From Smithella sp. (lineage in GTDB: Bacteria; Desulfobacterota; Syntrophia; Syntrophales; Smithellaceae): DNA of 54,844 bases. The notes below the pieces were generated by a model, which had not been told where the DNA came from, did no database searches, and saw only the letters and a program-made list of their open reading frames with translations. Within the stretch, counting starts at the first letter, position 1; every line of letters begins with the position of its first letter. This document shows positions 1-54,844 of this stretch, in pieces. The stretch is from positions 1-54,844 of the forward strand of contig JAAZHX010000154.1 in assembly GCA_012510495.1 (NCBI GenBank). Direction: 5' to 3'. The translations under genes and the position numbers were made by a program.

Positions 1-114
1 TCTTCTCTCCCGTAAGTAAATCTTATCCGGATTTCAACACAGGTCGATCTTACGAATGTCTCTAATTTGCTTGCTCTTTTCTATTAGATTCTCTATTGCT
101 ACGCAATAGAATTT

Positions 115-603
115 TTATCCTATTGCGGATTCTGGGTTTATGTATAAGAAATTATTATTGACATAAGTGTCGCTACGCCATTCTTGTAAGGTTATTAATA
201 CTATTCTCTTTTTCCCCAAATGCCTGAGCTTTTCAATGGCGGCCTGCTGGGAATCGGAAAAGGCTATCGAAATTGATTGCGCTTGTATACCTACATGTAA
301 AAAGCCAGAAACAACAGCAGATGCGATCTCATCGGCTAACGGTTTATCGCTTTTAGTATTTACATTCCACGGATTACCAGTAAAAGGTCGTACAGTTCCA
401 GTATAAGTAGGCGATTTCTCTCCATCGATAATGTATGGGCGCTGATCGTAAACACCCACTGCTATATTGATGTCACTCCCATATTCAATCTTTGGCCAAG
501 CATCAGCATAGTTAGCATTTTGCCCAATGGCCAAGAAAGCGGCCAAAACGGGAACCGGTAAAAGCAATAATATCATTACTGCAATTGATATGATTTTTCG
601 CAT
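115..603 (-). CDS. Secreted hypothetical protein
   Basis: A 162-residue protein with a signal peptide (hydrophobic residues 4-21, cleavage likely after VLA). There is no lipobox. The mature part begins with a charged segment (GVYDQRPYIIDGEKSPTYTG), then an alpha/beta stretch ending in LVITLQEWRSD-like residues (IVLITLQEWRSDTYVNNN). This recalls YajG-like periplasmic or lipoprotein domains, but I cannot name a family. The start is supported by AAGGAG nine bases upstream. The protein stops soon after the W-S-D-x-Y segment, where related folds would normally continue with more strands, so the C-terminus may be truncated. Function unknown. Confidence 0.7.
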   Translation of the reverse strand: MRKIISIAVMILLLLPVPVLAAFLAIGQNANYADAWPKIEYGSDINIAVGVYDQRPYIIDGEKSPTYTGTVRPFTGNPWNVNTKSDKPLADEIASAVVSGFLHVGIQAQSISIAFSDSQQAAIEKLRHLGKKRIVLITLQEWRSDTYVNNNFLYINPESAIG

Positions 604-734
604 ATTGATACACTCCTTAGACGACGCATAAAATCAGAACACAGACAAAAACACAAAACAAAAACAAGAGGCCGCTGTTAACTTATGAACTTCGTATCAA
701 TCCCAACACCGTATATGGCGGTTTTACGGTTTCA

Positions 735-1166
735 TCAGAATTCGTACAGCTTCGACCCCGGCACGACGGTGAACTTATGCTTGAGCAGCACCTCGATGGC
801 TTTTTCGGGAGCGTCGAAGCGGAAGATGATGACGGCGTTCTGGCCGCTTTTTTCCACGAAAGCGTACAGGTATTCCACATTGATGGTTTCCCGGTTCAAA
901 ACTTCCATGATGCCGTGCAGCCCTCCCGGTTGATCGGGGACTTCCACGGCCACGACGGCGGTTTTGCTGACGCGGAAGCCGGCTTCTTTCAGCGTCCGGT
1001 TTGCTTTTTCCACATCATTCACAATCAGGCGCAAAATGCCGAAATCCGCCGTTTCCGCGAGCGACAGGGTGCGGATGTTGATGTTGTTTTCTTTCAGGAC
1101 ACGTGTGGCGTGCTCCAGTGTGCCTGGTTTGTTTTCCAGAAAAACCGAGATTTGCTCTACCTTCAT
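735..1166 (-). CDS. Tandem ACT-domain protein
   Basis: A 143-residue protein made of two ACT domains (about residues 1-68 and 70-140), each opening with the usual strand and a Pro-Gly turn (ENKPGTL, DQPGGL). ACT domains bind small ligands, commonly amino acids, and regulate enzymes. The start at 1166 is chosen because a strong GGAGG (GTGGAGGAGGTTACATG) lies just upstream. A longer open frame begins at 1247 but lacks such a site. It follows the phenylacetate-CoA ligase gene on the same strand with an 80-base gap, a pairing common in anaerobes. It probably senses an aromatic or amino-acid ligand for that pathway. The partner role is inference. Confidence 0.9.
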
Positions 1167-1246
1167 GTAACCTCCTCCACTTCCTTGAGTTGACGTTTGC
1201 GGGGAACGGTTTCCATCCGCCCCCTGCAAGAGAAGCCGCCATGACA

Positions 1247-2545
1247 TCAGATAATACGCTTGTCGAGTACCTTCTTTCCGCTTTCCTTCAGGGTTTGCGG
1301 GGCTACCAGCTTCACGCGCGGCGAAATGCTTAAGTAATCTTTCATGTCTTTGACGATGCGTTTTTCAATATGCTGCAGCTCCTTGACGCCGCCCGCTTCG
1401 CCGAAGAATTTTTCGCCGACTTCAACCTGCAGTTCGACGGCATCGAGCGCGCCGACTTTGTCGATGATCAGCTGATAATCCGGCTCGACGCCGTCAATGG
1501 CTTTCAGGATATCTTCCACCTGCGCGGGGTAGATATTGATGCCGCGGATGGTCAGCATGTCGTCGCTCCTTTTGAGAACGCGCTCCATCCGGATGTGCGT
1601 GCGGCCGCAGCGGCAGGGTTCGGGAATCAGGCGGGAGATGTCGCCCGACCGGTAGCGGATCAGCGGAAAAGCTTCTCTCGTCAGGCTGGTAAAGACCAGC
1701 TCGCCCTCTTCCCCTTCGGGCAGAACGTCACCGGTTTCGGGATGGATGGTTTCGACGATAAAATGATCTTCAAAGATATGCATTCCGCGCCGGCCTTCCA
1801 GGCACTCCATGGCAATGCCCGGCCCCATCATTTCCGAAAGGCCGAAGATGTTGAGAGCTTTGATATGGAAGGCGTCTTCAATGGCGTCGCGGGTGGCGTC
1901 GCTCCAGGGCTCGGCGCCGAAGATGCCCACCCGCAACTGCAGGGATTTCATATCCACGCCCATGGCCCTTCCTTCCTCGGCCAGATGCAGGGCGAAGGAT
2001 GGCGTGGCGCACAACACCGTCGGGCCGAAATCCTGGAGGATCGTGATTTGCCGCTTGGTGTTGCCGTCGGAGATGGGAATGACGCTGGCGCCGATTTTTT
2101 CGATGCCGTAATGCAGCCCCAGACCGCCGGGGAGCAGACCGTAGCCAAACGCGTTATGAACTATGTCGTTTTTGGTCAACCCCGCGGCCGCCAGGGAGCG
2201 GGCGGTCAGGTCCGTCCAGGTTTCCAGGTCGCGCCGTGTGTAGCTGAACACGGAGGACCGGCCGGAAGTTCCGGAGGAGGCGTGCAGCCTCACGATGTTG
2301 CTCATCGGAACGGCAAACAGGCCGAAGGGATAGTTGTTGCGCAAATCCTCGCGGGTGGTGAAGGGGAGTTTTTTCAAGTCCCCCAGGGAGCGGATAGCGT
2401 CCGGAGAAATCTTGACGGAGGCGAGCGACTTTTTATAAAAACCGACCGTTGTGTACACGCGCTGCAAAACCTGCTGGAGTCTTTTGATCTGCAGGGCTTT
2501 CAGGGCTTCACGCGGCAGGGTTTCAAACTCATCATTGTACATCAT
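1247..2545 (-). CDS. paaK: Phenylacetate-CoA ligase
   Basis: A 432-residue adenylate-forming enzyme that activates phenylacetate (or a related aryl acid) with ATP and CoA in the cytoplasm. Visible motifs are the phosphate-binding loop [12 protein letters not shown], the core [11 protein letters not shown], the A8-type hinge region RYRSGD, and the C-terminal [14 protein letters not shown]. The length is typical for the family. The start at 2545 (MMYNDEF) is preceded by AAAGGA ten bases upstream. The in-frame extension to 2731 has no site and unlike-protein composition. It is followed by the ACT protein, likely co-transcribed. Substrate specificity cannot be decided from sequence; indoleacetate or another aryl acid is possible. 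Confidence 0.93.
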
Positions 2546-2836
2546 GGCGGCGTTTTCCTTTCTGACAGGTGGTTCAGGACCAGGCTGATGGCTGTCTTCG
2601 CGGTTTTGCTGAAATGACGTAAAGGGCTGCCTGTTTTGTGTGGAAGTGTAACAAAACTTTTTGCCGGTGGCAAGCAGCTTTCCAAAAAGGTTTGGGGGAG
2701 AGGTAAAAGGGCAAAGCGTCCCCAAAAACAAATTATTCTTTACCCGAACCGGTTGTTTGTGCTACTTGCAGAAGGTAATTATTTTGTTGGGTGTTTCATT
2801 CCGCGGGACCAACCGTCTGCACGGGTTTTTGAAAAG

Positions 2837-4222
2837 ATGATCCTCACGATCAGCCGCAAATTATTTCTGGGGCATCTGTTGATGGCGCTTTTGACCGTCC
2901 TGGCCAGCGCCTTTGCGTTGTTCAATCTGCAGAAGCTCAGCGCCGGCGCATACAACATCACGAATCACCACTTTGTTTTGATGGAAAATTCCAAACAGCT
3001 CATGGACATCCTGCTGGCCCAGGAAAGCGCCGAAAAGAAATATCTGATTTTAAAGGACCCTGAACTGGAGCAGATTTTCTGGAAGCGCAGCGGTGAATTT
3101 ACGGAAATACTGGCCGGGACGGAGCGGCTGAAACTTGACCGTCGCACGCAAAATGCGGTTTCCGAAGTGGACGTATTGCACCGCCGCCTGAAAGAATTGT
3201 TTTCGGAAGAAACCCTGCTGATGCAAAGCGGGCAGATGCAGGAAGCGCAGGCCATTTCCGACACGGCGGGAAGAGCTGTAATCGATGCCATGGCGATGCA
3301 GCTTCGGGACATTCAAAAAAACATGGACCAGGCCATCAATAATGAAATGAACCGGATCGCCCGGCAGGGACGGGCGGCCGTTCAGATGACTTTGGGGCTG
3401 AGTTTGCTGAGCCTGGTGCTGGGCATTACGCTGGCGCTGATCATTACGCGCAATATTTCCAAGCCTCTTAAACAATTGCAAAAAGCCACTCGTTTGATCG
3501 CTGAAGGGAATCTGGATCACCAGATCGAGGCAAGACGCGACGATGAAATCGGCGCGTTGGCTGATTCTTTTGCCCATATGACCCAAAGGCTCAAAGTGCT
3601 GGAAGCGCTCAATCTTGACGCCAGTCCGCTGACCGGACTGCCGGGAAATCTGGCGATTGAAAACAGGATTGAACAGGCGCTGGTGAAGAGGAAAGCCTTT
3701 TCCTTGTGCCAGGTGGACCTGGATAATTTCAAGCCTTTTGCCGATCAGTATGGATATGCGTGGGGAAGCGAAGTCATCAAAGAAGTCGCCGACCTTCTCC
3801 AAGGGTATATTGCTGAAATGAAGCTGACCGACATGTTTCTGGGCCACATCGGAGGCGATGATTTTGTTATGATCGGCAATCCCGGGCAAGTGGAGGACAT
3901 TTGCAAAAAGCTGGTGGTTGATTTTGCAGGGCGTATCTTTCGCTACTACCGGCCGGAAGATGCGCAAAAAGGATATTTCATCGGCCGGAATCGCCAGGGA
4001 ACCGTTCAGAAATTTCCATTGATCACGATCACCGCGGCGATTGTTACGGATGACGGATCGCGCTTTAAAAACCCGCTGGATATGGCCAGACTGGTCGCGG
4101 AGTTAAAAGAGTACGCCAAAAGAATGCCCGGCAGTAATTATGTAACGGAAGAAGTGGTTGAAAGACAAAAAGCGGCGCAGCCGCAAAACGCACAGAGCAC
4201 CTTGGAGTGGAGCAATTGTTGA
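2837..4222 (+). CDS. Membrane sensor with HAMP and GGDEF domains
   Basis: A 461-residue inner-membrane signalling protein. TM1 spans about residues 9-30. A helical extracytoplasmic domain follows at 31-180 (QESAEKKYLILKDPEL resembles CHASE3/GlrK-type sensors). TM2 is at 183-204, HAMP at 204-257, and a GGDEF domain runs from 262 to the end. The GGDEF domain has LTGLPG, the metal-site DLDNF and the active-site signature as GGDDF (339-343), so c-di-GMP synthesis is plausible but unproven. An unusual insertion (YYRPEDAQKGYF) follows the signature. The start at 2837 is the first ATG before TM1; the ribosome site is weak. It overlaps the next gene, a coiled-coil lipoprotein. Confidence 0.85.
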   Translation: MILTISRKLFLGHLLMALLTVLASAFALFNLQKLSAGAYNITNHHFVLMENSKQLMDILLAQESAEKKYLILKDPELEQIFWKRSGEFTEILAGTERLKLDRRTQNAVSEVDVLHRRLKELFSEETLLMQSGQMQEAQAISDTAGRAVIDAMAMQLRDIQKNMDQAINNEMNRIARQGRAAVQMTLGLSLLSLVLGITLALIITRNISKPLKQLQKATRLIAEGNLDHQIEARRDDEIGALADSFAHMTQRLKVLEALNLDASPLTGLPGNLAIENRIEQALVKRKAFSLCQVDLDNFKPFADQYGYAWGSEVIKEVADLLQGYIAEMKLTDMFLGHIGGDDFVMIGNPGQVEDICKKLVVDFAGRIFRYYRPEDAQKGYFIGRNRQGTVQKFPLITITAAIVTDDGSRFKNPLDMARLVAELKEYAKRMPGSNYVTEEVVERQKAAQPQNAQSTLEWSNC

Positions 4223-4752
4223 GACATTCGAAAAAACTGATGGTTTTGATCCTCGTGCTTCTGATCTTGGCCGGCTGTTCGGCAAAGGCCGTCCGGGACG
4301 GCGGCCGGGGGCCCGCCGCGCCGGTGAAAAAAGCCGGCAGCCTGTTTGGCAGCTGGCCGTCGGACAGGGAGCTGTTTGATGAAGCCCTGGCCTTTTTGTC
4401 CGGCAGCGGGCGGGAGCCGGATTACAAGGAGGCAAAAATCCGGCTGGTATCTTTGATGGAGCAATTTCCGGGGAGCAAATGGGCGGATTGCTCGAGGGCC
4501 CTGTCGTCAGCTCTTGACAGGATTTCCGCGCTGCAGACTGAATTAAGAAAGCAGAAGACGGATGCCCATCAGGAACAGGTGAAACTCAAAAAAGAAATCG
4601 AAGGTTTGAAAAACAGCGTTCGCCAGGTGGAAGAAAAGAATTCGACGGAGATGACCCAGCTGCAGCAGGAAAATGAGCAGTTGAAAAATGATATTCGGCA
4701 GTTGAAAAATTTGGAGATCCGTCTGGAAAAGAGAGAAAAGCAGCTGCGCTGA
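4207..4752 (+). CDS. Coiled-coil lipoprotein (QseG-like context)
   Basis: A roughly 180-residue lipoprotein. The signal segment LMVLILVLLILAGC ends in a lipobox Cys. A globular part contains a TPR-like segment (EPDYKEAKIRLVSLMEQFPGS), followed by a long coiled coil from about residue 100 to the end (repeated LKKEIEGL, LQQENEQLKND). The start is uncertain: GTG at 4207, or TTG at 4219, which overlaps the upstream TGA and has GGAG at a better distance. It overlaps the sensor gene, so translation is probably coupled. The order, a GlrK-type sensor then a coiled-coil lipoprotein, mirrors glrK-qseG of enterobacteria, where the lipoprotein modulates the sensor. The role here is inference. Confidence 0.8.
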   Translation: MEQLLRHSKKLMVLILVLLILAGCSAKAVRDGGRGPAAPVKKAGSLFGSWPSDRELFDEALAFLSGSGREPDYKEAKIRLVSLMEQFPGSKWADCSRALSSALDRISALQTELRKQKTDAHQEQVKLKKEIEGLKNSVRQVEEKNSTEMTQLQQENEQLKNDIRQLKNLEIRLEKREKQLR

Positions 4753-4754
4753 AA

Positions 4755-5279
4755 TCAGAGCTTTAAATGCCGGCAAGCCAGCATGATGCCCAGCGCCGTT
4801 TTTGCGTCGATCAGCTCGCCGCTTTTCAAAAGGGCGGCGGCCTGGGCGAAGCTTGTGGGAATGACTTCAATGCATTCGTCTTCATCCGGCTGCAGCGGTT
4901 CGTACACCAGGTCCTGCGCCAGAAAAAAATACATGAATTCATTGCAGTATCCGGGAAGCAGGTAGCCCGCGAAAAGCGGCGTCAGCTTTTTAGCCCGCCA
5001 GCCTGTTTCTTCGGCCAGCTCCCGGCTCGCGCAGGAGGCCGGTGATTCTTCCCCGTGGTCCATGGAGCCGGCGGGAATTTCCAGTAGGTCTTTCCCGGTG
5101 GGGATGCGGAACTGCCGGATCAGCAGCAGTTCTTGTTGATCATTGACGGGGACCACAGCCACGGTGGGTTTGTGTTCAATCCAGCTTTGCCTGGTTTGTT
5201 TTCCGTTTTGCAGCAGAATGTCTTCTTCCCAGACGGAAAAGATTTTACACGCGTATGCCAGAGTCCTGTTTTTGTCCAT
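4755..5279 (-). CDS. Nudix hydrolase, ADP-ribose pyrophosphatase type
   Basis: A 174-residue cytoplasmic hydrolase with a full Nudix box, G-SMDHG-E then RELAEETGW (GX5EX7REUXEEXGU). This binds Mg and cleaves nucleoside diphosphates linked to another moiety. The N-terminal WIEHKPTVAVVPVN and LLLIRQFRIPTGKDLLEIPAG match the ADP-ribose pyrophosphatase (NudF) subgroup, where Arg and Glu residues before the box contact ADP-ribose. It converges with the lipoprotein gene, leaving only 2 bases between stops. It lies 20 bases downstream of the thioredoxin gene on the same strand, suggesting one transcript. The ribosome site is weak. Confidence 0.88.
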   Translation of the reverse strand: MDKNRTLAYACKIFSVWEEDILLQNGKQTRQSWIEHKPTVAVVPVNDQQELLLIRQFRIPTGKDLLEIPAGSMDHGEESPASCASRELAEETGWRAKKLTPLFAGYLLPGYCNEFMYFFLAQDLVYEPLQPDEDECIEVIPTSFAQAAALLKSGELIDAKTALGIMLACRHLKL

Positions 5280-5299
5280 GAAGGGTATCGGTTTCCGTT

Positions 5300-5857
5300 T
5301 CAGTTGGTTTTGATGATGGCAAGAAGATGCCGTTCGATTTCCTGCTTTGGCAGGGCGCCGACGAGGCGCTCGACCAGCCGGCCGTCCCGGAAAAACAGCA
5401 GCGTGGGAATGCTGCGGATGCCGTACTGGGTGGCGGTTTCCGGGTTTTCGTCCACGTTCAATTTGGCGACCTTGACGCCGTTGGCGTAATCCGAGGCCAG
5501 CTCGTCAATGGTCGGCGCCAGGCTCTTGCAGGGGCCGCACCAGGGCGCCCAGCAATCCACCAGCACGGATATTTCCGTGGAGAGCACCTCGCGGGCAAAG
5601 GAATCATCGGTGACCTCGACGGGCTTGATGTTTTGTCTGGCAATCACAAGCGGTTCTCCGCATTTGCCGCAAAGCGGTTTTGAGCCGAGGCGCTCTTCCG
5701 GCAGACGATTTTTGGCGCCGCATTTCAGGCAGCGGATAATCAGTTCATCCAGCGGCGCGTGGCAATGTCCGCAGGTGGGGCGCCGCTGAAATTTCTGCTG
5801 CGGTATGCGGTTTTTGGTGCCGCAGTTCAGACAGCGGATAATAACGTTGTCCGGCAT
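5300..5857 (-). CDS. trxC: Thioredoxin with two N-terminal zinc ribbons
   Basis: A 185-residue thioredoxin-2-like disulfide reductase. The C-terminal thioredoxin domain (about 78-185) has the canonical WCGPCK active site and cis-Pro in SIPTL. The N-terminus carries two tandem four-Cys zinc ribbons: C9-x2-C with C29-x2-C, and C43-x2-C with C63-x2-C. They are clearly duplicated (IIRCLNCGTKNRIP and IIRCLKCGAKNRLP). Standard TrxC has only one. The start at 5857 has GGGAG upstream. It lies between ybaK and the Nudix gene, all on the minus strand. Zinc ribbons make Trx2 redox responsive in E. coli; the purpose of a doubled ribbon is unknown. Confidence 0.92.
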   Translation of the reverse strand: MPDNVIIRCLNCGTKNRIPQQKFQRRPTCGHCHAPLDELIIRCLKCGAKNRLPEERLGSKPLCGKCGEPLVIARQNIKPVEVTDDSFAREVLSTEISVLVDCWAPWCGPCKSLAPTIDELASDYANGVKVAKLNVDENPETATQYGIRSIPTLLFFRDGRLVERLVGALPKQEIERHLLAIIKTN

Positions 5858-5912
5858 ACATCATCTCCCGAAGTTTTGAGGCATTATCTCTTTTTCCCTC
5901 TCAAATGGCAAA

Positions 5913-6395
5913 TTATATCGCAACGCTGACTTCAGAGGGTTTCAGGATGCGAACCAGTTCCGAAGGCGACATTCTGGCCAGCAGTCCGCGGGAGCCGGCA
6001 TTGATGAGAATTTCCGGAAGGGCGGAAATCGTCTTTTCCATGTAAAGCATCAAAGTCTTTTTGGCGCCGAAGGGAGACGTTCCGCCGACAAAATACCCGG
6101 TGTGCCGGTGCGCGGTCTCCGGTGTGCAGGGTTTGACGGTTTTGACGCCCAGCGTGCGGGCGAGGGCTTTGGTAGATACCTCCCGGTCTCCGTGCATCAG
6201 AATCATGAAGGGGGTTGCATTTTCATCCTCCATGACCAGCGTCTTAATTACGCAATGCTCATCCACGCCCAGCTTCTGCGCAGAAACCCTGGTGCCGCCG
6301 TGCTCTTCGTAGGCATAGGTATGCAGTGTAAAAGTTGCGGCCGATTTTTTCAGGGCCAGGACTGCGGGCGTTGACGGGATTTTTTCTTTTGCCAT
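5913..6395 (-). CDS. ybaK: Cys-tRNA(Pro) deacylase YbaK/EbsC family
   Basis: A 160-residue trans-editing deacylase of the YbaK/ProX superfamily that hydrolyses mischarged Cys-tRNA(Pro). The conserved catalytic Lys region (VIKTLVMEDE) and the glycine-rich loop GYFVGGTSPFGAKK are both present. The length is typical. Its ATG at 6395 shares one base with the TAA stop of the upstream lysA-like gene (TAATG), so it is probably translated by coupling. No missing residues are seen. Confidence 0.92.
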   Translation of the reverse strand: MAKEKIPSTPAVLALKKSAATFTLHTYAYEEHGGTRVSAQKLGVDEHCVIKTLVMEDENATPFMILMHGDREVSTKALARTLGVKTVKPCTPETAHRHTGYFVGGTSPFGAKKTLMLYMEKTISALPEILINAGSRGLLARMSPSELVRILKPSEVSVAI

Positions 6396-7660
6396 TACAC
6401 TTTAAACCTGCTCAACCTCTTGAAGTCCAGCGTGGCGAAATAATCTTTCACGGTTTCGGCGCGGCGGATCTGGACAACGGATCCGTCTTCCCGCAGCAGC
6501 AGCTCGGCGGAGCGGAGTTTGCCGTTGTAATTAAAGCCCATGGCATGACCGTGCGCGCCCGTGTCGTGAATCACAACGGTGTCGCCGGGGGCCAGCCGGG
6601 GCAGCAGGCGGTCGATGGCGAATTTGTCGTTGTTTTCGCAAAGAGAGCCGGTGACATCATACAGGATGTCGTGGGGGCGCCTTTCCTTGCCGACGACGGT
6701 GATGTGATGATAGGCGCCGTAAAGAGCGGGCCTCATCAGGTTGGCCATGCAGGCATCGAGCCCGGCAAATTTTTTGTATGTATCCTTGATGTGCAGAACC
6801 CTCGAGACAAGGCAGCCGTGAGGGCCGGTGATAAAGCGGCCGCTTTCCGTGAAAATTTTCAGGGGGGCCAGGCCGCCGGCCGCGATGATCTTTTCATACT
6901 TTTCCCGGATGCCGCGGGTCATGACCTCCAGATCGATGGCTTTCTGTTCGGGCCTGTAAGGAATGCCGAATCCTCCGCTCAAGTTGGCGAATTCAAAGCG
7001 GATGTTCAGGGCATGCGATAATTCGGCGATCAAATGAAAAAGAATTTCCGCCGTTTCGACAAAGTAATCAGGGTCCAGCTCATTGGAGGCGACCATGGTG
7101 TGGATGCCGAAGCGTCGGACGCCTTTGTCCCGGCAAATGCGGTAGCCTTCAAAAAGCTGTTCGCGCGTGAATCCGTATTTGGCCTCTTCCGGATGGCCGA
7201 TAATGACATTCCCTTTTTTCAGGGGGCCGGGATTGTAACGGCAGCAGATCAGGTCCGGAAGTCCGGCGTGTTTTTCCAGAAAATCAATGTGCGAGATATC
7301 GTCCAGGTTAATAGTTGCCTTGAGTTTCCGGGCCTGGACAAATTCGGCGGCGGGGGTGTCATTGGAGGAAAACATGATTTCTTCCCCGGTGATGCCGGTT
7401 TTTTGCGCCAGCAGCAATTCTGCCAGGGAGCTGCAGTCCGCTCCGAATCCTTCAGCGTGGAGGATTTTCATGATGTAGGGATTGGGGCAGGCTTTGACGG
7501 CGAAGAATTCTTTGAAACCCCGGTTCCAGGAAAAGGCTTTGGCAAAAGCGCGGGCATTTTTCCGAATGGCCCTTTCATCGTAAAGATGAAAGGGCGTCGG
7601 ATACTTGTCTATGATGGCTTCGAGTTGCTTTTTCGTAAAGGGCAGTTTTTTTTCCGTCAT
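6395..7660 (-). CDS. lysA: Diaminopimelate decarboxylase-like PLP enzyme
   Basis: A 421-residue fold-type III PLP decarboxylase. The Schiff-base Lys is in EFFAVKACPNP (K56), the glycine-rich phosphate site is SGGFGIPY, and ITESGRFITG-like residues (FTESGRFITGPHG) follow. The catalytic Cys appears in SLCENNDKFA, corresponding to the CESSD motif, though with NN in place of SS. This supports a meso-diaminopimelate decarboxylase or a close relative that makes lysine. The changed specificity helix (IHTMVASNE) means another basic amino-acid substrate is possible. It lies upstream of ybaK with a one-base overlap. In the same window a lysine 2,3-aminomutase uses lysine. Confidence 0.85.
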   Translation of the reverse strand: MTEKKLPFTKKQLEAIIDKYPTPFHLYDERAIRKNARAFAKAFSWNRGFKEFFAVKACPNPYIMKILHAEGFGADCSSLAELLLAQKTGITGEEIMFSSNDTPAAEFVQARKLKATINLDDISHIDFLEKHAGLPDLICCRYNPGPLKKGNVIIGHPEEAKYGFTREQLFEGYRICRDKGVRRFGIHTMVASNELDPDYFVETAEILFHLIAELSHALNIRFEFANLSGGFGIPYRPEQKAIDLEVMTRGIREKYEKIIAAGGLAPLKIFTESGRFITGPHGCLVSRVLHIKDTYKKFAGLDACMANLMRPALYGAYHHITVVGKERRPHDILYDVTGSLCENNDKFAIDRLLPRLAPGDTVVIHDTGAHGHAMGFNYNGKLRSAELLLREDGSVVQIRRAETVKDYFATLDFKRLSRFKV

Positions 7661-7730
7661 GAGAAAATCTCCCGCGGCAATTGGGATAGGGTGTTTGTCG
7701 GGGAAAATCTACGGTATAAAGGGGAAATTA

Positions 7731-8732
7731 TCAATAGAGAAAATTTTTCAGTGCAAGAAAAAACAAGGCGGAGATGATGGCGGAAATTGGTATCGTCAAA
7801 ATCCAGGCCCAGATGATATTGCCGGCCACGCCCCAGCGCACGGCAGATAATCTTTTCGTCGCTCCGACGCCGACAATTGAGCCGGCGATGGTGTGAGTGG
7901 TACTCACCGGAATTCCCGCCACGGATGAGCCGATGATCGCACAGGCCGCCGCCGCCTCGGCACTGAAGCCGCCGATCGGCTGAAGCTTGGTGATTTTGGT
8001 CCCCATGGTTTTGACGATCCGCCAGCCGCCGAACATGGTGCCGAAGGCAAGTACTGAATAGCACATGATGATGAGCCACCAGGGGATATGAAATTGAGAC
8101 CCGATAAGCCCTTTGCTGTATAGGACGATGGCGATGATGCCGATGGTTTTTTGCGCGTCATTCATGCCGTGCCCGGTGGAGTAGACAGCCGAGGAAAGCA
8201 GCTGCAGCTTCCGGTACAATTTATCTGTTCTGGCGATATTGGAGTGGCGATTGAGGTTCATCGAGAGTGCCATGAAAATGAACCCCAAAACCAGGCCGAT
8301 AGTCGGCGAGAGAAAAATAAACAGTGTGGTTTTGATGACGCCCGACCACACCAGCGTAGCGATGCCTCCCTTGGCGATACCCGCGCCGATGAGGCCGCCG
8401 ATCAGCGCGTGGGAGGAACTGCTGGGGAGCCCGTAATACCAGGTAATAATGTTCCAGAGGATCGCTCCGCCCAATGCGGACAGAATCACGAGATTATCGA
8501 CGATATCGATGTGGATAATGCCTTTGCCGATGGTATGGGCGACCTGTGTGCCGATGAGGAAAGCAGCGACAAAATTAAAGAAAGCTGCCCAGAGGACCGC
8601 CTGACGGGGTGACAGAACACGTGTGGAAACAATAGTGGAGATTGAGTTGGACGAGTCGTGAAAGCCATTTAAAAAGTCGAACACCAGGGCGATGACGACC
8701 AGAAAAATGACAAATGCCATGGAATCAAGCAT
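7731..8732 (-). CDS. pit: Inorganic phosphate transporter, PiT family
   Basis: A 333-residue integral membrane permease with about ten hydrophobic segments. It carries both PiT signatures: GFHDSSNSI near the N-terminus and the duplicated inverted loops GLPSSSSHALIGG and GIPVSTTHTIAGS. It imports phosphate (often as a metal-phosphate complex) with cations. The ATG at 8732 lies inside the end of the upstream DUF47 gene with an 8-base overlap, so the two are coupled. An alternative ATG at 8720 has no better site. The conserved pairing with a DUF47 protein supports the assignment. Confidence 0.93.
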   Translation of the reverse strand: MLDSMAFVIFLVVIALVFDFLNGFHDSSNSISTIVSTRVLSPRQAVLWAAFFNFVAAFLIGTQVAHTIGKGIIHIDIVDNLVILSALGGAILWNIITWYYGLPSSSSHALIGGLIGAGIAKGGIATLVWSGVIKTTLFIFLSPTIGLVLGFIFMALSMNLNRHSNIARTDKLYRKLQLLSSAVYSTGHGMNDAQKTIGIIAIVLYSKGLIGSQFHIPWWLIIMCYSVLAFGTMFGGWRIVKTMGTKITKLQPIGGFSAEAAAACAIIGSSVAGIPVSTTHTIAGSIVGVGATKRLSAVRWGVAGNIIWAWILTIPISAIISALFFLALKNFLY

Positions 8733-9345
8733 GTTTCAGCACAATCCCTTCCACGATGTTGGAAACGTCTTCACAAACATCGATGGCTTCTTCGATCCTT
8801 TCGAAGATTTCTTTCCACTTGATCAGCTCGATAGCGTCCTTTTCCTTGATGAAAAGATTGGTGATGGTAGTTCTTAAAACGACATCTCCGGCATTTTCCA
8901 GGGTATTGATTTCGACGCAGCCGTCGAGAATCGTCTGGGAGTTTTTCATATCGCGCAGGCCGCGGACAACGCTCTTGATTTTCTTGATGGCCTGAAAAAG
9001 AATTTCCGCCTGCTTGATGATTTCGTCATCGGGCTTTTTCACCTTATACATGTAGATGCGGACGGCGGTGGCCTCGATGACGTCCATGATGCTGTCCATT
9101 TTATTGACCAGAGCGTAAATATCTTCCCGGTCAATGGGCGTCAGGAAGGTTTTATGCATTCTTTCGTAGGTTTTATGCGTAATATCGTCAGCCTCATGCT
9201 CCAGTTCCTTGAGCCGGGCGACTTTGGCCTCGGAATAATCCCGGTTTTTGGTCATTTCGAGAAAAAACCGACCGCCTTCCTCTATCTTGTCGGCCAGCTC
9301 TTCAAAATATCCAAAGAAATCTTCTTCCTTCGGAAACAGGCGCAT
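8725..9345 (-). CDS. DUF47 PhoU-like Pit accessory protein
   Basis: A 206-residue all-helical cytoplasmic protein of the DUF47 family, distantly related to PhoU. It has the characteristic acidic pairs ELEHEADDITHKTYE and DREDIYALVNKMDSIMD. Family members act with adjacent PiT transporters, probably as regulators. The start is the ATG at 9345 (MRLFPKEED), with AGGGGGAA placed nine bases upstream; a TTG two codons earlier is less likely. The last eight bases overlap the transporter gene. Function beyond partnership with Pit is inferred from context. Confidence 0.9.
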   Translation of the reverse strand: MRLFPKEEDFFGYFEELADKIEEGGRFFLEMTKNRDYSEAKVARLKELEHEADDITHKTYERMHKTFLTPIDREDIYALVNKMDSIMDVIEATAVRIYMYKVKKPDDEIIKQAEILFQAIKKIKSVVRGLRDMKNSQTILDGCVEINTLENAGDVVLRTTITNLFIKEKDAIELIKWKEIFERIEEAIDVCEDVSNIVEGIVLKHA

Positions 9346-9475
9346 AAACAAATTCCCCCTTTTTCTTCGGTGGGCGGTTGGGGTAATCCAAAAGCCAAGG
9401 GTGCTCTAGCTAATTATGGGGGAAATTGCAAGATTTTATCGTACGGGTGCAGAGTGAAGAAGGCGTTACTGCCTG

Positions 9476-9961
9476 TTATATAATGGTTTTAGAGTAAATA
9501 ATTTTACTGTCTCCCGGGGCGTAGAAGTCCTTGAGAACCGCCTCCGGAAGGTAGCCGCATTTTTCATAAAAATGCCGGGTAGGCGCGTACTGGGGGCGTG
9601 AGGATGTTTCCGCGTAAACCTGCCTTCCGCCCAGGCGACGGATGATTTGGCCGGTCCTTTGCAACAGTTGTTTGCCGATTCCGTGACCTCTCAGGGATTG
9701 TGTCACGGCGATCCAGTAAAGATCATAGCTGCCGGCGGTGGCCGGGATCGGTCCGTAGCAGGTGTATCCGATCACCCGGCCGTCTTCTTCGGCAAACAAA
9801 AACCGGTAGGAGCTCCGCCCGCCCTGCTCAAGCCGCTCCTCGGCCAGTTCACGGGCCATTGTCTCTTCCGCGGCGGAAAAAAAACCGCTTCCCCGCACAA
9901 TCTCTGCAATCGCGTCCGAATCAGTTGGCCGGATGTTCTGCCGGTAGGTGATCGTTTTCAA
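9476..9961 (-). CDS. GNAT family N-acetyltransferase
   Basis: A 161-residue acetyltransferase. The acetyl-CoA pyrophosphate loop is visible as QSLRGHGIGKQLL (Q/RxxGxG/A), followed by AETSSRPQYAPTRHFYEKCGY typical of motif B. The likely start is TTG at 9961 (LKTITYRQN), preceded by GGGGGAAGG at a good distance. An open frame reaching 10108 overlaps the ligase gene and is not protein-like. It is the last gene of the kamA operon. AblB, which acetylates beta-lysine, is also a GNAT enzyme. This one is shorter and may acetylate beta-lysine or a derived dipeptide. Substrate unknown. Confidence 0.82.
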   Translation of the reverse strand: MKTITYRQNIRPTDSDAIAEIVRGSGFFSAAEETMARELAEERLEQGGRSSYRFLFAEEDGRVIGYTCYGPIPATAGSYDLYWIAVTQSLRGHGIGKQLLQRTGQIIRRLGGRQVYAETSSRPQYAPTRHFYEKCGYLPEAVLKDFYAPGDSKIIYSKTII

Positions 9962-9978
9962 AAAACCTTCCCCCTTGT

Positions 9979-10965
9979 TTACGGTTGTAAGGCGTCCTGG
10001 AGGATGATGCCGATGGCGTCGGTGTAGGCGATGCCCGCGAAATCCAGCGCGGCGGCAAAGCCGGCATCCGGGGACAGACATGGATTGGCGTTGACTTCCA
10101 GCACCCATGGGACACCGCTCCCATCCACGCGGAAATCCACGCGGGCATACCCGCGAAGCCCGAACAGATGCCAGCAGAGCAGGGCGATTTCCCGCAGCCG
10201 GTCCGCGAGACGTTCATCCTGCGGCGCGATGGAAAGCGATCGGATAGTATGCTCATATTCAAAGGAGTTTTCAACCCACTTGGCGCGGTAATCGAGTACT
10301 TTGCGTTTCTCCGGCGGATAGTCCAGAAAAAGAATTTCCGCAGGGGGCAGAACCCGAACTCCCTGATCGGAAGCCAGCAGGGCAATGTTGAATTCGCGTC
10401 CGTCAATGTAGGCTTCGGCAAAACAGTCCAGACCGAGCTCCTCCTGGCGCTCCCGCAGCGCGTTTTGGACGGCCTCCAGGCCGACCGCCTGCAAGACGCA
10501 TCGGTCATCCAGGCCGACCGATGCGTCTTCCCGGCAGGGTTTGAGGAAATAGACGTCCGCTGGGGCGAAGTTTTGTGCTTCGCCTTTCAGAGTGATCCAG
10601 TCAGGTGTGGCGATCCCCCCCTGCCGCAGCATTTTTTTGGTAAGCGGCTTATTGGAGGTGATAAACATGGCGTCGGTCCGGCAGCCGGTGTAGGGCAGAC
10701 GTAGAAAATCAAGAAGCGCGGTCGCGAAATGATTCAGGCTCCCTTTTCCGGCCAGCGTTTCCACCAGATTGAAAACAATATCCGGTTGATCTTCGCGGAT
10801 CCTGGAGATGTTGGCGCCCAGGTCCATCCCGAAGGGAAGTGTTGAAGGCCGGTGGCCCAGCGAAAGGATCGCTTCGCTGATGGCCCGGACCTGCGTCAGG
10901 CAATCCAGCTCGTCTTCGCCCGCGTCCGCCGGCACATCCGTGTGCAGAATCAGGATTTTTTTCAT
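9979..10965 (-). CDS. D-Ala-D-Ala ligase-like ATP-grasp enzyme (B)
   Basis: A 328-residue ATP-grasp ligase resembling D-alanine-D-alanine ligase. It has an N-terminal alpha/beta domain (KKILILHTDVPAD), the nucleotide loop region YFLKPCREDASVGLDD, FAEAYIDGREFNIALL, and the metal-binding end YARVDFRVDGSGVPWVLEVNANPCLSP. The Ddl residues for D-alanine are not all obvious, so it may couple another amino acid. Its ATG at 10965 overlaps the stop of the preceding ligase gene (ATGA). It lies between a paralogous ligase and a GNAT enzyme in the kamA operon, which argues for a dedicated biosynthetic role rather than peptidoglycan synthesis. Confidence 0.87.
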   Translation of the reverse strand: MKKILILHTDVPADAGEDELDCLTQVRAISEAILSLGHRPSTLPFGMDLGANISRIREDQPDIVFNLVETLAGKGSLNHFATALLDFLRLPYTGCRTDAMFITSNKPLTKKMLRQGGIATPDWITLKGEAQNFAPADVYFLKPCREDASVGLDDRCVLQAVGLEAVQNALRERQEELGLDCFAEAYIDGREFNIALLASDQGVRVLPPAEILFLDYPPEKRKVLDYRAKWVENSFEYEHTIRSLSIAPQDERLADRLREIALLCWHLFGLRGYARVDFRVDGSGVPWVLEVNANPCLSPDAGFAAALDFAGIAYTDAIGIILQDALQP

Positions 10966-12035
10966 GGCGCCTTTTCCGTTTCCGGGCTGTCGGGTTGGAG
11001 GTTTTGCTCTCTTAAAAGACCTGCGCGTTCCAGCGCTGAATTCAGGATGCCGGTGATCAGTTGATCGTAGGATATGCCCGCCAGTCCGCACAAAATCGGC
11101 AGGTCGGAGCGCACCGGGTTCAAACCGGCCAGAGAATTGACCTCGATAAAATGAGGACGACCGCAGGCGTCCGAGCGCAGGTCTACCCGCCCTCCGTCCT
11201 TCAGGTCCAAGCCGCGCCAGGCCGCCAGGGAGACCTCCACGGCCCGCCGGGCTTCCGGATCGGAGACGGCGGCATAGCGCACCAGGTTTTCATAATGCTC
11301 CTTGTTGTCGTAGGAATAGGCGTGCGGTTCCGCGTCCGGATTCAGGAGAACCTCCATGACGCCGATGGAGCGGGCGTTTCTGCCTGTCCCGACGACGCCG
11401 ACGGTGAATTCGCGCCCGGGCAGATACGTTTCCACCAGCACCGGCTGGCGGAAAGTCTGCAGAAGATTCTCACAGACCGCGCGCAGGCTGTCCGCATTAT
11501 CGATTCTGGAGCGGGCGGTGATGCCTTTGCCCGTGCCTTCTGCGACCGGTTTGGCAAACAGAGGATAAGGCAGCCGGACGCGCCCGATGTCTTCCGGAGA
11601 GAAAACCACGGCAAAGTCAGGTGTGGGAATGCCCAGATCCCGCACAATATGTTTGGTCATGCCTTTATGGAGCGTCAGCGACTGGCCGAGAGCGTCCGAG
11701 AAGGTGTAAGGGATCCGGTAGGCGTCCAGCAGCGCGGGGACCTGCGCCTCCCGGCCAAAACCGTGCATTCCCTCGGCGATGTTGAAGACAAGATCCCAGC
11801 GGTCGCCCGCGGCCAGACGGCGCGTGAGCGCCTTCACGTGGCCGATGCGGTCGGTTGCGTGGCCGTTTTTCTTCAGGACATTTTCAATGGCTTCGATCGT
11901 GTCGGGCTTGTCGAATTCGGCGGTTTCTTCCAGGCTGTAGCCTTCGCGAAGGTAATCGTCGCGCAGGTCGTAGGTCAGGCCGATGGTCAATGTTCGGCAG
12001 GGGGGGGGCGCTGGACAGACAGGGTTACCGGACAT
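10962..12035 (-). CDS. D-Ala-D-Ala ligase-like ATP-grasp enzyme (A)
   Basis: A 357-residue ATP-grasp ligase paralogous to the next gene. Motifs are FNIAEGMHGFGREAQVPALLD (substrate domain), PLFAKPVAEGTGKGI (ATP loop), VETYLPGREFTVGVVG, and GRVDLRSDACGRPHFIEVNSLAGL (metal ligands). The ATG at 12035 lies 18 bases after the kamA stop and has a weak ribosome site. A run of nine C residues on the coding strand (12000-12008) sits in codons 10-12, inside a Pro-rich N-terminus that other family members would not need. It probably joins two amino acids or acyl groups with ATP; substrates are unknown. Confidence 0.87.
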   Translation of the reverse strand: MSGNPVCPAPPPCRTLTIGLTYDLRDDYLREGYSLEETAEFDKPDTIEAIENVLKKNGHATDRIGHVKALTRRLAAGDRWDLVFNIAEGMHGFGREAQVPALLDAYRIPYTFSDALGQSLTLHKGMTKHIVRDLGIPTPDFAVVFSPEDIGRVRLPYPLFAKPVAEGTGKGITARSRIDNADSLRAVCENLLQTFRQPVLVETYLPGREFTVGVVGTGRNARSIGVMEVLLNPDAEPHAYSYDNKEHYENLVRYAAVSDPEARRAVEVSLAAWRGLDLKDGGRVDLRSDACGRPHFIEVNSLAGLNPVRSDLPILCGLAGISYDQLITGILNSALERAGLLREQNLQPDSPETEKAP

Positions 12036-12052
12036 AAGCTATTTTCAAAATC

Positions 12053-13363
12053 CTAGTGGATATCCTTTGACTCGGCATGGTTATCCGGGTAGCGGAAGAG
12101 GTTGCCCTCGTAATTGCGCATCATCAGGTCACCCTTGTCCCACCCGATGGCATATTCGGGAAGCAACGGAATTTTTCCTCCTCCGCCGGGGGCGTCAACA
12201 ACGAAGGTCGGGACGGCATAGCCGGTGGTATGGCCGCGCAGGCCCTGGATAATTTCCAGACCTTTGCTGAGGGGCGTGCGGAAATGGGACGAGCCCGGAA
12301 TCGGATCGCACTGGTACAGATAGTAAGGACGGACGCGGATCTGCAGGAGTCCGTGGACCAGACGGGTCATGGTGGAAACGGAGTCGTTGATGCCGGCCAG
12401 CAATACCGTCTGGCTGCCCAGAGGAATACCGGCGTCAGCCAGGCGAATGCAGGCGGCGCTCATTTCGGGGGTCAGCTCGTCGGGGTGCGTGACGTGAATG
12501 CTCATCCAGAGGGGATGGTATTTTTTCAGCATGGAAACCAGTGCCGGTGTAATGCGCTGCGGCATTACCACCGGGACTTTCGTGCCGATGCGGACCAGTT
12601 CCACATGGGGAATCTCCTTGAGTCTCGAAAGCAGCCATTCCAGCCGGTCGTCGGAAAGGGTCAGGGGGTCGCCGCCGGAAAGGAGCACGTCGCGGACATT
12701 CGGATTGGAGGCGATGTAGTCCAGCGCTTTTTCCCACTTGGCCGTGTCGATAAAGCACTGGCGCCGGCGACCGAAAATGCGGGAGCGGGTACAGTAGCGG
12801 CAGTAGGTCGAACAGATGTCCGTGACCAGAAACAGAACGCGGTCGGGATAGCGATGCACAATCCCGGGGACCGGAGAATCAGCGTCCTCGCCGAGAGGAT
12901 CTTCTTCTTCGCCCTTGGTATGCAGGCATTCATCGACTACAGGAATGACGCAGCGGCGAAGCGGAGAAGACGGGTCTTCCGGGGAAATCAGGCTGGCATA
13001 GTAAGGGGTGATGGCGACAGGGAGATCCCCTGACGGGTGCATCATGGCCTGGCGTTCATTGTCGGAAAGGTGAATCATGGCGTCCAGGGTCTGGACATTG
13101 CGGATAGCGTTATGAAACTGCCAGCGCCAGTCAAACCATTCGATGCGGCTGATGCCCGGGTAATGTTTTTTTCGGAAAGCCCGTGAGCGGGGAGAATCTT
13201 TGAAGGGAAAATAAAGCCGTTCCGGCTTTGATTTTTCCAGGGAGGGAAGTTGATTGTTTGTGGTCAACGAAAAAAAATTCGTTGTTTTGTTCTGCACCAC
13301 AACAAGACCAGCCGTGGGACCAGGAGGTTCTGCGTCCTCATTAAACAGGGTCTCGTTTTCCAT
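12053..13363 (-). CDS. kamA: Lysine 2,3-aminomutase (KamA family radical SAM)
   Basis: A 436-residue PLP- and SAM-dependent aminomutase that would convert L-lysine to beta-lysine. The radical SAM cluster is C184-x3-C188-x2-C191 (CSTYCRYC). The PLP Lys is in APGGGGK (K397). The two Asp residues known to bind the lysine side chain in the clostridial enzyme are kept (D353 in QCDPIPG, D390 in VVDAPG). Glutamate 2,3-aminomutases replace these, so lysine is the likely substrate. It lacks the extended C-terminus of the clostridial enzyme. AGGAGG stands five bases before the start. First gene of a four-gene operon with two ATP-grasp ligases and a GNAT. Confidence 0.92.
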   Translation of the reverse strand: MENETLFNEDAEPPGPTAGLVVVQNKTTNFFSLTTNNQLPSLEKSKPERLYFPFKDSPRSRAFRKKHYPGISRIEWFDWRWQFHNAIRNVQTLDAMIHLSDNERQAMMHPSGDLPVAITPYYASLISPEDPSSPLRRCVIPVVDECLHTKGEEEDPLGEDADSPVPGIVHRYPDRVLFLVTDICSTYCRYCTRSRIFGRRRQCFIDTAKWEKALDYIASNPNVRDVLLSGGDPLTLSDDRLEWLLSRLKEIPHVELVRIGTKVPVVMPQRITPALVSMLKKYHPLWMSIHVTHPDELTPEMSAACIRLADAGIPLGSQTVLLAGINDSVSTMTRLVHGLLQIRVRPYYLYQCDPIPGSSHFRTPLSKGLEIIQGLRGHTTGYAVPTFVVDAPGGGGKIPLLPEYAIGWDKGDLMMRNYEGNLFRYPDNHAESKDIH

Positions 13364-13430
13364 TCATCCTCCTTCCGGAAGCATCCTTCCGCTTAAAAAA
13401 ATCCTGACAAAAAACTTTCATTGATTTTTG

Positions 13431-13458
13431 AATTTACGCAAGCAAAAAAATTTGTCAA
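13431..13458 (-). promoter_or_regulatory. Predicted sigma-70 promoter of the kamA operon
   Basis: On the minus strand TTGACA (13458-13453), a 16-base spacer and TAAATT (13436-13431) stand about 70 bases before the kamA start. A second TTGACA lies upstream. This AT-rich 180-base divergent region also serves mutM on the other strand. Confidence 0.5.
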
Positions 13459-13544
13459 CATTTATTTTGCATTTTGACTGAAAAAATGGAAATTTGTCAA
13501 AAATAATTTGCGCGAAAAATTTCATGACGCGGAAAGGACGGACG

Positions 13545-14396
13545 ATGCCGGAGCTGCCGGAAGTTGAAACGCTGTGTCGTCAGCTGCAGGCGACGATTGA
13601 CGGAAAGAAAATTCTGGCGACGAAAATCTTTGATCACAAACTCGTGAACATCGCGAACGTCCGCGGGATGCGGATTTGCGGGGTTTGTCGCCGGGGGAAG
13701 ACTATTAGAATGCGCCTTCATGACGGCAGAAGCATCGTCATTCATCTGCGGATGACGGGACGGTTGCTCTGGCGTGAGGACAGCGGGAAGGATCCACATA
13801 CGCGCTGGCGGATGACGATGGCCGACGGCAATGTCGATCTCGTGGACCCGCGTCGTTTCGCCACCGTCACGGTTGTCCGTGACGACGAGGCGCCGTCGTC
13901 CAATGATCTGATGAGCCGTTTTGATTTCAGGAAATTTATGCAACGCCAGGCCCCGCGCAGGGTTTCCGTCAAAACTCTGCTGATGGATCCGAAAGCCGTT
14001 GCTGGCATCGGCAACATTTACGCCTGCGAAATATTGTACGGCGCGGGCATTTCCCCGGCGAGGATCTCATCCACGCTGGGCGAGCCGGAGTGGAGAAAAA
14101 TTTTTAGCCAGGCCAGGCGCGTTTTGAAAAAAGCCATTGCACGCCGGGGAACGTCCATTTCCGACTGGAGAGATCTTTACGGCCGCGCAGGAAAAAACCA
14201 GACCGGACTCAGCGTTTATGGAAAGGAAGGCGAGGCCTGTTCGCGATGCGGCGGGATCATTGTGCGGATCCGACAGGGCGGCCGCAGCACGTTTTACTGT
14301 CCGCAGTGTCAGAAGGAACAGGGCACAGGCCACGGGCGACAGGAAGACGAGTGCCGGTCACAAGCCGGTAATCGGCGTCTATTTGCTCGCCGATGA
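13545..14396 (+). CDS. mutM: Formamidopyrimidine-DNA glycosylase
   Basis: A 283-residue base-excision repair enzyme that removes oxidised purines. The catalytic N-terminus is MPELPEVETL (Pro2, Glu3 of the precursor). The helix-two-turn-helix region is VAGIGNIYACEILYGAGISP, and the C-terminal zinc finger is C-x2-C...C-x2-C (CSRCGG and CPQCQ). The start at 13545 is set by the obligatory PELPE motif and AAAGGA upstream. After the zinc finger the frame runs about 25 residues longer than usual (KEQGTGHGRQ onward) with no domain character. This suggests the original stop was lost or that the tail is simply unconserved. It overlaps a small reading frame downstream. Confidence 0.93.
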   Translation: MPELPEVETLCRQLQATIDGKKILATKIFDHKLVNIANVRGMRICGVCRRGKTIRMRLHDGRSIVIHLRMTGRLLWREDSGKDPHTRWRMTMADGNVDLVDPRRFATVTVVRDDEAPSSNDLMSRFDFRKFMQRQAPRRVSVKTLLMDPKAVAGIGNIYACEILYGAGISPARISSTLGEPEWRKIFSQARRVLKKAIARRGTSISDWRDLYGRAGKNQTGLSVYGKEGEACSRCGGIIVRIRQGGRSTFYCPQCQKEQGTGHGRQEDECRSQAGNRRLFARR

Positions 14397-14508
14397 AACG
14401 ACCCGAACCGTCATCGAAATCGAAGGCCAGAAGTACAAGGGAATTGTTTTTCCCAGTCCGGGAAGAGTGGTGAAATCCCTGTCCATGATGTTCCAGTATG
14501 CCCAATAG
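14351..14508 (+). pseudogene. Small hypothetical gene, apparent one-base frameshift
   Basis: A coding-looking stretch VIGVYLLADETTRTVIEIEG...VVKSLSMMFQYAQ ends at TAG 14506-14508. It has no ATG, GTG or TTG of its own near the front. A GTG at 14351, seven bases after AGGAAG, starts MPVTSR but meets TAA after six codons. Adding one base near 14368 would join the two into a protein of about 52 residues. This could be a real frameshift mutation, a sequencing error or an atypical start. No family is recognised. It lies inside and just after the 3' end of mutM. Confidence 0.4.
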
Positions 14509-14527
14509 CAAAGGGCTAATGGTTCGC

Positions 14528-15592
14528 TTATTTGATAAAGATCGGGTTGGAAAAAATCCACGGCCGGATTTTTCCGGCTGCCTTCAGATAGGTTTCGACG
14601 CGATAAACCCCTGTTTTATCAATTTTTATACTTAATTGATTGCCGATGGCCCAGTGTTTCTCCCGGCCGTTTCTGATGACGCGAATCAGGGCTTTCGCGG
14701 GGCAGGAGACAGATAATTGGGTGTCCCCTGAAAGCAGAACGGTATCTCCCATGTGAAATACCTTTTGGTCCTGTTCCACTGTGAATTGAAAACCTTTCGT
14801 CCTGCGGAAGTATTCCAGTGCAAAATAGCAGCGCCCGTGAAGGAGTGACTCATACACCATGGCGATGTCCTGTTGATTGTTTCCGGTGAAACCGGTTTTG
14901 GTTAAAATATGCGTCCGGATGAACGCGAAGGCCCGGTGAAAGGGGAAGGCGACAAAACGGATCCCCAGCAGCTTTTTCACGGTGGCATGGTTGTCCAGCT
15001 CCCCGATTCCGACGGTTTTCCGGATTTGGTTCAAGGCGTCCCATCTTTCCAGCGTAATCCTGCGGGGGCCTTTTAAAACGAAGGCGGGGAAAAGGAAGCT
15101 CAAGAGAGCGCTGCCGTATCCGCGAAGGCTTTTCTGCCAGTCCGTCATAAAATCCCAGATGCTGATGCCTGCAAAATCAACGACATTCCAATGGTTCCAA
15201 CTGTAATGTTTCACGTGAAACAATTTCGTTCCTTCATGATCAGGGTGGGCGATAAAGCCAAAACCTCCCTGACGTCTCACTTCATCAATATATTTTTGCG
15301 GATTTTTACCTTCAGGGTCTCCGGAGCACAAAACCGGCTCCCGGATATTAAACGCCAGAAAGTGATTGAACCTCGGAGCGATTTCCTCTCCGACGATGAC
15401 CAGAGTTTTATTCTGCCAGCCTTCCCAGCCTTCCTGTCTGGCCTTCAGATGGTCGTGGTCCGTCAGCATGATGAAGTCAACATCATTCTTTTCGGCTGCG
15501 ATGAGAATTTCTTCCATCGGCGCGTGGCCGTCAAAGGAAAAAGAGGAGTGAAGGTGAATTACACCGGCGTAATCATACAGACTGCTGTCCAT
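14528..15592 (-). CDS. PHP-domain metal-dependent phosphoesterase
   Basis: A 354-residue PHP-fold phosphoesterase. The metal-binding motifs occur in order: HLHSSFSFDGHAP, LTDHDH, GEEIAP, FIAHPDH and later GELDNHATVKKL. The C-terminal 90 residues form a beta-rich appendix (FHMGDTVLLSGDTQLSV). PHP enzymes hydrolyse phosphate esters or nucleotides; the substrate is not predictable here. A perfect parS palindrome lies within the coding sequence (encoding FHVKH). It is downstream of htrA on the same strand with a 42-base gap, so co-transcription is possible. Confidence 0.88.
   Translation of the reverse strand: MDSSLYDYAGVIHLHSSFSFDGHAPMEEILIAAEKNDVDFIMLTDHDHLKARQEGWEGWQNKTLVIVGEEIAPRFNHFLAFNIREPVLCSGDPEGKNPQKYIDEVRRQGGFGFIAHPDHEGTKLFHVKHYSWNHWNVVDFAGISIWDFMTDWQKSLRGYGSALLSFLFPAFVLKGPRRITLERWDALNQIRKTVGIGELDNHATVKKLLGIRFVAFPFHRAFAFIRTHILTKTGFTGNNQQDIAMVYESLLHGRCYFALEYFRRTKGFQFTVEQDQKVFHMGDTVLLSGDTQLSVSCPAKALIRVIRNGREKHWAIGNQLSIKIDKTGVYRVETYLKAAGKIRPWIFSNPIFIK
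15207..15222. other. parS: parS centromere-like site
   Basis: The 16-base perfect palindrome TGTTTCACGTGAAACA is identical to the bacterial parS consensus bound by ParB. It lies inside the PHP gene, as parS sites often lie in coding sequence. No parA or parB is in the window. Established knowledge places most parS sites near the replication origin. Confidence 0.88.
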
Positions 15593-15634
15593 GGGTTACA
15601 ATCTTTTCAGGCCTTTTTTATACGGGATGCCTCT

Positions 15635-17101
15635 TTAGTCGATGCGGATCGTTACGGAAAAACCTGATCGGCCCCGCTTGATAAAGAGCGTGACGCTTTT
15701 CTTCTGAGCCGCATTGGTGATTTCACGGGTGTAATCTTTCATCGTTGATACTTTAACCCGATTCACCTGCACGATGATATCCCGGGGCTGAATGCCGACT
15801 TCATCGGCCGGACTTCCCGCCTGAATGTCCGTGACCGTGACGCCATTGCGCGATATTCCCATCTGCTTTGCCATTTCCGGGGTGATATCCTGCGCCGTAA
15901 TGCCAAAATGGCCGCCGCCGGATCTTTCCATAGCCATCGCCACATTGTCTTTTCGTTCCGCCACAACCACATGGAAAGTCATTTCCTTGCCGTCGCGAAT
16001 GGCTCTGACATTCATCTTCTGGCCAACCTGCAGAGCAGCGATCGTCAGGAGCAAATCATGCGTGTCTTTAACGGGCTTTCCATTTATTTCTATAATGATA
16101 TCGCCGATTCTAATTCCAGCCTTGTCCGCCGGATCGCCTTTGAAGACATCTGAAACCAATGCGCCGTTTTTGTTTTTATAGTTTAAATTCTGGGCTATAT
16201 CATCGGTAATATCCTGCACGGATATTCCCAGCCAGCCGCGCGTGACTTTTCCTTTTGTTTTCAGATCCGCAAGGATGCTTTTAGCCATATTGATAGGAAT
16301 GGCAAAGCCGATTCCCTGGCCGTGCGCGACGATGGCCGTGTTAATACCGATGACTTTTCCTTCCATGTTGAAGAGCGGGCCACCGCTGTTGCCGGGATTG
16401 ATCGAGGCGTCCGTCTGAATGAAATTATCATAGGGTCCCGCGCCGATGACGCGTCCCTTGGCGCTGACAATGCCCGCGGTTACCGTCGCGTCCAGACCGA
16501 AAGGATTGCCGATCGCGACCACCCATTCCCCGACTCGAACCTTTTCCGAATCTCCGATATCCGCCACCGGCAGGCTGTTGTCCGGTTTGATTTTGATCAA
16601 TGCAATATCCGTGTTGACGTCCGTGCCGATGACTTTGGCTTCGTATTCCTTGCCGTCGGATATTTTAACGAGGATTTTGTCCGCCTGTTCCACGACATGG
16701 TTGTTGGTGAAGATATAACCGTCATTGCTGATGATAAACCCGGATCCCAGGCTGCGCTGTTTAAATTCTCTGCGGGGCATGTCGCCGAAAAAGCGGTCAA
16801 AGAAATCGTCTCCGAAAGGCGACCGGCCGAAAGGAGCTCCAAAACCACCTCTTCCCTTATAGGTTTTAGAGGTGCTGATATTGACAACCGCCGGTTTAAC
16901 GCGGTCCACTAGGTCGGAAAAAGAAGTCGGCGCCATGCCGGGGGCGTTGGAGATGTTGGGAACCGCCTGGGCGGCGGGAATTTCAGGCGCCCCGGAACTG
17001 GTAAAAGACGATCTCAAAACGCCGACCAGTGAAACGATAAAAAAGGCCACCAGAAAGGCCATCAGGAACATAAAAAATGTTTTTCGGCTTGAATTTTTCA
17101 T
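15635..17101 (-). CDS. degP: HtrA/DegP-type periplasmic serine protease
   Basis: A 488-residue envelope quality-control protease. It has an N-terminal membrane or signal segment (residues 8-29), a trypsin-like domain with triad H135 (FTNNHVVE), D165 (NTDIALI) and S239 (PGNSGGPLF), then two PDZ domains (about 290-375 and 400-485). Glycine- and phenylalanine-rich residues before the catalytic domain (GGFGAPFGRSPF) form the LA-loop region typical of DegP. The start at 17101 has GGAGG five bases upstream; an earlier in-frame ATG at 17158 has none. A near-consensus promoter precedes it. It degrades misfolded periplasmic proteins, probably in DegP-like oligomers. Confidence 0.94.
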   Translation of the reverse strand: MKNSSRKTFFMFLMAFLVAFFIVSLVGVLRSSFTSSGAPEIPAAQAVPNISNAPGMAPTSFSDLVDRVKPAVVNISTSKTYKGRGGFGAPFGRSPFGDDFFDRFFGDMPRREFKQRSLGSGFIISNDGYIFTNNHVVEQADKILVKISDGKEYEAKVIGTDVNTDIALIKIKPDNSLPVADIGDSEKVRVGEWVVAIGNPFGLDATVTAGIVSAKGRVIGAGPYDNFIQTDASINPGNSGGPLFNMEGKVIGINTAIVAHGQGIGFAIPINMAKSILADLKTKGKVTRGWLGISVQDITDDIAQNLNYKNKNGALVSDVFKGDPADKAGIRIGDIIIEINGKPVKDTHDLLLTIAALQVGQKMNVRAIRDGKEMTFHVVVAERKDNVAMAMERSGGGHFGITAQDITPEMAKQMGISRNGVTVTDIQAGSPADEVGIQPRDIIVQVNRVKVSTMKDYTREITNAAQKKSVTLFIKRGRSGFSVTIRID

Positions 17102-17166
17102 CTTTTCCTCCAATAAAATGCGTCCGGTGATACTTTTCGGATATTTTTGAACGCACAATTGCTTTA

Positions 17167-17194
17167 ATTATAACGACAGGCATCCGTTTGTCAA
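17167..17194 (-). promoter_or_regulatory. Predicted sigma-70 promoter of the HtrA gene
   Basis: On the minus strand TTGACA (17194-17189), 16 bases, then TATAAT (17172-17167). Both hexamers are perfect. It is about 65 bases upstream of the htrA start. Confidence 0.72.
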
Positions 17195-17219
17195 CGTAAA
17201 ACGCACTTATAATGATGGT

Positions 17220-17248
17220 TTGAAGTATTTTTTGTCCTGTGTTAGGAT
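17220..17248 (+). promoter_or_regulatory. Predicted promoter of the MCE (mla) operon
   Basis: TTGAAG (17220-17225), a 17-base spacer and TAGGAT (17243-17248) lie 24 bases before the mlaE start. It is divergent from the htrA promoter. Confidence 0.5.
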
Positions 17249-17272
17249 ACCACGTCACGGAGCGAACAGCGT

Positions 17273-18055
17273 ATGTCCTTGTTTGAAAAATTGGGAAATC
17301 GGATCGTTCAGATGTTCGGCGGCTTTGCCGGGACGATCGCGTTTTCCGGGAAAGTTTTTCTGCGGATTTTTCAACGTAAAACATATTCGAGCGCCATGCG
17401 GGAAGTCCTTTTGAACCAGATCTACTTCACTTCCGTGCAGATCTTGCCGCTTTTTCTTATCGTTTCAATTCTCTTTGGTTCTCTTTTTATCGGCGTTGTC
17501 TTCACCTTGCTCAAAGAGTTCGGACTGACCCGGTTTATTGGGCATATCTTAATGGGCTTGATTGTTACGGAATTGTCGCCTTTTTTAACGGTGCTTCTGA
17601 TCACCCTGCGGTCGAGCGCCGCGATTAATACGGAAATGGCTGTGATGAAGGTCAACCAGGAAATCAAAACGCTGGAAATTTTCCGCATTGACATTATCGA
17701 TTACCTGGTGATGCCGCGCATCATCAACGGCATCGTTTCCATCGTTTTGTTAAGCAGCCTTTTTTCCATTGTCCTGCTGGTCAGCGGCAACCTGTTTTCC
17801 TGGATGATGTTCGGGATGAGCTCGGATGTTTATTCGAATCTTCTGTTAAATTCCACGGATTTTTCTGATATAGTCATTGCCCTGTTCAAGTGCGCCGTTT
17901 ACGGATTTTTTATCACGCTCATCCCCATCCGTTTCGGCCTGCGGGCGTCACGGGAACTGACCAGTATTCCCGTGGTGGTATCCCAGGGCATGGTGAATGT
18001 TTTTGCGGCCATACTGATGATCGAGGTGCTGTCATTAATCACAAAATTACTGTAA
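17273..18055 (+). CDS. mlaE: MlaE-type permease of an MCE lipid transport system
   Basis: A 260-residue inner-membrane permease of the MlaE family. It has about five hydrophobic helices and the family signature around residues 95-130 (SPFLTVLLITLRSSAAINTEMAVMKVNQEI). It would form the membrane channel of an ABC system that moves phospholipids or other lipids between inner and outer membranes. GGAG lies upstream of the ATG at 17273. It is the first gene of an operon with a reduced ATPase, an MCE protein and a lipoprotein, the usual mlaEFD-type order. Confidence 0.9.
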   Translation: MSLFEKLGNRIVQMFGGFAGTIAFSGKVFLRIFQRKTYSSAMREVLLNQIYFTSVQILPLFLIVSILFGSLFIGVVFTLLKEFGLTRFIGHILMGLIVTELSPFLTVLLITLRSSAAINTEMAVMKVNQEIKTLEIFRIDIIDYLVMPRIINGIVSIVLLSSLFSIVLLVSGNLFSWMMFGMSSDVYSNLLLNSTDFSDIVIALFKCAVYGFFITLIPIRFGLRASRELTSIPVVVSQGMVNVFAAILMIEVLSLITKLL

Positions 18056-18507
18056 ATTATTTTGACAGTGAACAGGCGCTCCGGCAGTCGCAGGAGAAGT
18101 TTCTGCGGGACTATCCCCTGCAGGCCGCGCCTGTTTCCGAGGATGTGCCGCTGATTTCCAATCAGGATGTGTACACGAACATCGCCCTGATCAAGCAGTA
18201 TCACGAAAACATACCCAGGCGACAGGCCCGGAAGCTTGCGCTCACGTGCCTGAAGCGCTTTGGCCTCGGGCGGATCGCCGACAGGCGCAATCCGGCGCTG
18301 AATGCCGAAGAGCGCTTTTGCGTCATGCTGCTTCGGGCCGCGATGGTTAAGGATGCCATGATTCTGATCGACCGTCCTTTTCAAATTGTTCCCCATTTAA
18401 AGGATGGCCGCTTTATCATGGATGTCTTAAAAATAATTGACGATTTGTATGTGAGCTGCCACATCTGCGACTACCGCTGGATGAAAGAAAAGTACGGAGA
18501 ACTATGA
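18034..18507 (+). CDS. Reduced MlaF-like ABC ATPase lacking Walker A
   Basis: About 148-158 residues resembling only the middle and end of an ABC ATPase. There is a Q-loop-like stretch (SEDVPLISNQDVYTNIALI), a degenerate signature (NAEERFCVMLLRAAM where LSGGE-Q is expected) and a Walker B-like strand (AMILIDRPF). The N-terminal Walker A region is absent. No ATG, GTG or TTG opens the frame near the end of mlaE. An ATT at 18034 has GAGGTG five bases before it, and a GTG at 18145 would give a shorter product. The start is therefore uncertain. It is followed by mlaD with an ATGA overlap. It may be non-catalytic or a decayed gene. Confidence 0.6.
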   Translation: MNHKITVNYFDSEQALRQSQEKFLRDYPLQAAPVSEDVPLISNQDVYTNIALIKQYHENIPRRQARKLALTCLKRFGLGRIADRRNPALNAEERFCVMLLRAAMVKDAMILIDRPFQIVPHLKDGRFIMDVLKIIDDLYVSCHICDYRWMKEKYGEL

Positions 18508-19457
18508 CAGTAAGCCGCGAATTGAAAGTCGGACTTTTTGTTGCCTGCACGGCCGTTTTGCTCGCCGTGGCGCTTTTGTACCTTGCCGCGGGAAAGGGTG
18601 TTTTCGAGAAAATGCACACCTTCACGCTGTCGTCGCGCTCCGGCGACGGCTTTACCGAAGGCATGCCGGTTGATTTTTCAGGATTCAACATCGGCAAGGT
18701 GCAGGAGCTGGAGCTCAACGACCAGGGCATCGTTTTAATTAAAATCAAAATTCCTGATCGCCATGTGAAATGGGTCCGGTCGGACAGCGTCTTTATTCTG
18801 TACCGGCCGCTGATCGGCGCGGCGCGGATTGTCGTGACCACCTCCAATCTGAACAGTCCGCCGCTTACCGCAGATCAGGTTCCGGAAGTGGCCATCGTCA
18901 ACGATATCAATGACGCCATTGCCAGGATAGAACCGGTCCTGGACCAGGTGACAAAGATTGCCGATCATGTGGAGAGTCTGACGCGCACCCTGTCCGATCC
19001 ACAGGGGGACTTAAATCAGGTGCTGGGCAATGCCGAAAAAATAACCGCGAACCTGGCCTCGAAAAAATCCCTTGTGGAAATGGCCGTTTCCGATGAGGAA
19101 AGCGTCAAAGCGCTGAATGATTCCCTCAAGCAGTTGAAGGAAATCACAACCAATGTTAACCGCATCCTCGCCAAAGTGGATAAGATGGCGGACAAGACAG
19201 ATATGGAAATCTATGGCAGGGAAGGCGCGCTGCCCCAGGTCAACGTCATTCTCAAAGACGTGATCGGAAAACTGCAAAAACTTGACAAAACCATTGATAA
19301 TATTAATAAAATCAGCACAGATACATCTGAAGGCATGAAAGATTTTCACCTTCTGCGATCCGACATCGATGATGTAGTGATCTCCCTGGACAGTGTCGTA
19401 AAAAAACTGAATACCATCGTCGGGTCGAAAAAAGAGCCGGAGTTTAAAGTCCCATGA
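18504..19457 (+). CDS. mlaD: MCE-domain lipid-binding protein (MlaD family)
   Basis: A 317-residue protein anchored by one N-terminal helix (about residues 10-30). An MCE domain (about 38-115: FTLSSRSGDGFTEGMPVDFSGFNIGKV and later LIKIKI) is followed by a long helical C-terminal region. MCE domains form hexameric rings that bind lipids in the periplasm. The ATG at 18504 overlaps the preceding stop (ATGA) and has GGAG upstream. It would be the lipid-carrying ring on the MlaE permease. Confidence 0.92.
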   Translation: MTVSRELKVGLFVACTAVLLAVALLYLAAGKGVFEKMHTFTLSSRSGDGFTEGMPVDFSGFNIGKVQELELNDQGIVLIKIKIPDRHVKWVRSDSVFILYRPLIGAARIVVTTSNLNSPPLTADQVPEVAIVNDINDAIARIEPVLDQVTKIADHVESLTRTLSDPQGDLNQVLGNAEKITANLASKKSLVEMAVSDEESVKALNDSLKQLKEITTNVNRILAKVDKMADKTDMEIYGREGALPQVNVILKDVIGKLQKLDKTIDNINKISTDTSEGMKDFHLLRSDIDDVVISLDSVVKKLNTIVGSKKEPEFKVP

Positions 19458-20116
19458 AAAAACTTCTGTATGTAATTGTCGCGTTATTGATTTGCGCCTG
19501 CGGAGGCGCCGGGCAGATTCCCGCCTGGAAAGAAAAGGGGTGCAGTCAATTGGATGAATACAAAAACAGCTTCCTGACCGGCCGGGAGGCGTCCACCGAA
19601 CCTCATTTTGAAAAAGCCAGAAAAGAAATCGCCGCCGGCAACGACCTGGGCCTTTTGACCATCGCCTATCTGACCAAATACGCGCTCCATACCGCGTCAC
19701 TGGAACCTTTTGACGCGAGCGAATTTGCAAAACTTTATCGGCTCGAACCTCATCCCGGCGATATGGCCTACTGTCATTTTTTAAAAGGCAATTTCAGCGC
19801 CGTGGACGCGAAAGCGCTTCCGGCGAGGTATGCCGGTGTTCTGAAAGCCGCTGTCAACAGGGATGCCGCTGCAGCGGGCCGGGGAATTGCCGCCATTGAC
19901 GACCCGTTGTCCCGGTTGATTGCCTGTGGTGCCTGGACAAGATACCTGCCTGCCGATGAAACCATTTTGCAGATCGGCATTGCCACAGCGTCGGCCAACG
20001 GCTGGCGCAGGCCGCTCTGGGCTTATCTGGAAAGGCTTCAGAACTATTATCTGGAAAATGGGGATCCGGCAAAAGCAAACAGCGTTTCCGAAAGGCTGAA
20101 GCTTTTAAGAAAATGA
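19454..20116 (+). CDS. Lipoprotein of the MCE operon
   Basis: A 220-residue lipoprotein. The signal segment KKLLYVIVALLICAC ends at a lipobox Cys. The rest is largely helical with a repeat-like character (HFEKARKEIAAGNDLGLL; MAYCHFLKGNFSAVDA), suggesting a TPR-like fold. It overlaps mlaD by 4 bases (ATGA). Outer-membrane lipoproteins are frequent partners of MCE systems (such as MlaA or PqiC), but no similarity to either is visible. Role inferred from context. Confidence 0.82.
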   Translation: MKKLLYVIVALLICACGGAGQIPAWKEKGCSQLDEYKNSFLTGREASTEPHFEKARKEIAAGNDLGLLTIAYLTKYALHTASLEPFDASEFAKLYRLEPHPGDMAYCHFLKGNFSAVDAKALPARYAGVLKAAVNRDAAAAGRGIAAIDDPLSRLIACGAWTRYLPADETILQIGIATASANGWRRPLWAYLERLQNYYLENGDPAKANSVSERLKLLRK

Positions 20117-20141
20117 CGCTTCTGGAGTTCTTCCAAAAAAA

Positions 20142-20184
20142 GGACGCATTCTCTTTTTCAAATCTTACGGGAATGCGCCCCTTT
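20142..20184. terminator. Bidirectional terminator between convergent genes
   Basis: GGACGCATTC (20142-20151) pairs with GAATGCGCCC (20171-20180), nine of ten bases, and TTTT follows. It sits between the MCE operon on the plus strand and the lipoprotein gene on the minus strand. Confidence 0.65.
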
Positions 20185-20201
20185 TGTGGTTTGTCGCCGG
20201 A

Positions 20202-20798
20202 CTAGGACTTTGCCGGTTCCGGAGCGGAGATGCTCAGGCTTTCCATGGCTTTTGCGGTTTTCTCTTTCACGGCGGTAGCCGTGGCAACCGCTTCCACGAT
20301 ATTGCCGGATGCAAAACTTTCCTGCGCTTTTGCCAGATCGGCCTCGATCGTTTCCAGTCCGGACTTCGCTTCCGCCAGCTTTTCGGCAGTGATATTTTGG
20401 GGAAGCTTTTTGAGTCTGGACAGGGAGCCCACCTTGCCCTGGATGGCTTCAACCATCTGAGGTATTCCCTCCGTCAGTTCCGTCCATTGTTTGGACAGCT
20501 CGTCTTTTTTGGTTTTTGCCGCCGCCAGGATATCCTTGGCCTTGCCGACAAGACCTTGTGCTTCGACCAGAGCGGCCTTGTTTTCACCCTTGTCGAGCTT
20601 TTCCTTCGCTGACGCCAGGGCAGCTTCCAGCGCCGCCACTTCTTTCGGGGCAAGTTTAGCCGCCTCGGCCTTCGTGGTTTCCACCGCCTGCTCTGCCGCT
20701 TTCATGGCCAGTTGGGCCGGTCCCTTTTCGTCGGCGCATCCCATGACCATGACCAGAATGAACAGCGTTGCTAAAACCTGGACAGCAATTCTTTTCAT
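20202..20798 (-). CDS. Helical lipoprotein, function unknown
   Basis: A 198-residue lipoprotein. The signal helix ends in the lipobox VMVMGC. The mature part is almost entirely Ala-, Lys- and Glu-rich helix (AEAAKLAPKEVAALEAALAS, AKEKLDKGENKAALVEAQGL), likely a helical bundle or coiled coil. A strong AGGAGGAAGGG precedes the ATG at 20798. It lies downstream of mnmG, where rsmG and parA/parB are found in many bacteria; none of these is present here. Possibly a periplasmic stress or envelope protein. Confidence 0.85.
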   Translation of the reverse strand: MKRIAVQVLATLFILVMVMGCADEKGPAQLAMKAAEQAVETTKAEAAKLAPKEVAALEAALASAKEKLDKGENKAALVEAQGLVGKAKDILAAAKTKKDELSKQWTELTEGIPQMVEAIQGKVGSLSRLKKLPQNITAEKLAEAKSGLETIEADLAKAQESFASGNIVEAVATATAVKEKTAKAMESLSISAPEPAKS

Positions 20799-20964
20799 AT
20801 CCCTTCCTCCTGAAAGTTGTTTGTGGATGATCAGTGATCAATTCCAAAGGTTTCCTCCGGGGCATAGAAACAGTATTTTTTTTCGTCAAGGACAATTCCC
20901 GATGGATCCGGTCGGCAAAGGCGAGCCGCCGATGGATTTTCGCCCGTATTCGTTCCCCTGCCGT

Positions 20965-22842
20965 TCAACATGCTGCATTTTGCAGCTCCTTCTTTTTGAT
21001 CATGATCAGAACGGCGGAGACGGCGCCTTCGGTCATGCCGGGGATGCGCCCCATCTGGCCGATGGTCGCCGGCGCGATCCGGGTAAGCTTGGTCTGCAGT
21101 TCATTGGAAAGACCGGGAACGGACGCATAGTCGAAATCCGGCGGGATTTTTATTTTTTCCTGCTCCTTCAGCTTTTTTGTCGCTTCGAACTGACGCCGGA
21201 TATAACCTTCATACTTGGTTTCGATCTCGATCTGTTTTTTGACAAAACGGTCATCTTGCGGCTCCCAGCCGGGAAAACCGTTTAAATCGTCATAGGCGAT
21301 TTCATGCCTTTTCAACAGACTGTAAAGATTGACGGCGTGTGTAATCGGCGGGGAGGACAGAGCTGCCAGCCTTTCATTGATCTCGGGCGTCGGTTTGACC
21401 GGTGAGGATTGGAGCTTCCGGATGCCCTCTTCAATCCGTTTCTTTTGATTCAGCAGATCCAGATAATGAGCGCGGTCAATCAGTCCCAGCTCACAGCCTT
21501 TGCCCATCAGGCGTAGGACGGCATTGTCCTCCCGCAGAATCAGCCGGTACTCGGCCCGCGAGGTGAACATGCGGTAGGGCTCATCCACGCCGCGGGTGAC
21601 CAGATCGTCGATCATCACGGCTGTGTAAGCCTCGGAGCGGTCCAGGACAAAGGGCGGCGCGCCCGCCAGCGCGAGCACCGCGTTGATTCCCGCCCAGATC
21701 CCCTGCGCCGCCGCCTCTTCATAGCCGGACGTTCCGTTGATCTGGCCGGCCAGGTACAGGCCGGAGATGTGTTTGGTCTCCAGCGTCATCTGAAGCTGGG
21801 TCGGCTGAACAAAGTCGTATTCAATGGCGTAGGCGGGCCGCATGATTTCGGCCTGCTCCAGACCGCGCACGCTGTGGACAATCGCATACTGCAATTCCAG
21901 CGGCAGAGAATTGCCCAGTCCCTTGGCATAGACCTCCTGCGTGTCGAGCCCCTCGTGTTCCAGTACGACGGGGTGGCTGGCACGCTCTCCGAAACGCATC
22001 ACCTTGTCTTCGAGCGATGGGCAATAGCGCGCGCTGACACCTTGAATGGCGCCGGAATAAAGAGGGGACTGACGAATATTATCGCGGATGATGCAATGGG
22101 TTTCCTCACGTGTTGCGGCAAAATAAGAGGGCAGACGCTCCGTCCGCAGAGCGGAGGTCATAAAGGAAAAGGGCGCAGGATCGGGATCACTGTCCTGGCG
22201 CTCCAAGATGGAGAAATCAATAGTCGAGGCTTTAAGACGCGGCGGTGTGCCGGTTTTCATCCGCCCCATGTCAAATCCGAGCGATTGGAGTTGACGGGCA
22301 AGCCCCACCGAAGCCAGTTCTCCCGCCCTGCCGGATGGCGTCTGCGACGGGCCGATGTGGACCAAGCCGTTTAAAAAAGTTCCCGTGGTGATGACAATTT
22401 TTTTGGCGCTGTAAAAATGGCCGCTGGCGTCTATTACACCGAGAACTTTGCCGTCCTCAACAACCAGGGACTCCACCATGGCCTGGCGAATATGCAGATT
22501 GGTCTGATTCTCCAGCGTTGCCTTCATGGTCAGGCGGTAGAGCTGCTTGTCGCACTGCATGCGGGTGGATTGGACAGCCGGGCCCTTGGAGGCGTTGAGC
22601 AGACGGAAATGCACGGCGGTTTTATCCGTGACCCGGCCCATCTCTCCGCCCAGCGCGTCGATTTCCTTGACGAGCTGGCTTTTGGCGAGCCCGCCGATGG
22701 CCGGATTACAGGACATCAGCGCGATGGAATCGAGATTGATGTTGAACAACAGTGTCTCGGCGCCCATGCGCGCCGCGGCCAGTGCCGCTTCACAGCCCGC
22801 GTGCCCGCCGCCAATCACCACGATGTCGTAAGAATCGATCAA
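20965..22842 (-). CDS. mnmG: tRNA U34 carboxymethylaminomethyl modification enzyme MnmG
   Basis: A 625-residue FAD enzyme (GidA) that works with MnmE to modify U34 of several tRNAs. The N-terminal dinucleotide site is DIVVIGGGHAGCEAAL, followed by MSCNPAIGGLAKSQLVKEIDALGG and the signature GTPPRLKASTIDFS. The C-terminal helical domain interacts with MnmE. The start appears to be TTG at 22842, with GGGAG nine bases upstream. The partner mnmE is not in the window. mnmG is often near the origin, consistent with the parS site 5.7 kb away. Confidence 0.96.
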   Translation of the reverse strand: MIDSYDIVVIGGGHAGCEAALAAARMGAETLLFNINLDSIALMSCNPAIGGLAKSQLVKEIDALGGEMGRVTDKTAVHFRLLNASKGPAVQSTRMQCDKQLYRLTMKATLENQTNLHIRQAMVESLVVEDGKVLGVIDASGHFYSAKKIVITTGTFLNGLVHIGPSQTPSGRAGELASVGLARQLQSLGFDMGRMKTGTPPRLKASTIDFSILERQDSDPDPAPFSFMTSALRTERLPSYFAATREETHCIIRDNIRQSPLYSGAIQGVSARYCPSLEDKVMRFGERASHPVVLEHEGLDTQEVYAKGLGNSLPLELQYAIVHSVRGLEQAEIMRPAYAIEYDFVQPTQLQMTLETKHISGLYLAGQINGTSGYEEAAAQGIWAGINAVLALAGAPPFVLDRSEAYTAVMIDDLVTRGVDEPYRMFTSRAEYRLILREDNAVLRLMGKGCELGLIDRAHYLDLLNQKKRIEEGIRKLQSSPVKPTPEINERLAALSSPPITHAVNLYSLLKRHEIAYDDLNGFPGWEPQDDRFVKKQIEIETKYEGYIRRQFEATKKLKEQEKIKIPPDFDYASVPGLSNELQTKLTRIAPATIGQMGRIPGMTEGAVSAVLIMIKKKELQNAAC

Positions 22843-22978
22843 GTTATCTGCTCCCTAATCCAAGTCCCTGGACTTAAAATATGTGGAAAGGACATCTCCT
22901 CACAAACGCGTCATACCGCCGTCCGCCGGTATCCGGGCGCCTTCTCGGCGTAGACAGAAAACGTCAATCTTTTTCTGG

Positions 22979-23008
22979 ATTCCGTGTCGCGTTGCGCTTG
23001 CACGGAAT
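22979..23008. repeat. Intergenic inverted repeat
   Basis: ATTCCGTG (22979-22986) and CACGGAAT (23001-23008) form a perfect 8-base stem in the 234-base gap between mnmG and the radical SAM gene. It looks like a dispersed REP-type hairpin; no other clear function is seen in the gap. Confidence 0.4.
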
Positions 23009-23076
23009 GACGAAAGATGTAATATGTAAACTTACGGTAAGGGCTTTAAAAAAACAACAAAAAAAAGAGGACGCGC

Positions 23077-24003
23077 GTGGGCAAACCGGATTTCTGGAAA
23101 AACAGCAAACGCTATTACGATCTGAAAAGCTACTGGCGCAACCGGTTCGGCTGCACGGTTCACAAGCTGCAGATCGACGCGGGCTTTACCTGCCCCAACC
23201 GCGACGGACGCGTGGCTATGGGCGGCTGCATTTACTGCGACGGACGGGGATCGAAGCTGCGCCAAAGCGGGGCTCTTCCTTGTGTGGCCGACCAGATTGC
23301 GTCCGGCAAAAAATATTACAAGCCGTCCGCGTCAAAATTTGTCGCTTATTTTCAGACCTTTACCAACACCTACGCTCCGGTGGAAAAACTCAAAGCGCTC
23401 TACGATGAGGCGCTGGTCCAGGAAGATGTCATCGGCCTGTCCGTCGGCACGAGGCCCGACTGCCTGCCCCCGGAGGTGATCGATCTTCTGGCCGGCTATG
23501 CGAAAAAATATCACGTCTGGGTGGAACTGGGTCTTCAGTCCGCTTTCGACCGGACGCTTGATTTTATCAACCGAGGGCACAACTTCGCGCAGTTTGCCCG
23601 GGCTGTTGAAGCGCTCGAAGGCAGAGGATTGAACCTCTGTGTTCATGTCATTCTCGGCCTGCCCGGAGAAAGCGATGAAGACGTTCGGGTCACGGCAAAA
23701 ACGCTGGCAGCCCTTCCGGTCAACGGCATCAAAATTCATTCTCTTCTGGCGCTGGATGGCACAAAGTTGGGTGAAATGTACAAACAGGGCGCCATTCCCA
23801 TGATTACCAAAGAAAAGTACGCATCCCTCGTCGTGGACATCCTGGAACTTCTGCCGTCAGAAATGGTTATCCAGCGCCTCACCGCCGACGGTTACCGGGA
23901 TATACTGCTGGCCCCCGCCTGGGCGAAAAACAAGCTGGATGTGCTCAACACCATCCACAAAGAACTCGACAAAAGAAACACCTATCAAGGGAGACGCTGT
24001 TAA
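23077..24003 (+). CDS. Radical SAM protein, TIGR01212 (YtqA/YhcC) family
   Basis: A 308-residue radical SAM enzyme. The cluster Cys residues are in CPNRDGRVAMGGCIYC, a widely spaced C-x11-C-x2-C typical of this family. Further features are ELGLQSAFDRTLDFINRGH and HVILGLPGESDEDV. The reaction is not established to my knowledge. The start is GTG at 23077, preceded by AAAGAGG. It stands alone on the plus strand and ends before a strong terminator. Confidence 0.9.
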   Translation: MGKPDFWKNSKRYYDLKSYWRNRFGCTVHKLQIDAGFTCPNRDGRVAMGGCIYCDGRGSKLRQSGALPCVADQIASGKKYYKPSASKFVAYFQTFTNTYAPVEKLKALYDEALVQEDVIGLSVGTRPDCLPPEVIDLLAGYAKKYHVWVELGLQSAFDRTLDFINRGHNFAQFARAVEALEGRGLNLCVHVILGLPGESDEDVRVTAKTLAALPVNGIKIHSLLALDGTKLGEMYKQGAIPMITKEKYASLVVDILELLPSEMVIQRLTADGYRDILLAPAWAKNKLDVLNTIHKELDKRNTYQGRRC

Positions 24004-24069
24004 CTTCTCATTCCTGAGAAGCAAACCCCCCTCGTAAAAAACCATCATGCCCGGCGGCGCGCCTCGAAG

Positions 24070-24090
24070 CATGAAAATTCTATTTTCATG
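24070..24090. repeat. Perfect 9-bp hairpin
   Basis: CATGAAAAT, a TCT loop and ATTTTCATG form a perfect stem in the 150-base gap after the radical SAM gene. The flanks also contain CATGCCCGGC and GCCGGGCATG arms, so the whole gap is a nested palindrome, possibly a mobile hairpin. Confidence 0.5.
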
Positions 24091-24123
24091 GTAAGTCTGG
24101 GAGTCAGGGGGTTAACGCGGCCG

Positions 24124-24151
24124 GGCATGACTTGCGGCTCATGCCTTTTTT
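24124..24151 (+). terminator. Rho-independent terminator
   Basis: GGCATGA, an 8-base loop and TCATGCC are followed by TTTTTT. It is placed to end the radical SAM transcript and abuts the end of the cytochrome gene on the other strand. Confidence 0.78.
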
Positions 24152-24154
24152 CGC

Positions 24155-25402
24155 CTAGCGGGCAATGGCCTTGGGCACGAAAATCAAATCTTCATTGGCT
24201 TTGGCGCCATTCTTGATCAGCGTCTCCTTGGTCAGGAAATTCTTGCGATCCACGTGACAGGTGTCGCATTTGCGGGTCCGGTCCGTCCGTTTCTTGATAT
24301 TGTGCGCGGGTGTATCCCAGTAGTTGGCTACTGCGTCGAAATGCTCCATTTTGATGCCCGCCGGAGCAAAAGTGTCGCGGACCGTGGGAATCAGCCGCAG
24401 GGTCGTCAGGACTTTTTTGTCCCGCGGAGAGCGCCCCAGAATCATGCCGGGGCTGGCCGCGGCATGGCCTCCATGGCAAGCGTTGCAGTTGCGGTAGTCA
24501 GATCCGGAGTGGCAACCGTAGCAGGACACTTTGCCCTCATGCTGACGATGGGTGACCTGCGTTTCCATTTTAGTTTCCTTGCCATTCGGGTGGCAGTTTT
24601 TGCAAGCCGGACGCTGCGGGACTTCATTTTTGGACTTGTAGGCCGTGCCGTCGCCGTGGAACTCCGCCTTTTTGTGGCAGTCCATGCACAGCATGCCCTT
24701 CTGATAATGAACATCCGGCGCGCCACCGTATTCACCCGTGTACTCCGGATAGACGCGGCCGCCGTGGCAAAACGTGCAGGTTTTGCCCTCGTCCTTTTTA
24801 ACGAATTTGTGCTTCGCGATCAGCCCAATACTGATCCCGCCGACCGGCGCGCCTTTCACGTGGCAGTCGCCGCAGGAGGCGTGGCAGCTCCGGCAGGATT
24901 TTTCAAAAACCTTCTCGTCAAATGTTTTCAACTCTGTCGCGGAGAACCGGGGCATGACGCCCGTCCGCTGACCGCTGGTGGTGTAGTGCAGTGATTTGGA
25001 GTAGTTGTCGGAAATCTTTTTGTGGCAAACCCCGCAGGAACGCAGATTGTCCGAGGGCTTCTTCAGCATTCCGAAGTGGGCTTTTTCCTTGCTGAGCTCC
25101 CCGTCGTTTCCGGCGTGGCACATGACGCAGCCCGCCTTGAAATGGGGATCTTTGTCCAGCAGGGCCTTATCGACCACATACCCTTTATACATTTCTTCCG
25201 GCCGAACTGGCGGAGGAGCACCCGCTCACCCCTCGCCCTCGCTTTTGGGCAAAACGGGCGGCTTGTGCATGGACTTCATCAACGCATCATTCGTATGGCA
25301 CTGAATGCATTTATTGGTGGTGGCGGCAAAGACCGAGAAACCGTAAAGTACTGCGATCAGCGCGGCAAGAAAAGAAAGAAGGAACTTGTGTTGGCTTTTC
25401 AC
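24155..25402 (-). pseudogene. 11-heme c-type cytochrome interrupted by in-frame TGA
   Basis: One continuous frame apart from a TGA at 25228-25226. The first part starts at GTG 25402 (AGGAGG four bases upstream) with a signal peptide (FLLSFLAALIAVLYGFSVFA) and a CIQCH heme site. The second part has ten more CxxCH motifs (CVMCH, CGVCH, CRSCH, CGDCH, CTFCH, CMDCH, CKNCH, CYGCH, CNACH, CDTCH). The stop falls in a low-complexity linker (PKSEGEG then AGAPPPVRPEEMYKG). If read through, the product would be a 415-residue periplasmic undecaheme cytochrome. If not, the second part lacks an export signal. It follows a periplasmic rhodanese gene by 80 bases. Nonsense mutation, sequencing error and readthrough are all possible. 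Confidence 0.85.
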
Positions 25403-25482
25403 GACACCTCCTGAAGGGAAGAGCGGGGCAAGATGTAACAAATCAGCTTCCCCCTGTCAAACGGATTCATCGGGGGCGTTGA

Positions 25483-26379
25483 TCAGTGCTCCACCGGCGC
25501 CTGCGGGTCCTGCATCCACTCCTGCATGGAACCGACGTAGAGCCTGACGTTTTTATACCCCAGCACCTCCGTCAAAAGATACGACCAGGTCGGGCAGCAC
25601 TGGCCCGCGTCGCAGTAAGTGACGATCGCGGCGTTGCGGTCCTTTCCCGCGGCTGCTTCGGCAATGACCGTCAATTCTTCTTTTGTTTTGAAGGTCCTGT
25701 CCTCATTGAAGGCGCAGGAGGTCGGCATATTGAACGCGCCGGGAATGTGGCCCCTCATGGGAACGCAATCCATCTTTCTCTCCCCCGTAAAAAATTCGCG
25801 TTCACGCAGGTCCAGGAGAATGAGTTTATCCAACTTTTCTTTGACATAGTTTTTATCGGCAAATTTTTCCGAGACGTATTTCCCCTTGAATTTGCTGGCC
25901 TTGCGCTTTTCAATCCGGGTGGAGAGGGGCTTTTTCTCCGCCATCCACTTGTTGGCGCCTCCGTCCAGAAGCGCGACGTTTTCAATGCCCGCATACTGCA
26001 GTGTGCAGGCGACGCGGGCGCTCTGATAGCTGAGTCGCGGCGTATCCATACAGCCGGTGATAATGACCCAGCGGTCAAAGTTGATCCCCATGTAGCCGAT
26101 TGTATCGTCAATATCGTCTTTGTCCGGCAGCGATGCGTACAGACCGTCCTTCATATAAGCCCAGGCGCCGTAAAAAGCGTTCAGCGCTCCGGGAATGTGG
26201 CCTTCGCGGTAATCTTCCACGCGGCGGATGTCCAGGACAATGATTTTGGGGTTTTTCAGATTGGCCTGGAGCCAGTCGGTGGAGACAATCGGGGCAATGT
26301 CTCTGGCCAGTCCCGCGGCCGGGAGCAAAAAGATGAATAAAGCAAAAATGAGGAGTTTGGGCAAAAGCTTTTCTTTCAT
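25483..26379 (-). CDS. Periplasmic two-domain rhodanese
   Basis: A 298-residue sulfurtransferase with a signal peptide (LLIFALFIFLLPAAGLA). Domain 1 (about 30-150) has STDWLQANLKNPKIIVLDIR and HIPGALNAFYG. Domain 2 (about 170-290) has a catalytic Cys loop TYCDAGQCCPTW. Domain 1 also has a Cys in VIITGCMDT. Rhodaneses carry sulfane sulfur as Cys persulfide. GGGAGG precedes the ATG. It is upstream of the undecaheme cytochrome, probably in one transcript, and has a paralogue at 30456-31367. A role linking sulfane sulfur to periplasmic electron transfer is inference. Confidence 0.9.
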   Translation of the reverse strand: MKEKLLPKLLIFALFIFLLPAAGLARDIAPIVSTDWLQANLKNPKIIVLDIRRVEDYREGHIPGALNAFYGAWAYMKDGLYASLPDKDDIDDTIGYMGINFDRWVIITGCMDTPRLSYQSARVACTLQYAGIENVALLDGGANKWMAEKKPLSTRIEKRKASKFKGKYVSEKFADKNYVKEKLDKLILLDLREREFFTGERKMDCVPMRGHIPGAFNMPTSCAFNEDRTFKTKEELTVIAEAAAGKDRNAAIVTYCDAGQCCPTWSYLLTEVLGYKNVRLYVGSMQEWMQDPQAPVEH

Positions 26380-26470
26380 GTGGTTACCTCCCTGTCAGCC
26401 AATGCTCACGATGATCCGTTAAAATACTTTCTTCCTGATGTCGCCGGAAGTATAGCATGCCCGTTCAAAA

Positions 26471-26715
26471 TTACCAGTTCAATATCGCCGCGCGGGTTCG
26501 CAGCCGGGTCTGTAAAACCGCTTCCGGTGACGCAATTTCCAGGCGGTCGCTACTCTCCTTCGGCCGGACGCTGCAGGCGCTGCGGTCAAGAATGTGAATC
26601 GCTGCTCCATGCCCTCCGTCGAATTCTTGTAAAGCTTCAGTCTGCCCGTAAGAACAATATAAAAAGACTTGACGAAATGCAGGTGTTTTCTTATCAAAGA
26701 CCAGTAGTGAAACAA
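26471..26715 (-). pseudogene. Remnant of a Crp/Fnr-type regulator
   Basis: The fragment SFYIVLTGRLKLYKNSTEGMEQ matches a strand pair of the cNMP-binding beta-roll of Crp/Fnr proteins. The frame then shifts: the continuation in another frame reads IHILDRSACSVRPKESSD and ends at TAA 26473-26471. No DNA-binding domain is present. It occupies most of the 360-base gap between the rhodanese gene and the small Sec-candidate gene. Confidence 0.5.
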
Positions 26716-26738
26716 AATAAATTATCAGGATGGAAAAT

Positions 26739-26882
26739 ATGAATGATTTACTGGTCTTGCTGTTGATTGTAGTTGTTTGGGTTTTTGTTCAGGCATGGCT
26801 GTTGCCGAAACTCGGCATATCCACCTGAATGCGGCCTTCCTGTCCGGCTCCGGACAAAAAAAAGAAATTGGAACCGCGGTAG
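26739..26882 (+). CDS. Candidate small membrane selenoprotein (TGA read as Sec)
   Basis: ATG at 26739 follows AGGATGG at a good distance. Codons 2-29 give a membrane helix (NDLLVLLLIVVVWVFVQAW) then LLPKLGIST. Codon 30 is TGA (26826-26828). The frame then continues MRPSCPAPDKKKKLEPR to TAG at 26880. Read with Sec, the product is 47 residues with a U30-x4-C35 redox pair just outside the membrane and a basic tail. A perfect hairpin starts 12 bases after the TGA, the spacing of bacterial SECIS elements. If TGA is a stop, the product is a 29-residue hydrophobic peptide. It lies between periplasmic rhodanese and glycerate kinase genes. Membrane thiol or selenol redox activity is inferred. Confidence 0.65.
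26841..26856 (+). promoter_or_regulatory. SECIS-like hairpin
   Basis: TGTCCG, loop GCTC and CGGACA form a perfect 6-bp stem. It starts 12 bases after the in-frame TGA; in the E. coli fdhF SECIS the SelB-binding mini-helix starts 11 bases after UGA. The loop begins with G. An A-run, not a T-run, follows on this strand, so it is not a terminator for the gene. Confidence 0.55.
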
Positions 26883-26941
26883 CGGTTCTGCCGATTGTTT
26901 CAAACGCAAGCCCCGGTCTTTTCGGAGAAAAGGGCGGGGCG

Positions 26942-28285
26942 TCATATCACGGCGAGAACCTGGATGTCGCAGACATTGGTATAGGTTGGGCCCGTCACGA
27001 AAAGACCTCCCTGATGCTGAAAGAAAGAATAGGAGTCATTATTCTGAAGGCGTAACGCAGCCTCGGCGGAAACGGCTTTCATCTTCGCCGTCAGCGCGGG
27101 TGTCACCAGAGCGCCCGCCGCGTCCGTCGGACCGTCGCTGCCGTCCGTGCCGGCGGAAAGGAAGAAGACATCCGAAGAATCCGGAAGAATCCGGTGCAGC
27201 TCCAACGTAAACGCCAGAGCCATTTCCTGATTTCTTCCGCCTTTACCCGCGCCACGGAGCGTAACGGTTGTTTCGCCGCCGGCGATCATGACGGCCGGTT
27301 TCGCCGTCGGCGATTTCCTCTCCCGCATGGCCCCGGCAAGCTGCGCGAAGTATTTTCCCGCCTCGGACGCCTCACCGGCCAGTGTCGTGCTGAGGATATG
27401 CGCGTCATATCCCATCTTTTTCGCGGCGCTTTGGGCCGCGGCGCAGGCCAGCGTATTGTTGCCCAGGATCAGATTGATATTATTACGGAAGGCCGGGTCG
27501 TTCTCTTTGGGGGTTTCGGCTGTTTCGCCCCGCGCCCCCCGGGCCAAATGCTCGATTACGGCTCGTGGAAGCCTGTCATCCAGCCCGTATCGGAAAATGA
27601 TCGAGAGCGCGTCTTCAAACGTGGTGGGATCGGGCGCGGTAATGCCCGACGCGATCGTATCGATCCGGTCGCCGATGACATCCGACAAAATCAGGTTGAT
27701 CAGCCTGGCGGGGATTGCCATCCGGGCCAGACCCCCGCCTTTGACTTTCGAGAGATGCTTCCGGATGCAGTTGACCTCGTCGATGCCGGCGCCGGACGCC
27801 AGCAGGGCTTGCGTTGTTTTTTGCTTGTGTTCCAGACTGATGCCGTCTGCGGGCAGGCAGCAAAGCGCCGACCCGCCGCCGGAAACCAAATTGATGATGA
27901 TTGAATGTTCGTCCGCGGCTCGGGCCATGCCCGCGAGGATGCGGGCGCCTTCCAGGCTGTTTTCATCCGGAATGGGGTGGCCGGCTTCCAGGACCTTTAT
28001 CTTCGGGAGGTTCAGGCCATGGCCGTATTTTGTGATGACGAATCCGCTTGCAAGTTCGTCCTCCAGCAGACTTCCCATGGCAAAGGCCATGCGCGCCGAG
28101 GCTTTGCCGATGCCGAGCGCCATCACCTGCCGGTAGCGGGAAATATCTTCCGTCCAGTCCGCTCCCTGGCCCCGCAGCACAAGCTTGCTGCCTTCTTTCC
28201 GGACGCGGGATGCAATCAGACCGGCAGGGTCCACCTCCCGAACGGCGGCGCGGTAAATATTTTCCAGGTCACAGGCAGGGTCCAT
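26942..28285 (-). CDS. Glycerate 2-kinase (MOFRL family)
   Basis: A 447-residue enzyme of the GckA/TtuD family that phosphorylates D-glycerate to 2-phosphoglycerate. It has the N-terminal DUF4147 part (ALGIGKASARMAFAMG, NLVSGGGSALCCLP) and the C-terminal MOFRL part (GGETTVTLRGAGKGGRNQEM, FLSAGTDGSDGPTDAAGA). The ATG at 28285 (MDPACDLENIYRAAV) is preferred because GGAG lies six bases upstream. The in-frame ATG at 28342 lacks a site and would overlap the divergent promoter. It feeds glycerate into glycolysis. Confidence 0.91.
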   Translation of the reverse strand: MDPACDLENIYRAAVREVDPAGLIASRVRKEGSKLVLRGQGADWTEDISRYRQVMALGIGKASARMAFAMGSLLEDELASGFVITKYGHGLNLPKIKVLEAGHPIPDENSLEGARILAGMARAADEHSIIINLVSGGGSALCCLPADGISLEHKQKTTQALLASGAGIDEVNCIRKHLSKVKGGGLARMAIPARLINLILSDVIGDRIDTIASGITAPDPTTFEDALSIIFRYGLDDRLPRAVIEHLARGARGETAETPKENDPAFRNNINLILGNNTLACAAAQSAAKKMGYDAHILSTTLAGEASEAGKYFAQLAGAMRERKSPTAKPAVMIAGGETTVTLRGAGKGGRNQEMALAFTLELHRILPDSSDVFFLSAGTDGSDGPTDAAGALVTPALTAKMKAVSAEAALRLQNNDSYSFFQHQGGLFVTGPTYTNVCDIQVLAVI

Positions 28286-28358
28286 GGTTTTCTCCACGAG
28301 ATATTTCCCCACAGCTATCATGAAGGGGGCTTCGGTTGTCAAGCGTTGATTTTACGAC

Positions 28359-28387
28359 TTGACAGGGGCAAGAGAAATGTTTATATA
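28359..28387 (+). promoter_or_regulatory. Consensus promoter of the cstR-like operon
   Basis: TTGACA (28359-28364), exactly 17 bases, then TATATA (28382-28387). The downstream operator begins at the last base of the -10 element. Confidence 0.75.
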
Positions 28388-28403
28388 TACCCCCACGGGG
28401 TAT
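28387..28403. promoter_or_regulatory. CsoR/CstR-type operator
   Basis: ATACCCC-CAC-GGGGTAT is a perfect 7-3-7 inverted repeat of the type bound by CsoR, RcnR and CstR tetramers. It overlaps the -10 box, and its GGGG doubles as the ribosome site for the ATG at 28407. Autorepression is therefore expected. Confidence 0.8.
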
Positions 28404-28406
28404 GTT

Positions 28407-28670
28407 ATGGATGAAACGAGATCCAAGGTATTAAACCGATTAAAGCGAATCGAAGGGCAAATCCGCGGGCTGGGGCGAATGGTTGAGCAGGAAGCGCCCT
28501 GCGCCGATGTCCTGACCCAGCTCTACGCGGCCACAGCCGCCATGAAGAAAACCGGCGTCGTGATCATTCAGGCCAACATGAGGCGCTGTATCGAGGAAGC
28601 GGCGGATGACCCGGATAAAAGCATCGAAGAATTTCAGAAAGCGCTGACGCGTTTCATCGGCATGTCTTAG
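28407..28670 (+). CDS. cstR: CstR-like persulfide-sensing repressor (CsoR family)
   Basis: An 87-residue all-helical DUF156 repressor (MDETRSKVLNRLKRIEGQIRG start). Sensing residues are C32 and C61. The copper-sensor His that lies four residues before the second Cys in CsoR is Asn here (N57 in QANMRRC), as in the staphylococcal persulfide sensor CstR, which uses only two Cys. The segment after the Cys (IEEAADDPDKS) also resembles CstR. The operator overlaps its own promoter. Downstream are an FeS protein, a cytochrome b and a rhodanese, fitting sulfane-sulfur control. A formaldehyde or metal sensor is less likely. Confidence 0.82.
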   Translation: MDETRSKVLNRLKRIEGQIRGLGRMVEQEAPCADVLTQLYAATAAMKKTGVVIIQANMRRCIEEAADDPDKSIEEFQKALTRFIGMS

Positions 28671-28680
28671 GAGAAAACGA

Positions 28681-29685
28681 ATGAATTCCAAAAATACGCC
28701 GGAAATATCCCGCCGTTCCTTTTTGCGGATCTCGGCCGGGGCCGCGGCCCTGACGGGAATCCATCTCCCAAAGGCCGTCCGGGCCGAATCGGCCGGTGCC
28801 CTTGCAACGCTCATCGATTTGAGCCTTTGCGACGGGTGCACGGACCGCAACATGCCCGCCTGCGTCCAGGCCTGCCGAAGCATCAACGCCAACAAAATTT
28901 CCCCCGTCGCGGAGCGCATTCCAGAGCCTTGGCCGAGAAAAACCATTGAAGACTGGTCCAAAAAGCAGGACGTCACGAACCGTCTGACTCCTTACAACTA
29001 TCTTTTCGTGCACCGGGCGGAAATCACCGTGAACGGCGAGCGGCAAACCCTGTTTGTCCCGAGGCGCTGCATGCACTGCGACAACCCTGCCTGCGCGACC
29101 ATCTGTCCGTTTTCCGCCAACCATAAAAATAAGAACGGCGCGGTGGTCATCGACCCAGACCAGTGTTTCGGCGGCGCCAAATGCCGGGACGTCTGCCCGT
29201 GGGAAATTCCGCAGCGGCAGTCCGGCGTCGGCATTTACCTCCATATCCTGCCCGATTTCATGGGCAACGGTGTCATGTACAAATGCGACCTCTGCAATGA
29301 CAGGCTAAAGGAAGGAAAAATGCCGGGATGCATCGAGGTCTGCCCGCGCAATGCCATGCTGATCGGCCCCAGAAAAGAGATAGAAGCTGAGGCGCAGGCC
29401 CGTGCCGGCAAGATCAATGGACACATTTACGGTCAGAAAGAAAACGGCGGCACGGCCACGCTCTATGTGTCGCCCGTATCGTTCGAGCTGTTGAACCAAA
29501 CCATGACCGGAAAACCCGGGCAGCCGGCCATGAAGCCGGGTGTCGAGCGGCGCATGGCGGGAACGGACCCGCTGGGAAAAGCCGTGCTGGCTTCCCCCGT
29601 TCTGGGATTGGCGCTCGCCGGTGCGGCCGGCTGGTTTTCACGCCGCGGGGACCGCAAGGCCTGCCAGGAGGAAGACCATGACTGA
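28681..29685 (+). CDS. Tat-exported 4Fe-4S electron-transfer protein
   Basis: A 334-residue ferredoxin-like subunit. The twin-arginine signal (SRRSFLRISAGAAAL) directs export of the folded protein. Four Cys clusters follow (CDGC...CVQAC; CMHC...CATIC; CFGGAKCRDVC; CDLC...CIEVC), enough for four 4Fe-4S clusters. A C-terminal helix (KAVLASPVLGLALAGAAGWFS) anchors it to the membrane, as in HybA and FdnH. It is 10 bases after the repressor gene and overlaps the cytochrome b gene by 8 bases. No molybdopterin or hydrogenase catalytic subunit is adjacent, so it probably passes electrons between quinones and another periplasmic partner. Confidence 0.9.
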   Translation: MNSKNTPEISRRSFLRISAGAAALTGIHLPKAVRAESAGALATLIDLSLCDGCTDRNMPACVQACRSINANKISPVAERIPEPWPRKTIEDWSKKQDVTNRLTPYNYLFVHRAEITVNGERQTLFVPRRCMHCDNPACATICPFSANHKNKNGAVVIDPDQCFGGAKCRDVCPWEIPQRQSGVGIYLHILPDFMGNGVMYKCDLCNDRLKEGKMPGCIEVCPRNAMLIGPRKEIEAEAQARAGKINGHIYGQKENGGTATLYVSPVSFELLNQTMTGKPGQPAMKPGVERRMAGTDPLGKAVLASPVLGLALAGAAGWFSRRGDRKACQEEDHD

Positions 29686-30370
29686 AAAGATCCTTGCGGA
29701 AAAGAACCGGGTCGTCCGCCACAGCCGGCTGGAATTGATCGAACACTGGGCCATCGCGATTTCCGGCCTGATCCTGCTGGCTACCGGAATCTTTGAACTG
29801 CCCGTGGCCAAACGCTATTACATCATCACCGTTCCGGGGCTGGGCTGGACGGCGGATTTTATCACGTCCCTGTATCTTCATTACGCGGCGGCGCTGATTT
29901 TTACGGTTGCGGGAATTTTTCATCTGCTGTACCACGGAGCGCGCGGCGAAACCGGTTTGCTGCCGCAAAAAGGCGATATGAAGGCATCCGTCACCGTCAT
30001 GAAGAGCCTTTTCGGCTTCGGCCAGGAGCCGCCGATGCACAAGTACCTGCCGGAACAGCGCTGGGCGTATGTCGGAATGGCTTTGATCATCGCGATGCTG
30101 ATTGTGTCCGGTCTGATCAAAACCTATAAGAACATCTACGCGCCGGATCTATCGCCGGCGATCGTTCTGACGGCCACCTGGATTCATAACATTTGTTTCG
30201 TTCTTTTTTTTCTGGCATTTCTCGCGCATATGGCGGCGATTCTGCTTAAGCCGAACTGGCCGATGGTGCGGGGCATCTTCACCGGCAAGGTTCGCCTGGA
30301 CTATGCCCGTCACCGCCATGCTTTGTGGATGGCCGATCTTGAAAAAAACGAGAAATCCGTTGATTCCTGA
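29678..30370 (+). CDS. Cytochrome b (formate dehydrogenase gamma-like)
   Basis: A 230-residue membrane protein with four helices and His residues placed for two b hemes (IEHWAIA, LHYAAAL, IFHLLYH, TWIHNICF, LAHMAAIL). It resembles the FdhC/FdnI and HyaC quinone-binding subunits. The ATG at 29678 has AGGAGGAAG upstream and lies within the end of the FeS gene. It should link the exported FeS protein to the membrane quinone pool. A rhodanese gene follows after 85 bases. Confidence 0.88.
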   Translation: MTEKILAEKNRVVRHSRLELIEHWAIAISGLILLATGIFELPVAKRYYIITVPGLGWTADFITSLYLHYAAALIFTVAGIFHLLYHGARGETGLLPQKGDMKASVTVMKSLFGFGQEPPMHKYLPEQRWAYVGMALIIAMLIVSGLIKTYKNIYAPDLSPAIVLTATWIHNICFVLFFLAFLAHMAAILLKPNWPMVRGIFTGKVRLDYARHRHALWMADLEKNEKSVDS

Positions 30371-30455
30371 ACTGGATCTTCGACCGGGGTTTGAAGGTTG
30401 TCGCAGGTTTCAAAATAGCGAAAAGCAATGGATTAGACAAAGGAGGCAGTACTTT

Positions 30456-31367
30456 ATGAGAAAAATGATGTGGTTGAAGACGATTGTTCTGGCGGTCCTG
30501 TTGATGCTGCCGTTGGCTCTTACCGCTCCCGTGCAGGCGGCGGCGAGGAGTATTGATCCCATCGTGTCCACCGACTGGCTGCAGCAGAACCTGAACAATG
30601 CCAACCTGGTCGTCGTCGATGTGCGCAAGGTGGAAGAATACAAGGCAGGCCATATTCCGGGCGCCGTCAACGTTGTTTACGGAACCTGGGCCGTTAAAAA
30701 GGGCGATCTGCTGAACGAACTGCCGGAGATCGATGATCTGGCCGACACGATCGGAAGCGCGGGTATCGATAAGGATTCGCTGGTTGTCTTAGTGGGAAAA
30801 ACGGACAAAGTTCCCGATCAATTCGACATGACGCGTGTGGCCTGGACGCTGAAATACATGGGCGTACCCAATGTCGCCATCCTCAGCGGCGGCCAGAATC
30901 ATTGGGTCAAGGAAAACAAACCGATTTCGCAGGATATGGCGAGACCCAAAGAAAAATCTTTTTCGGCGTCCGTCAACAAGGGTCTGTTCGTGGACAAGGC
31001 TTCGCTTGCGGGTAAAATCGGCCAGGCGGTTGTTCTCGACAACCGCGCCCCGGCCTTTTTTGAAGGCAAGGAAAAGCTGCCCTTTGTTCCCAAAACAGGC
31101 CGCATCAAGGGAGCGGTCAATCTGCCCGTTGGCCAGCTGTTCACGCCGGAAGGCCTGTATAAGGACAAGGTGGCGCTGGAGGCGCTTGCGAAGAAGGCGG
31201 CCGGCTCCGATCTGAACAAGGAAATCATCGTTTACTGTGATACGGGCAAGACCTGCACCAGCTGGGCCTTTATCATGACGGAACTGCTGGGATACAAGGA
31301 TGTCAAGGTGTATGACGGCTCCTCGATGGAATGGCTGGCGGATCCCAACGCTCTTTCCGAACCCTGA
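30456..31367 (+). CDS. Periplasmic two-domain rhodanese
   Basis: A 303-residue sulfurtransferase with a signal peptide (TIVLAVLLMLPLALTAPVQA). Domain 1 has STDWLQQNLNNANLVVVDVR and HIPGAVNVVYG but a VLVGKTDK loop without Cys, so it is likely inactive. Domain 2 has the catalytic loop VYCDTGKTCTSW. AGGAGG stands nine bases before the ATG. It is paralogous to the protein at 25483-26379. It ends the cstR-FeS-cytochrome b unit before a strong terminator. Together these suggest a sulfane-sulfur responsive periplasmic electron-transfer module. Confidence 0.91.
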   Translation: MRKMMWLKTIVLAVLLMLPLALTAPVQAAARSIDPIVSTDWLQQNLNNANLVVVDVRKVEEYKAGHIPGAVNVVYGTWAVKKGDLLNELPEIDDLADTIGSAGIDKDSLVVLVGKTDKVPDQFDMTRVAWTLKYMGVPNVAILSGGQNHWVKENKPISQDMARPKEKSFSASVNKGLFVDKASLAGKIGQAVVLDNRAPAFFEGKEKLPFVPKTGRIKGAVNLPVGQLFTPEGLYKDKVALEALAKKAAGSDLNKEIIVYCDTGKTCTSWAFIMTELLGYKDVKVYDGSSMEWLADPNALSEP

Positions 31368-31405
31368 ATAGGACAACAACGCTTTATCGCCTGAAGCACA
31401 CTCAA

Positions 31406-31436
31406 GCTCGGCCGTCAAACCGCCGGGCTTTTTTTT
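31406..31436 (+). terminator. Rho-independent terminator
   Basis: GCTCGGC and GCCGGGC pair (one G-T) around a 9-base loop and are followed by eight T. It ends the rhodanese operon. Confidence 0.85.
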
Positions 31437-31469
31437 CGGCAAAGCGCCGCCATCGATTGACGGAGAGCT

Positions 31470-31967
31470 TCAGGGCTGTTTCAGGAAATGAAATTCAATG
31501 AAGTCGGCGACGGCTTTGGGGTCGTTGATATCCAGGCAGGGGACATCCGTATCCAGATTCACATCCGAGGCCACGGCAACTAAGCCGTCTTCTTTTTTGC
31601 TGATCAGCTCCCTTTTGAGTTCGGAGCGGAACACCTCAATCTTCGGATAGTCATTGACCTTGAACCCTTCGGTGAGAATAATATCCGCCCCGGAAATGAA
31701 TTTATCGCGAATTTCCTCGAAGGAAAGATCGTGGTCCACATCCTGAACCAGCGCGAGCTGATGAGGCGATGAAACGACGGTGGTGTGCGCTCCGGCCTTT
31801 TTGTGGCGGTAACTGTCCTTGCCTTCATGGTCGATGTTGAAGCCGTGGCGGTTGTGCTTGATGGTGGCGATTCGATAGCCCCGACGGGCTAAATCGGCAA
31901 TGATTTTCTCCAGAAGCGTTGTTTTGCCTGAATTGGATTTGCCGACAATGGAGACGATGGGAATCAT
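31470..31967 (-). CDS. mobB: Molybdopterin-guanine dinucleotide biosynthesis protein B
   Basis: A 165-residue P-loop GTPase. Walker A is VGKSNSGKTTL, followed by ATIKHNRHGFNIDHEGKDSYRHKKAGA typical of MobB and DIILTEGFKVNDYPKIEV. It assists MobA in making the bis-MGD form of the molybdenum cofactor. AGGA lies upstream of the ATG. It stands alone on the minus strand, divergent from the recA-containing operon. It implies molybdoenzymes elsewhere in the genome. Confidence 0.93.
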   Translation of the reverse strand: MIPIVSIVGKSNSGKTTLLEKIIADLARRGYRIATIKHNRHGFNIDHEGKDSYRHKKAGAHTTVVSSPHQLALVQDVDHDLSFEEIRDKFISGADIILTEGFKVNDYPKIEVFRSELKRELISKKEDGLVAVASDVNLDTDVPCLDINDPKAVADFIEFHFLKQP

Positions 31968-32066
31968 GTTTTATCCTGAAAATCCTTTATTTGGCGGCTG
32001 CATACCACATTATGCCGGCTTTGGCCAACAATGTCGGCCAAAGCGTGCGTCCGGGGATAAGATTGC

Positions 32067-32111
32067 TTGACATCCTGCAAAAAGCTGTAGTATAGAACAA
32101 TCGTTCTATAC
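32067..32111 (+). promoter_or_regulatory. Promoter with LexA-like palindrome for the recA operon
   Basis: TTGACA (32067-32072), 18 bases, then TATAGA (32091-32096). A perfect inverted repeat, GTATAGAAC-AATC-GTTCTATAC (32090-32111), covers the -10 box. Its core GAAC-N4-GTTC matches the LexA box known from Gram-positive bacteria. A TetR-type operator is the alternative. Confidence 0.7.
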
Positions 32112-32138
32112 GAAAAAAATGGATGAAAAAGGACTTTC

Positions 32139-32606
32139 GTGGCAACCTCTCCAAAGGACAAATGGGTCAGGGTGCTGGCAACCGGCTTCGGAGCGGGCCT
32201 CTCTCCTGTCGCGCCCGGGACGGCGGGCACGCTGGTGGGCGTTCTGGTCTGCCTGGCTTCCAGCCCGCTGCCCTGGCTTTTTCGCTTTTTCTTTGTGGTT
32301 GCAATATCGGCCGCCTCTGTTTATGTTGCCGGAGAGGCGGAAAAGCTTTACGGAAACACCGACGACCAGCGGATTGTGATCGATGAAATCGCAGGCTATC
32401 AGGTTGCCCTGCTGCCCGTGGCCGTCACCGGCCCGCATCTGCTCACAGCGTTTCTTCTTTTTCGGATTTTTGATATCTGGAAGCCTTTCCCTCTCAACCA
32501 CCTGCAAAAGCTTCCCGGCGGATGGGGCGTAGTGGCGGACGATCTTGGCGCCGGGGTTTACGGTGGATTCTTATTATTCTTATTGGCAGGGACGAGTATT
32601 TTATGA
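32139..32606 (+). CDS. pgpA: Phosphatidylglycerophosphatase A
   Basis: A 155-residue membrane phosphatase that makes phosphatidylglycerol. The family motifs are all present: GAGLSPVAPGTAGTL, VIDEIAGYQVAL, FRIFDIWKPFP and VVADDLGAGVYGG. Several hydrophobic helices are visible. It starts with GTG at 32139 after AAGGA. It is the first gene after the recA-operon promoter and overlaps cinA by 4 bases (ATGA). Confidence 0.93.
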   Translation: MATSPKDKWVRVLATGFGAGLSPVAPGTAGTLVGVLVCLASSPLPWLFRFFFVVAISAASVYVAGEAEKLYGNTDDQRIVIDEIAGYQVALLPVAVTGPHLLTAFLLFRIFDIWKPFPLNHLQKLPGGWGVVADDLGAGVYGGFLLFLLAGTSIL

Positions 32607-33853
32607 GGGTTGGAATATTAACCATCGGCAACGAACTGATGAACGGGCGCGTTGCCGACACGAATTCTTCGTTTATCGCCCGGGAAATGAATCTGCAGGG
32701 CTGGACGGTTGAAACCATGATGTCGGTTAGCGATGACTTCGAAATCATCGCCAACCGGCTGCATTACCTTTTGTCTTTTACGGACGCTGTGATCTGCACG
32801 GGAGGGCTGGGGCCGACGGCCGACGATATCACGACGGCCGCAGTCGCCAGGGCATTCGGTCTGCCCCTGTTTACCGATGAAAAAATTCTGGCCTACCTGA
32901 AAGAGATATTCGCCCGGTTCAATCTGACTTGGACGGACAACAATGCCAAGCAGGCCCTGTTTCCCCGGGGCGCGGAAGTGATTCCCAATCCCGTCGGCAC
33001 GGCCGCGGGATTCGCGCTGCCGGTCAAGGAAAAGCTGGTGATGGTCATTCCCGGCGTCCCCTCTGAAACGCAGCGGATGCTGCCCGAAGGCGTCATTCCC
33101 GTTTTGCGCCGACACTTTCCTCAGCCGGTACAGCACACCGCCAAGCAGACCCTCAAAACCTTCGGTCTGTCCGAGGCGGCTGTGGATCAAAAGCTGGCCT
33201 CTGTAAATTTTAACGCGTTTGGCGTCAGTGTCGGATTTTACCCCGTGTTTCCCGAAAACCATCTGGTGTTGATCGCCCGGTCCGACATTCAGGAACAGGC
33301 GCAAAAAAATCTGCAAAAAGTGCAGGAAGAGGTGGCGGCGCGCCTGGCTGATTTTATTTTTTCCGTGGGCGAGCAAACGCTGGAAGAAACCATCGCTGCG
33401 GAACTGACCCAAAAGAGACTGACCATCGCCGTTGCGGAATCCTGCACGGGAGGTTTGATTGCCGACCGTCTTACCGATGTTTCCGGCAGCTCCGTTTATT
33501 TTGAACGCGGTCTCATCGCCTACAGCAATGAAGCCAAAATCAGCATGCTGGACATTCCCGTCGACATCATTGAAAAGCACGGCGCCGTGAGCGAAGAAAC
33601 CGCGCGGCTAATGGCCGAAGGCGTCCGCCGGCTGGCGGGAACGAATCTGGGCCTTGCTTCCACCGGCATTGCGGGGCCCGCCGGCGGCACAAAGGAAAAA
33701 CCTGTCGGGACGGTTTACATCGCGCTGGCCGACGGCGCGCAAACGATTTGCCGTCGGTACGCATATCGCTGGGACCGCAGGAGAAACAAGCTGATCTCCT
33801 CCGAGGCGGCGCTGATGATGCTGAGACATTATTTACAGGAGATGCCCTCTTGA
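32603..33853 (+). CDS. cinA: CinA family protein (NMN deamidase / ADP-ribose pyrophosphatase)
   Basis: A 416-residue two-domain protein. The N-terminal MoaB/MogA-like COG1058 domain (RVGILTIGNELMNGRVADTN, CTGGLGPTADDITT) hydrolyses ADP-ribose in characterised members. The C-terminal PncC domain (VAESCTGGLIADRLTDVSGSS, STGIAGPAGGTKEKPVGTVY) deamidates NMN. The ATG at 32603 overlaps the pgpA stop. cinA next to recA is a known arrangement in several bacteria. Confidence 0.93.
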   Translation: MRVGILTIGNELMNGRVADTNSSFIAREMNLQGWTVETMMSVSDDFEIIANRLHYLLSFTDAVICTGGLGPTADDITTAAVARAFGLPLFTDEKILAYLKEIFARFNLTWTDNNAKQALFPRGAEVIPNPVGTAAGFALPVKEKLVMVIPGVPSETQRMLPEGVIPVLRRHFPQPVQHTAKQTLKTFGLSEAAVDQKLASVNFNAFGVSVGFYPVFPENHLVLIARSDIQEQAQKNLQKVQEEVAARLADFIFSVGEQTLEETIAAELTQKRLTIAVAESCTGGLIADRLTDVSGSSVYFERGLIAYSNEAKISMLDIPVDIIEKHGAVSEETARLMAEGVRRLAGTNLGLASTGIAGPAGGTKEKPVGTVYIALADGAQTICRRYAYRWDRRRNKLISSEAALMMLRHYLQEMPS

Positions 33854-33876
33854 CGGCAAATCGTCACAAAGGAAAA

Positions 33877-33984
33877 ATGCAGCGCGCGTCTTCCGGCGCG
33901 CCGTGTATGGCGGGTCTGATGACCCGCGACTGCGGGTTCAATGATCTATCGATCTTCATGGAACAAGATCAGGAAAAATTTTGA
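33877..33984 (+). CDS. Candidate small ORF before thpR
   Basis: A 35-codon frame starts at ATG 33877, three bases after AAAGGA. It encodes MQRASSGAPCMAGLMTRDC then GFNDLSIFMEQDQEKF, and its TGA overlaps the thpR ATG (TGATG). The overlap suggests translational coupling. No family is recognised, and the spacing of the ribosome site is short. It fills the 130-base gap between cinA and thpR. Confidence 0.35.
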   Translation: MQRASSGAPCMAGLMTRDCGFNDLSIFMEQDQEKF

Positions 33985-34568
33985 TGTTGAATTCCGAAAA
34001 AAACATCCGGGCCTTCCTGGCCGTCGAGCCGCCGGAAGAGATTTTGCAGGCGGTGATTCGCCTGCAGGAAAAACTAAAACAAGAAATACGAGGCAGGCTG
34101 AGCTGGACGAGGCCCGGTGGACAGCACCTGACCTTGAAATTTTTCGGCGATGTATCGAAAGACGATGTTGACTCCATCGGCCGGGTCGCGCAAGACCTCC
34201 TGAAATCCGGCGCGTCTCTGAATCTGCAAATTGAAAAACTGGGTGTGTTCCCGGATGCCCGCAAGCCGCGGGTCCTCTGGTGCGGAACAGCAGGCGACGT
34301 GGAAAAGCTCGCCGCGCTGCACAAACAGCTCGAAGCGGATTTCATCGAGATCGGCTTTCCGAAAGAAGACCGCCCTTTCCGGGCGCACCTGACGCTGGCC
34401 CGCGTCAAAGAGCCGCGCCGGCCCGTGGGAATGGACGAGGCCCTGCAAAAATACAGGGATTTTTCCACAGGTGTTTTTGCCGTCCGCGAATTGATTTTAT
34501 TTCAAAGCAAACTGACGCCGCAGGGCGCGATTTATACCCGGCTGGCGACGTTTCCGCTGGAGAGCTGA
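33984..34568 (+). CDS. thpR: RNA 2',3'-cyclic phosphodiesterase (2H family)
   Basis: A 194-residue 2H phosphoesterase (LigT/ThpR) that opens 2',3'-cyclic phosphates. Both HxT/S signatures are present: HLTLKFFGDV and HLTLARVKEP. The ATG at 33984 has AGGA nine bases upstream and overlaps the stop of the small ORF. A TTG one codon earlier is less likely. It is in the pgpA-cinA-thpR-recA unit. Confidence 0.92.
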   Translation: MLNSEKNIRAFLAVEPPEEILQAVIRLQEKLKQEIRGRLSWTRPGGQHLTLKFFGDVSKDDVDSIGRVAQDLLKSGASLNLQIEKLGVFPDARKPRVLWCGTAGDVEKLAALHKQLEADFIEIGFPKEDRPFRAHLTLARVKEPRRPVGMDEALQKYRDFSTGVFAVRELILFQSKLTPQGAIYTRLATFPLES

Positions 34569-34658
34569 TTCCGCAGGGAACAGCGGGTGACCTTCAGGTT
34601 ATCGCGACGTTTCCTGCAAAGCTATATAAAAAATAACCCAGACGAGGAGGATATCAAA

Positions 34659-35675
34659 ATGTGCGCAGATATGGACAGGTCAAAAGCCGTGGATTTGGCG
34701 ATTTCGCAGATTGAACGGCAGTTCGGCAAGGGATCGATCATGAAACTGGGCAGCCACGAGAGCGTGGCCGACGTGCCGGCCATCTCCACCGGCTCGTTGA
34801 GCCTCGATATCGCGCTGGGAACCTTCGGCGTTCCGCGCGGCCGCGTGATTGAAATCTACGGGCCGGAATCAGGCGGCAAAACGACGCTGGCGCTGCACAT
34901 CGTGGCCGAAGCGCAAAAAAAGGGCGGCATCGCCGCCTACATTGACGCCGAGCACGCCCTCGACGTGCTGTACGCCAAAAATATCGGCGTGAACACCGAC
35001 GAACTCCTTATCTCTCAGCCGGACACGGGCGAGCAGGCGCTGGAAATCGCGGAGACGCTTGTGCGCAGCGGCGCGCTGGATGTCCTGGTCGTGGATTCCG
35101 TGGCGGCGCTGGTCCCCAGAGCCGAGCTGGAAGGAGAAATGGGCGACGCCCAGATGGGGCTTCAGGCCAGACTCATGTCGCAAGCCCTGCGCAAACTGAC
35201 CGGCTCTATCAGCAAATCGAAAACCACCGTGATCTTCATTAACCAGCTGCGCATGAAAATCGGCGTGTTCTTCGGCAATCCCGAGACGACCACCGGCGGC
35301 AACGCGCTGAAGTTTTATTCGTCCCAGCGCCTCGATATCCGCAAAATGACTTCGATCAAGAACGGTCAGGATGTCGTCGGCTTCCGGACCAGGGTCAAGG
35401 TCGTGAAAAATAAAATGGCCCCGCCCTTCCGAGAGGCGGAATTCGACATCATTTTCGGCGAAGGCATTTCCCGCGAGGGCGATGTTCTCGATCTGGCCGC
35501 GGCAAACGGCATCATTGAAAAAAGCGGCGCCTGGTATTCCTACGGCGGCGACCGGATCGGCCAGGGACGGGACAACTCCCGGATATTCCTGAAGGAAAAC
35601 CCGGATATTCTGGCGGCGGTGGAAAAGGCCGTCCGGGAAAAGATGGGCATCATTGTCAAAGATAAGGAAGAATAG
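34659..35675 (+). CDS. recA: Recombinase RecA
   Basis: A 338-residue DNA strand-exchange ATPase and SOS co-protease. Visible motifs are Walker [10 protein letters not shown], Walker [10 protein letters not shown], the L1 region [20 protein letters not shown] and L2 [17 protein letters not shown]. The C-terminus is complete. GAGGAGG stands eight bases before the ATG. recX follows immediately. The LexA-like site far upstream at pgpA could control it, unless a closer promoter in the 90-base gap after thpR exists. Confidence 0.97.
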
Positions 35676-35676
35676 C

Positions 35677-36162
35677 GTGAAAGCTCTGGATCCGGAGGCA
35701 GCCAGGCACAAAGCGTATCAGCTTTTATCACTGCGTCCGCACTCGGAGCGCGAGCTGGAAAAAAAGCTGCTGGGAAAAGGCTTTGCCAAGACCATCGTAA
35801 AAGAAGCGCTGGAAAAACTTCATGAATTGAAGTATCTCAACGACGCCTCTTTCGCCAACGGCCGGGCGCGCTATCTGGCGACAGGCAAGCTCTGGGGAAA
35901 CCGCAAAATAGCGGCCTGCCTGCGGGAAAAGGGCGTGGACGACTTCTTGATTGACGATGCAATTACTGCCGCACGCCGGGAGCTGTCCGAAGAAGAGGCC
36001 ATCGTTCTGTGGCTGAAGAAGAAGGTGTCCAAAGGGCAGCCGGACAGGAAAGAAAAACAAAAAATCTTTCAAAGCCTGATGGGACGGGGCTTCCCGCCGG
36101 GCCTGATTTTAACGATACTGAGAAAGCCAGCGGAGGAAGAAGCAGATGGTGAAAACGGGTGA
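35677..36162 (+). CDS. recX: RecX regulatory protein
   Basis: A 161-residue helical modulator of RecA filaments. The repeats fit RecX: AYQLLSLRPHSERELEKKLLGKGF, LKYLNDASFANGRARYLATGKLWGNRKI and LREKGVDDFLIDDAI. It starts with GTG at 35677, directly after recA, with AAGGAAG upstream, and overlaps alaS by 17 bases. The recA-recX-alaS order is widely conserved. Confidence 0.92.
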   Translation: MKALDPEAARHKAYQLLSLRPHSERELEKKLLGKGFAKTIVKEALEKLHELKYLNDASFANGRARYLATGKLWGNRKIAACLREKGVDDFLIDDAITAARRELSEEEAIVLWLKKKVSKGQPDRKEKQKIFQSLMGRGFPPGLILTILRKPAEEEADGENG

Positions 36163-38788
36163 CGCGATACGGGAGAGCTTCCTGAAATTTTTTGAGAGCA
36201 AAGGGCACACACGGGTGGCGAGTTCCTCGCTGATTCCCAGGGACGATCCCTCGCTGCTTTTTACCAACGCGGGCATGGTGCAGTTTAAAAACTCTTTTCT
36301 GGGTCTGGAAAACCGGGGCTATACCCGTGCTGTCACCTGTCAGAAATGCGTGCGTGCCGGCGGCAAGCACAACGATCTGGAAAACGTCGGCGTCACTGCC
36401 CGCCACCACACCTTTTTTGAAATGCTGGGCAACTTCTCTTTCGGCGACTATTTCAAGGAGGACGCCATTGCCTGGGCATGGGAATATCTCACCGCCGTGG
36501 TCCGGCTCCCCAAAGAAAAACTCTGGGTGACCATTTATGAAAACGACGATGAGGCATTCGCCATCTGGCATGAAAAAATGAAAGTGCCGGCCGACCGCAT
36601 CGTCCGGATGGGCGAAAAAAGCAATTTCTGGATGATGGGTGAAACCGGTCCCTGTGGCCCCTGCTCCGAAATCATTTTCGACCAGGGAGAAGGAGCCGGC
36701 TGCGGACGGCCCGAATGCGACATTTTCTGCGAATGCGACCGCCACCTGGAAATCTGGAACAATGTCTTCACGCAGTTCGACCGCGATGCGTCGGGTAAAC
36801 TGACGCCGCTCCCCAAGCCCAACATCGATACGGGCATGGGGCTCGAGCGCCTCACGGCCATCATCCAGGGCGTTAAAAGCAACTACGACACGGATCTGTT
36901 TACGCCGATTCTGCGTTTTGTTGAAAAGACCTCCGGCAAAACCTGCGGCAAAAACGCCGACGACGATATTGCCATCCGCGTGATCGCCGACCACAGCCGG
37001 GCCCTCACCTTTCTGATCGGCGACGGCATTTTACCGTCCAACGAAGGCCGCGGCTACGTGCTGAGAAGAATTTTGCGCCGCGCCGCGCGCCACGGCAAAA
37101 TGCTCGGCATCGGCAAGCCGTTTTTAAACGAAGCCGCGATGGTCGTCATCGATATGATGAAATACACGTATCCCGATCTGGCCGACAAAGCGTCTTACAT
37201 CACCCGCGTAATCCTCAACGAAGAGCAGCGCTTCATGGAAACGCTCGACGCGGGCCTGCGCATTTTGCAGGAGGAAGCGGAAGCGCTCAAAAAAGCGGGA
37301 AAAACCGTTCTGCCCGGTGAGATTATTTTCAAACTGTACGACACCTTCGGCTTCCCCACCGATCTTACGGCGGATATCGTCAAAAAAGACGGGATCACCC
37401 TGGATGCGGAAGGCTTTAAAGCCGAAATGGAGCGCCAGCGCGAACGCGCCCGCGGTGCCTGGAAGGGCAGCGGTGAAGAAGCCATCGCCGAATGCTACCT
37501 CAAGGCGTCAAGCTCCGGTGTGGTGAGCGCTTTTTGCGGCCATGAAACCGTTCACCGGGACGAAGCGAAAGTTACGGCCGTCTTCGTGGATGGCAAATCC
37601 GTCGAAACGGCGCCGTCCGGCCAAAAGGCGGAAATCGTCCTGGATACGACGCCGTTTTACGGGGAATCGGGAGGACAGGCGGGGGATACGGGCTATCTCG
37701 AAGGCAAAGGATTCCGCTTTCATGTGGAGAATACGAAAAAACCCGTTGAGAATTTCATCGTCCATCAGGGCGTTGTCTTGAGCGGGGAAATCAAAGTCGG
37801 TGCCGCGGCCCGCCTGGTTATCGATGTGGAACGGCGCAGAGCCATCGCCGCCAACCACTCCGGTACACACCTCCTGCAGGCAGCGCTCAAAGCTGTGTTG
37901 GGCGATCATATCAAACAGTCCGGGTCGCTGGTCAACGCGGAACGGCTGCGTTTCGACTTCACACATTTTTCCAAAATCAGCGATGAAGAACTGCAGCGTG
38001 TGGAGACCATCGCCAACGACATGATCCGCAAAAACGTCGCCGTGCAAACAGATGTCTGCTCGCTCGATGACGCGCTCAAAACCGGTGCGACGGCGGTATT
38101 TGACGAAAAATACGGCGCGACCGTGCGCATCGTCAAGATGGGAGAAATGAGCATGGAGCTTTGCGGCGGAACGCACGTCGAGCGCACCGGCGACATCGGC
38201 CTCCTGAAAATCATGCATGAATCCGCCATCGCCGCAGGTGTCCGCCGGATCGAAGCGGTAACAGGGAAAGAGGCGGTTTTGCATGTTCAAAAAACCGAAG
38301 AAGAATTAAAACAGACGGCGGGTCTGTTCAAGGCCGGGCATCTGGAAGTGTTCGACCGGGCGGAAAAGCTTTTAAAACAGACGCGGGATCTGGAAAAAGA
38401 AATCGAAGCCCTCAAGGGGAAACTCGCTGCTAAAGACAGCGGTGACCTGATGGGCAGAGTCAAAGAAATCGGCGGCGTGAAAGTGCTGGCCGCGGAAGTG
38501 GCGATAGCCGACGCAAAAACCCTGCGCGATTTCGGCGATAAACTGCGCGACCGGCTCGGCTCCGGCGTCATTCTCCTGGGGAGCAAAGCCGAAGGTAAAG
38601 CGCTGCTGCTGTGCATGGTCACCAAAGACCTGACCGGCAAGTTCTCCGCCGGAAACATCATCAGGGAACTTGCCCCACTCGTCGGCGGCAAGGGCGGAGG
38701 CCGCCCCGACATGGCCCAGGCCGGCGGCACAAAGCCGGAAAATCTGGCGGCCGTATTCCCCGCGCTGGAAAAGCTGCTCACCGCGTAA
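36146..38788 (+). CDS. alaS: Alanyl-tRNA synthetase
   Basis: An 880-residue class II synthetase. The N-terminal catalytic core includes SSSLIPRDDPSLLFTNAGM, TARHHTFFEMLGNFSFGDYF and GMGLERL. The editing domain has the metal motifs HSGTHLL (HxxxH) and CGGTHVERTGD. The C-Ala domain ends GGKGGGRPDMAQAGG. GGAGG lies before the ATG at 36146, within the end of recX. Complete and typical. Confidence 0.97.
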   Translation: MVKTGDAIRESFLKFFESKGHTRVASSSLIPRDDPSLLFTNAGMVQFKNSFLGLENRGYTRAVTCQKCVRAGGKHNDLENVGVTARHHTFFEMLGNFSFGDYFKEDAIAWAWEYLTAVVRLPKEKLWVTIYENDDEAFAIWHEKMKVPADRIVRMGEKSNFWMMGETGPCGPCSEIIFDQGEGAGCGRPECDIFCECDRHLEIWNNVFTQFDRDASGKLTPLPKPNIDTGMGLERLTAIIQGVKSNYDTDLFTPILRFVEKTSGKTCGKNADDDIAIRVIADHSRALTFLIGDGILPSNEGRGYVLRRILRRAARHGKMLGIGKPFLNEAAMVVIDMMKYTYPDLADKASYITRVILNEEQRFMETLDAGLRILQEEAEALKKAGKTVLPGEIIFKLYDTFGFPTDLTADIVKKDGITLDAEGFKAEMERQRERARGAWKGSGEEAIAECYLKASSSGVVSAFCGHETVHRDEAKVTAVFVDGKSVETAPSGQKAEIVLDTTPFYGESGGQAGDTGYLEGKGFRFHVENTKKPVENFIVHQGVVLSGEIKVGAAARLVIDVERRRAIAANHSGTHLLQAALKAVLGDHIKQSGSLVNAERLRFDFTHFSKISDEELQRVETIANDMIRKNVAVQTDVCSLDDALKTGATAVFDEKYGATVRIVKMGEMSMELCGGTHVERTGDIGLLKIMHESAIAAGVRRIEAVTGKEAVLHVQKTEEELKQTAGLFKAGHLEVFDRAEKLLKQTRDLEKEIEALKGKLAAKDSGDLMGRVKEIGGVKVLAAEVAIADAKTLRDFGDKLRDRLGSGVILLGSKAEGKALLLCMVTKDLTGKFSAGNIIRELAPLVGGKGGGRPDMAQAGGTKPENLAAVFPALEKLLTA

Positions 38789-38867
38789 GAAAAAACCGGC
38801 AGACTGGAAGAATAATCCTTTTCGGACGGAAGCATCCTGAAGAAAGATGTAAGAAGAAGGAGGCAAA

Positions 38868-39356
38868 ATGGAATACCAAATCCGGACAGGCGGGAAGGAA
38901 GACATCGATGTGCTGGTGGAGATCATCCGGGATGCTTTTCAGGAGGTGGCCGACCGGTTCGGGCTTACCGAGCAAAACAGCCCGACGCATTCCTCCAACT
39001 GCCGGACCGAATGGCTGATGCGTGAAATCAACCGCGGCGTCGTCTTTTATGTTCTGGAGGCGCAGGGCCGGCCGGTGGGGTGCGTCGCCCTGGAAAAAAT
39101 AAACGACGAGGTCTGTTATCTGGAGCGCCTGGCGGTTTTACCGCGCGAGCAAAAAAAAGGATTCGGGGAAGCGCTGGTAAAGCACGCGTTGTCTCAGGCC
39201 CGTCTTTTGAAGGCGTTCCGCGTCCAAATCGGTATCATCTCGGACGATCACGCATTGCAAAACTGGTATGAAAAACTGGGGTTTGAAGAAGTGGAAAGAA
39301 AAAATTTCCCGAACCTGATTTTTGAGGTTACCTTCATGGCGCACTATTTTTTGTAG
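38868..39356 (+). CDS. GNAT family N-acetyltransferase
   Basis: A 162-residue acetyltransferase with the acetyl-CoA loop PREQKKGFGEALV (Q/R-x-x-G-x-G) and the C-terminal NWYEKLGFEEVERKNF. The substrate is unknown. AAGAAGGAGG stands shortly before the ATG. It is 80 bases after alaS and may be read through from that operon. Confidence 0.87.
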   Translation: MEYQIRTGGKEDIDVLVEIIRDAFQEVADRFGLTEQNSPTHSSNCRTEWLMREINRGVVFYVLEAQGRPVGCVALEKINDEVCYLERLAVLPREQKKGFGEALVKHALSQARLLKAFRVQIGIISDDHALQNWYEKLGFEEVERKNFPNLIFEVTFMAHYFL

Positions 39357-39405
39357 GCACGCCCTTGCAGGAGGAGCCCCGACGGCGGGCGGCTGTCATC
39401 TCCGG

Positions 39406-39553
39406 TCATCGGATGATTTTCTTTTGAATGACAATCCGCGCGGCCGATCCGCCGGCCGTCATGATAAAAAGTTGCGTTTCATTTTGGAGACCGGATGATG
39501 CAATCCTGTTTGCTTCTGCTGTTTCGACCTCCTTTCTCTTTGCAATTTTTCAT
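39406..39553 (-). pseudogene. Small hypothetical gene, apparent one-base frameshift
   Basis: Minus-strand frame ETAEANRIASSGLQNETQLF then IMTAGGSAARIVIQKKIIR ends at TGA 39408-39406. The nearest ATG (39553) is one base out of frame across an A5 run. Removing one A gives a continuous product of about 48 residues. No other start fits. It fills most of the 280-base gap between the GNAT and DedA genes. Family unknown. Confidence 0.4.
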
Positions 39554-39636
39554 GTTGACACCAGCCCCATGAACCCGATATAGGGATGCCCACAAAACAC
39601 TCCCGATGTGTCGCTTTTGAAACGTATAGCAAAGCT

Positions 39637-40296
39637 ATGGATATCATTCTTTTTTTTATAGATGTTCTTATTCACCTCGACCAGTATCTCCCGATGATCA
39701 TCCAAAGTTTTGGCGTGTGGGTGTATGTTATTGCATTTGCGGTTGTATTTTGCGAAACTGGTCTTGTGATAACGCCGGTTCTGCCCGGCGACTCACTGCT
39801 TTTTGCCCTGGGCACGCTGGCCGCTCTGGGCGCGCTGCACGTCGAGGCGCTTTTGATTCTGCTTTGTATCGCGGCCATCGCCGGGGACACGGTCAACTAT
39901 GCCATCGGCCATTACATTGGCCCCAGGGTTTTCCATTACGAAGAAAGCCGGTTTTTTAAAAAGAAATACCTGATCAAAACGCACGAATTTTATGAAAGGC
40001 ACGGTGGAAAGACGATTATTATCGCCCGGTTTATGCCGTTTATCCGCACTTTTGCCCCGTTCGTCGCGGGGATCGGGGCGATGAGCTATCCCCGCTTTAT
40101 TGTGTACAATGTTATCGGCGGCATCTCCTGGGTGGTCATTTTCCTCCTGGGGGGGTACTTTTTCGGCAATATCCCGGCCGTTAAAACAAATTTTACTGTT
40201 GTCATTGTCGCGATTGTCATCATTTCCGTCATGCCGGGTTTCATGGCGTACTTCCGACAAAAATATTTTGCCCAGAAAGCAGAAGGTGGATCATGA
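39637..40296 (+). CDS. DedA family membrane protein
   Basis: A 219-residue integral membrane protein of the DedA/VTT superfamily. Hallmarks are FCETGLVITPVLPGDSLLF, AGDTVNYAIGHYIGP and the re-entrant segment RFMPFIRTFAPFVAGIG. Family members are linked to lipid (undecaprenyl phosphate or phospholipid) scrambling and membrane homeostasis. The start at 39637 precedes the first helix; its ribosome site is weak. It overlaps the next gene (ATGA). Confidence 0.9.
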   Translation: MDIILFFIDVLIHLDQYLPMIIQSFGVWVYVIAFAVVFCETGLVITPVLPGDSLLFALGTLAALGALHVEALLILLCIAAIAGDTVNYAIGHYIGPRVFHYEESRFFKKKYLIKTHEFYERHGGKTIIIARFMPFIRTFAPFVAGIGAMSYPRFIVYNVIGGISWVVIFLLGGYFFGNIPAVKTNFTVVIVAIVIISVMPGFMAYFRQKYFAQKAEGGS

Positions 40297-41156
40297 AAGT
40301 AAAAATTGCCGCGCTTGCCGCCATCGCCCTTGTGCTTTTGCCGTCGTACGCCGATGCTGCAAATATTGTCAAAGCAGGCAGTGATATTCTTGTGGAAGAG
40401 GGACAGATCGTGAACAATGTCGCCGTCATCGGCGGACAGATCACGGTCAACGGGCTTGTGGAGAACAATGTTCTGGCCATTGCCGGCTCGGTGGTTTTGA
40501 CCAACAAAGCCGTTGTCCGGGGCAAAGTGATTGTCCTGGGGGGCGTTATGGTCAGAGGTAGCGGTTCCACTGTTTTCGGCGACGTCACGGAAGTCAACGC
40601 TTCCACCATGTCGGAAGCTTTTCAGTCGGCCATGCGCGGCGAGCTGGAAGGCTGGTCGCTGATTTTAAATGTGGTCTCCATTTGCTTTTTCGCTATCATT
40701 CTGATGATTGCGCTGATCATGACCCTGCTCGTTCCCCGCCACCTGACCCTGGTGACTGACGCCATTGCGGCGAACCGGCTCAGGGCCTTCTTCCTCGGTA
40801 TTTTGGCGACGCTGATGATCGCGCCCCTGTTTATGCTGCTGGCCATTTCCATTATCGGCATCTTTTTGATCCCGCTTGCTTTCACGGCGCTGCTGCTGGC
40901 CGTCATCATCGGTTTCATCGCATCCGGCGCGATTCTGGGCCATTGGATCATTTCCAGAATCTTTCGTGGGCACAGGAAATCGCTGGTGAAAGAAACGCTG
41001 GTGGGATTGAGCCTGTTGTGGCTCCTGGGATGGATACCCCTCTATATCGGAATGACCATCAAGGTTTTCGCCATCACCATCGGGCTGGGCGGCGTCCTGT
41101 TGAGCTTCAGCCGCAAAACCGTCAGGCCGATAGAAAATCGAGCGCCATCCGATTGA
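40293..41156 (+). CDS. Exported polymer-forming repeat protein with membrane helices
   Basis: A 287-residue protein with a signal peptide (AALAAIALVLLPSYADA). About 90 residues of short hexapeptide-like beta-helix repeats follow (NNVAVIGGQITVNGLVENNV, GKVIVLGGVMVRGSG), like bactofilin domains. At least four hydrophobic helices follow from residue 125 on. The ATG overlaps the DedA stop, so the two are coupled. The beta-helix would lie in the periplasm. The function may be structural or in envelope transport; I cannot assign it. Confidence 0.8.
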   Translation: MKVKIAALAAIALVLLPSYADAANIVKAGSDILVEEGQIVNNVAVIGGQITVNGLVENNVLAIAGSVVLTNKAVVRGKVIVLGGVMVRGSGSTVFGDVTEVNASTMSEAFQSAMRGELEGWSLILNVVSICFFAIILMIALIMTLLVPRHLTLVTDAIAANRLRAFFLGILATLMIAPLFMLLAISIIGIFLIPLAFTALLLAVIIGFIASGAILGHWIISRIFRGHRKSLVKETLVGLSLLWLLGWIPLYIGMTIKVFAITIGLGGVLLSFSRKTVRPIENRAPSD

Positions 41157-41235
41157 ACCGGTCCGGATTCTGAAGGTGCAGGGCGTGTCCGAAATCTCCC
41201 GGCTTGTGGCTGAAAACGCCCGCCAGGCCGCAGGA

Positions 41236-42171
<936 letters not shown>

Positions 42172-42203
42172 TTATACTCTCCCGATATTTTTTATTGCAA
42201 AGT

Positions 42204-42360
42204 TGACGGTCTCGTACAAAGTAATTCAAGTCGTCACCCCGGCGAAGACCGGAGTCCATAACCCACTGTGATTACTGGATACCGGCCCCCCGACTTCTCG
42301 AGGGCAGGCTTCGCCGGTATGACTAAAAGGCGCCGAAATTGACTTTTTACGAGTTCATCA
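42204..42360. repeat. MITE-like repeat, copy A (157 bp)
   Basis: Starts TGACGGTCTCGTACAAAGTA and ends in ACTTTTTACGAGTTCATCA. The two ends are imperfect inverted repeats of about 19 bases. The inner part includes ACTTCTCGAGGGCAGGCTTC. Copy B at 53460 is nearly identical but lacks about 33 inner bases. It lies in the 257-base gap between mdh and cobU. Confidence 0.85.
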
Positions 42361-42425
42361 AAGCTCGTCGATGAATTGCTTTGCCCCTATAATAAAACCG
42401 ACAATTAAGCAACCGCCCGCCCTGA

Positions 42426-42980
42426 CTATTTGATCACCATCGGAATTCCCGCGACCATCAGGATCACGCGCGCCGCTTTCTGCGCGAGGGTCTGGTTGGC
42501 GCGGCCCAGCGCATCGCGGTAGAGGCGCCCCAGCGGATAGGGAGGCACGAGGCCCAGGCCCACTTCGTTGGAAACGACGAGCCACCGGCCGCCCAGGCGG
42601 GCCTGCGCGGCAACGAGCTCATCCATTTCGGCGCGGACTTTCTCCATTACGGTGTCTTCGGACGAGTTTTCGGGAAGAAACAGCAGGATGTTGTTGACCA
42701 GAAGCGTGATGCAATCGACGATGACCACGGCGGTCCCGGTTTTTTGAAGGCTGCGGCCGATGTCCATCGGCAGTTCGAGCGTCTGCCAGTCGGCGGGGCG
42801 CGACGCCCGGTGGCGGCGGATGCGCAACGCCATTTCCTCATCGCCAGCCGCGGCGGTGGCGATAAAAAGCACGGGCTTTCCCGACTCGCGGGCGGTTTGT
42901 TCGGCAAACGTGCTTTTCCCGCTGCGGGCGCCGCCCAGGATGAGCGTCATGCCATTTTCCGGAATTTCAGCAATCATCAT
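42426..42980 (-). CDS. cobU: Adenosylcobinamide kinase/guanylyltransferase
   Basis: A 184-residue bifunctional enzyme that phosphorylates adenosylcobinamide and transfers GMP to it. The P-loop is LILGGARSGKSTFAE. Later motifs are HRASRPADWQTLE, VVIVDCITLLVNN, VVSNEVGLGLVPPYPLGRLYRDALG and NQTLAQKA. GAGGG precedes the ATG. It is the last gene of the cobamide cluster, 7 bases after cbiR. Confidence 0.94.
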   Translation of the reverse strand: MMIAEIPENGMTLILGGARSGKSTFAEQTARESGKPVLFIATAAAGDEEMALRIRRHRASRPADWQTLELPMDIGRSLQKTGTAVVIVDCITLLVNNILLFLPENSSEDTVMEKVRAEMDELVAAQARLGGRWLVVSNEVGLGLVPPYPLGRLYRDALGRANQTLAQKAARVILMVAGIPMVIK

Positions 42981-42987
42981 TTATCCC

Positions 42988-43830
42988 TCAAGAACGATGG
43001 CGCCTGCCGTCCGCACCGGCGGCTGCGATTCCCCGGTCGGAAGACGGCATGTCCCCATGCATCGCCGCTTTTACGGCCGCGCACGAGGTCAGAAAATCCG
43101 TCTCGGAAAAAACCTCCAGCGTCAATACGCCGCGGTAGTCGGCGCTGACCAGCTCGTCCAGAACGGCTTTCAGCTTCTCCCGCGGCGCCTTTGCCACAGA
43201 GCGGTGATCACGGTCCTCAATTCCGTGAAGGTGGATCACCCTCGTGCGCGGCAGCGCGTTTTTTAGATACGCGACCGGATCGTAACCGTCAAGCCACAAA
43301 TGACCGACATCGACCGTCCGGCTGACGGCGATTCGTTCCAGCACCGGATCGTAAAAATCCGGCGGATAGCCTTCCAGATTTTCTACGGCCAGACGCTGCG
43401 GGCCGCCCGCCCATTTACCGACAAGCTCAAGCGCGAGGACGGCCTGATCCCGCCAGCGCAGCAGGCTTTCCGCATCCGATCGGTTCAAAACGGTTTTTCC
43501 GTCCAGATGCAGAACATAGGCCCAGGGGTCGAGCGCCAGTGTGCAGTCGATGACACGACGGGCTTTGTCCAGGGAAGCGTGGCGCGGGAATCCGTCGTCG
43601 GCCAGGCGTAAATCCAGCGGCAGATGGACCGTGTAGGTCATGTCGTGCCGGGCGGCCAGACGGCGCATCTCCTCAATCTCCTCGTGTAACGGCAGGTTGT
43701 TCGGGCCGTCATCGACTTCGAACAGCACCAGCTCCACGTCCTGCACTTTCCCGGCCAGGTAGCGGACATTCGTCAGGATGTCCGCGGGAACCACGTAGGA
43801 GGTTGCGCCCAGTCGAAAAGGATAGGTCAT
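42988..43830 (-). CDS. cbiR: Cobamide remodeling enzyme CbiR-like TIM barrel
   Basis: A 280-residue AP-endonuclease-2-type TIM barrel. Metal-site residues lie in YTVHLPLDL, YVLHLDG, LAVENLEGYPPDF, SRTVDVGHLWLDG and RVIHLHGIEDRDH. Within a cobU-cobS-cobT-btu cluster this matches CbiR, which cleaves the nucleotide loop of cobamides so that the lower ligand can be replaced. The ATG at 43830 follows AGGGG; a TTG at 43842 is less likely. Assignment rests on fold plus context, as the barrel family is broad (sugar epimerases). Confidence 0.8.
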   Translation of the reverse strand: MTYPFRLGATSYVVPADILTNVRYLAGKVQDVELVLFEVDDGPNNLPLHEEIEEMRRLAARHDMTYTVHLPLDLRLADDGFPRHASLDKARRVIDCTLALDPWAYVLHLDGKTVLNRSDAESLLRWRDQAVLALELVGKWAGGPQRLAVENLEGYPPDFYDPVLERIAVSRTVDVGHLWLDGYDPVAYLKNALPRTRVIHLHGIEDRDHRSVAKAPREKLKAVLDELVSADYRGVLTLEVFSETDFLTSCAAVKAAMHGDMPSSDRGIAAAGADGRRHRS

Positions 43831-43935
43831 GTTTCCCCTCAAAAACGTCTCAGCCTTTTTCCGTTTAGGACAAGGGTCTTGTCACCAGCAGGGGTGGTTG
43901 CAGCCCTCTATTCTGTTGTGTGTATGCCGGGATAC

Positions 43936-44670
43936 TTACAACGCACGACATGAGATCGTGAAAACCAGTATTACCGCAGTTTCGGCCACTTCAACCAGCG
44001 CGCCCAGGACGTCTCCGGTCACCCCGCCGATGCGCTTCCAGGCCAGTCCCAGAACCGCGGCGGCAGCGATCAGAGCGGCGAGGACAGCCACCAAGCCCTG
44101 CATTCCCAGCAGAAACACAAGGCCGATCGGTATAATCGCCGCGAAGAAAATCGGGCCCGTCTGAAGCCCTGCTGCAAAATCAGCGCCCATCCCGCCGGGA
44201 CGCGCCTGCGGCAGCCGTGAGGCGGGCAGAAGAAGCCAGCGGCTGAGCGTGGCGGCAAGTACAATGGACAATCCGGAGGAAGACGGCATCAGGCCGAGCG
44301 CAGCAGCTTTGAGCATCAGCACGAAGAACAGCCCGACGACGCCGAACGCGCCCAGGTAGGGGTCTTTCATAATCTCCAGACGGCGTTCCCGCGAAGCCGA
44401 CCCCGGAAGACCGTCACAGCAATCCGCCAGTCCGTCCAGGTGCAGGCCGCCGGTCAGGCCAACCCAGACGGCAAGCGCAAGCACGGAGGCGACAAGCGCA
44501 GGAAAGATCAGGTTCAGTCCGAACCAGACCAGCCAGACAAGACCGCCCACCGCAAGGCCGACCACCGGATACCAGAAGGCGGCGCGACCGCTGTCGCCCG
44601 GCTTCCAGCCCCCAGGCAGTCCCACCGGCAGCGTAGTCAGCAATCCGAATGCCGTGCGCAAATTCCGCAT
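43936..44670 (-). CDS. cobS: Adenosylcobinamide-GDP ribazoletransferase (cobalamin synthase)
   Basis: A 244-residue integral membrane enzyme joining alpha-ribazole(-phosphate) to adenosylcobinamide-GDP. The signature LTGGLHLDGLADCCDGLPGSASRERRLEIMKDPYLGAFG is split here over residues 68-106, with key Asp residues in LDGLADCCDG. Six or more hydrophobic helices are visible. AGAGGA precedes the ATG. It lies between cobT and cbiR. Confidence 0.94.
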   Translation of the reverse strand: MRNLRTAFGLLTTLPVGLPGGWKPGDSGRAAFWYPVVGLAVGGLVWLVWFGLNLIFPALVASVLALAVWVGLTGGLHLDGLADCCDGLPGSASRERRLEIMKDPYLGAFGVVGLFFVLMLKAAALGLMPSSSGLSIVLAATLSRWLLLPASRLPQARPGGMGADFAAGLQTGPIFFAAIIPIGLVFLLGMQGLVAVLAALIAAAAVLGLAWKRIGGVTGDVLGALVEVAETAVILVFTISCRAL

Positions 44671-44694
44671 ACGATTCCTCTTTCCCCTCAGCCT

Positions 44695-45744
44695 TCAGCC
44701 TTTTCTTTTATCACTCACACCGGCTTCGTCAAACGTCGTCATCTCCCGCAGGAGGCGGCAGGCCGCTTCCAGCAGATGAAACGCCAGCACGGCGCCCGTT
44801 CCTTCGCCGAGACGCAGATTGAGGTTCAGAAGCGGCGTAAGACCGAGATGGCGGTGCATGACCTGATGCCCGATCTCCACCGACCGGTGCGCGCCGAAAA
44901 GATAATGACGCACCTCCGGCACAAGCCCGACGCCGATCATCGCGGCAGCCGTTGAAATGAAGCCGTCCACCATTACGGGGATGCGGCGGGCGGCGGCCGC
45001 GATCATCACACCGGCAAGACCGGCGATTTCCAGGCCGCCGACCTTGCGAAGCACGTCCATCGGATCGTTCGGGTCGGGCTGATTGACGGCGATGGCCTGT
45101 TCGATCACCTGTGTCTTACGCAGAAGGCCGGCATCGTCAAGGCCCGTACCGCGGCCCGTTACTTTATCAACCGGTAATCCCGCCATCACGGAAACAATGG
45201 CCGCGGATGAGGTGGTGTTGCCGATGCCCATGTCGCCTGTGGCAATCACATCGAGGCCTTTTTCGGCAATTTCGGCCAGCACTTCCATGCCGCAGGCAAG
45301 CGCCTGTTCGGCCTGAGCGCTTGTCATGGCCGGTTCCTTTGCCATATTGCGCGTTCCATAGGCAATTTTTCGCCGCCAGAGTCCGGGCAGGGACGGATCA
45401 AAATCAGAAGCGACGCCGATATCGACAATATGCGTCACGGCACCCGCCTGGCGAGCCAGCACATTGATGGCTGCGCCGCCGTGAAGAAAATTCAGCACCA
45501 TTTGTCTGGTGACTTCGACCGGAAAAGCGCTGACGCCCTCCAGCACCACGCCGTGGTCCGCGGCCATGACGATCACCGCTTTTTTGGAAATCTCCGGCAT
45601 CGGGTCGGCCTTCATGCCTGCCAGTTGAAGAGAAATCTCCTCCAGCCGGCCGAGGCTTCCGGGGGGTTTGGTCAGGCGGTTTTGCCTGGCCTGCGCCTGT
45701 TTCGCGGCCTGTTTGTCAATCAGGGGAATCGTCGGATAATGCAT
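44695..45744 (-). CDS. cobT: Nicotinate-nucleotide-dimethylbenzimidazole phosphoribosyltransferase
   Basis: A 349-residue enzyme that activates the lower-ligand base to its alpha-riboside phosphate. Family motifs: LTKPPGSLGRLEEI, VMAADHGVVLEGVSAFP, MVLNFLHGGAAINVLAR, GDMGIGNTTSSAAI and LRLGEGTGAVLAFHLLEAA (catalytic Glu). AAGGA lies before the ATG. It is in the same cluster as cobS and cobU. Base specificity cannot be read from the sequence. Confidence 0.95.
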   Translation of the reverse strand: MHYPTIPLIDKQAAKQAQARQNRLTKPPGSLGRLEEISLQLAGMKADPMPEISKKAVIVMAADHGVVLEGVSAFPVEVTRQMVLNFLHGGAAINVLARQAGAVTHIVDIGVASDFDPSLPGLWRRKIAYGTRNMAKEPAMTSAQAEQALACGMEVLAEIAEKGLDVIATGDMGIGNTTSSAAIVSVMAGLPVDKVTGRGTGLDDAGLLRKTQVIEQAIAVNQPDPNDPMDVLRKVGGLEIAGLAGVMIAAAARRIPVMVDGFISTAAAMIGVGLVPEVRHYLFGAHRSVEIGHQVMHRHLGLTPLLNLNLRLGEGTGAVLAFHLLEAACRLLREMTTFDEAGVSDKRKG

Positions 45745-45756
45745 ATCGTGTCCTTT

Positions 45757-46665
45757 TTAATGCTTTGGCTCTGGATGGAACCTGAACGACAGAATTTCGA
45801 CCGCGTCAAAAATGCGCGGAGAGGCGCGATTGATCAGATTGGCGTCGATCGGATAAATTTTACCGTTTTTGACCGCCGGGACTTCTCCGAACGCCCGCCA
45901 GAATTTATACACGGCCTCAAACGTTTTGTCATTGACCATCGGCGCAAATACGATAATGTCCGGCGACGCGCTGATGATGCCCTCCGCGCTGTAACGCGGA
46001 TAGTTGGCGACGTCGTTTCCGGCGACGTTCACCCCGCCGGCCCGTTCAATGACTTCGTGGATCAGGGTTCCCCCGCCGGCAGTAATCATGGGCTCCATGC
46101 CCAGCTGGAAAAAAACGTGCGGCTTCTTTTTGCCGCGCGTCCGGACGGCAACAGAGCGTAATTTCTGCCGGAGTTTTTCAACCAGCGCAGCAGCCTCCTT
46201 TTCCCGGCCGGTGATGGCGCCGATATGCCCAATGCTTTTCAAAACGCCGGACGTGCTGGTCGGGTTTGTGACATAGACGGGCAGCCCCAGTTTTTCCAGT
46301 TGCCTCACGGTTTCCTTTCGGTTGCCGTCGGCGGTGGCCAGAATCAAATCCGGCCGGAGCGAAACAATTTTTTCTATGGAGGGGTTTGTAAAACCGCCGA
46401 TTTTCGTCTTGGCCTGAACGGCCGGAGGCCAGTCGCAAAAAGTGGTGACCCCGACGATTTTATCTTCCAGGCCCAGTGCGTAAAGCGTCTCCGAAATTCC
46501 GGGGGCCAGGGAAACAATCCTCTGCGGCGCGGGCCTCACCTGAACGCGACGGCCTGTCTCGTCCGTCACCGCAGAGGCAAAAGAATTTTCCACACAAGAA
46601 ATCGCAAGAAAACCAGAGAACAGAAAAATCAAGAAAATATTTCTTGCGAGATCATTAAAATTCAT
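45757..46665 (-). CDS. btuF: Cobalamin-binding ABC transporter substrate protein
   Basis: A 302-residue periplasmic binding protein of the helical-backbone type. The signal segment IFLIFLFSGFLAISC may end in a lipobox. The fold motifs fit BtuF: RIVSLAPGISETLYALGLEDKIVGVT, KIVSLRPDLILA, GGVNVAGND and SPDIIVFAP. The ATG at 46665 overlaps the end of btuB by 11 bases. It delivers cobamide to BtuCD encoded nearby. Confidence 0.9.
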   Translation of the reverse strand: MNFNDLARNIFLIFLFSGFLAISCVENSFASAVTDETGRRVQVRPAPQRIVSLAPGISETLYALGLEDKIVGVTTFCDWPPAVQAKTKIGGFTNPSIEKIVSLRPDLILATADGNRKETVRQLEKLGLPVYVTNPTSTSGVLKSIGHIGAITGREKEAAALVEKLRQKLRSVAVRTRGKKKPHVFFQLGMEPMITAGGGTLIHEVIERAGGVNVAGNDVANYPRYSAEGIISASPDIIVFAPMVNDKTFEAVYKFWRAFGEVPAVKNGKIYPIDANLINRASPRIFDAVEILSFRFHPEPKH

Positions 46666-48763
46666 AAGACACACTGCCGAAAAATGATCTTCCCGCCCCC
46701 GGATATCCACACATCGTCGTTTTGAATGTGGTTTGATCGGTAAAAGATTGCAGATGAGTGTCGTATTCCTGATCAAAAAGATTATTTGCCGACAGTGACA
46801 GAATCCAATTCTTGTAAAGCCGCTGCTGGATTTTCAGATCCGCCGTCCAGTAGGAATTGATGGTGTATATAACTGTTTTTGTGTTGGGATAGGCGGTGGA
46901 CTCCGTATTGTAAACAACCTGGTCGCTCACGTATCGCGCTGTCGCCGTCGCGGTGAGCCCGAAATTACTTTTGTAGGTGAGGTTGCCCTTAAACTGATTC
47001 TCCGGTGTCATGGTTGCTCGCCGTTTGACCATATAGTATTGGAAATCCGGTGGAATAAACGGTGGCCAGCCGTAATCCTGTTTTGTATATTCCCTGTTCT
47101 CTTCTTCCGCGTTTGTGTAAGTATAAGCCAGACTCAGAGAAAGATCATAAAAGGGACCAAGCTTAAGTCCCGCCTCAATGCCATCCGCCTTGTAGCCGGC
47201 CAGATTGATGGGACTCCACACGCTCAGGGAATCCGGTTCCCACTGGATTTTATTATCTACATTCCAGTGAAAATAAGACAGCGTTATGAATAACTTGTCC
47301 TTAAGCAAGGACTGTTCGAGTGTAACATCCGTGTGCCAGCCCTTTTCGGGCTCTAAATCAGAGTTCCCCTTGGTAAAAGGATCAGCCGGCCAATAGAGAT
47401 CGTTAAGGGTGGGCGCCAGAAAGTGCTTTCCGTGACTGATCTTCAATGCTGTTGTTTCAAACGGATTGATGACAATGCCGAAGAGGGGCAGGTTTTCCGA
47501 ACCGAACGCCGAATGTCTTTCATGCCGAAAACCAGCTAAGGCCTTCCCGTATTTAAACGGCCTGTATTCAGCCTCTGTAAAATAGCCCTGGGTAAACACA
47601 TGAGCCTCTACCACCGAATCGGAACCGTCGCGGATACCCGTCGTGCTTAAACCATAACTTTGATTTTTCCAGGTAAAGTCTTTGTATTCACCTCCTAAAA
47701 GTATTTTGGCCCCCTCAGCAGGATGAATGTCCACATGTCCTTCTGTTCCCAACACCTTGTTGGTTACCCAGTTTTCCGCTCCGGAGCCATCGAATGCGTA
47801 ACGCGCATAGTTGTAATTTTCCATGTTCGTGTAATTGCCTTTGATGTCATAACCAAACCATTCCATCGGTTTGCCCTTGACATTGAGGACTAGGCGACCG
47901 TCTCTGTCGCGGCTGTGATCCAGCAGGGATGCGGATTCACTGTTATAAAACTTTTCCGAGCCGACATAATAATCCGTCGTTCCCATGGGCGGTACGACTC
48001 CGGGCGCGCCATACTTTCTGTCGATGTAATCACCGTAGAGACTGATATTAATCGTTTCTTTCTTGTCCAGCAAAAGCTTTAGGGACACATCGTTTTGCCG
48101 AAGCCAGCTGTTGTCCCGGAAGCCGTCTGTTTCCGTTCTGCCGGCCGTCAGATAATATCCAAAATCGCCAACGACAAACATCCCGTTTTCCGCAGCTATT
48201 CGATAGGTATTTTGCGTGCCGTAACCGGCGCCAATCTTCAGAGCCATTTTATCCTTTTTGGGCACCTTAGTGATGATATTAACCGTTCCAGCCATTGCCC
48301 CTGACCCGTAAAGAAGCGAACCGGAACCTTTGACTATTTCAATCCGCTCAATGCTGTCGATGGGAATCTTTCCGACATCCGCAATACCTAATGACGGGGA
48401 ACCGACGTTGAGGCCGTTGACAAGCACCTGGGTCGCATTACCCCGCATCCCGCGAATATGGATCTCCTGGGAGGCCCCGCCGTAATTGCCGTAGGTCTGC
48501 CAATCTATGCCCGGCTCATTCGCCAGTAACTCCCCGATACTTTTCGCGCCGGACGCCTGAATATCCTTTTTATCTTTGATAATAACGGCATTGGGAATGT
48601 CTTTTCGTTTCTCCGGGACTTTCGTGGCAGCTACAATGATCGCGTCCATTCGTATCGCATCATCCGGAGAACCACCCTCCGGCGCCGCAAACGAAAAACG
48701 GATTGAACCCATGACTAAAAGGAATAAAACAAGAATAACAACTGATTTTGGAACGTGCTTCAT
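46655..48763 (-). CDS. btuB: TonB-dependent cobamide receptor
   Basis: A 702-residue outer-membrane receptor. It has a signal peptide (SVVILVLFLLVMGSIRFSFA), a TonB-box-like stretch (MDAIIVAATK), a plug domain (IQASGAKSIGELLANEPGID, IHIRGMRGNATQVLVNG) and a 22-strand barrel ending in aromatic YEF. The vitamin B12 assignment comes from the cobalamin riboswitch just upstream and adjacent btuF and cobT. AAAGGAGGA precedes the ATG. Confidence 0.93.
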   Translation of the reverse strand: MKHVPKSVVILVLFLLVMGSIRFSFAAPEGGSPDDAIRMDAIIVAATKVPEKRKDIPNAVIIKDKKDIQASGAKSIGELLANEPGIDWQTYGNYGGASQEIHIRGMRGNATQVLVNGLNVGSPSLGIADVGKIPIDSIERIEIVKGSGSLLYGSGAMAGTVNIITKVPKKDKMALKIGAGYGTQNTYRIAAENGMFVVGDFGYYLTAGRTETDGFRDNSWLRQNDVSLKLLLDKKETINISLYGDYIDRKYGAPGVVPPMGTTDYYVGSEKFYNSESASLLDHSRDRDGRLVLNVKGKPMEWFGYDIKGNYTNMENYNYARYAFDGSGAENWVTNKVLGTEGHVDIHPAEGAKILLGGEYKDFTWKNQSYGLSTTGIRDGSDSVVEAHVFTQGYFTEAEYRPFKYGKALAGFRHERHSAFGSENLPLFGIVINPFETTALKISHGKHFLAPTLNDLYWPADPFTKGNSDLEPEKGWHTDVTLEQSLLKDKLFITLSYFHWNVDNKIQWEPDSLSVWSPINLAGYKADGIEAGLKLGPFYDLSLSLAYTYTNAEEENREYTKQDYGWPPFIPPDFQYYMVKRRATMTPENQFKGNLTYKSNFGLTATATARYVSDQVVYNTESTAYPNTKTVIYTINSYWTADLKIQQRLYKNWILSLSANNLFDQEYDTHLQSFTDQTTFKTTMCGYPGAGRSFFGSVSYEF

Positions 48764-48811
48764 GGAACTCCTCCTTTCCCCCTCGGGATAAAAGAAAGTA
48801 AATGGAGCTGT

Positions 48812-48958
48812 CCATAAAGTTTCCTGGCTTGCGGCAGCCTACTTTCCACGCCTTCCCGACATTTTATGTCCGTGGCCTTTTGTGGATTTCGTTCCGCTTA
48901 CAGTTGCGGGGCAGCGCCGGACTCTCACCGGCTTCCTTTTTTGGACAACCTTTTTCAG
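48812..48958 (-). promoter_or_regulatory. Cobalamin riboswitch
   Basis: The minus strand carries the conserved core GCCGGTGAGAGTCCGGCGCT, then GCCCCGCAACTGTAA, and downstream GCCAGGAAACTTTA. These are the B12-box landmarks. It sits in the leader of btuB and overlaps the end of btuD by a few bases. It should repress btuB and the downstream salvage genes when adenosylcobalamin is plentiful. Confidence 0.92.
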
Positions 48959-49731
48959 GTGAACAATGTCACGCGGGGCAACCCGTTATGAGGATTCGAA
49001 TCGATCCCCACGTCAACATCATAAACCTCCTTGATGTTTTGCACAGTCAAAACATCCGCTGGAACGCCTATAGCATATTTTTTCCCATTGTAAAGCAAAA
49101 GAATCGCATCGGCGTTCTGCGCGGCCAGATTGATATCATGGGTGACAAAAACAACCGTCAGATGCTGAACGCGGCTAAGCTCGCGAAGCATTGACAGAAA
49201 TTGCGCCTGGTGCTTCAAATCCAGAAAAACGGTGCTTTCGTCCAGGAGCAGAACTTTCGGCTCCTGCGCCAGGGCGCGCGCAATCAGCACACGCTGACGC
49301 TCCCCGGCGGAAAGCTCGTTAAAACGCCGGTGCGCATACGCCAGGCAATCGGTTTTTGCCATGGCCTCGCGGACAATCCGGTAATCTTTTTTGTCTTCAA
49401 ACGCGATGGAACCCAAATGAGGAAAACGTCCCATCAGGACGATTTCTTCCGCAAAAAACGGAAATATCGCCTGCGTTTCCTGGGGAACCATCGCCATGGT
49501 TCGGGCGATCTCCCGGCGGGTCCACCGGCGCGTGTCCCTGCCATCGAGAAGCACCTGTCCCTGATCGGGGAAAAGCGTGGCATTGAGCATTTTCAGCAGC
49601 GTGGTCTTGCCGGAGCCGTTGGGCCCGATCACCGCGAGAATCCGCGCCGCGTCCAGGGCAAAAGACACACCGTCCAAAACAGGCTGCTCCGTGTAGCGAA
49701 AGGATATATTCCGCGCGTCAAGGATCGGCAT
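48955..49731 (-). CDS. btuD: Cobamide ABC transporter ATPase
   Basis: A 258-residue ABC ATPase. Walker A is IGPNGSGKTTLL, the signature is NELSAGERQRVLIARAL, Walker B is KVLLLDEST, and the switch His is in VFVTHDIN. The usual Pro after the Walker B Glu is Ser (DEST). Its ATG at 49731 shares one base with the btuC stop (TAATG). The family also includes iron-siderophore transporters; the surrounding cobamide genes favour BtuD. Confidence 0.92.
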   Translation of the reverse strand: MPILDARNISFRYTEQPVLDGVSFALDAARILAVIGPNGSGKTTLLKMLNATLFPDQGQVLLDGRDTRRWTRREIARTMAMVPQETQAIFPFFAEEIVLMGRFPHLGSIAFEDKKDYRIVREAMAKTDCLAYAHRRFNELSAGERQRVLIARALAQEPKVLLLDESTVFLDLKHQAQFLSMLRELSRVQHLTVVFVTHDINLAAQNADAILLLYNGKKYAIGVPADVLTVQNIKEVYDVDVGIDSNPHNGLPRVTLFT

Positions 49732-50771
49732 TATCCGCGCCCCTTTCTTCTCATCAGAAAAATAAAATAAGGGGCGCCGCAAAGGGCGGTGATCACACCG
49801 ACCGGCAGTTCCGCGGGCGCAATGATCGTCCTGGCCAGCGTGTCGGCAACGACCAGAAAGGAAGCGCCGAAAAGCGCCGCCGCGGGCAACAGCAGGCGGT
49901 GATCGGAGCCGAACACCAGCCGCATCATGTGCGGAACCATGATGCCGACAAAACCAATGATCCCCGCCAGCGATACGGCCACCGCCGTGACAAGCGACGT
50001 CACACAAAGCAGGATGTATTTTGTGGTCCGGACATTGACGCCCATCTGCAGAGCCGTTTCCTCGCCCTGGACCATCAGGTTGAGCTTGCGCGCCTGCGCG
50101 TAAAGAATGCCAAAACCCAAAAGCAGGCACAGAGCCGCCAGGATCATTTCTTTTCCGTCGGCGCCCGACAGGTCGCCCATCAGCCAGAAGGTAATGCTGT
50201 GCAGCTCCATGCTGTTGACGATGGACAGAGCAAAGAGAATCGCGGCGGAAAAAAAAGCGTTGACCACCACGCCGGCCAAAATCAGCGAGTTGTCCATCCA
50301 AAGCCCCCGCGATCCACCGGCCACGATAAATACCAGAAAAACGGTGGCCAGCGCGCCGCAAAAAGCAAGAAACGGCACACCCAGGCAAAAGGAACCAGCG
50401 CCCAGCACAATGCCGATAATCGCCCCCAGCGCCGATCCGCCGGAAATGCCCAGCACATAGGGATCGGCTAACGGATTGCGCAAGAGCGCCTGAAAAACCA
50501 CGCCGCCTGACGACAAAGACGCGCCGACGATGCCGGCAAACAATATTCGCGGCAGCCGCACATTCAGTAAAATGATTTGCTCTTCAGACGGGGCAGAAGG
50601 AGATCCGCCAAGCGCGCCTGTGACGGCCGCGAGCAGATCCCTGGCGGGAATCGTAACGACCCCGACGCAAAGCGAGGCCAGACAAACGGCTGCGAACAAA
50701 GCAAATAACAGCACGCTGATGCTCAAAACTCTTGATAACGTCACCCGGCGGTAAATGGACAGGTCCTCCAA
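49731..50771 (-). CDS. btuC: Cobamide ABC transporter permease
   Basis: A 346-residue FecCD/BtuC permease with about ten helices. Family motifs are LRNPLADPYVLGISGGSALGAI, LNVRLPRILFAGIVGASLSSGGVVFQ and AGIIGFVGIMVPHMMRLVFG. The start is unclear. TTG at 50771 lies in the T-run of the preceding terminator. A GGAGG at 50769-50765 would suit an ATT at 50756 better. The first helix begins about residue 15, so either start is workable. Confidence 0.9.
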   Translation of the reverse strand: MEDLSIYRRVTLSRVLSISVLLFALFAAVCLASLCVGVVTIPARDLLAAVTGALGGSPSAPSEEQIILLNVRLPRILFAGIVGASLSSGGVVFQALLRNPLADPYVLGISGGSALGAIIGIVLGAGSFCLGVPFLAFCGALATVFLVFIVAGGSRGLWMDNSLILAGVVVNAFFSAAILFALSIVNSMELHSITFWLMGDLSGADGKEMILAALCLLLGFGILYAQARKLNLMVQGEETALQMGVNVRTTKYILLCVTSLVTAVAVSLAGIIGFVGIMVPHMMRLVFGSDHRLLLPAAALFGASFLVVADTLARTIIAPAELPVGVITALCGAPYFIFLMRRKGRG

Positions 50772-50819
50772 AAAAATTCCCCGCCCCCTGAAGGGCTGGA
50801 CGAAAGGGCGGGGAATTTT
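50771..50819 (-). terminator. Strong rho-independent terminator before btuC
   Basis: AAAATTCCCCGCCC and GGGCGGGGAATTTT form a perfect 14-bp stem, followed by Ts on the minus strand. It ends the hydrolase transcript and directly abuts btuC. Confidence 0.88.
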
Positions 50820-50883
50820 CAGTAGTATATGTCAGGCAAAATTGCAAACAGGGAAATGCAGCCGGGGCAAATGACAGACTTTT

Positions 50884-51672
50884 TTAATTTTTAACAAAGT
50901 CCGTCATCTCTTTCCATAGCGACGCATCCGCGTAATATGGCCAGTCGTTGTGTCCCGCGTTCGGGATCACCCACATGCGTTTTCTGCCTTCGGGCAAATG
51001 CTCGTAGAGTTGACGTGCGTGCCGGATGGGAAGAATTTCATCGTACTCCGCGCCGACCACGGAGATATTGCGGGGGAAATTGCGCAGATTTTCAATGCTG
51101 TCGTACCGGTCGGTAAGGACCAGCTTCACTGGCAGAAAAGGAAAGATCGACTTGGCCACGGACGCCAGCGTGTCCCATGGCGTAATCAAAATGATCCCGG
51201 CAAGCGGCACGGATGTCTGTCGCGCCACAGCGGCGGCCACGCCGCAGCCCAGCGATTCCCCCAGAAGATAAACCGGCTCTTTGTAGTCTTCATGGGCAAG
51301 GCGAAGCGTCTCCAGGCCGTCGGCGACGAAAGACTTTTCACCCACCTTGCCCGGACGGCCGCCATACAGCGGATACTCGGCCAGTATGACCCGATAGCCC
51401 AGGTTTGCCAGCGGTGCCAGATAAAAGCCGCGGTCAAAAGCCGTGCCGCCGTTGCCGTGAAACAAAACGATCGTTCCGGACGGCGCCGGTTCGTTCCCCT
51501 CGGAAATCAGCCCTCTGTAATCCTGACCGGCGGCCCGCCAAAAGGCCATATTTTCCGACGCCAGCATGGCCGCCGTCGGCCGGTCGTTGTTGGGAAAGTA
51601 AAGAAATCGGTTCTGCACGTCACAGCCTCCCAAAACCAGAATGACAATGAGAAGTAGCCATTGCTGTTTCAT
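50884..51672 (-). CDS. Alpha/beta-hydrolase lipoprotein
   Basis: A 262-residue serine hydrolase. The signal segment WLLLIVILVLGGC ends in a lipobox. Hydrolase features are the oxyanion loop LFHGNGGTA, the nucleophile elbow LLGESLGCG (GxSxG), an acid in VVGAEYDEILP and the His in NAGHNDW. It resembles the BEM46/YfhR group (fold and order). The ATG at 51672 has GGAG upstream, though at a long distance. The substrate is unknown. Confidence 0.88.
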   Translation of the reverse strand: MKQQWLLLIVILVLGGCDVQNRFLYFPNNDRPTAAMLASENMAFWRAAGQDYRGLISEGNEPAPSGTIVLFHGNGGTAFDRGFYLAPLANLGYRVILAEYPLYGGRPGKVGEKSFVADGLETLRLAHEDYKEPVYLLGESLGCGVAAAVARQTSVPLAGIILITPWDTLASVAKSIFPFLPVKLVLTDRYDSIENLRNFPRNISVVGAEYDEILPIRHARQLYEHLPEGRKRMWVIPNAGHNDWPYYADASLWKEMTDFVKN

Positions 51673-51766
51673 AAACCGGCCCACTCCTTCGACGCCCCAA
51701 AAAGACGTGGAGCAACCACCGGTTGAAACGTAGCACATCTGATGATTTTGTAAAGTCTTTCCGTGG

Positions 51767-51818
51767 CGCGAGGGCAGGCTTCGCGAAGACAGGAATAATG
51801 GTTTTTACGAGTTCATCA
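51767..51818. repeat. Partial MITE-like repeat, copy C
   Basis: Contains GAGGGCAGGCTTCGC and ends TTTTTACGAGTTCATCA like copies A and B, but the middle is lost. It lies in the gap between the hydrolase and RNase D genes. Confidence 0.7.
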
Positions 51819-51861
51819 TTTTTTATGGCATTAAATTGCCGTTTCGGTTAAGTTGCGCCAC

Positions 51862-52719
51862 ATGAACTCGAATTGGTTACTGGTGGACACCTCCGAAACC
51901 GTCCGGCTTGCAGCCGAACATCTGCAAAAAGCATCGGTATTGGGAATAGATACGGAGTATGATTCCTTCCGGTATTTCAAGGAAAAACTCTGCCTGATCC
52001 AGATTTATGCCCCTGAAATAACCTGTATTCTGGATGCAACGACCGACCTGGATTTTTCGTTTCTGGCCAGACCCTTCAAAAGCAAATCCACCGTCAAGAT
52101 CCTCCACGCGGCAGACAATGATATTCGCCTGCTCAAAAGAGATTACGGATTTGAATTTCAAAACATTTTTGACACGCACCGGGCGGGGATGATCCTGGGA
52201 TTCCAGCAACTGTCGCTGGATAAAATGATCCGGGAATTTCTGGGCGTGGAATTGAAAAAAAGTAAAAAAATGCAGCGCTCCCGCTGGGACCATCGTCCCC
52301 TGACTGCGAAACAGTTGGAATACGCGGTCCAGGATGTGACGCTGCTGCCGGCGCTCTATGAAAAGCAGAAAGCCGCCCTGCGGGAAAAAAGACTCGAGAC
52401 TTCAGCAAAAGAGGCTTTCGCGAAAATCGCTTCCGCCAGCTGGCAGGAAAGGGCTTTTGACCGTCGTGGCTACTCGAAAATCAAAGGATATTATGCGCTT
52501 GCGGGCGAACAGAGAGAACTGCTGAAAAAACTTTACGTCTGGCGCTTTGAACGGGCCAGAGAGGCCAACTGCGCGGTCTTTATGTTTCTGTCGGATGAAA
52601 AACTGGCCAAACTGGCGCAAAACCGCGACGGCATTCAGGATATTTTATCGCCCGAAAAATACCGGCGCTACGGAAATGACCTGAAGCAGCTGCTTCAGTC
52701 CGGCGCAGAACCGCACTGA
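51862..52719 (+). CDS. rnd: Ribonuclease D
   Basis: A 285-residue 3'-5' exoribonuclease. The DEDDy residues are in GIDTEYDSF, LHAADNDIRLLKRDYG and the Exo III motif YAVQDVTLL (Tyr-x3-Asp). An HRDC-like helical domain follows (YYALAGEQRELLKKLYVWRFERA, about 200-285). RNase D trims tRNA and other RNA 3' ends; a tRNA gene lies 100 bases away. The ATG at 51862 or the TTG at 51853 could start it; neither has a strong site. Confidence 0.92.
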   Translation: MNSNWLLVDTSETVRLAAEHLQKASVLGIDTEYDSFRYFKEKLCLIQIYAPEITCILDATTDLDFSFLARPFKSKSTVKILHAADNDIRLLKRDYGFEFQNIFDTHRAGMILGFQQLSLDKMIREFLGVELKKSKKMQRSRWDHRPLTAKQLEYAVQDVTLLPALYEKQKAALREKRLETSAKEAFAKIASASWQERAFDRRGYSKIKGYYALAGEQRELLKKLYVWRFERAREANCAVFMFLSDEKLAKLAQNRDGIQDILSPEKYRRYGNDLKQLLQSGAEPH

Positions 52720-52773
52720 TCCGGCGCCCGCCCGAAACAGGATACGCCTTTCCCAATCAGCAAACGGTTTTTC

Positions 52774-52814
52774 AAAACAACAAAGGGCCGGCCGAGGAAT
52801 CAGCCAACCCCTTG
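52774..52814 (-). terminator. Terminator after tRNA-Leu
   Basis: On the minus strand CAAGGGGTTGGC pairs with GCCGGCCCTTTG (12 bp with G-T pairs) and is followed by TTGTTTT. It begins 10 bases after the tRNA 3' end. Confidence 0.78.
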
Positions 52815-52823
52815 TTATAATCA

Positions 52824-52909
52824 TGGTGCCGAAGACTGGATTTGAACCAGCACGGGCGTGGCCCACTACCCCCTCAAGATAGCGTGTCTACCAATTCCAC
52901 CACTTCGGC
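52824..52909 (-). tRNA. tRNA-Leu(GAG)
   Basis: An 86-base tRNA with encoded CCA. The acceptor stem is GCCGAAG with CTTCGGC, and the discriminator base is A. The anticodon loop TTGAGGG gives anticodon GAG, so it reads CUU and CUC leucine codons. A long variable arm (class II) and T-loop GGTTCAAATCC are present. It is just downstream of secG, a common neighbourhood. Confidence 0.95.
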
Positions 52910-53016
52910 AAGCAGGAAAAATCCGATATGAAAACCGCCGCAAACAGGCAGAAAGATAACCTGTCCAACTGGTTTGCTTCTCTGGAAAAGAGCCGTTACT
53001 TCGCCGCGGGCGCCGT

Positions 53017-53367
53017 TTACGGCATATTCGGTGCGCCGGGCACAGCCGTGGGGGTCGCCGGCAACTGCGCGGGTTCCGGCGCTGCGGGAACCGTCTGCCT
53101 TGTTACGGGCGCCGATGCGCCTTCCATCAGGCCTGAGGTTTTTCGTGAAGCGCTATAGGTCAGCGTGATCGATGTCAGCATGAAAATGATTGCGACAGCC
53201 GCCGTCATTTTCCCCAGGAAAGTTCCGGCCCCGCTGGAGCCGAAAACCGTTTGGCTGGACCCGCCGAAAGCGGCACCCATGCTGGCTCCTTTACCCGCCT
53301 GCAGTAAAACGATCAGAACAAGAGTAACACAGGCCAAAACATGGATAATGGTTAATAATGTTGTCAT
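53017..53367 (-). CDS. secG: Preprotein translocase subunit SecG
   Basis: A 116-residue inner-membrane subunit of SecYEG. Two helices are visible (LLTIIHVLACVTLVLIVLLQ and TAAVAIIFMLTSITLTY) joined by the signature AGKGASMGAAFGGSSQTVFG. The C-terminal tail is Pro- and Ala-rich. The ATG at 53367 is chosen from AAGGA upstream. The in-frame extension to 53433 is open but not part of SecG. A MITE-like repeat lies about 90 bases upstream. Confidence 0.94.
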   Translation of the reverse strand: MTTLLTIIHVLACVTLVLIVLLQAGKGASMGAAFGGSSQTVFGSSGAGTFLGKMTAAVAIIFMLTSITLTYSASRKTSGLMEGASAPVTRQTVPAAPEPAQLPATPTAVPGAPNMP

Positions 53368-53459
53368 TTTTATATCCTTATTTTTATTGCCCTCAACCAT
53401 CGCGGTCATATCACCCGCCGATGATTTATTCAACGCTTCTTTTGCTTCCGGATCAATAA

Positions 53460-53583
53460 TGACGGTCTCGTAAAAAGTAACTCAAGTCGTCAATTACTGG
53501 ATACCGGCCCCCCCGACTTCTCGAGGGCAGGCTTCGCCGGTATGACTAAAAGGCGCCGAAATTGACTTTTTACGAGTTCATCA
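53460..53583. repeat. MITE-like repeat, copy B (124 bp)
   Basis: Nearly identical to copy A at 42204 but shorter inside. The ends are TGACGGTCTCGTAAAAAGTA and ACTTTTTACGAGTTCATCA, imperfect inverted repeats. The flanks both read TCAATAATGA, consistent with a short target duplication (at least ATAA). It lies upstream of secG. Confidence 0.88.
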
Positions 53584-53706
53584 ATAATGAATTATTCAAT
53601 GAAAATAGTCATATCCCGCATTTTGTGCCAGCGCCAGCCCGAAAGCGGCGGCATCATAGCTAAATGACGGGAAATCGTCAACTTTTTTCTTTTCTCCGCC
53701 CGACAG

Positions 53707-53799
53707 ACACTTCGGGCATGACAAGAGGTCATCCCCGCATTCTTCTGGCGGAATTCATAGAAGGTGTGGATGCCCGAGAAAACACTTCGGGCATGACAA
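53707..53799. repeat. Direct repeats in intergenic DNA
   Basis: ACACTTCGGGCATGACAA occurs at 53707-53724 and 53782-53799. The second copy pairs with TGCCCGA at 53771-53777 as a hairpin. The 246 bases between copy B and the WYL remnant hold only such repeat-like DNA. Confidence 0.6.
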
Positions 53800-53829
53800 A
53801 ATGAGGGCTTTGAACAACCGCCATTTTTG

Positions 53830-54345
53830 TTATTTCGACCGAAGAGAGAAATCCATTTTGGTCTGCCTTTTGAGCCAGCCCCGGACATCCTCGATCAAGG
53901 ATAACCGAAACTCTTCCGGTTCGAGGATGATCATATTGGGGATCCAGGATTTGAGAATATGACGGATGGCGTCGTAGTGTCCGACCCGGAAAGTGACGAC
54001 CAGCGATCCATCCGGCCTTTCCTCCTTTATTTCCTGCGTCGGAAACATTTTCCGCCGCTTGAAATAATCGCCGGCCTTTTTGTCGAACAACACCTTGACT
54101 TCCAGATTTTTCTCTCCGGAAAACCAGATATTGGCGCTTCCCTTAAGAACCGAGTCCAGGTCCCCGGGGATGGACTTGAAACGCGACGTCATCAACCGGA
54201 GGTCCTTTATCTTATCGAGGGCATAGCGTTTGAGGATGCCCGTGGCCGGCTCATTGCCGATCAGGTACCAGAAACCACCGTAATAAACGACCCGGTACGG
54301 TTCCAACTGGTATGAAGGACAGAAGATCGTCGGCTCCGCACTGGT
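53830..54345 (-). pseudogene. Truncated WYL-domain protein
   Basis: The C-terminal part of a WYL-type regulator: YQLEPYRVVYYGGFWYLIGN (the WYL core), then a WCX-like domain ending LEPEEFRLSLIEDVRGWL. The frame opens just after a TGA at 54348-54346. A TTG at 54306 is the only in-frame start. No N-terminal HTH domain is present upstream in any frame. WYL proteins bind ligands or nucleic acid to control transcription; this copy has probably lost function. Confidence 0.65.
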
Positions 54346-54476
54346 TCACAACAGCATCGTGATCCACATGGCTTTCTTCCAGATCACCGCAGCAGAAAAG
54401 TCCGGCCGCATGTCCTCCGTTAACCGCAGACGGCAATACAGGAAGAATCCGTAAGCGATGAAGAGGAAAACGTTCC

Positions 54477-54768
54477 ATGAAACACAAAAATCTGATAATC
54501 TTGTTATCCATTACGGTCCCGCTGTCAGTCTTCGGTATTACCAATGCCGACACGACCGTTTATGACAGGCATTACAACCGGCAGGGATACGAGAAGGAGT
54601 CGCGGGGCGTAGTGACCATGTATGACAGGAACTGGAACCGAACCGGCTATGAGAAAGACGGCAGGATTTACGAATGAAAACTGGAACCTGCAAGGCTACA
54701 AAAAGAAAAGCGGCACAACCGTGATTTATGATAAACATTGGAATCTGAAAGGATATAAGAAACGCTGA
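54477..54768 (+). pseudogene. Exported YD-WN repeat protein, frameshifted
   Basis: A signal peptide (NLIILLSITVPLSVFGITNA) is followed by four copies of a short repeat: VYDRHYNRQGYEK, MYDRNWNRTGYEK, (D)ENWNLQGYKKK and IYDKHWNLKGYKK. An extra A near 54674 throws the frame after repeat two, giving an early TGA at 54675-54677. Removing it gives a continuous product of about 96 residues to TGA 54766-54768. Family unknown. Confidence 0.6.
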
Positions 54769-54824
54769 TCATGAAATGTTTGAGGCCTGCACAACTACAT
54801 AAAACCAACAAGTTTGTCATTCCC

Positions 54825-54844
54825 GCGAAGCCTGCCCTCGAGAA
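54825..54844. repeat. Partial MITE-like repeat at the window edge
   Basis: GCGAAGCCTGCCCTCGAGAA is the reverse complement of the inner part of copies A and B. The element runs off the end of the window. Confidence 0.6.

Follow-up and report, generated by a model that had tools for sequence, protein, structure and literature searches.

A UGA codon almost certainly read as selenocysteine in a 47-residue membrane peptide of Smithella sp.

Introduction

SELENOS and SELENOK are small membrane proteins that contain selenocysteine (Sec), and they are compared here with a bacterial peptide by architecture alone; the Sec of SELENOS lies near its C-terminus. The available part of PMC10298544 presents SELENOS as an intrinsically disordered membrane enzyme that is a disulfide reductase and peroxidase in vitro and that traps an internal selenenylsulfide. 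Among prokaryotes, 119 selenoprotein families or subfamilies are given in Table 1 of PMC13188914 (2026), as far as that source was accessible, including TsoB (NF045694), with a U-x4-U motif, and TsoA (NF045695), with LULAxC. The same text models the bacterial SECIS element (bSECIS) as a stem of 4-16 bp with a loop of 3-9 nt that has a G in its first two positions, lies 16-37 nt from the UGA and has an MFE ≤ -7.5. According to the accessible portion of PMC12013277, every selenoprotein now known seems to have cysteine homologues, and selenoproteins without such homologues may be missed by its method. Other read-through candidates from Geobacter are given in the part of PMC1914089 that was available.

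The window analysed here is the whole 54,844-nt stretch of a contig from Smithella sp. (JAAZHX010000154.1). A reading made from its sequence alone had proposed that the forward strand encodes, at 26739-26882, a small selenoprotein with one membrane helix and a U-x4-C motif, which acts with periplasmic rhodaneses and cytochromes encoded nearby. The small membrane selenoprotein, its hairpin and the Sec machinery withstood the analysis described below; the periplasmic partnership found no support in it. The gene shares with the catalogued families (PMC13188914, available part) an in-frame UGA, a bSECIS-like hairpin, a Sec with a nearby Cys and a likely redox role. Unlike SELENOS and SELENOK it has a bacterial SECIS inside the coding region, and its Sec follows the helix by a few residues, whereas that of SELENOK is near the C-terminus (PMC10298544, available part). 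SELENOS is the nearest working analogue, through a likeness of function and not through membership of one family.

The gene and its predicted product

Direct reading of the forward strand confirmed the coordinates and the reading frame of the small selenoprotein gene (26739-26882), for which homologues were found. An AGGATGG stretch that resembles a ribosome-binding site (26727-26733) lies 5 nt 5' of the ATG at 26739, and the ATG opens a frame of 29 residues that is followed by TGA at 26826-26828, MRPSCPAPDKKKKLEPR and TAG at 26880-26882. With the TGA translated as U, the product has 47 residues, MNDLLVLLLIVVVWVFVQAWLLPKLGISTUMRPSCPAPDKKKKLEPR. Residue 30 is the predicted Sec; the segment after it begins with MRPSC, in which the Cys35 codon (U+5) occupies 26841-26843, and ends in a basic tail. 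The AlphaFold2 model of this peptide (mean pLDDT 70.8, pTM 0.40; block means of 88 for residues 1-10 and 85 for residues 11-20) has a single helix at residues 3-24 (26745-26810), where the composition is hydrophobic, and then a low-confidence coil. It consists of helix and tail only, with no thioredoxin fold.

When 68 members of the family were searched against NCBIfam 20.0 and Pfam, no model was matched beyond noise; the best matches, to the F0F1 ATP synthase B' (E = 0.0045) and a mycobacterial arabinan synthesis protein (E = 0.0035), are read as hydrophobic-helix noise. The motifs of TsoA and TsoB are superficially like the U-x4-C of the selenopeptide, yet neither family was among the four NCBIfam models matched by the 68 members at E 0.1, their presence in the library being assumed. 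As far as it was available, the 119-family table of PMC13188914 has no entry that combines a TU[ML]x3C motif with a single helix in a protein of 47 residues, and a literature search returned no description of the family, of which an earlier mention may still exist. This is a widespread bacterial selenoprotein family that is absent from the catalogues checked and for which no Cys version was found.

The downstream hairpin

The SECIS-like hairpin noted in the sequence-only reading was recovered at 26841-26856 (TGTCCG-GCTC-CGGACA). Its perfect 6-bp stem starts 12 nt after the TGA, at the Cys35 codon, which is its first codon, and its apical loop GCTC (26847-26850) lies 18 nt after the TGA. These values, together with a free energy of -8.8 kcal/mol, fall within the ranges of the bSECIS model in the available text of PMC13188914. 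As a single-sequence fold the hairpin is not exceptional (z = -0.89, with 37 of 200 shuffles equally good); it is conservation and covariation across the family that place it beyond chance.

Covariation was scored in 33 members that share one register, namely 31 of the 39 printed sequences (the eight others, in another register, being excluded) and those of G063 and G069. A 7-bp stem was formed in 93.9% of cells compared with 33.8-45.9% when the partners were slid, a figure that leans towards structure because the members were picked by register. Compensatory changes in the stem do not follow from that choice, and one inherited change counts many times. Four of the seven stem pairs had changed on both sides, the covariation score was reached by none of 500 shuffles, and at the second pair the compensatory changes gave CG in 18 and UA in 13 members. 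The count of further pair types, a weak measure of covariation, was reached by 35 of the 500 shuffles.

The real RNAs were also more stable than synonymous recodings of the same peptides (mean z = -1.34, n = 125), with a Wilcoxon p of 3e-19 that is too small because the members are related. The loop of the best hairpin started 16-23 nt after the TGA (10th-90th percentile), and a G stood in the first two positions of the apical loop in 120 of 127 members, a count that has no chance control; both values fit the bSECIS model (PMC13188914, available part). A search of Rfam with positions 26700-26960 gave three chance-level matches (best E = 1.5) and no SECIS family. An automatic stem finder, run at a strict threshold on mixed sets, returned no stem because the stem registers differ among members.

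Extent of the family

When 99 genomes, its own included, were searched by tblastn with the read-through peptide, 47 of them gave a total of 48 matches at E<1e-5, and every match spans a single TGA. A 29-row profile found the family in 174 of the 395 phylum genomes sampled (E≤0.01), and a 68-row profile found it in 80 of 155 from the order and, in three further groups, in 38 of 149, 16 of 39 and 15 of 149. These groups are the phyla of G491, G492 and G481, whose central records bear the titles Terriglobia, Candidatus Puniceispirillum (a doubtful label) and Pirellulales. On these counts the selenopeptide may be one of the more common selenoproteins of bacteria. A plasmid collection held no match to a Geobacter member.

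Named genomes were scanned with a pattern that contains the TGA, Pro, Gly and Thr and leaves the residue at +5 free. At least 80 loci were listed out of 118 stretches, and 75 are members; the other five (L101, L106, L164, L172 and L175) were dropped for an upstream frame without a helix, L164 having a Cys at +5 by chance and L175 being a decayed copy in a Smithella MAG. The record titles, as deposited, include Deltaproteobacteria or Desulfobacterota (among them Geobacter, Geomobilimonas luticola, Pelotalea chapellei and Thermodesulfatator), Acidobacteria, Planctomycetes (including Kuenenia), Cyanobacteria (two MAGs), Eisenbacteria, KSB1, Spirochaetes, Armatimonadota and Verrucomicrobia. This breadth was unforeseen in the sequence-only reading. 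Close kinship was considered as the cause of the conservation described below and was rejected, since the titles span many phyla.

In total 166 members were collected: 52 from tblastn, 75 from the pattern scan, 19 from the searches of the 38/149 group and the order, and 20 from the 16/39 and 15/149 groups. The 52 were kept out of 55 tblastn rows read (48 with E<1e-5 and four with E from 4e-4 to 0.05), L095, L097 and L099 being dropped as partial, decayed or unrelated.

Conservation around the TGA

TGA stands at the Sec codon (26826-26828 in the window) in all 166 members. The pattern itself selected 75 of these for TGA; the other 91 were found without requiring it, in protein and profile searches that had Cys at the Sec column, which favours Cys forms, and whose models include the Cys at +5. 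Pro at -7 and Gly at -4 occur in 166 members, Trp or Tyr at -16 in 165 and Thr at -1 in 162; Pro, Gly, Thr and TGA are invariant in the 75 pattern loci because they were built into the pattern. Cys at U+5 is present in 150 members and is missing or shifted in 16. It occurs in 68 of the 75 pattern loci, which were chosen without asking for it. Residue U+1 is M, L, V or I in 124 of 127 members. The conserved segment can be written P-x2-G-x2-T-Sec-[M/L]-x3-Cys; the tail beyond it is poorly conserved, and 28-32 residues precede the Sec in 68 of the 75 named loci, with the start codon picked by rule.

Over U+1 to U+10, 58 independent close pairs showed 306 changed codons, of which 103 were synonymous compared with 23% expected (p = 3e-5, the expectation being that for single changes), which suggests that constraint over this stretch as a whole is real but modest. 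A random pattern of substitution after the TGA had been named in the sequence-only reading as evidence that would tell against it; what was found there is a conserved Cys.

That reading had also looked to homologues with either Cys or TGA at codon 30. Homologues with TGA proved abundant, and the lack of Cys forms was not foreseen. Among the matches listed, tblastn and profile searches of the four genome groups sampled found no Cys form. Each match listed for the 29-row profile, down to E ~5e-10, contains at least one TGA, as do all 16 and all 15 listed matches in the groups of 39 and 149 genomes searched with the 68-row profile (the 16/39 and 15/149 groups). Matches without a TGA, seen in the 38/149 group and in the order search, end before the Sec codon or fall in a decayed copy (G041:C15), and in the four that were read in the DNA (G560, G603, G612 and G658) TGA is the next codon. 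Long open frames in G560, G603 and G612 had hinted at fusions; these were rejected, since on reading the frames proved to be open upstream and to meet TGA at the Sec codon. Of eleven additional weak matches taken from tblastn and the order search and read in the DNA, ten were due to chance and one was a divergent TGA member; none was a Cys form. Whereas known selenoproteins seem to have Cys homologues (PMC12013277, available part), none was seen for this family, which therefore falls in the blind spot of that method.

Selenocysteine machinery

The two components whose absence would have told against the sequence-only reading were both found in the genome: a tRNA-Sec (77.2 bits) and SelB (358 bits). 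In the phylum sample SelB was present in 166 of 174 family-positive genomes compared with 187 of 221 negative genomes (Fisher p = 4.7e-4, kinship ignored). Eight positive genomes had no SelB match; in the seven tested (all except G419), tRNA-Sec was over the cut-off. In the 38/149 group, counted by eye and with kinship ignored, SelB was present in 34 of 38 positives compared with 70 of 111 negatives (p = 0.002), one of the positives, G599, being a weak match. Among the genomes of the 75 named loci, tRNA-Sec was over the cut-off in 26 of the 27 tested, the Verrucomicrobia MAG of L152 being the sole exception.

Were the TGA a true stop, the gene would encode a 29-residue membrane peptide, and the conservation downstream would be accidental or would belong to another signal. 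A gene caller would end the gene there, the hairpin of the window is weak as a single sequence, and little of the tail beyond the Cys is conserved, all of which would suit a stop. Against it stand the Cys at U+5 in pattern loci selected without Cys, the narrow choice of residues at U+1, a stem that covaries at fixed spacing, the absence of TAA and TAG from the Sec codon of the 166 members read, and the association with SelB, significant in both samples with kinship ignored. A stop at this codon was rejected on the Cys, U+1, covariation and SelB evidence and is regarded as extremely improbable. The in-frame UGA of the 47-residue peptide is almost certainly read as selenocysteine. On the comparative evidence it is very hard to doubt that codon 30 would be decoded by SelB and tRNA-Sec with the downstream hairpin. 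The product would be a single-helix inner-membrane selenoprotein; the proposed combination of one membrane helix with U-x4-C is supported.

Genomic neighbourhood

Six-frame searches of the 166 loci found 48 thioredoxin-like matches in the 315 kb within 1 kb of the gene, all on its strand (0.152 per kb), 15 in the 533 kb that lie 1-3 kb away and 2 in the 756 kb that lie 3-9 kb away (0.0026 per kb); the profile was seeded from these same neighbours, and related loci were counted separately. Only 48 of the 166 loci have a thioredoxin within 3 kb. It is directly adjacent in 38, of which 23 come from one family of related genomes: in the order-level set these are 23 of 52 loci, all in the family of the window and with the thioredoxin upstream. 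Elsewhere an adjacent thioredoxin was found at 6 of the 75 named loci and, downstream, at 4 of 19 and 5 of 20 loci in other groups; in three other groups the adjacent gene lies downstream of the selenopeptide gene. Most adjacent partners (the 23 of one family and the 4 and 5 of two other groups) are short WCGPC thioredoxins, and those read have no signal sequence.

Thioredoxin (PF00085) was the commonest family in the immediate same-strand upstream position (27 of 130 scanned ORFs, among the best 25 of 89 families listed). Downstream, methyltransferase domains (11 of 129) outnumbered thioredoxin (6 of 129) among the best 25 of 88 families listed. Other neighbours were a YgaP-like membrane domain (5 of 129), rhodanese and C_GCAxxG_C_C (5 of 130 each) and zinc ribbons (4 of 130). 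Thioredoxin is thus a frequent genomic partner of a peptide that itself has no thioredoxin fold, and at one locus, in a Pirellulales MAG (L113:1145-1660, forward strand), the selenopeptide frame runs stop-free into a WCGPC thioredoxin. This in-frame join, the only one in 166 loci, is possibly a fused Sec-thioredoxin membrane protein; the thioredoxin keeps its own ATG there.

A CxxC zinc-ribbon ORF, read as FmdB type, was observed beside the selenopeptide and thioredoxin genes in unrelated genomes (L233, L236, L238, L103 and L157), an arrangement that suggests a three-gene module.

No thioredoxin was found at the locus in the window (24001-29000) or in the sister genome G012, so a partner gene need not adjoin the selenopeptide gene. 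The gene lies in an island (26735-26940) with 84% DNA identity to G012, between stretches that do not align. On the reverse strand, 26587-26712 holds what is left of a gene that we take for a Crp/Fnr-like regulator (best tblastn E = 2e-8; a cluster of 26 loci); in related loci the intact gene, so named by reading, is divergent and about 1 kb upstream, often with a thioredoxin between. Upstream in the window are a rhodanese-like and a cytochrome-like ORF, and a related rhodanese-like neighbour occurs in G012 and G026. Proteins read as TlpA-like adjoin the gene in L156, L173 and L180 and are convergent within 2.5 kb in L116, L122 and L126.

Topology of the Sec site

The four residues after the helix contain 0.24 Lys/Arg and 0 Asp/Glu per residue, and the four N-terminal residues contain 0.067 Lys/Arg and 0.22 Asp/Glu. 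Over these equal stretches Lys/Arg was higher after the helix in 114 of 164 members and lower in 1, with 49 ties. The net charge of the whole tail exceeded that of the N-terminus in 133 members, was lower in 17 and equal in 14, and the charge rule is not uniform across the family. Under the positive-inside rule this distribution points to a cytoplasmic Sec site but does not prove it. The Sec site is more likely to face the cytoplasm, because of this charge bias and because thioredoxin is the neighbour that recurs across groups; this orientation is the one favoured here.

A Sec site on the other face would work with the rhodaneses and multihaem cytochromes encoded nearby, as the sequence-only reading had supposed, or with TlpA-like thioredoxins. 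The ORFs upstream in the window, the rhodanese-like neighbours in G012 and G026 and the TlpA-like genes at six loci would agree with this, and the adjacent thioredoxin-like proteins of L156, L173 and L180 have a hydrophobic or signal-like start, which would suit the periplasm and would not fit a cytoplasmic partner. Against a periplasmic site stand the charge bias, the fact that the rhodanese beside the gene in the window falls in a cluster found at only 6 of 127 loci (as adjacent same-strand upstream gene, rhodanese accounts for 5 of 130), and the short WCGPC thioredoxins, which make up most adjacent partners and have no signal sequence in those read. The partnership with periplasmic rhodaneses and cytochromes was not borne out, and a periplasmic site is considered very unlikely. 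A metal or metalloid ligand or sensor, in place of a thioredoxin-coupled redox catalyst, would explain neighbours read as ArsR-type regulators (L103, L127 and L167) and a metal permease (L133), as well as the C_GCAxxG_C_C and zinc-ribbon neighbours. The downstream tally, in which methyltransferase domains lead, tempers the case for thioredoxin; among the upstream families listed none is as frequent as thioredoxin, and we regard a metal-binding role as quite unlikely. The peptide might instead be a small structural or regulatory subunit that binds a larger protein of the membrane and uses its Sec for attachment or signalling. Its tiny size, one helix and low-confidence tail would suit such a role, the W/Y, P and G residues conserved within the helix and beyond it could form a docking surface, and SELENOK is described as an acyltransferase cofactor (PMC10298544, available part). 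Among the neighbour families listed, no larger membrane protein often recurs beside the gene, and a subunit role is held to be unlikely.

Proposed role

The evidence supports translation through the UGA as Sec in a peptide with a predicted membrane helix and a Cys five residues on. In the reading that we prefer, UGA 30 would be decoded as Sec by SelB and tRNA-Sec with the hairpin just 3' of it, and the segment P-x2-G-x2-T-Sec-[M/L]-x3-Cys would leave the membrane on the cytoplasmic side, as charge and the thioredoxin neighbours suggest. There Sec30 and Cys35 may form a reversible selenenylsulfide. The Sec would react at the membrane surface with an oxidant or with a disulfide, polysulfide or quinone-like acceptor, and thioredoxin would then reduce the Se-S bond between Sec30 and Cys35 again, a link that we consider fairly probable. 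On this view the selenopeptide would act in Sec-using bacteria as a membrane peroxidase or reductase that thioredoxin serves. Taken as a whole, the proposal of a cytoplasmic-side Sec30/Cys35 peptide that is served by thioredoxin in such a role appears somewhat better than an even chance. Whether the peptide is also ancient, phylum-crossing and Sec-obligate, a standing inner-membrane redox partner of thioredoxin with no Cys version, is evenly balanced. If true, it would add a new membrane branch to the thioredoxin system, mostly in anaerobes, a lifestyle judged from the record titles.

The family would have been overlooked because its members are shorter than 60 residues, gene calls stop at the UGA and discovery methods require Cys homologues; it brings to light a blind spot of both gene calling and selenoprotein discovery.

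Duplicated and divergent members

The dropped row L097, identical to L175, represents a second selenopeptide gene, now broken, in the Smithella MAG G041, where an intact copy (L086) lies elsewhere. Two or three family matches per genome were seen in G016, G684, G685, G691, G693 and G695, and paralogues seem to occur in some genomes. Divergent members of the same order were also observed (L094, L096, L100 and L222; L098 and L269), in some of which the Cys at U+5 is missing or shifted. Two of them carry a RIPRRGGPGU motif followed by TSQSC, and the divergent members are possibly subfamilies.
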